Below, in pieces: positions 1 through 34,589 of a DNA stretch of 34,589 nucleotides. Position 1 is the first letter of the stretch. Every line of letters begins with the position of its first letter. The position numbers were made by a program, and so were the translations under genes. This DNA is from Candidatus Tiddalikarchaeum anstoanum. GTDB taxonomy: Archaea > Nanobdellota > Nanobdellia > Tiddalikarchaeales > Tiddalikarchaeaceae. Location of the stretch: contig CABMEV010000004.1 of the NCBI GenBank assembly GCA_902385255.1, positions 1 through 34,589 of the forward strand, in the 5' to 3' direction. The notes beneath the pieces are model-generated. The model saw nothing but the letters and a program-made list of their open reading frames with translations, had not been told where the DNA came from and did not search any database.

Positions 1-1
1 G

Positions 2-604
2 ATTGGTCCAGGGTACATTTCAAACGTAAACGAATTAATGCAGTCATGGATTGCTGCAAAAAAAGAAACATGTGGGGCTAATAATTGCATAAACATATAT
101 CTTAATGTTTATGTTGCGTATGCAGCTTTCAAAAATAAATTAAAATCTGAATTAGAAGAGGAGAACAGATTTAAACATTTAGGATACCCTGTAGAAAAAA
201 AAGCGCAGTATATTAATTCCGAGAATTGTTTCAATCAAGTTTCAAAAGTTAAAAAGACGCTTGAAGACTTCATTAATTTTGAAGACGGTTCAGAAATCAT
301 ATCTGAACTTTTATCAAAAGCTAGAACTATTTATGAACATTTATTAGAAGAATACATTGAAGGATTAGAGTTTGTGAGGAGAACAAGAATATCACAATTA
401 GCGATGCTACTGCAAGGCAAGGAGGTTAATTTGCCTAATGCGGACTTAGTGCCTAAAATAGATTTGGAATCAATATATAACTGCTTAACTGAGTATGAAG
501 CGCTCTCATTCATAAACAATAAAGAGAAATTGGCTGAAGCAAAAAAAGAAATAGACAAATTATACAAGAATAAGAAATTCAAGAATTATATAAAAGAGGC
601 ATAA
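2..604 (+). CDS. Unrecognised protein, 5' end cut by window edge
   Basis: The frame is open from base 2, so the real start is probably outside the window; the first ATG inside lies at base 38 and would give 188 residues. I do not recognise the family. The protein is soluble-looking, rich in Lys and Glu, and probably mostly helical, with two Cys in the first 20 visible residues and a Lys-rich C-terminal end. No signal peptide or membrane segment is visible in the part seen. It ends 5 bases before the next gene, which suggests one operon of two unknown genes. Function cannot be inferred. Confidence 0.6.
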   Translation: MGPGYISNVNELMQSWIAAKKETCGANNCINIYLNVYVAYAAFKNKLKSELEEENRFKHLGYPVEKKAQYINSENCFNQVSKVKKTLEDFINFEDGSEIISELLSKARTIYEHLLEEYIEGLEFVRRTRISQLAMLLQGKEVNLPNADLVPKIDLESIYNCLTEYEALSFINNKEKLAEAKKEIDKLYKNKKFKNYIKEA

Positions 605-609
605 AGTGA

Positions 610-1158
610 ATGAATAAAATAATTGAGCGAATCAATAACCCATCTGTCCCCGAAGATTTGGAATGCTTATGTTTTGACGGGATAGATCTGATAAAACATG
701 AAAACAATAATAACAGTTTAATCACTGCTTTAAGAAATAATGACCGCACATGGTTTTGGTATATTCCATTAAGGGGTATTTGCCATCCTTACAACTATGA
801 AAAGCACGATTATGATACAAATACTGATTTTGAGGTTTATACAGGGCATATTAAGTATTCTTCAAAGACTGGACTTTCAAGAATTAATCAGTCTGAGTTG
901 CCGGAAAAAGACAAATTTACAGGGGCATTAGATAGTTTTGTGGGAATTAAAATGAAGAATGCCAAAGGAGAAACTGTATACTACGACTTTAGAATCAGTG
1001 GCATTACGGGATATGAATACAAGACTATGCAGGAAGCAGCTGATGTTTACACAGCTTCAATGAACTTTGCCAAAAAATTTTTCAAAACAGCAGGTATTCT
1101 TACAGCGATTATATATGCAGCCCCGTTCATAATTGGAGGAATTAAACAATTATTGTAA
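610..1158 (+). CDS. Unrecognised protein with C-terminal membrane anchor
   Basis: This 182-residue protein is not one I recognise. Residues 1-155 are polar and rich in Asn, Tyr and aromatic residues. The last 25 or so residues form one hydrophobic segment (ILTAIIYAAPFIIGGI) that could be a tail anchor, which would put the main body in the cytoplasm. The start follows the upstream stop by 5 bases, with a weak GTGA just before the ATG, so translation is probably coupled to the preceding gene. A second-position anchor behind a soluble partner could mean the two form a membrane-attached pair, but this is inference from position only. Confidence 0.6.
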   Translation: MNKIIERINNPSVPEDLECLCFDGIDLIKHENNNNSLITALRNNDRTWFWYIPLRGICHPYNYEKHDYDTNTDFEVYTGHIKYSSKTGLSRINQSELPEKDKFTGALDSFVGIKMKNAKGETVYYDFRISGITGYEYKTMQEAADVYTASMNFAKKFFKTAGILTAIIYAAPFIIGGIKQLL

Positions 1159-1444
1159 TAAATTTCAGAAATAGAAAGACTATCAGGAACCAACTGCTAA
1201 TATACGAAACACTCGATAAACGACTTGAGGAATTCGTAAAATATAACTTATAGAAAGAAATTTAAACAATAATTTCACTTTAGATTAGTTATGCAAGCCC
1301 GCAGTGGTTACCCCACATTATGCTAGAAAGTACTTCTCAAGCCTGCTTACACGCGAAAAAACAACATTTTGACTTAAATCAAACTTAATCGAACATTTTT
1401 TAATTATTCGTTTTAAACGAAATAAGGAGGATTGAAAATAAACT
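1159..1444 (+). promoter_or_regulatory. Intergenic leader region of thrS
   Basis: This 286-base stretch holds no convincing gene. A TATA-like AATTTAAAC lies near 1259-1267 and would start a transcript near 1290. The transcribed part would contain a near-direct repeat (CAAGCCCGC about 1293 and CAAGCCTGC about 1338), a short hairpin GTGG-TTACC-CCAC and, just before the gene, the inverted repeat TTCGTTTTAAACGAA (1407-1421). The SD-like AAGGAGG (1424-1430) is 14 bases from the ATG, longer than usual. The inverted repeat also contains a TATA-like TTTTAAAC, so a second, short-leader promoter is possible. Confidence 0.4.
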
Positions 1445-3361
1445 ATGAAAATATTAACTATACACTCGGATTATATTAAATTCCAGCCATTAAAGAAAGC
1501 TATACAGTCTCCTGAAGAAGTAGACATGGCAGAGCACATGATGAAAGAATGCCTTGTAGTATTCTCGGCAGTGGAAAAACCTGACGAAGACAACATTGAA
1601 GGAGTCGCTGAACGATTAGTGGAGGAAATAATAGACGTTGCGGACCAGGTGAAAACCAAAAAAGTAGTAATTTACCCATACGCTCATCTGTCAAGCAACC
1701 TGGCAAAACCGGCTGCCGCAATGGAAGTATTGAAGAAAGCTGAACAATTATTGAAGGAGAAAGACTACGATGTTCTAAGAGCGCCTTTCGGATGGTACAA
1801 AAAATTTGAGATATCCTGCAAGGGTCACCCTTTGTCAGAACTTTCAAGAGAGTTTAACGGGGAATCAAAACACCCAACAGGGGAGAAAGTCAGAAAAGAA
1901 GAAAGCGAATTCTCAAGGTATTTAATAATATCACCAAGCGGTGACGTAGAGGAAGTAACAGAGAAAACCTGGGACAAGGCAAAAATATGGAAAGATAAAA
2001 CGCAGAGAGTTGACATGCTAAAAAGTTTCGTTAGAAATAATCTTTCTGGAAACATACCTAAAGGGGAGCCTAAACACGTTGAACTCATGAGAAAATTAGA
2101 ACTTTATGACTACGTGCCTGAAAGCGATGTTGGAAACCTAAGAAGCTACCCAAACGGCGCATTAATATTTGACTTGTTCAAAGACTACGTATTATACAAT
2201 TGCGCGTTAAAACTTGGATGCATGAAATTATACAACCCATTAATGTTCGACGGAGAACAACCAATAATCCACGACTTAGTCAAAGACTTCCATGAAAAAG
2301 ACTACAGAGTATTGTCAGAGAAGAAAGAATTCATACTAAGATACGCAAGCGACCCGTTAAACTTCCCATTATTCAGCAAGTTAAACATAACTTACAAACA
2401 AATGCCCTTCGCAATATATGAAGAAGCGCCAAGTTTCAGGCTGGAAAAAAGAGGAGAATGCGTAGGACTGAAACGACTCAGGGCCTTCAACATGCTGGAT
2501 GTGCACGTATTCACAAAAACTGAAGAGGAAGCGACACAAAAAATAGAAGAGTTATGCTACAACTTTAGTGACATGTTAAAAAATGTCATAGGCGACAAAT
2601 GGGTTCTAGGCTGGGAAATAGTTGAAAAATTCTGGAACAAGTACAAGGAATACTTTGTCAGGATAAGCAAGAAAATGAACTGTCCAACTTTCATAAAATT
2701 AATGCCCGAGATGAGCCATTATTACGCCTTCAAGAACGAGTACCAAGCAATAGGATTAGACGGGGCAAACGTCCAAGTCTCAACACTCCAATTAGATGTC
2801 AAGGACGGAGAAAGATTTGACATTTCATATATAGACAAAGACGGCAAAAAAAATCCATGCTATATTATACATACAGCTCCTGTTGGAAGTCTTGAAAGAT
2901 GCATGTATTTAGTACTGGAAAACAGCGTCTACGACGAAGCGGCAGGAAAGTGCCCTATGCTTCCATTATGGCTTGCACCGGAGCAAGTAAGAGTCATACC
3001 TGTAATTCAGAACCATTTTGAAGCAGCAGTTAAACTCTCAGAAGAATTAGAGAAGCACGGGATACGAGTCGGAGTTGACGACAGGGAGGAAAGCCTCGGC
3101 AAGAAAGTGTTTGACGCTAAGAGCAAATGGGTGCCTTATGTAATAGTAGTCGGAGACAAGGAAGTGGCAAGCAAGAAGTACAACGTTGTGATAAGGTCCG
3201 AGTCAGACTTAAAGAAGGACGCCAAGAAAGACATGACTGATAAAGAAATAATAGACCACATAAAAGAGAGAACAAAAGGACTTCCATTCAGGCCAATGTA
3301 CGTTAACAAATTTGTAAGCAAGAGAATCGTATTCGTAGCGTGGAGCCAGAAAAAAGAGTAA
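1445..3361 (+). CDS. thrS: Threonyl-tRNA synthetase, archaeal type
   Basis: Charges tRNA-Thr with threonine in the cytoplasm. At 638 residues it has the archaeal layout: an N-terminal editing domain related to D-aminoacyl-tRNA deacylase (about 1-145, starting MKILTIHSDYIKF as in archaeal homologues, which fixes the start), a class II catalytic core (about 220-520) with motif 2 around FRLEKRGECVGLKRLRAF (331-348) and motif 3 near GSLERCMYLVLEN, and a C-terminal anticodon-binding domain (from about VRVIPVIQ, with GVDDREESLGKK). Where I recall archaeal enzymes having a Cys (RFAACFGQF), this one reads RYASDPLNF (299-307), so the metal site may differ. It is transcribed alone behind a long leader. 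Confidence 0.95.
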   Translation: MKILTIHSDYIKFQPLKKAIQSPEEVDMAEHMMKECLVVFSAVEKPDEDNIEGVAERLVEEIIDVADQVKTKKVVIYPYAHLSSNLAKPAAAMEVLKKAEQLLKEKDYDVLRAPFGWYKKFEISCKGHPLSELSREFNGESKHPTGEKVRKEESEFSRYLIISPSGDVEEVTEKTWDKAKIWKDKTQRVDMLKSFVRNNLSGNIPKGEPKHVELMRKLELYDYVPESDVGNLRSYPNGALIFDLFKDYVLYNCALKLGCMKLYNPLMFDGEQPIIHDLVKDFHEKDYRVLSEKKEFILRYASDPLNFPLFSKLNITYKQMPFAIYEEAPSFRLEKRGECVGLKRLRAFNMLDVHVFTKTEEEATQKIEELCYNFSDMLKNVIGDKWVLGWEIVEKFWNKYKEYFVRISKKMNCPTFIKLMPEMSHYYAFKNEYQAIGLDGANVQVSTLQLDVKDGERFDISYIDKDGKKNPCYIIHTAPVGSLERCMYLVLENSVYDEAAGKCPMLPLWLAPEQVRVIPVIQNHFEAAVKLSEELEKHGIRVGVDDREESLGKKVFDAKSKWVPYVIVVGDKEVASKKYNVVIRSESDLKKDAKKDMTDKEIIDHIKERTKGLPFRPMYVNKFVSKRIVFVAWSQKKE

Positions 3362-3380
3362 ATAAACACTTTTTGAAGAG

Positions 3381-3425
3381 TGCGCGTTTTTTAACCGCGT
3401 AATCTCCATTTTATTCTATTTTTAT
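3381..3425 (+). terminator. Probable thrS terminator
   Basis: After the thrS stop codon there is a run of six T at 3387-3392, flanked by CGCG on both sides (a possible 4-bp stem with the T-run in its loop), then a T-rich stretch ATTTTATTCTATTTTTATC. Archaeal termination commonly uses such T-tracts with little structure. Called from base composition and position only. Confidence 0.4.
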
Positions 3426-3502
3426 CCCAGTTATATATCGAAATGTTTTTAAGCTAGATTTTATCTCCAATTGGTTAGTCTATTAAACGGTCACGAGGAA
3501 AA

Positions 3503-5614
3503 ATGAAAATGATGATGAAAAAATTAGCCTTTTTGATAACCGTGCTTGCAGTAATAGGTATTACTTTCGCAGCAGTACCATATACAGCAAGTGTTGCAGT
3601 GACACCCACAATAATAGGACGCGGTGAAACATTTGCAATTTACGGATACATCGAACACGCAACTGGAACGGTATACCCATTATCCAGTATGAAACTTAAA
3701 GTATACAAGTCTGGAACATCAGGTTCACCAACAGAAATAACAAGCATAGAATACATGGCTGACGCTGAAAACCCGGATAATTTAATACTAAACGGGGCGT
3801 TTCTTGTACGCAGCATATCAACAAGCGGATTCTCAGACGGAACTTACACAGTGCAGTTATTAATCAATAACGAAGTAGTAAGCACAGGAACATTCGCATA
3901 CAATTCAGCACTCGTCAGGAATTCAACGCTTACAATAAGCTCAGTGTACCCTGTCGCAGGATCATTGAATGTTGAATACTCAATAAGCAAGACAAACACC
4001 TTAAACGATGCAGTATATGACGTGAAATTCTACGCACCAACAAAAGCAGACATGAACGCTTTGGCACTGCAGGAATCACTTTACGTCGGAAGTTCGAACA
4101 CTTCAGCAAGAATACCTTACGCATCAATGACATACCCATTCACAAGGGGAGCTAATATTTTTGTAATAACTGCCGCTTCAAACAACAGCGACTCAACAAA
4201 GAGTTACGTAGAATTCATGAGAAGCGGTGACGTAGAAACATCAGACTCAAGCGCCACACTGACTCTTGGAACATGCAGTGCTAAGGAAGGAGTATCAAAA
4301 CAATGCACTTTCACAGTTACCAACAGAGGAATTAACCCAGCAGGTTTCACAATAAATGCGCAATCAGCATTGACAACACAAGTTAGCTTCACAACAGGAC
4401 TTGTACAGCCAGGACAGAGTGCAACAGGAACACTTACACTAACTGCAGCAATAGGAGCTGCGCCCTCAAAACCAGTAACACTTAATTTATACCACGGTTC
4501 AACATTATTAGATACTGTTACAGAAAGTGTTGCAGTCGAGACTCGTGATTTAATAGACAGTGTAAGCATATCCAGTTTCACAATAACACCTGAAGAGATA
4601 CACCCTGGAGATGAGATAACAGTAACGGTCAAATTATCAAACACAGGAGACTTTGTTGAGAGAGTAAAACTGCAGTACGCATTAGGCGAAGATGAAGTCA
4701 CACTCGGAACGACTTATACACTGAACGTAAGACAGAATAAGACAGTAACACTAAACCTGATAGCACCTGAAGAGACAACTTCATTGTCAGTTAACGTGCT
4801 AAAAGAAGATTCTGTACTTGCAGGAAGAATTGCAAACATAAACGTTGAACCATACACTTTCACACCATACGCAGACTGGACAACAAGCTACAAGTACGCT
4901 GAACAAGGAAACTCAACAACTAACATCCTCAAGATAAAGAACAACGGAAACATCGGAGAATACTACCAAGTTTCAATAATTAGCGAGTTTGCATCACTTG
5001 ACCAGAGAGTATACTTAACACCTGGACAAGCAGTGTCAATCACAGTGCCTGTAGTTGTAAGCCAGACAGCAGAGATAGGGGCGAAGAGTATAAACGCAAC
5101 AATCTGCTCGCTAACAAGCAATGAATGCGCAACTGACGTGTTCACCCTGACAATACTTGAGATGGCAAGAGACCGTTCAACAGTCGTGCTTAACGATTCA
5201 GTACAAGAATTAACCAGCGACCAAGGTGCTGTATTCACTGTACAAGTTGAGAACTTTGAAGGAGAAACACACACTTACAAGCTGAGCATGGGGACTTTTG
5301 ACGGAACATTACAGATAAACCCAACACAGTTAACACTGCTTAACGGGGAAAGCGGAGTCTTCTACGTATTCGCACAGCCAGCACAGAAAGAGACACAAAA
5401 CCTGGCTTACACAGTACTTAGGGAGAACGACGCAGTAAACAGAGGAAACTTAACTATAAAGATGGGCGCTACAGGACTTACAGGATTCATAACACTAGCA
5501 AATGCAGGAGATGTAGGACTAATAGTGTTTGGAGCCTTAATAATTGCAGGACTAGTCTTTATAGGAATAAGATCCTATAACCAGTCAAAAGTAGAATTAA
5601 AATATTGGAGATAA
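3503..5614 (+). CDS. Secreted, membrane-anchored S-layer/COG1361-like protein
   Basis: A 703-residue surface protein. Residues 1-23 form a signal peptide (basic MKMMMKK, hydrophobic core, then Ala). The body is a series of beta-sandwich, Ig/CARDB-like repeats of the kind grouped in COG1361: each has a phrase such as NTGDFVERVKLQYAL or NNGNIGEYYQVSI followed by a PGQAVSITVPV-type turn. A membrane segment near the C-terminus (VGLIVFGALIIAGLVFIGI) and a short basic tail anchor it in the cell membrane. The start has GAGG 6 bases upstream. The next gene begins 9 bases after the stop and encodes a second anchored surface protein, so both probably build the cell envelope. The exact structural role is unproven. 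Confidence 0.75.
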   Translation: MKMMMKKLAFLITVLAVIGITFAAVPYTASVAVTPTIIGRGETFAIYGYIEHATGTVYPLSSMKLKVYKSGTSGSPTEITSIEYMADAENPDNLILNGAFLVRSISTSGFSDGTYTVQLLINNEVVSTGTFAYNSALVRNSTLTISSVYPVAGSLNVEYSISKTNTLNDAVYDVKFYAPTKADMNALALQESLYVGSSNTSARIPYASMTYPFTRGANIFVITAASNNSDSTKSYVEFMRSGDVETSDSSATLTLGTCSAKEGVSKQCTFTVTNRGINPAGFTINAQSALTTQVSFTTGLVQPGQSATGTLTLTAAIGAAPSKPVTLNLYHGSTLLDTVTESVAVETRDLIDSVSISSFTITPEEIHPGDEITVTVKLSNTGDFVERVKLQYALGEDEVTLGTTYTLNVRQNKTVTLNLIAPEETTSLSVNVLKEDSVLAGRIANINVEPYTFTPYADWTTSYKYAEQGNSTTNILKIKNNGNIGEYYQVSIISEFASLDQRVYLTPGQAVSITVPVVVSQTAEIGAKSINATICSLTSNECATDVFTLTILEMARDRSTVVLNDSVQELTSDQGAVFTVQVENFEGETHTYKLSMGTFDGTLQINPTQLTLLNGESGVFYVFAQPAQKETQNLAYTVLRENDAVNRGNLTIKMGATGLTGFITLANAGDVGLIVFGALIIAGLVFIGIRSYNQSKVELKYWR

Positions 5615-5623
5615 AGAAGCGTT

Positions 5624-7216
5624 ATGAAGCGCTTTATCCTCCTTTCTTTTTTTGTATTATTAATAACAAGCATAGGCTTCTCCATTAATGTCTGCAGCGG
5701 GGAATACATCACTAATAACTTTTCTATAAGCAACAATTTCGGCCAGCCATTATATTATACGGTAACGAAGAACGGCGGCGCATCCATCTTCACAGCAATA
5801 AATGAGAATAACTTCTTCCTCGGAAACGGGGAGTCAAAGGAGATCAGCATGAGGACATATCTTCCTTTCACAGGAAGCTTCGAACTCGGCATAATGGTAG
5901 AAGATTCAAAAGCCAGAAGAACAACGTATAATTACCCTTTTATTGTTGAAAACTGCCATAAAGGAAACATCACAGCCAACTTTTCACAGGATTACTGCTT
6001 ATACTCAGATTATACGTTTGACGTGAACGTTTCAAACAAAGGAATATATAATGAGACATTAACAGTCGAGGCTGAAGGCCAAAATATCAGTGTGGCATTA
6101 AGAGGCAATGAGACTAAGACACTAAGATTCAATTTAGGCATCGCGAACATCAGCAAAAGCGAAATTGTAATTTCAGCTTACAACGAGAACATCAACATTT
6201 CAAAAAAATATAACATTAACATCACGGATTGTGAAACATTCAACTACGCTGTATCCGGAGACGACTTCGCATGCGAAAGCACCGCTTTTCACAAACACAT
6301 CAACATAACAAACTCCGGAGTCCACGCGGATAATTATACAATAATAAACAATACACTTATTCAAATCTCACCAGCCAGCCTCAGATTAAACCCAGGTGAG
6401 AGCGGAGTATTCAACATAGACATAAACTCGTACTGCGGAGAATCAGGCTATAAACGGGAAACTGTTATTGTAAAATCAGCGCTTGGAGCCGAGAAAAGGG
6501 TTAATTTGGAATACACAGTCGATGACTGCTATGATTACGACATAAAAGTGTTAGACCACTTCGAGGACTTCTGCGAGTATGATAACAAGACTTTCATGTT
6601 CATATTAACAAATAAGGGCACGATGGCAAACTCATTTGACGCCTCAATAACTTTTGACGAGAACGCATCCGGAAGGATTTATAACTTAAACTCGAACGAG
6701 TCCGTTAACGTCAGCATAGAATCGGTTAATTCAACAAGAGGACAGCATTACTTATTGGTAAATATGAGAAGCAATAATACCTGCAACCTTGAATACTACT
6801 TTGACACCATGCTTACAGTCAGACCTTTTACCGAGTGCTACAGCGGTAAACTATCCGTTCCAGCCCAGTTCTCAACCAATTCCACAACAGTCACTGTGGA
6901 GAATAACGGAACAAGAAATAATACTTACATAATTCATGTGATAGCGAGGAATGAGATAGGCAACACTACACTTACACTGGCACCTCATGAAATGGCGACA
7001 TTCAAACTCAACAATTTATTAAGCATACATGAAGAGTATAGCATTGACACATTTACGATATACATGAACGGCACAGGGCTTTACTCTGAAAAGAACACAA
7101 CGTATTATGACAGCCCAATAACCGGATTATTGACAAAGACCAGCGCTGACATACCGATGTATCTTGGATTCTCATTAATAATCGCCCTTGCTTATTTAAT
7201 AATCAAAAAGAAATAA
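5624..7216 (+). CDS. Secreted, heavily glycosylatable Cys-paired repeat surface protein
   Basis: A 530-residue protein with an N-terminal signal peptide (MKRFILLSFFVLLITSIGFS) and a C-terminal membrane segment (MYLGFSLIIALAYLII) ending in KKK. Between them are four or five repeats of roughly 90-100 residues, each opening with a Cys after Asn or Asp (ENCHKG, TDCETF, DDCYDY), having a second Cys 10-15 residues later, and containing a TNKG or TNSG turn as in NEW3/CARDB-like beta domains. I count more than twenty N-x-S/T sites, so dense N-glycosylation outside the cell is likely. It follows the previous surface-protein gene by 9 bases and is probably co-transcribed with it. No enzyme motif is visible; an envelope or adhesion role is inference. 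Confidence 0.7.
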   Translation: MKRFILLSFFVLLITSIGFSINVCSGEYITNNFSISNNFGQPLYYTVTKNGGASIFTAINENNFFLGNGESKEISMRTYLPFTGSFELGIMVEDSKARRTTYNYPFIVENCHKGNITANFSQDYCLYSDYTFDVNVSNKGIYNETLTVEAEGQNISVALRGNETKTLRFNLGIANISKSEIVISAYNENINISKKYNINITDCETFNYAVSGDDFACESTAFHKHINITNSGVHADNYTIINNTLIQISPASLRLNPGESGVFNIDINSYCGESGYKRETVIVKSALGAEKRVNLEYTVDDCYDYDIKVLDHFEDFCEYDNKTFMFILTNKGTMANSFDASITFDENASGRIYNLNSNESVNVSIESVNSTRGQHYLLVNMRSNNTCNLEYYFDTMLTVRPFTECYSGKLSVPAQFSTNSTTVTVENNGTRNNTYIIHVIARNEIGNTTLTLAPHEMATFKLNNLLSIHEEYSIDTFTIYMNGTGLYSEKNTTYYDSPITGLLTKTSADIPMYLGFSLIIALAYLIIKKK

Positions 7217-7255
7217 GAAAAGACATAAAAAATCTGAAAAACCTGTTTTTTACTG

Positions 7256-7768
7256 ATGAATGCTGAATTAATAGAGAAGAAAGTAATCTTGAATGATGAG
7301 AAATTATCCAGCGCTTTATACAATAAGAGCTCTTTCGGCGCCTTGGTTAATAATAAATTGGAACTATCCTTGACTGAAGCGTTATACTTGATAGAGAAAG
7401 AGAAGATAATAGTTTATGATAATAAGAAGCAGTTAACGTACGATTCTTTCCTGAAAAAAGCCTCGCGGTTGGACAAGAAGTTCATGGAGAAATACAAGGT
7501 TTACAGGGACTTAAGAAACAGGGGCTTTATCACAAAGACTGCATTGAAATACGGCGCAGATTTCAGGGTTTACGAGAAAGGCTCCCGCCCGGGAGACGAG
7601 CACGCAACGTTCACAGTATTATCAGTCGGGGAGCACGACCCGTTCTCATGGCAGGAGTTCTCAGCAATGGTGAGAGTTGCTCATACAATAAGAAAAGGCT
7701 TATTGATAGCTGTAGTGGATGATGAAGGGGACGTGACGTACTACAGCTGTTCATGGCAGAGATTATAA
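7256..7768 (+). CDS. endA: tRNA-splicing endonuclease
   Basis: Cuts introns out of archaeal pre-tRNA (and pre-rRNA) at bulge-helix-bulge sites. The 170-residue length fits the single-domain, homotetrameric type. The C-terminal catalytic domain begins at YRDLRNRGF and carries the catalytic triad Tyr106 (DFRVY), His116 (GDEHA) and Lys147 (RKGLL). The 10- and 31-residue spacings match those of the Methanocaldococcus enzyme. The N-terminal half is the usual alpha/beta domain. The stop codon lies 6 bases inside the end of the convergent minus-strand gene. The tRNA-His seen in this window shows no intron, so its substrates lie elsewhere. Confidence 0.95.
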   Translation: MNAELIEKKVILNDEKLSSALYNKSSFGALVNNKLELSLTEALYLIEKEKIIVYDNKKQLTYDSFLKKASRLDKKFMEKYKVYRDLRNRGFITKTALKYGADFRVYEKGSRPGDEHATFTVLSVGEHDPFSWQEFSAMVRVAHTIRKGLLIAVVDDEGDVTYYSCSWQRL

Positions 7769-8488
7769 CCCGTTTTTTAGCAATTCTATCTCGCTTGATA
7801 TTACATTCCTGTTTTCCAAATTCGGCCTCAAGTCAACCTCTAAGACTGTTTTCTTATCCAATTTTTTAACAATGTAAAGCCCGAATTTTATGTCGCTGAT
7901 TATTGATGAGGCGCTGTCATGGTTTAATTTATGGCCTGAGTAACTCCAGTGAACCTCGGCTATTTTATCACTGAACTTATTTGTTAATTGTCTTAAATAC
8001 TCTTTTGAGAATTCTAATGCGTGGCAGACATCCAGTGTCAGGCTGAAACTGCTGTTTTTTTCCAGGAACGCTTCAATGTCAGACCCGGCAGAGAAGACAG
8101 GATTACTATTATTGCTGTTTTCAACGCTTAAATTAAAACCAGACAAGTATGTGGATAAGAAATCCACGTCGCTTAATGTCTCGTAATGAAAAACTATATT
8201 CTTGCAGTTCAAAACTTTGTACATGTACTTAATCTTGTCCAAGACTATTATACTCTCCGCATTGTTTGAGTACTTAATATTCTTCGTCGGGGCGTGAAGG
8301 GTATTGTAAGTATTACTAAGCCTTGAAACAATTATATCGTCCGGGCTGAAATTAAATAATTCATCGGTTGTCAGAAAGGATGCTTCAATGCCCGCAACGT
8401 TGTGAGTTAATGCCCTGAGAATTACATCATTCAAATCATATTTCATAACCCTTGGGTAGCACCCGGTGCTGAGCAGCAAATCTGTCAT
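7763..8488 (-). CDS. TIM-barrel protein of the sugar isomerase/AP endonuclease 2 superfamily
   Basis: This 241-residue protein resembles xylose-isomerase-like TIM barrels, a superfamily that includes endonuclease IV and sugar epimerases and uses acidic and His metal ligands. Strand-end motifs appear in the expected order: LHAPT, FHYE, SVENSN, LTLDVCHA, AEVHWSYSG and VLEVD. It is shorter than endonuclease IV (about 280) and lacks that family's easily recognised signature, so substrate is unknown; repair nuclease or sugar isomerase are both open. The ATG is 27 bases from the centre of a TTTATAAA box, which implies a leaderless mRNA and supports this start. It lies downstream of, and in the same direction as, a metallo-beta-lactamase-fold nuclease-like gene. 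Confidence 0.65.
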   Translation of the reverse strand: MTDLLLSTGCYPRVMKYDLNDVILRALTHNVAGIEASFLTTDELFNFSPDDIIVSRLSNTYNTLHAPTKNIKYSNNAESIIVLDKIKYMYKVLNCKNIVFHYETLSDVDFLSTYLSGFNLSVENSNNSNPVFSAGSDIEAFLEKNSSFSLTLDVCHALEFSKEYLRQLTNKFSDKIAEVHWSYSGHKLNHDSASSIISDIKFGLYIVKKLDKKTVLEVDLRPNLENRNVISSEIELLKNGL

Positions 8489-8511
8489 TGCAAAATTGAA
8501 ATGATACTTGT

Positions 8512-8519
8512 TTTATAAA
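8512..8519 (-). promoter_or_regulatory. TATA box for the TIM-barrel gene (leaderless)
   Basis: TTTATAAA is centred about 27 bases before the ATG at 8488, the spacing expected if transcription starts at the start codon. It sits in the 34-base gap behind the upstream minus-strand gene, so the TIM-barrel gene can be expressed by itself. Confidence 0.5.
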
Positions 8520-8522
8520 TTC

Positions 8523-9437
8523 TTATATTTCCTCAACATCGTAGCCTTCGAAGCGCAAAAAATTAGTGAACTGCTCGCTGAAGCCGTGGTGCACGAATAT
8601 CTTCTTCGGACTGCTTAATTTCACGGTTGTTAATAACTCCTTGAAATCAGCGTGGTCGCTTATTGTGAAGCCTGAATCCGCGCCGAATCGGTACTTGTAA
8701 TCGTCAAATATGTTCCAGCCGCTGAATACGGCTGATTTAATCTTCCTTTCGCGGCTTAATTCCTGAAAGTACTCATTCTTCTTTGACATTAATGGGGCGA
8801 ACAATAAGTCGCTTTTTTTTAATTCATTATGAGATGGTAGTTTGACGCCGTACTTCTCGTAGACCTTGTTATAATTTTTTACCGAGTCATGAATGGATGA
8901 GTTATAATCCCTGAAATAGTTCTGAACACTCTGGTTCTTCCCGAGTGCGTAGCCGCATAATACGCTGAGATAACCTTTCTTTGTATTATCATCAACCCAG
9001 TCTTTTGCGCGCTTCATCTCGTCGTCGAAATTCGGGAATACGAATTTTGGCATGCCGAATGTTGATTCAATAATCAGAGTATTGCATGGTATTGGCGTGA
9101 AGCTTTTATTGAATCCCTTGTTTTTTAATGAGAAATCGCCTGTGAATACGAGTTTTTGTCCGTCTTCGTCTATTACCAGGCTTTTGCTGCCAAGTATGTG
9201 GCCGGAATCCACCATTTTCATATTTTCAGGAAGTATTGCCCTGTTCAGGTTTAATCCTTTTATTTTGACCAATTCGTCTGTTTCGTCGCTGCATAATACT
9301 TTATTCTTAGTCTTGAACAAGTGGTCGCTGTGGGCGTGCGATAAGAATGCGATGTCGCAGTCTTTTCCTGCATAATCAAGCCCTATTACGCCTTTCTTTG
9401 TCTTGACGCTTAAACCCTTGCCTTTCAGAACTTCCAT
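8523..9437 (-). CDS. Metallo-beta-lactamase-fold hydrolase, COG1236-like (RNA/DNA nuclease type)
   Basis: A 304-residue metal-dependent hydrolase of the group that includes archaeal mRNA 3'-end processing factor-like and SNM1/Ysh1-like nucleases. The zinc motif HAHSDH is at 34-39, followed by the next metal ligands in DSGHILGS (His80) and FTGDFS (Asp101), and late His residues in SDHADF and VHHGF. This spacing fits the beta-CASP/COG1236 families, where HxHxDH is followed by a GH(I/L)xGS motif. The length is shorter than full CPSF-like nucleases, and no KH domain is present. The likely activity is nucleic-acid cleavage, but the substrate is not shown. A TATA-like run (9462-9472) lies about 30 bases before the ATG. 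Confidence 0.8.
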   Translation of the reverse strand: MEVLKGKGLSVKTKKGVIGLDYAGKDCDIAFLSHAHSDHLFKTKNKVLCSDETDELVKIKGLNLNRAILPENMKMVDSGHILGSKSLVIDEDGQKLVFTGDFSLKNKGFNKSFTPIPCNTLIIESTFGMPKFVFPNFDDEMKRAKDWVDDNTKKGYLSVLCGYALGKNQSVQNYFRDYNSSIHDSVKNYNKVYEKYGVKLPSHNELKKSDLLFAPLMSKKNEYFQELSRERKIKSAVFSGWNIFDDYKYRFGADSGFTISDHADFKELLTTVKLSSPKKIFVHHGFSEQFTNFLRFEGYDVEEI

Positions 9438-9475
9438 CTAAACTACTCGTTCATTTTTGGCGTTTTAAAAAACTA

Positions 9476-9482
9476 TTTATAA
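9476..9482 (+). promoter_or_regulatory. TATA box of the C/D box RNA
   Basis: TTTATAA is centred near 9479. Adding the usual archaeal distance of about 26 bases puts the start of transcription at about 9505-9506, exactly where the terminal stem of the guide RNA begins. A separate TATA-like run at 9462-9473 faces the other way for the minus-strand hydrolase. Confidence 0.6.
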
Positions 9483-9505
9483 GAATTCGTGTAATATTAG
9501 ATATT

Positions 9506-9585
9506 TGTAAGATGATGAGAACTACAGGCGATCTGAGCATAGGTATTTGCGGTGAAGAAAATTTTTGAGGTGATCTCTGATTACA
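9506..9585 (+). ncRNA. Probable C/D box 2'-O-methylation guide RNA
   Basis: An 80-base RNA with the full archaeal box set in order: C box ATGATGA (9512-9518), D' box CTGA (9533-9536), C' box GTGAAGA (9552-9558, one change from RTGATGA) and D box CTGA (9577-9580). The ends pair as TGTAA (9506-9510) with TTACA (9581-9585), giving the terminal stem next to the C/D kink-turn. The D' guide is 9519-9532 and the D guide 9559-9576; the D' to C' spacer (15 bases) is longer than usual. The D guide contains GAGGTGATC, complementary to the conserved 3' end of 16S rRNA. A well-placed TATA box supports it. The alternative is a short leader peptide ORF (18 codons from 9512). Confidence 0.68.
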
Positions 9586-9673
9586 TATTTTACTACTTTC
9601 TAGTTAAACCTTTGTTTTAAATTAAATGACGGAATTTCTAAACTTCTAATTTTAAAAGGGGGTTTTTTAAAAA

Positions 9674-11068
9674 ATGAGTGAATCTATAAATATGATTAAA
9701 TCAGCCATTAAAGAAAACTATGTTCTGCGTGACTTTTTTTGCCCGGAACTAGGACAACTTTACGCTGGAAAAACAGGAAGAGTGCATAAATTTGGGGATA
9801 CTATTGCACTTGGAAGAATTGACAGTGTATCAAGCTTTGACATAGTAAGCGAGCAATATATACCTTTTAAAGGTGTATGCCTGAACAAGCAAGCAGTTGC
9901 AGGTCATGAGCTGGATGCAAAAAACGCAGAAGTTCCTTCAGCTTACGAAAAAAGTCCTGATTCAAATATTATGATACAGAAGGCGGCGAAGAATACCGGC
10001 ATTGAATGGATAGTTAGAGGATATTTCACGGGAAGTTTATGGAAAAATTATAATAATAAAAAAATGCGCGAATTTCCATGGTTTAAACTTCCTGAAGGAT
10101 TAAAACAGTTTCAAAAATTCGATGAGTACATGTTTACACCTACAACAAAAGCAGTAACTGGGCACGATCTGGATATATCACTTGAGGAAATAGTGAAGAG
10201 AAAATTATGCACGCAGGAACAACTTGAATTAATGAAAGATTATTGTTTCAGATTATTTGAGGAAGGTTCGAAACGCGCTGAAGCCGCAGGTTACATACTT
10301 GTTGACACTAAATACGAGTTTGGATTCTTGCCTGATGGAACAATAGTTGTAATAGATGAGATTAACACACTTGACTCTTCAAGATTCTGGGATAAGACAG
10401 ATTATGAAGCTAAAATAACAGCAGGTAAATCACCTGAAGAGTGGTCTAAAGAGTTTGCACGTGCGGCTTTCGTGGAGGGAGGCTACAAAGAAGGGGACAC
10501 TAGACTTCCATTGTTAAGCGAGGAGCAGATAATGAAAATATCAAGCATTTATGTGGATATGACGCAGAGACTTACTGGTGAAAAAATAACATATAATCCT
10601 AATTATATGGATATTAACAGAAGAATATTAAATAATTTGAGAAAAGAGAATTTAATAAAATCAGGAAAAGGCCTTGTAGTATTACTTGCTGCAAGCGATA
10701 AAGATGCAGAGCATTACAGCAAGATATCCAAGAAATTACAGGAGCTTGACATACCTGTTATTATGCCAACACCTACATCAGCGCATAAGCATACAAAAGA
10801 AGTGCTTGACACAGTTGAATATTATAATAGAAGCACAGAACCTTTAGTGTATATAGCTGTTGCAGGCAGGAGCAACGGGCTAGGTCCTGTAGTTGCAGGA
10901 AACACTAAATTCCCTGTAATAAGCTGTCCGCCTTTCAGCGACAATGCAACAATGCAGATGGATATCTGGTCAAGTCTGAGAATGCCTGGAGAACTTCCAA
11001 TGAGTGTAATAATCGACCCTGCAAACGCGGCTCTTGAAGCTAAAAGAATACTGGACTTAGCAAGGTGA
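9674..11068 (+). CDS. purCE: Fused SAICAR synthetase - AIR carboxylase (PurC-PurE, PAICS-like)
   Basis: A 464-residue bifunctional purine enzyme. Residues 1-285 are SAICAR synthetase (ATP + CAIR + aspartate to SAICAR), with VRGYFTGSLWKNY (114-126), DTKYEFGF (211-218) and DEINTLDSSRFW (228-239). Residues 334-464 are an AIR carboxylase with TSAHK (368-372), AGRSNGLGPVVAGN (397-410), VISCPP (415-420) and WSSLRMP (432-438). These are the marks of class II PurE, the CO2-using animal type, rather than class I (which has AAHLPG), so no PurK step is needed. Domain order matches animal PAICS. A G-rich SD (9658-9662) precedes the ATG by 11 bases. purB follows after 7 bases, so three consecutive steps are encoded together. 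Confidence 0.92.
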   Translation: MSESINMIKSAIKENYVLRDFFCPELGQLYAGKTGRVHKFGDTIALGRIDSVSSFDIVSEQYIPFKGVCLNKQAVAGHELDAKNAEVPSAYEKSPDSNIMIQKAAKNTGIEWIVRGYFTGSLWKNYNNKKMREFPWFKLPEGLKQFQKFDEYMFTPTTKAVTGHDLDISLEEIVKRKLCTQEQLELMKDYCFRLFEEGSKRAEAAGYILVDTKYEFGFLPDGTIVVIDEINTLDSSRFWDKTDYEAKITAGKSPEEWSKEFARAAFVEGGYKEGDTRLPLLSEEQIMKISSIYVDMTQRLTGEKITYNPNYMDINRRILNNLRKENLIKSGKGLVVLLAASDKDAEHYSKISKKLQELDIPVIMPTPTSAHKHTKEVLDTVEYYNRSTEPLVYIAVAGRSNGLGPVVAGNTKFPVISCPPFSDNATMQMDIWSSLRMPGELPMSVIIDPANAALEAKRILDLAR

Positions 11069-11075
11069 AAAATAA

Positions 11076-12566
11076 ATGAGTTCATCTGAGAAAAAAACAG
11101 AAACCCTCGAGGAAAAATTAGCCAAGCCAGAGGCAGTGGCAGAGATTAAGGAGCTTGAGAATAATCTCAAAATTCTTCCGATATACCCAAAGTATCTAGG
11201 CAAGGTAAAGGAGCTCATCCCTTACCTTACACCTTGGGCTGAGTGGATGGAGTGCGCAAAAATACAATATATCCTTTTAGAGACGAGATGTGAGTTCGGA
11301 CAGGCAGACAAAAACAATGTATCAGAATTATCTGAAGCATTAAATAAAATTTCACCCGCAGTAATGTGTTATATAGAAGATAACATGACTCATCATGACC
11401 AGTTAGCTGTGCTTGAAGAAATAGGCAGGTATGTGAGCAAAAAAACAAAAGCACTTTTACACCCCGGAACAACAAGTTATGATATACTTGACACTGCAAG
11501 AAGTGTATTATTCAAAAAAGCATGGAGTGAAATAATAAGGCCTGAAGCTGTCAAAACAATAACAGCGCTGTGCAATCTGGCAAAAACATATGAGGACAGA
11601 CTGATTGCAGGAAGAACTCATTTACAATTAACATCACCAATACTGCTTGGCTCCTTCTTCGCAAGCTATGCAGGAAGACTGGCTGAAAGGCTAACAGAGT
11701 GCGACAATTACCTTAATAATCTGAAAGGAAAGATGAGCGGCATCGTCGGAACAGGCGCTGGAATAGAGATGGTGATAGGACAAGGTCAAGGATTAGAATT
11801 TGAAAAAATAGTCCTTAAAAAATTAGAATTATTGCCAGATAACACCGCATTTCAAATAGTCCAGAAGGAAGGGCTCTCAGATGTCGGACACGGACTTGGA
11901 ACACTCAGCTTAATATTGTGCAATTTAGGCGATGACTTAAGACTGCTTTACTCATCAGGGATAAAAGAATTATACAGTGCAGCGAAAGCAAAAACTTTAG
12001 GCATGAGTAGCACTGACGCCGCAAAAGAAAATCCAGTAGACCCCGAACACTTAGCTGGAAAAGCAGGCGAACTATTTGGCGACGCAGTCATGGGTTCATG
12101 GCTTATAATGACCAATCTCCAGAGGGACTTAAGAAACAGCGGTCCGTTAAGAGAATTTCCTCAAAGATTAATGACTCAATTATATGAATCACTAAAGAGA
12201 ACAAACAAGGAGTTGAAAGATGTAAGAGTTAATGTTGAAAGCATAGAATCAAATCTGAAAGAAGTGGAAAGACTGCCAAGCGAAGCTATGACCACTATAT
12301 TAAGGGGGGAGCCAGGCTGGATTCACTCAATATACGGATTAGGCCACGATTTCGTTAAAGCAATGTCATTAAGAGCTAAGAACAACAAGACAAAACTTAT
12401 TGACGAAGCATTACAAGATAAGGAATTTGCCGCATTATACGAAACATTAATCGATGAGAAAAAAAGCATATTAAACGGCCAGCTAAAATTATATACGGGT
12501 TTTGCAAAAGAAAAGATTAAGTCAAACATAGAATATGCAAATTCGGTAATAAACAAAAAATTATAA
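11076..12566 (+). CDS. purB: Adenylosuccinate lyase-like protein
   Basis: A 496-residue member of the fumarase/aspartase/ASL superfamily. Its place right after purC-purE (7-base gap, SD GGTGA at 11064-11068) argues for adenylosuccinate lyase, which releases fumarate from SAICAR and from adenylosuccinate. Family marks are THHDQLA (105-111), LLHPGTTSYD (127-136) and AGRTHLQL (178-185, with the acid His182). The signature loop is unusual: the family norm GSSxMPxKxNP here reads MSSTDAAKENP (310-320). The catalytic Ser, Lys, Asn and Pro stay while Met-Pro is lost. It may be a divergent PurB or, less likely, another lyase of the same fold. Confidence 0.8.
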   Translation: MSSSEKKTETLEEKLAKPEAVAEIKELENNLKILPIYPKYLGKVKELIPYLTPWAEWMECAKIQYILLETRCEFGQADKNNVSELSEALNKISPAVMCYIEDNMTHHDQLAVLEEIGRYVSKKTKALLHPGTTSYDILDTARSVLFKKAWSEIIRPEAVKTITALCNLAKTYEDRLIAGRTHLQLTSPILLGSFFASYAGRLAERLTECDNYLNNLKGKMSGIVGTGAGIEMVIGQGQGLEFEKIVLKKLELLPDNTAFQIVQKEGLSDVGHGLGTLSLILCNLGDDLRLLYSSGIKELYSAAKAKTLGMSSTDAAKENPVDPEHLAGKAGELFGDAVMGSWLIMTNLQRDLRNSGPLREFPQRLMTQLYESLKRTNKELKDVRVNVESIESNLKEVERLPSEAMTTILRGEPGWIHSIYGLGHDFVKAMSLRAKNNKTKLIDEALQDKEFAALYETLIDEKKSILNGQLKLYTGFAKEKIKSNIEYANSVINKKL

Positions 12567-12597
12567 AACCCTTCATCTTTTCTAATATAAGATGAAG
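12561..12597 (+). promoter_or_regulatory. Promoter and 9-bp inverted repeat over the Lon-like gene start
   Basis: TTATAAAA (12561-12568) overlaps the purB stop codon and is centred 27 bases before the ATG at 12592, so a leaderless mRNA is likely. Between and over the start is a perfect 9-bp inverted repeat, CTTCATCTT (12571-12579) and AAGATGAAG (12589-12597), with a 9-base spacer; the ATG lies in the right arm. It could be a repressor site, or a hairpin in the read-through transcript from purB that hides the start codon. Confidence 0.5.
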
Positions 12598-14364
12598 AGG
12601 CTGTTTTTTTTAATTTGTACAATTCTTTTAATATCACCTGCTTTCAGCGCGAATTCCATAATAATCGGCGTAAGGGACCTTGGCAACAATACATACCAGG
12701 GAGTCATAGCAAACCTTGAAGTTACAATGAACAATAACGGCACAGGCCACGTATTCATAGACACAATGCCCCTCACAGAGATAGACACTCAGACTAGTGC
12801 AAGGCTGGCAAGGGATGTTGCCTGCGAGACACTCCTCATTAACTGCTCAGACAAAGACTTCTACTACGTTATCAGGGGAGAATTCCCAATGATAGGAGGT
12901 CCAAGTGCAGGCGCTGCAATGTCAGTACTAACTATGTCAGAGCTGGCAAACACGCCACTAATCCGAAATACTGCAATGACAGGAACTGTAAACCCTGACG
13001 GAAGCGTGGGACCCATAGGAGGAGTATTGGAGAAAGCAATAGCTGCAAGCGAGTACGGCATAACAATATTCCTAATACCTGTTGGACAAGGCAGCGAGAT
13101 TGGAAACTACACCTTCCAAAACAATATGAGAATAATTGAAGTGTCCACGGTAAGAGAAGCTTATTCAATCTTTACAGGAACAACAGAAAACCACGTCAAC
13201 GACACAATAGACTTTGCATCATTCAATGAGGTAATGGCGCCGATGGCTGAAAGATTAATCAACTACTCTAACACAGCATTCGATGAACTAAACAAGGACT
13301 TATCTTCAAACAATACAGTAGACCAATCTATGATATTATTAGTGAATCAGACAATCAGCCAGAGAGAAGAAACAATCTATTTGTACAATAATGGAAGTTA
13401 TTACAGCGCGGCAAGTTATGCCGTAGGAAGCAGCGTAAGCTCATTATACATAAAGTATTATATTGAATACTTAAACGCTGAAAACAAAACCACTTATTTA
13501 AACGGATTGTTCAGCCACACATCAGATTATATTAATCAGGTGGAATTGGAACTGGACCAGCCGCAGCGTATAGACAACATCAATGACATAGAAGCAGTAA
13601 ACACTGCAATAGACAGGCTGTTTGAGGCCAAAGAATTATACAATGCAGCGCTCGAAATAAACGCTGAAGAAGGTCTTCCTAATATATTGTATAATCTGGC
13701 GTTCGTGGAAGTAAGACTGAAAACTGCAGAGTCATGGATTACATTAAAAGACGTATTCACAGGAAGCTTAAGCATTACGCTAACACAGGACTCTATGAGA
13801 GACTTCGCACTGCAAAGGCTGGATGAGGCAAGCACCATGATTACTTACTCAAATTCATTATTGTACAATACGGAGATTAACACAGCACAGGAGCAGTTAG
13901 ACAACAGCAGGAAAGCGTACAATGAAGGAAACTATATCTACTCAATATTTGAAAGCCTCCGCGCAATATCAAACTCTAACTTAGCAATTGAGATGCAGGG
14001 AATAAGCGAGGAACAATTATCCCAAAGGATAAACTTGTCAAAACAACTTGCAAGGGAGAATATTAACTCTGCACAAAACAGCAGAGTAATGCCTATACTT
14101 GCACTGTCATACTACGAGTACTCCGGACAATTCGAAGATATCAGCCCGCAGCAAACTTTGATGTTCTTGGAATACGCCAAACAATTTGCGAAACTTTCAA
14201 CACAGATGGCGTACAACATAGCAGGACCGTTGGTAAACCAGGAACCAGCAAATTACACAATTGATAATAAAGATGTGGGTAGCAGTTTTGTGATAATATT
14301 CATAATCATAATACTTGCAGCACTCGTAATATTATATGCCGTGTTTAAACTGCTTGGAATATGA
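12592..14364 (+). CDS. Secreted, membrane-anchored Lon-like serine protease (S16 type, COG1750-like)
   Basis: A 590-residue protein with a signal peptide (MKRLFFLICTILLISPAFSA) and a C-terminal membrane segment (VIIFIIIILAALVILYAV). Residues about 25-200 form a Lon-type proteolytic domain without the ATPase part. The catalytic Ser105 is in GGPSAGAAM and Lys148 in GGVLEKAIAA; the 43-residue gap equals that of E. coli Lon (Ser679/Lys722). Residues 210-555 are helical, with several N-x-S/T sites. With a signal peptide, the protease faces outside, so it must work without ATP, unlike cytoplasmic or membrane LonB. It probably processes or clears surface proteins. The stop overlaps the next gene by four bases. 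Confidence 0.85.
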   Translation: MKRLFFLICTILLISPAFSANSIIIGVRDLGNNTYQGVIANLEVTMNNNGTGHVFIDTMPLTEIDTQTSARLARDVACETLLINCSDKDFYYVIRGEFPMIGGPSAGAAMSVLTMSELANTPLIRNTAMTGTVNPDGSVGPIGGVLEKAIAASEYGITIFLIPVGQGSEIGNYTFQNNMRIIEVSTVREAYSIFTGTTENHVNDTIDFASFNEVMAPMAERLINYSNTAFDELNKDLSSNNTVDQSMILLVNQTISQREETIYLYNNGSYYSAASYAVGSSVSSLYIKYYIEYLNAENKTTYLNGLFSHTSDYINQVELELDQPQRIDNINDIEAVNTAIDRLFEAKELYNAALEINAEEGLPNILYNLAFVEVRLKTAESWITLKDVFTGSLSITLTQDSMRDFALQRLDEASTMITYSNSLLYNTEINTAQEQLDNSRKAYNEGNYIYSIFESLRAISNSNLAIEMQGISEEQLSQRINLSKQLARENINSAQNSRVMPILALSYYEYSGQFEDISPQQTLMFLEYAKQFAKLSTQMAYNIAGPLVNQEPANYTIDNKDVGSSFVIIFIIIILAALVILYAVFKLLGI

Positions 14365-15350
14365 GAAACAATTACTTAATCACTAAAAAATCAGGGATAC
14401 CATTAATTGGAGTGCACGTCTTTGGAATAATAGACCGAGGAAACAACTTATTACAAGTCAGGCCGGTATCCGGATGCGTTTTAAACTGCATATTCTGCAG
14501 CGTGGATGAGGGCGCATTGTCTAGGAAGTTAAATACGTACGAAGTCGAATGCGATTACTTAGTTCAGGAAATTAACAAAGTAGTGGAGTATAAAGGAGTA
14601 AACGACGTTGAAGTTCACATAGACGGAGTTGGAGAACCATTATTATACAAGGATATAGTGAATCTTGTCAAAGGAATAAGGAAAAACAAGGATGTTAAAG
14701 TTATAAGCATGCAGACGCACGGGACACTTCTTTCAAGCGGATTAATCAAGGACTTAGCAGACGCCAGATTAGACAGGATAAACCTGTCAATTGATTCGTT
14801 AAATCCTGAAACTGCAAAAATATTATGCGGGAACCCATCTTACGATATTGAAAAAATAAAAAAGTGCGCGGAAGAGATTGTAAAATCAGGAATTAAACTG
14901 ATGATTACGCCCGTAATAGTGCCAGGATATAATGATTCACAAATAGGCGACTTGATAAATTTTGCAAAAAAAATCGGCGCATCACTTGGAATTCAGAAGT
15001 ACGAGCGCCAAAAGCACGGGAGGCGCTTGAAAGTTAAGGAGGAGACATGGTACAGGTTCAACAAGTGGCTGAAAGAACTCGAAAAGAAATATGATGTTAA
15101 CTTATTATTATCCGAGAAGGACTTCAACCTTTACAGATGCAAGTCCCTTCCAATAAGGTTTGAAAAGGGCGATTTAGTAAGGGGGAACGTTGTATTGCCA
15201 GGGTGGCTCAGCAATGAAGTCATAATAAAAGTAAATGACAGATTAGTCACTGTATTTAACTCGGACAACAAAGTAGGAGACGCAGTCAAGGCAAGAATAG
15301 TGAAGACAAAACACAATTTATACTTAGCAAATAATATCGTTAAGCTTTGA
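14361..15350 (+). CDS. Radical SAM enzyme with C-terminal TRAM-like domain (COG2100-like)
   Basis: A 329-residue iron-sulphur enzyme. The [4Fe-4S]/SAM motif CxxxCxxC is Cys39, Cys43 and Cys46 (GCVLNCIFCS), followed by a GVGEPLLY (GGEP-like) SAM-binding motif and NLSIDSLNPE, typical of radical SAM barrels. The last 65 or so residues (from FEKGDLVRGNVVLPG) look like a TRAM beta-barrel, an RNA-binding fold found in RNA-modifying methylthiotransferases, so an RNA modification is plausible. I know of no proven reaction for this family. The ATG overlaps the stop of the protease gene (ATGA), so the two are translationally coupled. The 3' end overlaps a convergent gene by 11 bases. Confidence 0.8.
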   Translation: MRNNYLITKKSGIPLIGVHVFGIIDRGNNLLQVRPVSGCVLNCIFCSVDEGALSRKLNTYEVECDYLVQEINKVVEYKGVNDVEVHIDGVGEPLLYKDIVNLVKGIRKNKDVKVISMQTHGTLLSSGLIKDLADARLDRINLSIDSLNPETAKILCGNPSYDIEKIKKCAEEIVKSGIKLMITPVIVPGYNDSQIGDLINFAKKIGASLGIQKYERQKHGRRLKVKEETWYRFNKWLKELEKKYDVNLLLSEKDFNLYRCKSLPIRFEKGDLVRGNVVLPGWLSNEVIIKVNDRLVTVFNSDNKVGDAVKARIVKTKHNLYLANNIVKL

Positions 15351-15924
15351 TATTCATGTTGCCTATTAATTCCTGCCCATCCTTAAGCAAATGTTCATAA
15401 CATCTAATGCAGAGACCTGATTTTTCTAAGATATTATCAATAATCTGCTTATTTGTATCTCTAATTGAAGGCAAGATTGTATTAATACACCACTCCATTG
15501 TTTTATGATTTCTTCTTATCAACTGCCCTGCCGTAGGGTCTTTAATTTTTATATTATATTTTTCATATATCTCTCTTAAATATACGCTGCTTTCTAAATT
15601 AGAAAATGATGAATAATTAGATGACACTAGGTAGAAATAATAATTTTTAACATACCTAATTTGTTCTTCCGGTGAAATTTCAGGAAGGTATATGTAAAAT
15701 AAGTTATTAACATAAAACCCTAACGTAGGAAATATTTTTCCTGAGATTATTATATTTTTATCACATGTCTGCTGGACTTTAGATGAAGTATGTATTAAAT
15801 CAAGCAAAGTGCCTGAATGCAGCTTTATCTCGCTTGAACCTTTATTTAAACTGCCAAAAATATGATTGAACTGTTTTGGGCTTAGATTGTTTTCATTTTC
15901 TATAATTATTTGTTTTAATCCCAT
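15340..15924 (-). CDS. Unrecognised 194-residue protein
   Basis: I do not recognise this protein. It has no signal peptide or clear membrane segment. It is rich in Ile, Asn, Ser and Tyr, and its only metal-like motif is a single CxxC near the C-terminus (GLCIRCYEHL), so a zinc site would need another chain. Its start is supported by a palindromic TATA box centred 26.5 bases upstream, implying a leaderless mRNA. That box is shared with the divergent 444-residue unknown gene, which suggests the two are expressed together. The tail overlaps the radical SAM gene by 11 bases. Confidence 0.65.
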   Translation of the reverse strand: MGLKQIIIENENNLSPKQFNHIFGSLNKGSSEIKLHSGTLLDLIHTSSKVQQTCDKNIIISGKIFPTLGFYVNNLFYIYLPEISPEEQIRYVKNYYFYLVSSNYSSFSNLESSVYLREIYEKYNIKIKDPTAGQLIRRNHKTMEWCINTILPSIRDTNKQIIDNILEKSGLCIRCYEHLLKDGQELIGNMNIKA

Positions 15925-15945
15925 GATTGTCTCGCAAAAGTTTTT

Positions 15946-15955
15946 TATTTAAATA
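15946..15955. promoter_or_regulatory. Shared palindromic TATA box between two unknown genes
   Basis: TATTTAAATA is a perfect 10-base palindrome. Its centre is 26.5 bases from the minus-strand ATG (15924) and 23.5 bases from the plus-strand ATG (15974). One box can therefore place leaderless transcription of both genes. A CCTCC/GGAGG element lies between it and the plus-strand gene. Confidence 0.5.
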
Positions 15956-15973
15956 GTTTATCCTCCTTTATAC

Positions 15974-17308
15974 ATGGAACACCTTGCTGACGAAGATAGA
16001 AAACCTATTATAATGGCTTTGGACGGAAATGTTCTCATTAGCAGGGATATTACATCGTTAGGCTCGCAAGTATTAGAATATGAACAATACATGAAATTGT
16101 TAAACAAAGTGCTTGATAAAATTAGAAATTTAGACATAAACAATTTCGGCCCTGATACAGTTAAATCCTATCTGGATATGGCAAAGGAGGACACTATTAT
16201 ACTATCAAAAGCAGGACCTATACCTACTAAGTTTAACTCAGATTTAGCTAGGTTTGAAAATGGAAATTTAACAAAGACAGACTTAATAAACAACCTTATT
16301 GCAAATTTAAACAAAGAAAAAGAAGATTTGCAAATAAGTTTCAAGGCTACTATTGATTCAACACAACTTGAGGAACCAGACCCTAATTTAATAGGGGGCA
16401 TGATGAACGCGTTCATCGAAACCATGCTAAAGATTAACAAAGAAATGAATATGAATGAAATACTTATTATATCTGGCGAAAAAAAATTATATGCTTCGGC
16501 TTTTTCATTATTCAGGTTTATAACTTGCTATTGTGTTTTTTACAATGTAGAAACTAGGCAATTAGTCATTAATCCGGGAGTTAATGACAAAGTTTATGTG
16601 GTTTTTCACGATGAACCTCCTAATGAAAATTATCATACAGTGACTTGGATAACTTGGGCTAAGAATTGGAGATTTGTGGATTCATTTAAGGAAATTATAA
16701 TAAGGGAACTTAACAGTGTTTTTGAAAATAAAGAGGTATCATTTTTTAATATAAGTGAAAATATGGATTTCATTAAAAAACTAGGCCTTTGCGAAGGACT
16801 GCTGGAGAAGTACAATCCTGAACAGCAAATACCTTATAAGAATATAATATTCAGCCCGCTTAAGAAACAAAACATGGATGAATTAGACACTGAAATGGTT
16901 GAACATTACAGCGAAAATTTTTATACTACTTTAGCTGGATTGCTGTCAGAATTAACAAAGGCAGAACCTAAGTTGACTAAATTTTTAATTTTTAATGGAA
17001 CGTTTTATATTTACTTTTCAGAATTACTTTCGAAACTTGTTAAAGAAAAGAAATTTTTACTTTCTGCAATATATGCTTTTGCAATCTATAACTATCCTTT
17101 GAAGCCGGATGTACAATTGGATAGTATTGTAGAAGCGTTGTATGAAAACGCTCCGGATAATCCTTTGGAGAGAAAAAAGCCAGATATTTTAAAACTTTCA
17201 GCTATAAGCGCGCTCATTAATGAAAAAACGGCTTTAGTTGACGAACAAAATTTTATGATGATTAAAAATGTCTTGATAGAACTTGCAGCAAGCATAGAGA
17301 AAAAATGA
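15974..17308 (+). CDS. Unrecognised 444-residue cytoplasmic protein
   Basis: I cannot place this protein in a family. It has no signal peptide, no HExxH or other clear catalytic motif, and no membrane segment. The first part (15-70) and the middle (85-160) are helical and charged; a hydrophobic beta/alpha stretch around FSLFRFITCYCVFYNV is followed by an acidic, Asn-rich section (VFHDEPPNENYHTVTWITW), and the C-terminal third (from about 300) is helical with no cysteines. Leaderless start is supported by the shared TATA box. A gap of 34 bases separates it from the MgtC-like gene, which has its own TATA-like TTTTTTAATA. Its divergent neighbour is also unknown. Confidence 0.65.
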   Translation: MEHLADEDRKPIIMALDGNVLISRDITSLGSQVLEYEQYMKLLNKVLDKIRNLDINNFGPDTVKSYLDMAKEDTIILSKAGPIPTKFNSDLARFENGNLTKTDLINNLIANLNKEKEDLQISFKATIDSTQLEEPDPNLIGGMMNAFIETMLKINKEMNMNEILIISGEKKLYASAFSLFRFITCYCVFYNVETRQLVINPGVNDKVYVVFHDEPPNENYHTVTWITWAKNWRFVDSFKEIIIRELNSVFENKEVSFFNISENMDFIKKLGLCEGLLEKYNPEQQIPYKNIIFSPLKKQNMDELDTEMVEHYSENFYTTLAGLLSELTKAEPKLTKFLIFNGTFYIYFSELLSKLVKEKKFLLSAIYAFAIYNYPLKPDVQLDSIVEALYENAPDNPLERKKPDILKLSAISALINEKTALVDEQNFMMIKNVLIELAASIEKK

Positions 17309-17342
17309 AACCTTTTTTAATAATGCCATGAAATTATAAGTT

Positions 17343-18587
17343 ATGGATTTTGTGCAGTTATTATTCAAGGTATTGCTGGCTTTGGGGCTTGGTGGACTAA
17401 TAGGGATTGACAGGGAGCGCGCGCATAAGGGATACCCTGCAGGTTTAAGGACATTATCATTCATATCACTTCTCGGAATGCTTACAAGTTTCTTATCAGA
17501 CAGCATGGAAAATCAGGCGATAATCCCTCTTGCATTAGGCATGATATTCCTCATTGCTGCAATAAGCTACGGGCTTACATTATACCAGACAAAAACAGTA
17601 GGGCTGACAAGCACGATAATACTAGTGCTTACTTATGTCATGGGTGTAATATCCTACTTCGACAATTACGTATACCTGGCAGTGGCAATTGCAATAATCA
17701 CGACGCTCATACTAACAGAGAAAGAAGTCTTGCACTCTTTTGCAAGAAGGCTCAGCCAGAACGAACTCCTTGACGCGTTAAAATTCGGAATAATCGCGTT
17801 CATAATACTTCCATTACTCCCGAATAAGACAATAGATCCATGGGGTGTGTTAAACCCCTACAATTTATGGTTCATGGTAGTATTGATACTTTCAATAAGC
17901 TTTATAGGATACGTAGCTGCGAAAATAATCGGGCCAAGCAAGGGCATATTCCTGTCAGGATTATTCGGAGGAGTTGCGAGTTCCACAGCTGCAACAACAA
18001 CACTTAGCAATATGAGCCATAAAAACGTAGAAGTGACAGATGCCTGCGCTGTCGGAATAACACTTGCGTGGAGTATGATGTTCATAAGGACGCTAGTCGA
18101 ATTGTACATCGTAAAAAATGAGCTGTCAATCGTATTAATAATGCCTTTTGGAATGACATGCGTAGTTGGAATATTACTAGCTTACTTAACATATAAGACT
18201 AAGTTATCAAACACTCACGCAGAACTAGTCGAGCAAAGCCCCTTCAACTTTAAGCCTGCAATAAAATTCACAATTATACTAAGCGTTGTATTAGTAATAT
18301 CAAAACTCGCGCTTAACTACATGGGCGAGAGCGGAGTTTACGTAACCAGCATACTGGTCGGATTAGCTGATATAACCCCAGTTACACTGTCAGCAGCATC
18401 GCTTGTTGGGACAACAATAAATCTTACAACAGCAAGGAATATGGTGATACTCGGCGCCCTGTCAAATACTTTAACCAAACTAGGTATGACATTAATAATC
18501 GGACGAAAAGAATTATTCATAAAAATGATGGTATATACAGGGATAATGCTAAGCACCCTGGTAGTATCTATACTCCTACATCTTTAA
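17343..18587 (+). CDS. MgtC/SapB-DUF4010 family membrane protein
   Basis: A 414-residue polytopic membrane protein with about a dozen hydrophobic segments. The N-terminal part (about 1-140) is an MgtC/SapB domain, with the typical GLGGLIGIDRERAHKGYPAGLRT start, and the remainder is a DUF4010 domain (for example GLFGGVASSTAATTTLSNMS). MgtC proteins are linked to growth in low magnesium and to control of ATPases; the transported substrate of the DUF4010 fusion is unknown. The ATG lies 26 bases from the TATA-like run TTTTTTAATA (17313-17322), so the mRNA is probably leaderless. The 3' end overlaps the convergent SWIM-protein gene by 20 bases. Confidence 0.85.
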   Translation: MDFVQLLFKVLLALGLGGLIGIDRERAHKGYPAGLRTLSFISLLGMLTSFLSDSMENQAIIPLALGMIFLIAAISYGLTLYQTKTVGLTSTIILVLTYVMGVISYFDNYVYLAVAIAIITTLILTEKEVLHSFARRLSQNELLDALKFGIIAFIILPLLPNKTIDPWGVLNPYNLWFMVVLILSISFIGYVAAKIIGPSKGIFLSGLFGGVASSTAATTTLSNMSHKNVEVTDACAVGITLAWSMMFIRTLVELYIVKNELSIVLIMPFGMTCVVGILLAYLTYKTKLSNTHAELVEQSPFNFKPAIKFTIILSVVLVISKLALNYMGESGVYVTSILVGLADITPVTLSAASLVGTTINLTTARNMVILGALSNTLTKLGMTLIIGRKELFIKMMVYTGIMLSTLVVSILLHL

Positions 18588-18798
18588 TTGCTTTCTTGCT
18601 CTTCTTAGTGCTGGCATATTCTATAACTGCTTTGATATGCTTGCAGGGAGTATTCTTTAGACTGCTCCACATGCAGTCGCATGACCACTCCAACTTGTCG
18701 CCTTTGAACAATACGCTGTGGGTTTTTCCAGACTCCTCGTCAACAACTGTAAAAGCGCTGTTCTTTAAGGTTTCATAATCTTTCTTTACGCTTAGCAT
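18568..18798 (-). CDS. Stand-alone SWIM zinc-finger protein
   Basis: A 76-residue protein consisting of little more than a SWIM zinc finger: CxCx(9)CxH formed by Cys40, Cys42, Cys52 and His54 (WSCDCMWSSLKNTPCKHIKAV), preceded by a short beta-rich stretch and followed by a Lys-rich tail. SWIM fingers usually bind DNA or proteins and are often part of larger helicases, transposases or Rad51-associated factors; a free-standing copy may work as a DNA- or protein-binding adaptor. The start is supported by a TATA box about 28 bases upstream, shared with the divergent zinc-ribbon gene. It overlaps the MgtC-like gene by 20 bases. Confidence 0.75.
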   Translation of the reverse strand: MLSVKKDYETLKNSAFTVVDEESGKTHSVLFKGDKLEWSCDCMWSSLKNTPCKHIKAVIEYASTKKSKKAIKDVGV

Positions 18799-18822
18799 GA
18801 TTTACAAACTAAATTTTGCAAA

Positions 18823-18836
18823 GTTATAAAAATATA
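18823..18836. promoter_or_regulatory. Shared TATA element between SWIM and zinc-ribbon/Hsp20 genes
   Basis: GTTATAAAAATATA lies in the 57-base divergent gap. Read leftwards the box is centred 28.5 bases from the ATG at 18798, read rightwards 27.5 bases from the ATG at 18856. Both mRNAs would be leaderless or nearly so. Confidence 0.45.
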
Positions 18837-18855
18837 TGGTATTACCCTAATTAGT

Positions 18856-19320
18856 ATGAATTGTAAAAGGTGCAATGAGGAACTAAGGGATGACTGGAAT
18901 TATTGTCCAAAATGCGGAGAGAGGACGAGGCCCATGAATCCTATGCCAATGCCGCTTATGGCTAATGTTACACCTTTTCGCGGCGGAGCGATAAAGATAA
19001 ATATAGTAAGGAATAGTTCCCCTAATTTTCAAAACCAGGGCGTTGCCAATCAGAGGATTGAGGAGGCGCCCATGAAAACTTATTCAGAAGTCATCGAGCC
19101 TGAAAGCGAACTGGTTCAGGACAAGGAAGGTGTTAAGGTTCAGATAAAACTTCCTGGAGTGAAAAAAATAGATGACATAATTCTAAAAAAAGTAGGGGAA
19201 TCACTTGAGGTAAACGCTTACACTGGAGATAAGAGGTATTTTAAAATAGTCAACCTTGAAAAATTAAACATATTAAAAAAAGAATTCACAAGCGAAGTGT
19301 TAACTCTGCTACTTGGATAA
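18856..19320 (+). CDS. Zinc-ribbon protein with C-terminal Hsp20-like domain
   Basis: A 154-residue two-domain protein. Residues 1-22 are a zinc ribbon (Cys3, Cys6, Cys17, Cys20). A Pro/Met- and Asn-rich linker (24-70) leads to a C-terminal beta-sandwich (about 75-154) that resembles alpha-crystallin/Hsp20 or the p23/CS-like fold: VKVQIKLPGVKKIDDIILKK, then SLEVNAY, then a last strand. It lacks the IxI tail used by Hsp20 proteins to form large oligomers, so it may be a cofactor rather than a classical small heat-shock chaperone. It is leaderless from the shared TATA. Six bases separate it from the end of the convergent zinc-ribbon surface protein gene. Confidence 0.7.
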   Translation: MNCKRCNEELRDDWNYCPKCGERTRPMNPMPMPLMANVTPFRGGAIKINIVRNSSPNFQNQGVANQRIEEAPMKTYSEVIEPESELVQDKEGVKVQIKLPGVKKIDDIILKKVGESLEVNAYTGDKRYFKIVNLEKLNILKKEFTSEVLTLLLG

Positions 19321-19326
19321 AATTTT

Positions 19327-22300
19327 TTATTTGCAGGCATGATTCGTACAAGTTAATCCTGTTGTGCAGTTGCTGTCAACACAACAGTCACCTTCATAAT
19401 ATACACTATCACACCCGACAGTTCCAGTGAAACAATCACTTGTACAAGCAGCGTAAGTTTCTCCGCTGTCGCAGGCGCCGTTTCCGCAAGTTGGAGTGTA
19501 ATGTGTTTGGGCAGTATCAATCCATAATTTTACGTTGTCAACTGCGAAACTTGTAAGAACACTATTTTTCGCGTAGAACTTTATATTCTGATATGAGCAT
19601 GATGTTGAAGTACCTGAAATTGTAACTGCTAAATAAGTTCCAGGGCCGAAATCCCTCGAGTTGGAATTGTCAGGTTCGTAGCCGGCAACTACAACACCGC
19701 TTGAAACGTACAAGTCAAATCTTAATACGTACTTATTGCCAGTATTGCATAAGGATGCTACATTAGCATAAACTCCAGCTCCTGCAGTGCTTGTGCTCAC
19801 GTTCTGCACGTGATTAGAGTAGATAGAATTAATTGAGTACTCATTACTGTTAAGGTTGTTAATGCTAAAACCGCTGGCTAAACCGTTATTAAACTGTTCG
19901 CAGTCAAAACTTGCAGCAGCAACCCTTTCATAAGCGCAGTTTGAACTGCTAGTTCCTGGATTTGCACAAACACTCCACCAGTTTGGACAAGGCATTAAAT
20001 CCGAGCATATTACTGTTGCGCACTTAGCGCCGTCATAAATGTCAGGATAACTGCATATTTTACAGTCATTATCTGTTTCATTAGTGCAGCCAGTAGGGCA
20101 GAAGCCGTCACTATTAATGCATGAATTTATAGTATTACATCCTGATGTGCAAGTGTTAGGATTAGCGCAATTCCTAGGGTTGCCCTGGCCGATAAATATG
20201 TTAATATCATCAACGTCGAATATTACATTGGAACTGTTTGCGTAAAAAATTATATTCTTGCTGCCTGGAGTGTTGCAGTTTACAGTGCCGTTAATGGCGT
20301 AAGTCTGCCACTCGTTTCCGAGAGCGAATATTTTAGCAAGGTTGCTGTTAGCACTTGCAGCTTCATAAGAGAATAATACGGAGCCTGATTCAACCTTTAT
20401 CTTCGCTGTTATGAAGAATGGTTTGCCGTCAACGCATGGAGTGTAAGCGTAAACCCCGCTGCCAAAAGTGTTAGCAGTAACACGGGCATAGCCTCCTGTC
20501 AATAACATATTGCTCGCTGGGTTAACAGTATTAGTTAAACCAGTAAGCGATGATGAAAAAGTCAAACTCTTAGCTGGAACGTTGCACATACTATTATTGG
20601 CGCAGTTGTCCCTGTAACTTCCGCAGCAGATACCGTTGTTTCCATTTACTAAAGTGCCGCTGGATAAGAAATCATTATGGCATGCGAAGTCAGTACTGCA
20701 GTAATCCCTCGTGCAGTAATTGTTATCATTGCAGTTTGATTCAGCCACGCACTCATATTTTTTGCAAAGATTGGAAGCATAATCGCAATAATAAGTTAAT
20801 CCCTGGTTCTTATAACAGTTAACCATGCAAGTCTCATTGGATACGCACTCTGTTAAACAACTAGTTGAAAAACTGGCATTATATAATGCGCAGTCGCTGA
20901 CACTAGTGCAGGATTTCATGCACTGGCCTTGGGTGCTGGAAAAACCAGAGAGGCAAGTAGTAGTACAATAAGCATCGCAAGCGCCATGATTCATACAATA
21001 ATAGAACGCGTTAGGCGAACCCTTATCGCAGTCAGTGTTGCTGTCGCATACAGGATTTATGCAGGCTTCACGGCCGTTAACCACACAAACAGTCTGGTTA
21101 GGCAGGCACTGCTCGTACGCGCAGTAAGAACTTGGAGTTCCACTATTCCAGCAATGGCCGGCATAATTGGAGCCTCCCTCAACACAATCAGAATCAGTAT
21201 TGCATACAGGCCTTATGCAGGAGTCTCCGAATCTTACTTTCCCTGACGGGCAGGAAAATTCTGAATAAGGCGTGTTTACGCAGTGAGAATCACAAGGACT
21301 TAATCCCATAACGCACTCATCAAAAGTGGTATTGCTTCCGTCATCACATTCAGAATTACTATTGCAAGTCTGCTGGCAGTTGCCGTCGCATAATAACTGG
21401 CCAGTTGGGCAGTCGCTGCAGTCAACATCAGTTAACCTGTTGCAGCCTAAAGGGCAGTAATTATCACTCCTTAACGAGTTGCATGAAGGCTCTGTGAACT
21501 TGCAGGAAGATTCGCAGGTATTAGCCAGTACGCAACTGTCTATAGTTGCATCAATCCCGTCGCTGCAGTCCCCGTTTAATCTGCAGACAGGGCTTATGCA
21601 CGTTCCGAAGCAGCAAATCCTGCCATTACTGCATTCCTCATTCACGCTGCAGCTCGCATTGGCATAAACAAAATTTGTTACCTCGCTTACAGCGCCGAAG
21701 TTCTCAACTTTTATTACAACGCGCCAAAGCCCGCTTTCATTAAGCACTAAATCATTAATAACCCACTTGTTGCCGTCCTGCACTCCGTCTAAAGTGTAAG
21801 CTGTTCCTTTAGGGCTGATAAAATCGAAAAGTACGCGCTGAGCGCTTGACGATGTTGAAAAGAAAGGCGAGAAGGCGACGCCGCTCGTAACATTTTTCGT
21901 GCTGAAATTATTAACAGGCTCGGCAGGGATGCTAAGAATTAATGCAAGACCTATGAAGACTATCAATATAACTGCGCCAAGAAGGACTTGCTTGCGAAGG
22001 TCCAAGTTTAAATCCAAATGGCTGACTTTTTTCTCAATAGATTCAGGATGGACTTTTACAAGGCCAGGCTTGTTATCATAACCGCACTTATTGCATTTCG
22101 GGGAATTATGAACCAACTCGTTGCACTGAGGGCACTTCCAAAGTTCAGGGTAGTTAATATTAGACGGATATCCGCATTCAGTGCACGACTCACTGTCGCT
22201 GACTAATGTTTTACAATTCGGACAATGCCATAATGATGGAAAATGCGAGCTTAAACTAAAATTACAATGAGGGCACTGCCTGTTATTTTTAACAGTACTA

Positions 22301-22338
22301 CCGCAGTTTGGGCACTTCCAACCGTCAGGATAAGTCAT
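19327..22338 (-). CDS. Membrane protein with three cytoplasmic zinc ribbons and a large Cys-rich ectodomain
   Basis: A 1003-residue protein. Residues 1-90 hold three tandem CxxC-x9-CxxC zinc ribbons (Cys9/12/22/25, 39/42/52/55, 69/72/82/85), each opening W-x-C-P. One membrane segment (about 117-138, VLLGAVILIVFIGLALILSI) follows with no signal peptide, so the ribbons should be inside and the rest outside. The outside part has an Ig-like stretch (150-225), a long Cys-rich array with phrases such as CNSNSECDDGSNTT and NTDSDCVEGG, and two jelly-roll, carbohydrate-binding-like domains, each ending near VDDINIFI or VDNVKLWI. The end has a CGNGACDSGE knot. The family is not recognised. Its ATG is about 27 bases from a GTTTAAAA box. 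Confidence 0.7.
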   Translation of the reverse strand: MTYPDGWKCPNCGSTVKNNRQCPHCNFSLSSHFPSLWHCPNCKTLVSDSESCTECGYPSNINYPELWKCPQCNELVHNSPKCNKCGYDNKPGLVKVHPESIEKKVSHLDLNLDLRKQVLLGAVILIVFIGLALILSIPAEPVNNFSTKNVTSGVAFSPFFSTSSSAQRVLFDFISPKGTAYTLDGVQDGNKWVINDLVLNESGLWRVVIKVENFGAVSEVTNFVYANASCSVNEECSNGRICCFGTCISPVCRLNGDCSDGIDATIDSCVLANTCESSCKFTEPSCNSLRSDNYCPLGCNRLTDVDCSDCPTGQLLCDGNCQQTCNSNSECDDGSNTTFDECVMGLSPCDSHCVNTPYSEFSCPSGKVRFGDSCIRPVCNTDSDCVEGGSNYAGHCWNSGTPSSYCAYEQCLPNQTVCVVNGREACINPVCDSNTDCDKGSPNAFYYCMNHGACDAYCTTTCLSGFSSTQGQCMKSCTSVSDCALYNASFSTSCLTECVSNETCMVNCYKNQGLTYYCDYASNLCKKYECVAESNCNDNNYCTRDYCSTDFACHNDFLSSGTLVNGNNGICCGSYRDNCANNSMCNVPAKSLTFSSSLTGLTNTVNPASNMLLTGGYARVTANTFGSGVYAYTPCVDGKPFFITAKIKVESGSVLFSYEAASANSNLAKIFALGNEWQTYAINGTVNCNTPGSKNIIFYANSSNVIFDVDDINIFIGQGNPRNCANPNTCTSGCNTINSCINSDGFCPTGCTNETDNDCKICSYPDIYDGAKCATVICSDLMPCPNWWSVCANPGTSSSNCAYERVAAASFDCEQFNNGLASGFSINNLNSNEYSINSIYSNHVQNVSTSTAGAGVYANVASLCNTGNKYVLRFDLYVSSGVVVAGYEPDNSNSRDFGPGTYLAVTISGTSTSCSYQNIKFYAKNSVLTSFAVDNVKLWIDTAQTHYTPTCGNGACDSGETYAACTSDCFTGTVGCDSVYYEGDCCVDSNCTTGLTCTNHACK

Positions 22339-22431
22339 TTTATTATAAATGAATTAACTATTTTAAACATTAAAAACTTTTTATTTAACATAAAACTCCC
22401 AAACTAAGAAAGTATTTGGTGGAAAAAAAAC

Positions 22432-23169
22432 ATGGAATTATACCCGGCTATGGACGAGATTAATAATGCATTGAAAAAGAATCATATAATAGTGATATTC
22501 TCAAACTGCAACGTTGAATACTCAGGCCGAGCCCAGAGCTTCATAGCAAAAGGGGACAGGATGATAATAATGAAACATGACGGTACAATACTTGTCCACA
22601 AACCTGACGGGAGAACACCTGTAAACTGGATGCCTAATAAGTCAATCATTGAAATAAAGGTTGAAAATGATTCATTAGAGATAACATGCACAAACAGCAA
22701 AACCAGTGAAGTTATGATAATACGGGCTTTTAACATTTATAGTATCACTTCAGCACCGCTTGTTGACAATGAGCAGCTTCGCCTGCTTGGAACCGAGAAG
22801 GATATGAGTGACATGTTGTATTCTACACCATCATTAATAAGCGAGGATTTTACACCTGTAAGCAGAGAGGAGCAGACAAAGTACGGATTCCTTGACGTGT
22901 TTGGGCATAACAGCAAAGGCGAATTAGTAATAGTGGAATGCAAGAGATACACTGCAGGATTAGACTCCGTGACTCAGTTAAGACGATACGTTGAAAGGGT
23001 GAAAAAAAGCAAAGGTATAACCAAAGTTCAGGGCATCATTGCAGCACCAAACATCTCACAAAACGCGCTTAAAATGCTGACAGACTGGGGATTTTCGTAT
23101 AAGAACATTTCGCCGCCTTACAGGTTTTCAAAAGAAGAGGAGAAACAGGCTAAAATAAACGAGTTCTAA
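22432..23169 (+). CDS. nucS: Endonuclease NucS/EndoMS (mismatch/flap nuclease)
   Basis: A 245-residue archaeal DNA repair nuclease that cuts at mismatches or branched DNA and works with the sliding clamp. The N-terminal half (1-125) is the DNA-binding beta domain; the C-terminal half is the RecB-like nuclease with the metal site Asp155 (GFLDVFGH) and Glu169-x-Lys171 (IVECKRY). The last seven residues, QAKINEF (239-245), fit the core of a PCNA-interacting box (QxxIxxF), though without the second aromatic residue. An SD-like GGTGG (22418-22422) lies 9 bases before the ATG. The divergent neighbour is the Cys-rich surface protein. Confidence 0.95.
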   Translation: MELYPAMDEINNALKKNHIIVIFSNCNVEYSGRAQSFIAKGDRMIIMKHDGTILVHKPDGRTPVNWMPNKSIIEIKVENDSLEITCTNSKTSEVMIIRAFNIYSITSAPLVDNEQLRLLGTEKDMSDMLYSTPSLISEDFTPVSREEQTKYGFLDVFGHNSKGELVIVECKRYTAGLDSVTQLRRYVERVKKSKGITKVQGIIAAPNISQNALKMLTDWGFSYKNISPPYRFSKEEEKQAKINEF

Positions 23170-23222
23170 AAAATATTAAGGTAAACTTTATTTATTACCA
23201 CATTATACTAAAATAACTAATA

Positions 23223-23465
23223 ATGATCTATGCACTAATAGCACTCTCATACTTAATAGGGGGATTAAGGCTGTTATTCAGCTCCAAGTTTAAATACACA
23301 GTTTTCTTATCAATGGGTTTTATACTGCTTGGCATCCACTACATTCTAAAAAGTATTACAATAGTAGACTCCTTGGTTGAGATAGTATTTAGCGTACCTC
23401 TACTCATTGCAGCATTCTTATTCATGATGGCGCCGATAATATTCATAAAAGGTGATAAGAAATGA
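23223..23465 (+). CDS. Small membrane protein, three predicted helices
   Basis: An 80-residue hydrophobic protein with three likely transmembrane helices (about 1-20, 27-47 and 52-75) and a short Lys-rich end (KGDKK). I do not recognise a family. The ATG lies about 30 bases after a TATA-like CTTTATTTATTA. The next gene starts on its stop codon (ATGA), so the two proteins are made together and may form one membrane complex; that is inferred from the overlap and similar size. Confidence 0.6.
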   Translation: MIYALIALSYLIGGLRLLFSSKFKYTVFLSMGFILLGIHYILKSITIVDSLVEIVFSVPLLIAAFLFMMAPIIFIKGDKK

Positions 23466-23776
23466 ATGCGTTAACAATGATATTCTTCTACTTGGTAATA
23501 CTATTCTTATTGTCTGCAATACTAAGCTCATTAGTTGCTTTTTTAAAATCGGAGAAAAAACAGGAGAAACTATTATGGATTTCAAACTGTGTAATACTTG
23601 TCATAATACTTCTTTCAGTATTGTTTGAATTCTTCCTTTCATTCTGCCAGGTTATCATCAGCGTACAGGATGGGACTTTTATAACAATGCTCTCTGAAAT
23701 ACTCGCACTTCTCGCAGGAGTTTCTTTCATAGCGTTATTGATAGGCGGACAAGACGTAATAAAACTGGTTAAATAG
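23462..23776 (+). CDS. Small membrane protein, three predicted helices
   Basis: A 104-residue hydrophobic protein with three likely helices (about 5-28, 38-66 and 78-98) and a short charged loop KSEKKQEK between the first two. I do not recognise it. It overlaps the previous small membrane gene by four bases. Both have three predicted helices, so they could be an old duplication, though the sequences are not obviously alike. It lies just upstream of pheS, which has its own TATA-like GGTTTTAAAAAAAGG 29 bases before its ATG. Confidence 0.6.
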   Translation: MNALTMIFFYLVILFLLSAILSSLVAFLKSEKKQEKLLWISNCVILVIILLSVLFEFFLSFCQVIISVQDGTFITMLSEILALLAGVSFIALLIGGQDVIKLVK

Positions 23777-23814
23777 TAAGGTTTTAAAAAAAGGTTAGAT
23801 TACTGAATAATTTA

Positions 23815-25311
23815 ATGAACGAGTTAGATAACATAGTGGACTCACTGCACGATTATGAGAAGAAAGTACTCTCCAGCCTGACGCAGCCAACAAGCATAGC
23901 CATGGCAGTTAAAATAACAGGACTTTCAGAAATTGAAGTGATGAGGGGAGCCCAGTGGTTATCAAACAAGAAAATTATAGTCATTAATGAGAAGAAGAAA
24001 ACAATCGCGTCATTGACAAATAGAGGAGAGGAGACGTTAAGCAAGGGACTGCCCGAGATAAGGATGCTAAATTCCCTATTGAAGGAGAATGAGCAGACTT
24101 TTGACAAAATAAAAAAAAGTGCAGGGCTCGACGATCAGGAATTCAACAAAGCTCTCGGATTTACCAAGAAACAGGGATTTATAGCAATAATAAATGGAGC
24201 AGTGAAAATAATACAGCTAGGTATTGATTATTTGAAGCTTGAAGAGAGAAAGAAAGAATTACTCAAAGTGTTAGAAAATGGCGGAGTCGATAAGAGAGAG
24301 CTTCAAAGTTTCGAATCAGAACTGAAAGAGATGGAAGAGAGGGGACTCGTAAAAGTTGAGGAAAAGAATGACAAGGAATTAATAACGACGCCTCTTGGAA
24401 TACAATTATTAAAGCACGGACTTGAACTTGACAAGAAAATGCTTGAAAAAGTTGATATTAAATTAATAAAAGGCAAAGAGTGGGAGAATACTCCTTTTAG
24501 AAGATACAACATAAAAGATGACGTTCCAAAAACTTACTTCGGAAAAAAACAATCTTACAATGCTTTCGTTGAAAGAATAAAGGAGAAGATGATATCACTT
24601 GGATTCAGGGAGATGGAAGGGCCAATAGTGGAATTGACATTCAACAACTGCGACGCGTTATACATGCCTCAGGACCACCCAGCGAGAGGAATACATGACA
24701 TGTTTCTGATAAAAGAGCCGGGCAGTGCGAGCCTGAAGGGCAACAAGTTCGTGAACAAAGTTAAGAAAATCCACGAGAAAGGGTGGAAGATAAAATTCTC
24801 AAAAGAGATAACAAGCAAGTACATGCTGCGTTCGCAGACAACAGCAGTAAGCGCCAGAAAGATGATGGACAAGAATATAGAAATACCCGGGAAATATTTT
24901 GCGATAGGTAGATGTTACAGGCCTGATGTTATAGACAAGACTCACCTGCCTGAATTCGACCAATTGGAAGGAATAGTTCTAGGCGAAGAATTAAACATTA
25001 AATACTTATTCGGGCTCCTTAGGATGTTTGCTGAACAGATAGCTAAAGTTAAGAAGTATAAGTTAGTGCCGGGGTATTTCCCGTTCACGGAGCCGAGTGT
25101 TGAACTGCACGTATGGACAGGGAAAAGATGGATGGAGTTAGGCGGCGCAGGCATATTCAGGGAGGAGGTTACAAAACCTCTTGGCATTAATGTTCCAGTA
25201 ATAGCATGGGGTCTTGGTTTCGGAAGGGGATTTATGACAGAGCATAATATTGAAGATATCAGGCAGTTCTTCAGCACGGACATTAAGTGGTTAAGGGAGG
25301 AGAGTGCGTAA
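23815..25311 (+). CDS. pheS: Phenylalanyl-tRNA synthetase alpha subunit, archaeal type
   Basis: Catalytic subunit of the two-subunit PheRS that charges tRNA-Phe. At 498 residues it has the archaeal/eukaryotic layout: winged-helix domains in the first 200 residues, then the class II core. Motif 2 is GRCYRPDVIDKTHLPEFDQLEG split over 365-386, preceded by LRSQTTAVSAR (338-348). Motif 3 is GLGFGR (466-471); in the usual GLGxER form the residue before Arg is Glu, here Gly. The stop codon overlaps the start of pheT by one base (TAATG), so the two subunits are co-translated. A TATA-like GGTTTTAAAAAAAGG about 29 bases upstream of the ATG fits a short or leaderless mRNA. Confidence 0.95.
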   Translation: MNELDNIVDSLHDYEKKVLSSLTQPTSIAMAVKITGLSEIEVMRGAQWLSNKKIIVINEKKKTIASLTNRGEETLSKGLPEIRMLNSLLKENEQTFDKIKKSAGLDDQEFNKALGFTKKQGFIAIINGAVKIIQLGIDYLKLEERKKELLKVLENGGVDKRELQSFESELKEMEERGLVKVEEKNDKELITTPLGIQLLKHGLELDKKMLEKVDIKLIKGKEWENTPFRRYNIKDDVPKTYFGKKQSYNAFVERIKEKMISLGFREMEGPIVELTFNNCDALYMPQDHPARGIHDMFLIKEPGSASLKGNKFVNKVKKIHEKGWKIKFSKEITSKYMLRSQTTAVSARKMMDKNIEIPGKYFAIGRCYRPDVIDKTHLPEFDQLEGIVLGEELNIKYLFGLLRMFAEQIAKVKKYKLVPGYFPFTEPSVELHVWTGKRWMELGGAGIFREEVTKPLGINVPVIAWGLGFGRGFMTEHNIEDIRQFFSTDIKWLREESA

Positions 25312-26948
25312 TGCCAAACATAGAAGTTTCATTCAAGGAGTTTCAGAAACTAATAGGCAAAAAACTGCCGAAAAATAAAGACAAATTATGGGACATCACC
25401 CAGTTTGTAAAGTGCGAAGTTGATGATATAGAAGGAGACAACTTAAAATTAGAACTCCAGGATACTAACAGACCGGACTTATGGAACGAGACAGGGATAG
25501 CAAGAGAGCTTAGAGGTGCGCTTAACATAGAGACAGGGCTTAAGAAGTATGACCTGAAAAAGTCAGATAAAGTATTAGTCAAAAACGGGAACGTGAAAAA
25601 GATAAGGCCTTTTATTGCAGCAGCTATTGCGAAAAACGTCAAATTTGATGATTATCAGATAAAGCAGTTAATACAATTGCAGGATAAATTGGACACTACT
25701 CATGGCAGGAACAGGAAGAAGAGTGCTATTGGAATATATGATTATGACAAGATAAAATTCCCTGTTTTTTACAAAGCAGTAGACCCAAAGAGTGTTTCAT
25801 TCATACCTCTTGGTTTTACATACGAGTTAAACTTATTGCAGATATTAAAGGAGCACCCGAAAGGAATCGAATTCGGAGACTTAATTAAAGAATTCAAGAA
25901 GTACCCTTTGCTAGTTGACTCAGCGGATAATGTTTTGTCAATGCCTCCTATAATTAATTCCAACCACCTTGGAAAAGTTACCGGCGAAACCAAGAACGTA
26001 TTCATTGAAGTTACAGGGACTGATTACCGCGCAGTCTTAACTGCAGTTAACATAGTCTCAAGCTACCTGGCTGAAAAAGGGGCTGACATAGAGAGCGTAT
26101 CAATTAAGAGCGGAAGAAAAACTATTATTACTCCTAATTTTGCACCTACTATTTGGAATTTGAATAATAATAATGTCATTAAAAGATTAGGGCTTGTCCT
26201 TTCACAAAAAGATAGTGCAGGACTGCTTGAAAAGGCAAGGTACGGCATTAAGAAAATAAATAAGGATACCATAATTGTTGAAGTGCCTTTTTACAGGACA
26301 GACATAATGCACGATTTTGACCTTGTTGAGGATATTGGAATAATGTATGGTTATAAGAATATTGAGTCTGAATCCTTAAAGACATACACTATAGGAGGAT
26401 TAACGGATAATACGCTATTATTGAATAAGATTAGGGAATTATCAGAGGGACTTGGATACCAGGAAGTCTTAACGTACACAAGGTGCGATAAGGAAGGATT
26501 ATTCAACAAGGACTGCGTTGAGATAGCAAACCCAATAGGTGAAGTGATGAACAGTTTAAGAAACGAACTGCTCCCTATGGACTTGTCATTCTTGTCAAAA
26601 AACACTCATAACGAGTACCCTCAGAGAATATTCGAAGCAGGACCCGTATTATTGAAAGATAAGAGAGGAGTAATACAGGAAGACCACTTGGCTATACTTG
26701 ATGCTTCAGCAGGCAGTGATTTTACAACAATTAAACAAGTTGTTGAGTGGCTGATGAATAATTTGAAATTAAAGTTTGAGATTAAGAATTTCGGCCACGA
26801 AGCGTTCATACCTGGCAGATGCGCTGAGATATTCGTAAACGGCAAAGCTGCAGGTTACTTTGGGGAAATACACCCGAGTGTTTTGGCAAAATTCAACCTT
26901 GAGATACCAATAACCGCAGTGGAATTAAACATTGAAAAACTAAAATAA
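25311..26948 (+). CDS. pheT: Phenylalanyl-tRNA synthetase beta subunit, archaeal type
   Basis: Partner subunit of PheS, 545 residues. It has the archaeal start MPNIEVSFKEFQKLIG, a tRNA/substrate-binding part with LQDTNRPDLWNETGIARELRG (split 45-65), the B3/B4 editing domain around 80-260 and the catalytic-like core near the C-terminus. The start chosen is the ATG overlapping the pheS stop codon, with an SD GGGAGG at 25295-25300, 10 bases upstream. An earlier in-frame ATG at 25287 would add eight residues (MVKGGECV) not seen in the family. Translation is coupled to pheS. Confidence 0.95.
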   Translation: MPNIEVSFKEFQKLIGKKLPKNKDKLWDITQFVKCEVDDIEGDNLKLELQDTNRPDLWNETGIARELRGALNIETGLKKYDLKKSDKVLVKNGNVKKIRPFIAAAIAKNVKFDDYQIKQLIQLQDKLDTTHGRNRKKSAIGIYDYDKIKFPVFYKAVDPKSVSFIPLGFTYELNLLQILKEHPKGIEFGDLIKEFKKYPLLVDSADNVLSMPPIINSNHLGKVTGETKNVFIEVTGTDYRAVLTAVNIVSSYLAEKGADIESVSIKSGRKTIITPNFAPTIWNLNNNNVIKRLGLVLSQKDSAGLLEKARYGIKKINKDTIIVEVPFYRTDIMHDFDLVEDIGIMYGYKNIESESLKTYTIGGLTDNTLLLNKIRELSEGLGYQEVLTYTRCDKEGLFNKDCVEIANPIGEVMNSLRNELLPMDLSFLSKNTHNEYPQRIFEAGPVLLKDKRGVIQEDHLAILDASAGSDFTTIKQVVEWLMNNLKLKFEIKNFGHEAFIPGRCAEIFVNGKAAGYFGEIHPSVLAKFNLEIPITAVELNIEKLK

Positions 26949-26951
26949 AAA

Positions 26952-27680
26952 TTATTTATTATTCTCAGCATACCATTCTGACATAATATAACAATAAAAC
27001 AGTGAAAATACTGAAGTTAGTGCAAAACTGATAATAAAATCCAAAACAACTATGAATACCAGTGCTATAATATTAATCACAGGTATTAACAATACCAGGA
27101 CAAATGGAACCATGATTAACCTGCTGAGACTGCTTACCACTATGCTAAGAATAAAACTTGCACCATAAATTACCGCTACAGCCTTAAATGAACTGTCAAT
27201 GTTTTTAAAAAATAATTTGTAAGCTTTTTTAAAATCGAAAAACGCAGATATTTTTTTCTTCACTGCAAAATTACACCATAAACCTGGATTAAAAACGATG
27301 TATACTAAACTTAATGCGCTAAATACCAACATAAGTATCATTGCACAAACTATTGTGACTATGTAACTGTTATTTATTATTATAACACCGTAAAACATCA
27401 AGAAAATACATAAAAGCACCAGCATTAAAGGCAGGCTTAGTATGCTAACTGCAATTAAAACCTTTAATCCAAGGAGTATATTTTCAGAAAACGAACTAAA
27501 CGGGTTTGGAAGGTCATATTTTTTCCTGATAAAATTGGATAATAACCTAACAGATAAGCCTGTGTATGTTATAACACCGAATACTGGAATTATCAGTAAA
27601 AGAACAGAATATAATATGAAATCCTTCTTTTTTCCAAGGTCTTTTGAAATAAAGGTCCATGCACGTTTTAAGTTAATCAT
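26952..27680 (-). CDS. DUF4013-like membrane protein, copy 1
   Basis: A 242-residue polytopic protein with five or six predicted membrane segments, matching DUF4013 in layout: INLKRAWTFISKDLGKKKDF at the N-terminus, GLWCNFAVKKKISAFFDFKKAY mid-protein, and YIMSEWYAENNK at the end. The next minus-strand gene upstream is a clear paralogue (same SAWKFISADW start, ending MGDWYAENANKK), so this is a tandem duplicate. Function is unknown. The ATG is about 26 bases from an AT-only palindromic region AATATTTTAAATATT. It is convergent with pheT, four bases apart. Confidence 0.75.
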   Translation of the reverse strand: MINLKRAWTFISKDLGKKKDFILYSVLLLIIPVFGVITYTGLSVRLLSNFIRKKYDLPNPFSSFSENILLGLKVLIAVSILSLPLMLVLLCIFLMFYGVIIINNSYIVTIVCAMILMLVFSALSLVYIVFNPGLWCNFAVKKKISAFFDFKKAYKLFFKNIDSSFKAVAVIYGASFILSIVVSSLSRLIMVPFVLVLLIPVINIIALVFIVVLDFIISFALTSVFSLFYCYIMSEWYAENNK

Positions 27681-27727
27681 CCTTATTATGAACTATAATA
27701 TTAATATTTTAAATATTATGTTTTTAT

Positions 27728-27757
27728 AAAAAAAAGCTAAAAATAAAAATAAAAAAA
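27728..27757 (-). terminator. T-rich terminator after DUF4013 copy 2
   Basis: On the minus strand the bases just after the copy 2 stop codon read as repeated T-runs broken by single A (T7 A T5 A T5 A), followed by GC and another T-run. Archaeal RNA polymerase stops on such tracts without needing a hairpin. It separates the two DUF4013 genes, so copy 1 needs its own promoter. Confidence 0.5.
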
Positions 27758-27762
27758 TATTT

Positions 27763-28449
27763 TTATTTCTTATTTGCGTTCTCAGCGTACCAGTCGCCCA
27801 TTATTTTTGAATTAATTAATAAGCTTAACGGCGCAATGCATATTGAAACTATTGCTCCAATACCTGTTACCGCTAACAGACTTGATGCGAATCCCAAAAT
27901 CAGGGAGTATACGAAATTTATTACAAGCATCATCACAAAACCGCCTATATTCTTCGCCACCAGATTAAACGCCTTGCCTATATTGAAAAATGCCGAGAAT
28001 TTTTTATCTTTAGCATAATTACATATTAAGCCCGGTGTTATTACTGCATAAATAACGCCTATTATTATTGCTGCAGGTATTAAACTCATCATTAATCCTA
28101 TTCCTGCAGTCATCATGCTTGTTTGGTCAGCGGACATGCTAAGTGTCAATAATGTCGCAACGCTGCTTCCTGCGATTAGGACTATTACGATAGTTGCAGG
28201 TATACTTAGTAATAACCAGAATACTGCTAATTTTAATCCGTCAACTATATTTGTTCCAAAGTCTTCAAATACAGGAGGAATATCATCCTCTTTGTCAATA
28301 ACACTTGATAATACCTTAATCATAAGACCTACAAATGCAAGAGGCCCGACTACAGGTATTATTAATAATAAAACACTTAATAAAACAAACTTAAATGTTT
28401 TACTCCAATCTGCTGATATAAATTTCCATGCTGAATTAAATTCCACCAT
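27763..28449 (-). CDS. DUF4013-like membrane protein, copy 2
   Basis: A 228-residue paralogue of the neighbouring copy, with the same segment order: FNSAWKFISADWSKTFKFV, two hydrophobic hairpins, TPGLICNYAKDKKFSAFFNIGKAFN (compare copy 1) and a final MGDWYAENANKK. It has a Met- and Ala-rich membrane segment in the middle that copy 1 lacks. Each copy probably has its own promoter; here a TTTATTAAATA element on the minus strand is centred about 26 bases upstream of the ATG, inside the 36-base gap shared with hjc. Function unknown. Confidence 0.75.
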   Translation of the reverse strand: MVEFNSAWKFISADWSKTFKFVLLSVLLLIIPVVGPLAFVGLMIKVLSSVIDKEDDIPPVFEDFGTNIVDGLKLAVFWLLLSIPATIVIVLIAGSSVATLLTLSMSADQTSMMTAGIGLMMSLIPAAIIIGVIYAVITPGLICNYAKDKKFSAFFNIGKAFNLVAKNIGGFVMMLVINFVYSLILGFASSLLAVTGIGAIVSICIAPLSLLINSKIMGDWYAENANKK

Positions 28450-28485
28450 AACTAATAAAAAACGACTGCGTATTTAATAAATCTG

Positions 28486-28854
28486 ATGAATAGTTACAGA
28501 AAAGGCGCCAATTACGAGAGGGAGCTTATTGACATATTAAGAAGCCGCGGCTACGCCGCTATAAGGGTTGCAGGCAGCGGAATGGCGCGATTCGAACAGC
28601 CGGATATTATTGCAGGAAATGGCAGCAAGGTATTGGCGTTCGAGTGCAAATTCTCATCCTCTGATTATAAGACAATAAATAAGGCTGATGTCAATGAATT
28701 CTTTGAATTCTCGAAAAGGTTCGGCGCAAAGCCATTCCTCGCATTCAGGTTCCCGCATAGTGAATGGTTTTTCAAATTAGTGGAGAATAATGTTGAGGAT
28801 AATGTGAGTGTTAAAAAATCCGACAAGTTCCTTCTTATCTCTGAAATAATCTGA
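28486..28854 (+). CDS. hjc: Holliday junction resolvase
   Basis: A 122-residue archaeal Hjc, which resolves four-way DNA junctions as a homodimer. The metal-site residues are Glu11 (YERELI), Asp40 (QPDIIA) and Glu53-x-Lys55 (AFECKF), in the usual order, with GSGMARF (31-36) supplying the basic DNA-binding loop. The gene is 36 bases from the divergent DUF4013 gene; a plus-strand TATA-like AATAAAAAA near 28454-28461 predicts a leaderless mRNA. The tail overlaps the convergent aldolase gene by 20 bases. Confidence 0.95.
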   Translation: MNSYRKGANYERELIDILRSRGYAAIRVAGSGMARFEQPDIIAGNGSKVLAFECKFSSSDYKTINKADVNEFFEFSKRFGAKPFLAFRFPHSEWFFKLVENNVEDNVSVKKSDKFLLISEII

Positions 28855-29647
28855 TAAAGTCAAAAACTTTTCCTTCAACGCTGCTTCTTGCAATGCCAAG
28901 ATAATTCCTTGCATCAAAACTATCCTTGTTAAGCTTGGATGGGGCGTGCTCCGAGAGATATGAACTCACGCTATTCGTGAAATTCCACCTAAGTTCCGTG
29001 TCGATGTTAATCTTTGCAACACCATACATTATAGCCGTCTTTATGTCGCTTTCAATTAATCCGCTGGCGCCGTGAAGCACTATAGGAACATTTACAACCT
29101 TCCTTATATCCATTAATCTCTGGAAATCCAAAACAGGCATGTATTTGTAATAACCATGCTGGTTGCCGATACTGACAGCTAATGAGTCAACGCCTGTCTT
29201 TTCAACAAAAACTTTAGCATCAGACGGGTTAGTCAGGCCGTCAGCGCTCAATATGCCGACTTCGCCTTCGACGAACACTCCTTTCTTATTGCCCATGCTG
29301 ACTAATTTTTTGGTAAGTTTTATATTCTTGTTAAGAGGCATGCTTGACCCGTCAAACATGACGCTCGGATAACCTAATCTTATGCACTTTTTAGCGTTTT
29401 CATAAGAGCCATGGTCTAAGTGAAGTATTACTTTGCTTGTCTTTGGCAGAGAATTATATAATCCTAAAATGTTGGAAACCCCTGCGTAATCCAAAGTCTT
29501 ATTGCTCGTACCCATGAACACAGGCATCTTAGTCCTGTTGCTTGCGTTAACAACAGCCTGGAATGTTTCAAGATTAAATATGTTAAAATGGCCAATCGCG
29601 TATCTCTCCTTGACAGCTTTTTTTAGCTCTTTACCGGCACTAATCAT
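28835..29647 (-). CDS. fba: Class II fructose-bisphosphate aldolase
   Basis: A 270-residue zinc-dependent aldolase that splits fructose 1,6-bisphosphate to dihydroxyacetone phosphate and glyceraldehyde 3-phosphate, or runs the reverse. Landmarks of the class II family: AIGHFNIFNLET (17-28), HLDHG with catalytic Asp78 and Zn ligand His79, EGEVG (127-131), GNQHG (His164), LHGASG (His192) and NIDTEL (214-219). Many archaea use class I or the bifunctional FBP aldolase/phosphatase instead, so a class II enzyme may come from bacteria. The triosephosphate isomerase gene is its divergent neighbour, 57 bases away, sharing a TATA element. A tagatose-type substrate cannot be excluded. Confidence 0.88.
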   Translation of the reverse strand: MISAGKELKKAVKERYAIGHFNIFNLETFQAVVNASNRTKMPVFMGTSNKTLDYAGVSNILGLYNSLPKTSKVILHLDHGSYENAKKCIRLGYPSVMFDGSSMPLNKNIKLTKKLVSMGNKKGVFVEGEVGILSADGLTNPSDAKVFVEKTGVDSLAVSIGNQHGYYKYMPVLDFQRLMDIRKVVNVPIVLHGASGLIESDIKTAIMYGVAKINIDTELRWNFTNSVSSYLSEHAPSKLNKDSFDARNYLGIARSSVEGKVFDFIRLFQR

Positions 29648-29670
29648 ATTATATTCTAATAAATCAATAG

Positions 29671-29676
29671 TTTAAA
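29671..29676. promoter_or_regulatory. Shared TATA element between fba and tpiA
   Basis: TTTAAA, inside the longer TTTAAAAAA run, is centred 26.5 bases from the fba ATG (29647) and 31.5 bases from the tpiA ATG (29705). Both glycolytic genes could use it. An AAGGT directly precedes the tpiA ATG. Confidence 0.45.
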
Positions 29677-29704
29677 AAATTATTAACAGATTGGTAAAAA
29701 AGGT

Positions 29705-30340
29705 ATGAAACCCTTAATTATCGTCAACTTCAAATGCTATGATAAGGCAACAGGTCACAATGGATTAAAGATAGCAGCGTACTGTTCAACTTATGACAAT
29801 GTAATAGTCTGCCCGCAGGCAATAGACCTGGATAATATAAGCGCGATTCCAGGACTGAACGTTTTCAGCCAGCACGTAGACCCAGTATTGGAAGGCCCTT
29901 TTACAGGCAAGATGGGCATTAATGTATTGAAGAAGGCAGGGGTAAAAGGCAGCCTCCTTAACCATTCAGAGAACAGGCTAAAGTTTGAAACAATAGCTGA
30001 GACTGTTAGTCTCTTAAAAAAGAACGGCCTGAAATCTCTAATCTGCTGCGAGTCACTTGATGAAGCGGCAAAATTTGCAAAACTAAGGCCTGATTATATA
30101 TGCTTCGAGCCAAAATCATTGATAGGAAAGACTCAAAGCGTTGCAGACTTGAATCCTGAACTTATTACTACAATATCAAAGGCCGTTAAACCTGTGAAGT
30201 TAATAATAGGAGCAGGAATTGATTCTCCAAAAGAGGTGCGTGAGGTACTGTTAAGGGGCGCTGTTGGTGTGATAGTTGCAAGCAGCGTAATAAAATCAGA
30301 TGATCCTAGAAAGATAATAAAAGAATTGGCGAATGCATAA
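29705..30340 (+). CDS. tpiA: Triosephosphate isomerase, archaeal type
   Basis: Interconverts dihydroxyacetone phosphate and glyceraldehyde 3-phosphate. The 211-residue length is near the short archaeal form (about 220-225, against 250 in bacteria). Active-site residues are Asn8 and Lys10 (IVNFK), His87 (LLNHSENRL) and the base Glu135 (ICFEP), followed by the flexible loop GKTQSVAD and the phosphate-binding GAGI and VASSV turns. It is divergent from the class II aldolase gene, whose product it uses directly. Confidence 0.95.
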   Translation: MKPLIIVNFKCYDKATGHNGLKIAAYCSTYDNVIVCPQAIDLDNISAIPGLNVFSQHVDPVLEGPFTGKMGINVLKKAGVKGSLLNHSENRLKFETIAETVSLLKKNGLKSLICCESLDEAAKFAKLRPDYICFEPKSLIGKTQSVADLNPELITTISKAVKPVKLIIGAGIDSPKEVREVLLRGAVGVIVASSVIKSDDPRKIIKELANA

Positions 30341-30404
30341 AAAAAAGAAAGTAAAAAAAAATAAATTTTAAATTTGAGAATTTTTTGTGATATTATTTAA
30401 GCAA

Positions 30405-30449
30405 TTATTTTTTCTTTGAAGTTTTTTTTGCTTTTGATTTTTTTGCCAT
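30405..30449 (-). CDS. Possible 14-residue Lys-rich peptide
   Basis: A 15-codon ORF encoding MAKKSKAKKTSKKK. An AGGAGG lies 14 bases before the ATG, the same spacing as in thrS, and a TATA-like TTTATAAAA is centred about 25 bases before it. On the other strand the same bases are T-tracts just after tpiA, so the ORF may be only the shadow of a T-rich terminator. Reported as doubtful. Confidence 0.25.
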   Translation of the reverse strand: MAKKSKAKKTSKKK

Positions 30450-30589
30450 TTTTAAGAATGCAGCCTCCTTTTATAAAAAAAGTAACGCTCTCATAATTAA
30501 TAAGTGTTTTCTTTTTAAGAAAATAATAACTTTTGGAAAAATAATCAAAAAAAATTGAAAAAATATTTTTTTCAGTCAACAAACGAGGA

Positions 30590-31072
30590 TTATTTCTTCT
30601 TTTTTGTTGATTTCTTTTTTTCTTCTTTTTTTTCCGGACCGCATACACCGCATGAACCGCAAGTCATCTTTATTACCACCTTATCGAATCCTAACATGTT
30701 CATATTTAATAAAATTTTCTTGTCGTCAGCTATGAATAAGTGCGAGCGGCACCCACAGTCAGAGCACCCGAAGTTTAAGACAGGGCTAAAATAGTTTGAC
30801 AACGCTTTGGCAGTTATGCACTCAAATCTCCTTCCTGCCTTCTTATAGAATACTTTCTCCACCTTGACGTTATTATCCATTAATAAATAGTCTATATGCC
30901 AATGAATCTTTTTGGTCTTCGATATATGTCTGTTCACTCTTTTTTCGAGATTATTCTGGCTTGAGCCAATATAAGCATAACTTCCTTTTGGAAACTTTAA
31001 CAGTCCAAGTTTGCCGACTTTGACAGAGATATCGCTTAAAACTTTGAAAACGAGCACGTAAATACCTTTCAT
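30590..31072 (-). CDS. GIY-YIG family nuclease, DUF123/COG1833-like, with Lys/Cys-rich tail
   Basis: A 160-residue protein with the GIY-YIG fold: GIYVLVF (3-9), SYAYIGSS (31-38), Arg45, His49, HWHIDYLL (57-64), a late Glu84 and [12 protein letters not shown] (102-113), all marks of the stand-alone DUF123 family, thought to cut nucleic acids. The usual protein ends soon after this. Here a CGSCGVCG (138-145) cluster and a 14-residue Lys-rich tail ([13 protein letters not shown]) follow, a possible extra metal and nucleic-acid binding element. Substrate not shown. The tail is encoded by A-rich DNA next to the T-tracts after tpiA. Confidence 0.85.
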
Positions 31073-31111
31073 TATGTATAGAAATTAATAAGTAATAAAA
31101 TAAAAAAAGAT

Positions 31112-31327
31112 TTATTGGGTTTTCTGTGTATATTTACTTATTTGTTCCTGTACTTCAGCGTTCATTTTTGCATATATGGGTATCAATTCACTATCTCCTT
31201 TTTCCTCAGCAGCTATAATACTCTTTGCATATTTACCCATAATTTCATTTGCTTTGTTTGTATCTAGACCAATAAGTTGTTCAATTAATTCTGAATTTTT
31301 TATCGCTATTTCTTCTAAATTTTCCAT
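31112..31327 (-). CDS. Unrecognised small helical protein
   Basis: A 71-residue acidic protein, probably all helix, with no cysteines (for example NSELIEQLIG). It is not recognised. An AGGAGG SD lies 8 bases before the ATG and a TTTATAAA box (31365-31372) is placed to start a transcript near 31342, giving a 15-base leader with the SD in it, so the start is well supported. It runs in the same direction as the GIY-YIG gene, 39 bases upstream of it, so the two may form an operon. Confidence 0.6.
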   Translation of the reverse strand: MENLEEIAIKNSELIEQLIGLDTNKANEIMGKYAKSIIAAEEKGDSELIPIYAKMNAEVQEQISKYTQKTQ

Positions 31328-31364
31328 ATTTTCAACCTCCTGTCTACTTTTAGAAAAAATTCTC

Positions 31365-31372
31365 TTTATAAA
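31365..31372 (-). promoter_or_regulatory. TATA box of the 71-residue protein gene
   Basis: TTTATAAA is centred about 41 bases before the ATG at 31327, giving a predicted start near 31342. Unlike most first genes here, this mRNA would carry a short leader with a canonical AGGAGG (31335-31340). Confidence 0.45.
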
Positions 31373-31410
31373 TATATCTATATATTTGTTACTAAACAGT
31401 GATTACATCC

Positions 31411-31418
31411 TTTTAAAA
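31411..31418 (+). promoter_or_regulatory. TATA box of the 244-residue unknown gene
   Basis: TTTTAAAA, an 8-base palindrome, is centred about 27 bases before the ATG at 31442, which is what a leaderless mRNA needs. This decides between that ATG and the out-of-frame ATG at 31435. Confidence 0.45.
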
Positions 31419-31441
31419 GCTTAATATCCAGGATATGGATT

Positions 31442-32176
31442 ATGATATGTTTAGACAATGTTTTATCTGAATTTAAGGACTTAACTTCAAATCTGTGCAG
31501 TATACTGAAAAATAATTTCTTAGAATATGAATCTATAATGTTAACAAAAGAAAGATTAGAAATGGCAAATGAGAACTTTGAAAGATTAACTTTTAAATCA
31601 AGTTTTATATATGATTTTACAATTAAGTATATATCAGCAACTGGATTTGAGAATTTAATTAAAGACGGGCTGACAAATTATGTTGAGACATATACATCAT
31701 TTTTAACATATGATTTTTTTAAGGATATACATGCAACAATAGAAAATAAAATAGATAATTATGAATTAATACGAAAAATAGGCAATAAAAAAGAATATTT
31801 TGAAATAAAACAAAAAAATGATAATTTATTCATAAAGATAAAAAAATTAGACACTTCAAGAGAAATACATGAATTGGAAATAAAACTTGGAGAGATCTTC
31901 AAAAATATGGTTTTAAACGAGGATAATACATTCATCATGTATACGGAATTATTAAAATATTTATTTAATCCCAACAAGAAATCAGGTAAACATTTAATAA
32001 CATCCAGAATACAAGAATGTTTCCCGAAATTAGAAACAAAATTAAACATCTTATTATCAGAATTCGCAGATAAGTATGATGAGCATTTAAAGGATTTTGA
32101 GAATTCAAAAAGTCTGGAACTGCTGAAAAAAACTAAAAGAAAGTTAGATAATGCAAATATTACTTATATAGTATGA
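31442..32176 (+). CDS. Unrecognised 244-residue helical protein
   Basis: I do not recognise this protein. It is charged, rich in Lys, Glu, Asn and Leu, with few Ala or Gly, and probably forms long helices; a stretch near residues 110-145 (KKEYFEIKQKNDNLFIKIKK) looks beta-like. No signal peptide or membrane segment is visible. The DNA here is visibly richer in A+T than the housekeeping genes around it, as in some of the other unknown genes, which can mark recently acquired or fast-evolving sequence. The start is supported by the TATA box 27 bases upstream. Confidence 0.6.
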   Translation: MICLDNVLSEFKDLTSNLCSILKNNFLEYESIMLTKERLEMANENFERLTFKSSFIYDFTIKYISATGFENLIKDGLTNYVETYTSFLTYDFFKDIHATIENKIDNYELIRKIGNKKEYFEIKQKNDNLFIKIKKLDTSREIHELEIKLGEIFKNMVLNEDNTFIMYTELLKYLFNPNKKSGKHLITSRIQECFPKLETKLNILLSEFADKYDEHLKDFENSKSLELLKKTKRKLDNANITYIV

Positions 32177-32313
32177 ATTTGCAAGTATCTAAATTAAAAG
32201 ATAATTTATAATATATTGTGTAGACTGATTACTGCTTGAATTACTTTCTGGCGGGGTAATCTGTTTCTATTCCAAACAAGGAAACACTTAATTATTTTAT
32301 ATAAAAGAAATAG
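32177..32313. other. Intergenic stretch with small inverted repeats
   Basis: No gene seen. It holds GATTAC (32227-32232) paired with GTAATC (32256-32261), enclosing the only GC-rich patch (GGCGGGG), then GTTTC (32263-32267) paired with GAAAC (32281-32285), followed by an AT-rich run. These could be a terminator for the upstream gene, or a small RNA. Not assigned. Confidence 0.3.
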
Positions 32314-32388
32314 GGCCTGGTACGGAATTTGAATCCGTGTCAACAGGGCCACAACCTATTATCCTAACCAAACTAGACTAACCAGGCC
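32314..32388 (-). tRNA. tRNA-His (GTG)
   Basis: Read on the minus strand, GGCCTGGT pairs with ACCAGGCC as an 8-bp acceptor stem: seven pairs plus the extra G(-1):C73 pair that identifies tRNA-His. D arm GTCT/GGAT with loop AGTTTGGTTA; anticodon arm ATAGG/CCTGT with loop TTGTGGC, so the anticodon is GTG; T arm ACGGA/TCCGT with loop TTCAAAT. There is no intron. CCA is not encoded: the bases after C73 are CTA. A TATA-like TTTTTTAAA lies upstream (32419-32427). Confidence 0.95.
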
Positions 32389-32418
32389 AATGAATAAGTT
32401 AAGAAATAGATTTTCAAG

Positions 32419-32427
32419 TTTAAAAAA
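32419..32427 (-). promoter_or_regulatory. TATA-like element of tRNA-His
   Basis: TTTTTTAAA on the minus strand is centred 35 bases before the tRNA 5' end, so a short 5' leader of about 9 bases would be trimmed by RNase P. Confidence 0.4.
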
Positions 32428-32440
32428 CTAACTCTTTATT

Positions 32441-32737
32441 CTAGTTAAACCTTTCAAGGAAGCGGTGTACAAAGCCGTACTCTTCGTGTTTTTCAGCATC
32501 TAAGTCATTGAAGAATAATTGGATATTGCTTATATAATTCTCAATTGATTCATCCTCAGTGATGAATAAATCATCACTAGGCCGGTACTGGCTTATTTCC
32601 AGCTTTGATGTTTTCCCGTTTTTTATCTTATAAGTGAATGCCAAACCCTGCCTTGTAATCACTATATCGCCTGAAGATTTATCCTTGTCATCCTGGATGA
32701 ATGTTATTGAATAAGCGTCAAGAATACGTGACATCAT
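32441..32737 (-). CDS. Unrecognised 98-residue protein
   Basis: A small acidic protein that I do not recognise. It seems to be a beta-rich domain (residues 8-55, ITFIQDD, GDIVITRQGLAFTYKI) followed by an acidic helix, with no cysteines and no membrane segment. Two ATG codons are adjacent at the start; the first is favoured because a TTATAAAAA box near 32760-32768 is 27 bases away, giving a leaderless mRNA. The upstream gene in the same direction is the AlkD-like repair protein, 41 bases away, and the box lies in that gap. Confidence 0.55.
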   Translation of the reverse strand: MMSRILDAYSITFIQDDKDKSSGDIVITRQGLAFTYKIKNGKTSKLEISQYRPSDDLFITEDESIENYISNIQLFFNDLDAEKHEEYGFVHRFLERFN

Positions 32738-32778
32738 ATTAGATTAATTAAAAACCTATTTTTATAAGTTTTTTTCAC

Positions 32779-33471
32779 TCACGACAAGTAGTGTTTTCTC
32801 TCATTCTCAGGGAATTTCTCAATAGCGTACCTTAACATGGTGCGGGGCATCGTCTTGTAATGCTTGTTCAGGAAACTTACTTCAACTTTCTTATCCCTGT
32901 TTCCTATCTCGCGAAGCATCCATCCTACAGCCTTGTGAATCAGGTCATGGGAGTCATGCAGCAATAATTCAGATATATTCAAAGCGTCGGAGAAACTCTT
33001 ATGTCTTATAAATCCGAAAGTTGACATTATTGCTATTCTCTTCTTCCATAAATTATCAGATTTTGCAAAATCATAAAGAATAGTTTTATCCTTATCAAAA
33101 AAATAATCACCAGTTATGCCGGGCGCTGAGGTATCAACTAAATCCCAATTATTAATATTCTTGAAATTTTTAAGGTAGAAATCAACAATAATCTTTTTCT
33201 CTGCAGCATCCGCTTTCTTGTACTTATTTACAAGTATCATGAGAGATATATTCCTGTACTCATGAATTTTATCACTTAATAATTTTTGAAGCTCTGGTAG
33301 CGGTATTAAAACATACTTTCTGGCAACGAGCCTCAAATTGGGCACGACTACGCCTATGAATTTGTCACCTTCTCCGTACTCGCCTTCTCCTGTTTTGAAA
33401 AATCTCGGGAAAAACTTTGCCTTCTCCTTGTTAACAAGCTTTGACAAGTCGGATTTTAAATCTTCAATCAT
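32779..33471 (-). CDS. AlkD-like DNA alkylation repair glycosylase
   Basis: A 230-residue HEAT-repeat protein of the AlkC/AlkD family that removes positively charged alkylated bases such as 3-methyladenine or 7-methylguanine. Family landmarks are FFKTGEGEYGEGDKFIG (about 24-40), VVPNLRLVARKY (42-53), NNWDLVDTSAPGI (the catalytic-region Trp-Asp), LWKKRIAIMSTFGFIR, DLIHKAVGWMLREIG and MPRTMLRYAIEKF. The length matches AlkD. The ATG is 33.5 bases from the centre of a TTTATAAA palindrome shared with the divergent ATPase gene. Exact lesion range is not shown by sequence. Confidence 0.9.
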   Translation of the reverse strand: MIEDLKSDLSKLVNKEKAKFFPRFFKTGEGEYGEGDKFIGVVVPNLRLVARKYVLIPLPELQKLLSDKIHEYRNISLMILVNKYKKADAAEKKIIVDFYLKNFKNINNWDLVDTSAPGITGDYFFDKDKTILYDFAKSDNLWKKRIAIMSTFGFIRHKSFSDALNISELLLHDSHDLIHKAVGWMLREIGNRDKKVEVSFLNKHYKTMPRTMLRYAIEKFPENERKHYLS

Positions 33472-33500
33472 ATTTTTACACTATAACTAGTTTTGAAATG

Positions 33501-33508
33501 TTTATAAA
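33501..33508. promoter_or_regulatory. Shared palindromic TATA box between AlkD-like and P-type ATPase genes
   Basis: TTTATAAA is an 8-base palindrome centred at 33504.5, 33.5 bases from the ATG of the repair gene and 34.5 bases from that of the ATPase. Both mRNAs would have leaders of about 7-8 bases. Confidence 0.5.
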
Positions 33509-33538
33509 ATTTCCAGCACTAAAGATAATACTGAAAAA

Positions 33539-34589
33539 ATGGTTGGATTAACAAGCAGCGAAGCTGAAAAAAGACTAAAACAGTATGGTTTAAACGAGAT
33601 AACAAAGCATTGGGAAGTGAAATTTTGGTCAATAGCCAAGGAAGAAGTATCAGAACCGATGATTATACTATTATTAGTAGTCGGCGTATTCTACACAATA
33701 TGGGGAAAATTAGAGGACGCCCTCACAATATTCACGGTAATAACAATACTAGTATTCGTCGAGATATGGAACGAGTACCGCGCGAAGAAATCAATAGAGT
33801 CATTATCCAAGATGGCAGCACCGACTAGTAGAGTCATTCGAAACAACCACACAATAGAGGTCAGAAGCGAAAATTTAGTGCCAGGTGACGTAATAATACT
33901 TACAACAGGAACCAGGATACCGGGAGATGCTGAACTGATAGAGCAATACAGCCTCCAAGTTGACGAGTCATCACTGACAGGAGAGTCAGTACCCATAGAC
34001 AAGAGGGTAAAAGACAAAGTCTATGCAGGAACACTGGTTGTCGGAGGGGAAGCTAAAGCGGAAATATTACAGACAGGGCTTGATACCCGAATAGGAAGAC
34101 TGTCAAAGATGGCGGAAGCGATTAAACCTCCAAAAACGCAGCTACAGTTGTCAATGAAAGACTTATCAGGAAAACTAGTCTGGGTTGCATTATTCTTCAG
34201 CATAATAATACCCTTATACGGATTACTGCTTGGAAATAATTTCAGGGACATGCTGTTAACAGGACTCGCACTTGCTTTCGCAGTAATACCTGAAGAACTC
34301 CCCATAATAATAACAATGATATTAGGAATAGGCTCTTACAACTTATCAAAAGAGCACTTACTAATCAAGAAGATAAAAGCATCGGAAGCATTAGGAGGAG
34401 CTACAGTAATACTCACGGATAAGACAGGAACCATAACAGAAAACAAGATGCGCATTGCAGAAACTTATCCCCAAAAAGATGAAATGGAAATAATAAAATC
34501 CGCATCAAGAACAATAACGGAATTGACGCACACGCCGACTGATAATGCAATAATAGAGAAAGCCAAAGGCTTAAACATTAGCGTAGCAG
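33539..34589 (+). CDS. P-type cation-transporting ATPase, cut by right edge
   Basis: The first 350 residues of a membrane pump; the frame is open to the end of the window. MVGLTSSEAEKRLKQYGLNEI is a short cation-ATPase N domain. Helix pairs at about 40-55 and 62-76 are followed by the actuator domain with SLTGESVP (TGES at 147-150), further helices (about 213-231 and 238-262) with PEELP (251-255) in the fourth membrane helix, then the phosphorylation site DKTGT (Asp294). The layout fits the P2/P3 group that moves Ca2+, Mg2+, Na+/K+ or H+. PEELP replaces the usual PEGLP of Ca2+ pumps, so the ion cannot be assigned. Divergent from the AlkD-like gene. Confidence 0.9.
   Translation, partial: MVGLTSSEAEKRLKQYGLNEITKHWEVKFWSIAKEEVSEPMIILLLVVGVFYTIWGKLEDALTIFTVITILVFVEIWNEYRAKKSIESLSKMAAPTSRVIRNNHTIEVRSENLVPGDVIILTTGTRIPGDAELIEQYSLQVDESSLTGESVPIDKRVKDKVYAGTLVVGGEAKAEILQTGLDTRIGRLSKMAEAIKPPKTQLQLSMKDLSGKLVWVALFFSIIIPLYGLLLGNNFRDMLLTGLALAFAVIPEELPIIITMILGIGSYNLSKEHLLIKKIKASEALGGATVILTDKTGTITENKMRIAETYPQKDEMEIIKSASRTITELTHTPTDNAIIEKAKGLNISVA

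Follow-up and report, generated by a model that had tools for sequence, protein, structure and literature searches.

A predicted double-guide C/D box sRNA of Candidatus Tiddalikarchaeum anstoanum with complementarity to the 3' tail of 16S rRNA

The DNA analysed, hereafter the window, is the 34,589-nucleotide stretch of contig CABMEV010000004.1 from Candidatus Tiddalikarchaeum anstoanum. Positions 9506-9585 of its plus strand, located between a divergently oriented metallo-beta-lactamase-fold gene (8523-9437, minus strand) and a purC-purE fusion (9674-11068, plus strand), were confirmed as a predicted double-guide archaeal C/D box sRNA that contains all parts of this RNA class, its four boxes and terminal stem as well as both k-turns (Table 1). 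The purC-purE fusion joins SAICAR synthetase and AIR carboxylase domains (PF01259 and PF00731) in one 464-aa ORF and is followed by an adenylosuccinate-lyase-like gene; as any match was found in just seven of the 56 searched genomes, the purine synthesis genes look unusual for the lineage. The window further carries a gene for a tRNA intron endonuclease with N- and C-terminal domains (7256-7768, plus strand), a tRNA-His gene (32313-32387, minus strand) and a 1003-aa ORF with no Pfam match (19327-22338, minus strand).

Table 1. Elements of the predicted sRNA in the window and of related C/D RNAs, the latter given in the coordinates of their own loci.
Feature	Position	Strand	Remarks
TATA-like element TATTTATAA	9474..9482	+	putative, from sequence; A-rich BRE-like stretch before it
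Terminal stem, 5' arm TGTAA	9506..9510	+	perfect pairing with TTACA 9581-9585; descriptor and fold
C box ATGATGA	9512..9518	+	exact RTGATGA consensus; bulged G9511 before it
D' guide GAACTACAGGCGAT	9519..9532	+	pairs best with 16S nt 1340 (E. coli C1402); tentative
D' box CTGA	9533..9536	+	box search, descriptor
D'-C' loop	9537..9551	+	GCA 9537-9539 pairs with TGC 9548-9550, also in the predicted fold; bulged G9551
C' box GTGAAGA	9552..9558	+	single change from RTGATGA
D guide region AAATTTTTGAGGTGATCT	9559..9576	+	9567-9576 pairs with the 16S 3' end GGAUCACCUC
D box CTGA	9577..9580	+	box search, descriptor
Terminal stem, 3' arm TTACA	9581..9585	+	descriptor and fold
Altiarchaeota C/D sRNA (L149)	1452-1515	+	intergenic; four boxes
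Altiarchaeota C/D sRNA (L052)	3535-3597	-	intergenic; four boxes
Jingweiarchaeum C/D-like RNA, same class (L113/L017, genome G009)	3612-3690 (L113)	-	C, degenerate D' ATGA, C' GATGATT, D

From 5' to 3', the elements are arranged as TGTAA-G-ATGATGA (C)-14 nt-CTGA (D')-GCA...TGC-G-GTGAAGA (C')-18 nt-CTGA (D)-TTACA. The end boxes C and D conform to RUGAUGA and CUGA, and the internal D' and C' boxes are likewise present, the latter with one mismatch. Both the C/D and the C'/D' motifs fit a predicted k-turn in which a stem, TGTAA/TTACA and GCA/TGC, respectively, lies flush against a 3-nt bulge; in the internal motif, the A of the C' box could pair with the U of the D' box, where a canonical k-turn has U-U. 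The TATA-like element precedes the 5' stem by 24-32 nt, as is usual between a TATA box and the start in archaea, and the sRNA is probably expressed from its own promoter. When both strands of the window were scanned with the full C/D'/C'/D descriptor including a 5-bp stem, this was the single match, and the same descriptor was found in none of 300 dinucleotide-shuffled windows. The C...D'...D pattern yielded 13 matches in the organism's own genome compared with four for the reversed pattern; the other 12 were rejected as similar sRNAs, as they lacked the full descriptor. Single-strand fold stability was ordinary (z 0.68), as expected for C/D RNAs.

Spacers of archaeal C/D sRNAs usually measure about 12 nt. 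In its C/D'/C'/D organization, its k-turns, its two nearby 16S sites and the box+5 rule, the window RNA corresponds to the archaeal double-guide C/D sRNAs as described by Dennis et al. (2015; PMC4644070) and Lui (2018), from which its 18-nt C'-D spacer and stemmed 15-nt D'-C' loop are unusual departures. The Rfam models sR1, sR2, sR11, sR20 and snoPyro_CD gave weak whole-length matches through the C/D architecture, none of the Rfam families exceeded its gathering score, and as the guide sequences differ, the RNA does not belong to the same family. Genes for Nop5 (PF01798, E 5.7e-43) and fibrillarin (PF01269, E 1.9e-66) are present and adjacent to each other (G000:C3, ~44.3-45.8 kb) in the 1.16-Mb assembly of 13 contigs.

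A preliminary description, made from the window alone, had proposed that the D guide is complementary to the 3' end of 16S rRNA in a 10-bp duplex with one G-U pair, and the organism's own 16S, which ends in ...GCGGGTGGATCACCTCCT, bears this out. The guide core GAGGTGATC (9567-9575, plus strand), separated from the D box by a single T (9576), forms together with this T nine Watson-Crick pairs and one G-U pair with the 16S 3' end (GGAUCACCUCCU), the target segment in the tail being GGAUCACCUCC. According to the box+5 rule, position 5 of the D guide faces 16S nt 1461, i.e. the C of GGAUC corresponding to E. coli C1533, and the predicted methylation target is thus the same as that counted previously. 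The duplex energy of -19.5 kcal/mol was reached by none of 400 shuffled guides, whose median best value was -12.0 kcal/mol, when 16S and the partial 23S were searched, and by four of 500 shuffles when a slightly different guide window was compared with 16S alone; the length of the perfect run is by itself less striking, as 6.7% of the shuffled guides reach nine Watson-Crick pairs. Elsewhere in the rRNAs, the next-best sites for the D guide, 23S nt 342 (-13.1) and 16S nt 564 (between about -11 and -12), were rejected as much weaker. A longer rival duplex, which the preliminary description had named as evidence against the tail target, was not found in 16S or in the 23S present, which lacks ~0.9 kb. 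The 16S (L013, G000:C1:74088-75555) and 23S (L014, 86000-88051) genes are unlinked, lying ~10.4 kb apart, and the 23S gene ends at the end of contig C1, so that this portion is absent from the assembly. The strongest specificity result for the D guide is that GATCACCTC occurs at exactly two places in the assembly, namely in the 16S tail (plus strand) and in the sRNA (minus strand), and hence no other RNA of the assembly, be it an mRNA or a tRNA, offers a perfect 9-bp partner.

The guide core was also considered as a Shine-Dalgarno (SD) sequence and rejected, as the stretch at SD distance downstream holds no plausible start codon, purC beginning at 9674, and as GAGGTGATC has no second occurrence in the assembly. 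SD-like matches of at least 4 nt were found at eight of the 28 window genes, which loosely supports the mixture of leaderless and SD-led mRNAs supposed in the preliminary description. The scarcity of such leaders, the restriction of the core to this one site and its complementarity to the CCUC of the anti-SD would all suit a regulator of mature ribosomes that binds the exposed anti-SD of the finished 30S subunit, lowers SD-led translation and favours leaderless mRNAs. We regard this as very improbable, because a full set of C/D boxes would hardly be expected of such an RNA, nor would a second guide directed to a region that is buried in the mature decoding site, and because C/D RNPs act in biogenesis.

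To our knowledge, no RNA-guided modification of the 16S 3' tail is known. In the main texts consulted on archaeal C/D sRNAs no guide to this tail is named, 195 predicted 16S positions being listed in the supplementary tables of PMC4644070. The 30S modification table of Pyrococcus abyssi, which shows nothing in the tail (PMC7005279), speaks against its methylation, though for another organism. Eukaryotic U13 and yeast snR45, described as guiding the acetylation of an h45 cytidine via bipartite pairing (PMC5464676), resemble the window RNA in being C/D RNAs that pair near the 3' end of the small-subunit rRNA, at 18S helix 45, during late assembly. The window guide, in contrast, is continuous and placed next to the D box, which suggests that a ribose on the 3' side of h45 is methylated; an acetylation guide of the U13/snR45 type was rejected, as bipartite pairing around a looped-out h45 cytidine is lacking.

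The D' guide, whose likely target was absent from the preliminary description, adds the decoding site to the picture. Its best site in 16S, given in Table 1, is matched by seven contiguous Watson-Crick pairs (-15.0), compared with 10 bp for the D guide, and since 77 of 500 shuffles performed as well, this match is not significant alone and the target at C1402 is suggestive only. The 5' strand of h45 (nt 1436) and 16S nt 195, each with 7 bp, were rejected as alternatives at chance level. Within the class, the D' guide sequence of the window RNA was found in this genome only. In eukaryotes, Cm at the equivalent of C1402 is guided by snR70 and SNORD43, and the bacterial enzyme is RsmI. The would-be target of the D' guide is the same decoding-site ribose, but the window RNA is a different RNA, with a match of only 7 bp and with the tail guide on the same molecule. 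A ribose methyl is tabulated for E. coli, as m4Cm1402, and for the yeast equivalent (PMC2584109), and P. abyssi carries Cm1376 (PMC7005279, Table 3), which, judging from its spacing to hm5C1378 and to the KsgA site, we infer to correspond to E. coli C1402.

Guide drift among relatives had been named as a finding that would speak against a tail guide, and the outcome is divided. Next to a CTGA box (AGGTGATCN{0,4}CTGA) the guide was absent from all four same-family genomes, and wherever the 16S 3' end of these genomes could be read, the tail is identical; the guide recurs, however, both within the class and among Altiarchaeota. The C-to-D pattern was found in three of 378 class genomes, namely the window genome, the Jingweiarchaeum genome G009 and G359, whose match (L018) lies inside a coding ORF and was rejected as chance. 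A scan of ~85,000 species genomes gave at least 117 matches, mostly chance matches in bacteria; among the matches listed, none of the bacterial ones contained all four boxes, and the two that did, L149 and L052, are both from Altiarchaeota. The searches were restricted to exact TGATGA and CTGA boxes with the +5 register kept, so that divergent relatives will have been missed. The two Altiarchaeota sRNAs have canonical spacers of 13 and 14 nt, the latter shorter than the 18-nt C'-D spacer of the window RNA, and weak Rfam C/D scores; the Jingweiarchaeum RNA has spacers of 12 and 15 nt, a TATA-like element upstream and likewise scores against Rfam C/D models. All three carry the same D guide as the window RNA, and beyond boxes and guides no homology is visible among the sRNAs of the different lineages.

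The absence from same-family genomes, together with the fast guide drift described for archaea (PMC7994747), would be accounted for by an orphan or drifting guide that matches the 16S tail by chance. Such a coincidence seems highly unlikely, however, given the energy comparison with shuffled guides, the uniqueness of the match in the assembly and the recurrence of the same D guide in C/D sRNAs of other lineages. The genomic settings of these RNAs also bear on another possibility. The window sRNA lies 88 nt upstream of the purC-purE start on the same strand, and archaeal leaders that bind L7Ae are on record (PMC5539422 and PMC6298567), so that the element could be a k-turn in a regulatory 5' leader of purC-purE with an incidental 16S match. 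A leader would nevertheless have no need of two k-turns with two guide spacers, nor of a D guide that fits 16S, and in Altiarchaeota and Jingweiarchaeum the RNAs lie next to unrelated genes: L149 and L052 represent orthologous loci, in each of which the sRNA ends at the stop codon of a convergent SMC-family gene. We consider a leader function the least probable of the readings weighed here.

The D' guides of L149, L052 and G009 lay outside the search pattern and were therefore unselected, and in each of them the best 16S partner is the 5' strand of h44. The L149 guide forms 11 pairs at A1408 (-22.7 kcal/mol, 2 of 500 shuffles), that of L052 10 pairs at 1409 (-19.3 kcal/mol, 12 of 500) and that of G009 11 pairs at C1409 (-22.2 kcal/mol, 1 of 500). 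G009 was compared with its own 16S, whose tail and h44 both fit its guides, and the Altiarchaeota pair with that of the relative G386 as a stand-in, because 16S is missing from both Altiarchaeota genomes; in another relative, G381, where h44 reads GTCATACCACT, the fit of the Altiarchaeota D' guides is lost. A1408 is also a methylation site predicted in S. acidocaldarius and N. equitans (PMC4644070), and it coincides with the h44 site of the Altiarchaeota D' guide. In G009, h44 reads GTCACGCCATC and the guide GATGGCGTGA, and where h44 is GTCAAGCCACT the guide is AGTGGCTTGAC; on this comparison, the predicted D' guide tracks its h44 target. At least three archaeal lineages carry putative dual guides to h44 and the 16S tail, and among these the window RNA shows the weakest match to h44.

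While the h44 base at box+5 varies (1402, 1408 and 1409), the tail base in this position is C1533 in all four RNAs, in a register fixed by the search pattern. The variation in h44 looks as if pairing outweighed the methylated base and, with both regions matched in three lineages, would fit an assembly chaperone or timer, whose guides bind h44 and the tail together, block folding or mRNA binding of the decoding site and the anti-SD in the precursor 30S and leave at a late stage, whether or not methylation takes place. The target regions flank the h44-h45 element and are both functional sites, and chaperoning by other dual guides has been proposed by Dennis et al. (PMC4644070). The constant tail base, by contrast, is as expected for methylation, and nothing about a 10-bp duplex is unusual in a methylation guide; we therefore treat a chaperone as a possible but rather unlikely main function.

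We consider it probable that the window RNA is a double-guide C/D sRNA directing 2'-O-methylation at C1533 in the tail and probably, as Cm1402, in h44. This reading draws on the boxes, the predicted k-turn geometry, the duplex with the organism's own 16S, the uniqueness of the target, the Nop5 and fibrillarin genes and the recurring target pair, all of which are seen in the sequences. The sRNA would assemble with L7Ae, Nop5 and fibrillarin on the 16S 3' minor domain, where pairing of the D guide with the tail would lead to 2'-O-methylation of C1533, just before the anti-SD, and the less strong pairing of the D' guide with the 5' strand of h44 probably to Cm1402. The simplest mechanism would be one in which C1533 and one h44 nucleotide are methylated while the 30S subunit is assembled, and as a side effect h44 and the tail might stay joined, or unavailable, up to the maturation of the subunit. 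With a constant tail base and a varying h44 base, tail methylation may be what counts most, and the h44 pairing may help with placement or folding. More speculatively, and with less likelihood than the chaperone, the RNAs could form a recurrent archaeal class that holds the h44 strand of the decoding site and the anti-SD tail simultaneously, marks C1533 and gates the pre-30S particle from SD-led initiation until release.

In archaea as well as in bacteria, it is the 3' tail of 16S that selects mRNAs. A guide to it that recurs in separate lineages, joined with a decoding-site guide that tracks h44, provides Cm1533 as a concrete, testable site and might connect the assembly of the subunit with the choice of mRNAs. 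The kind of RNA is known already, whereas the tail would be new as a target, and archaea probably mark it chemically, and perhaps briefly cover it, while the ribosome is being built.
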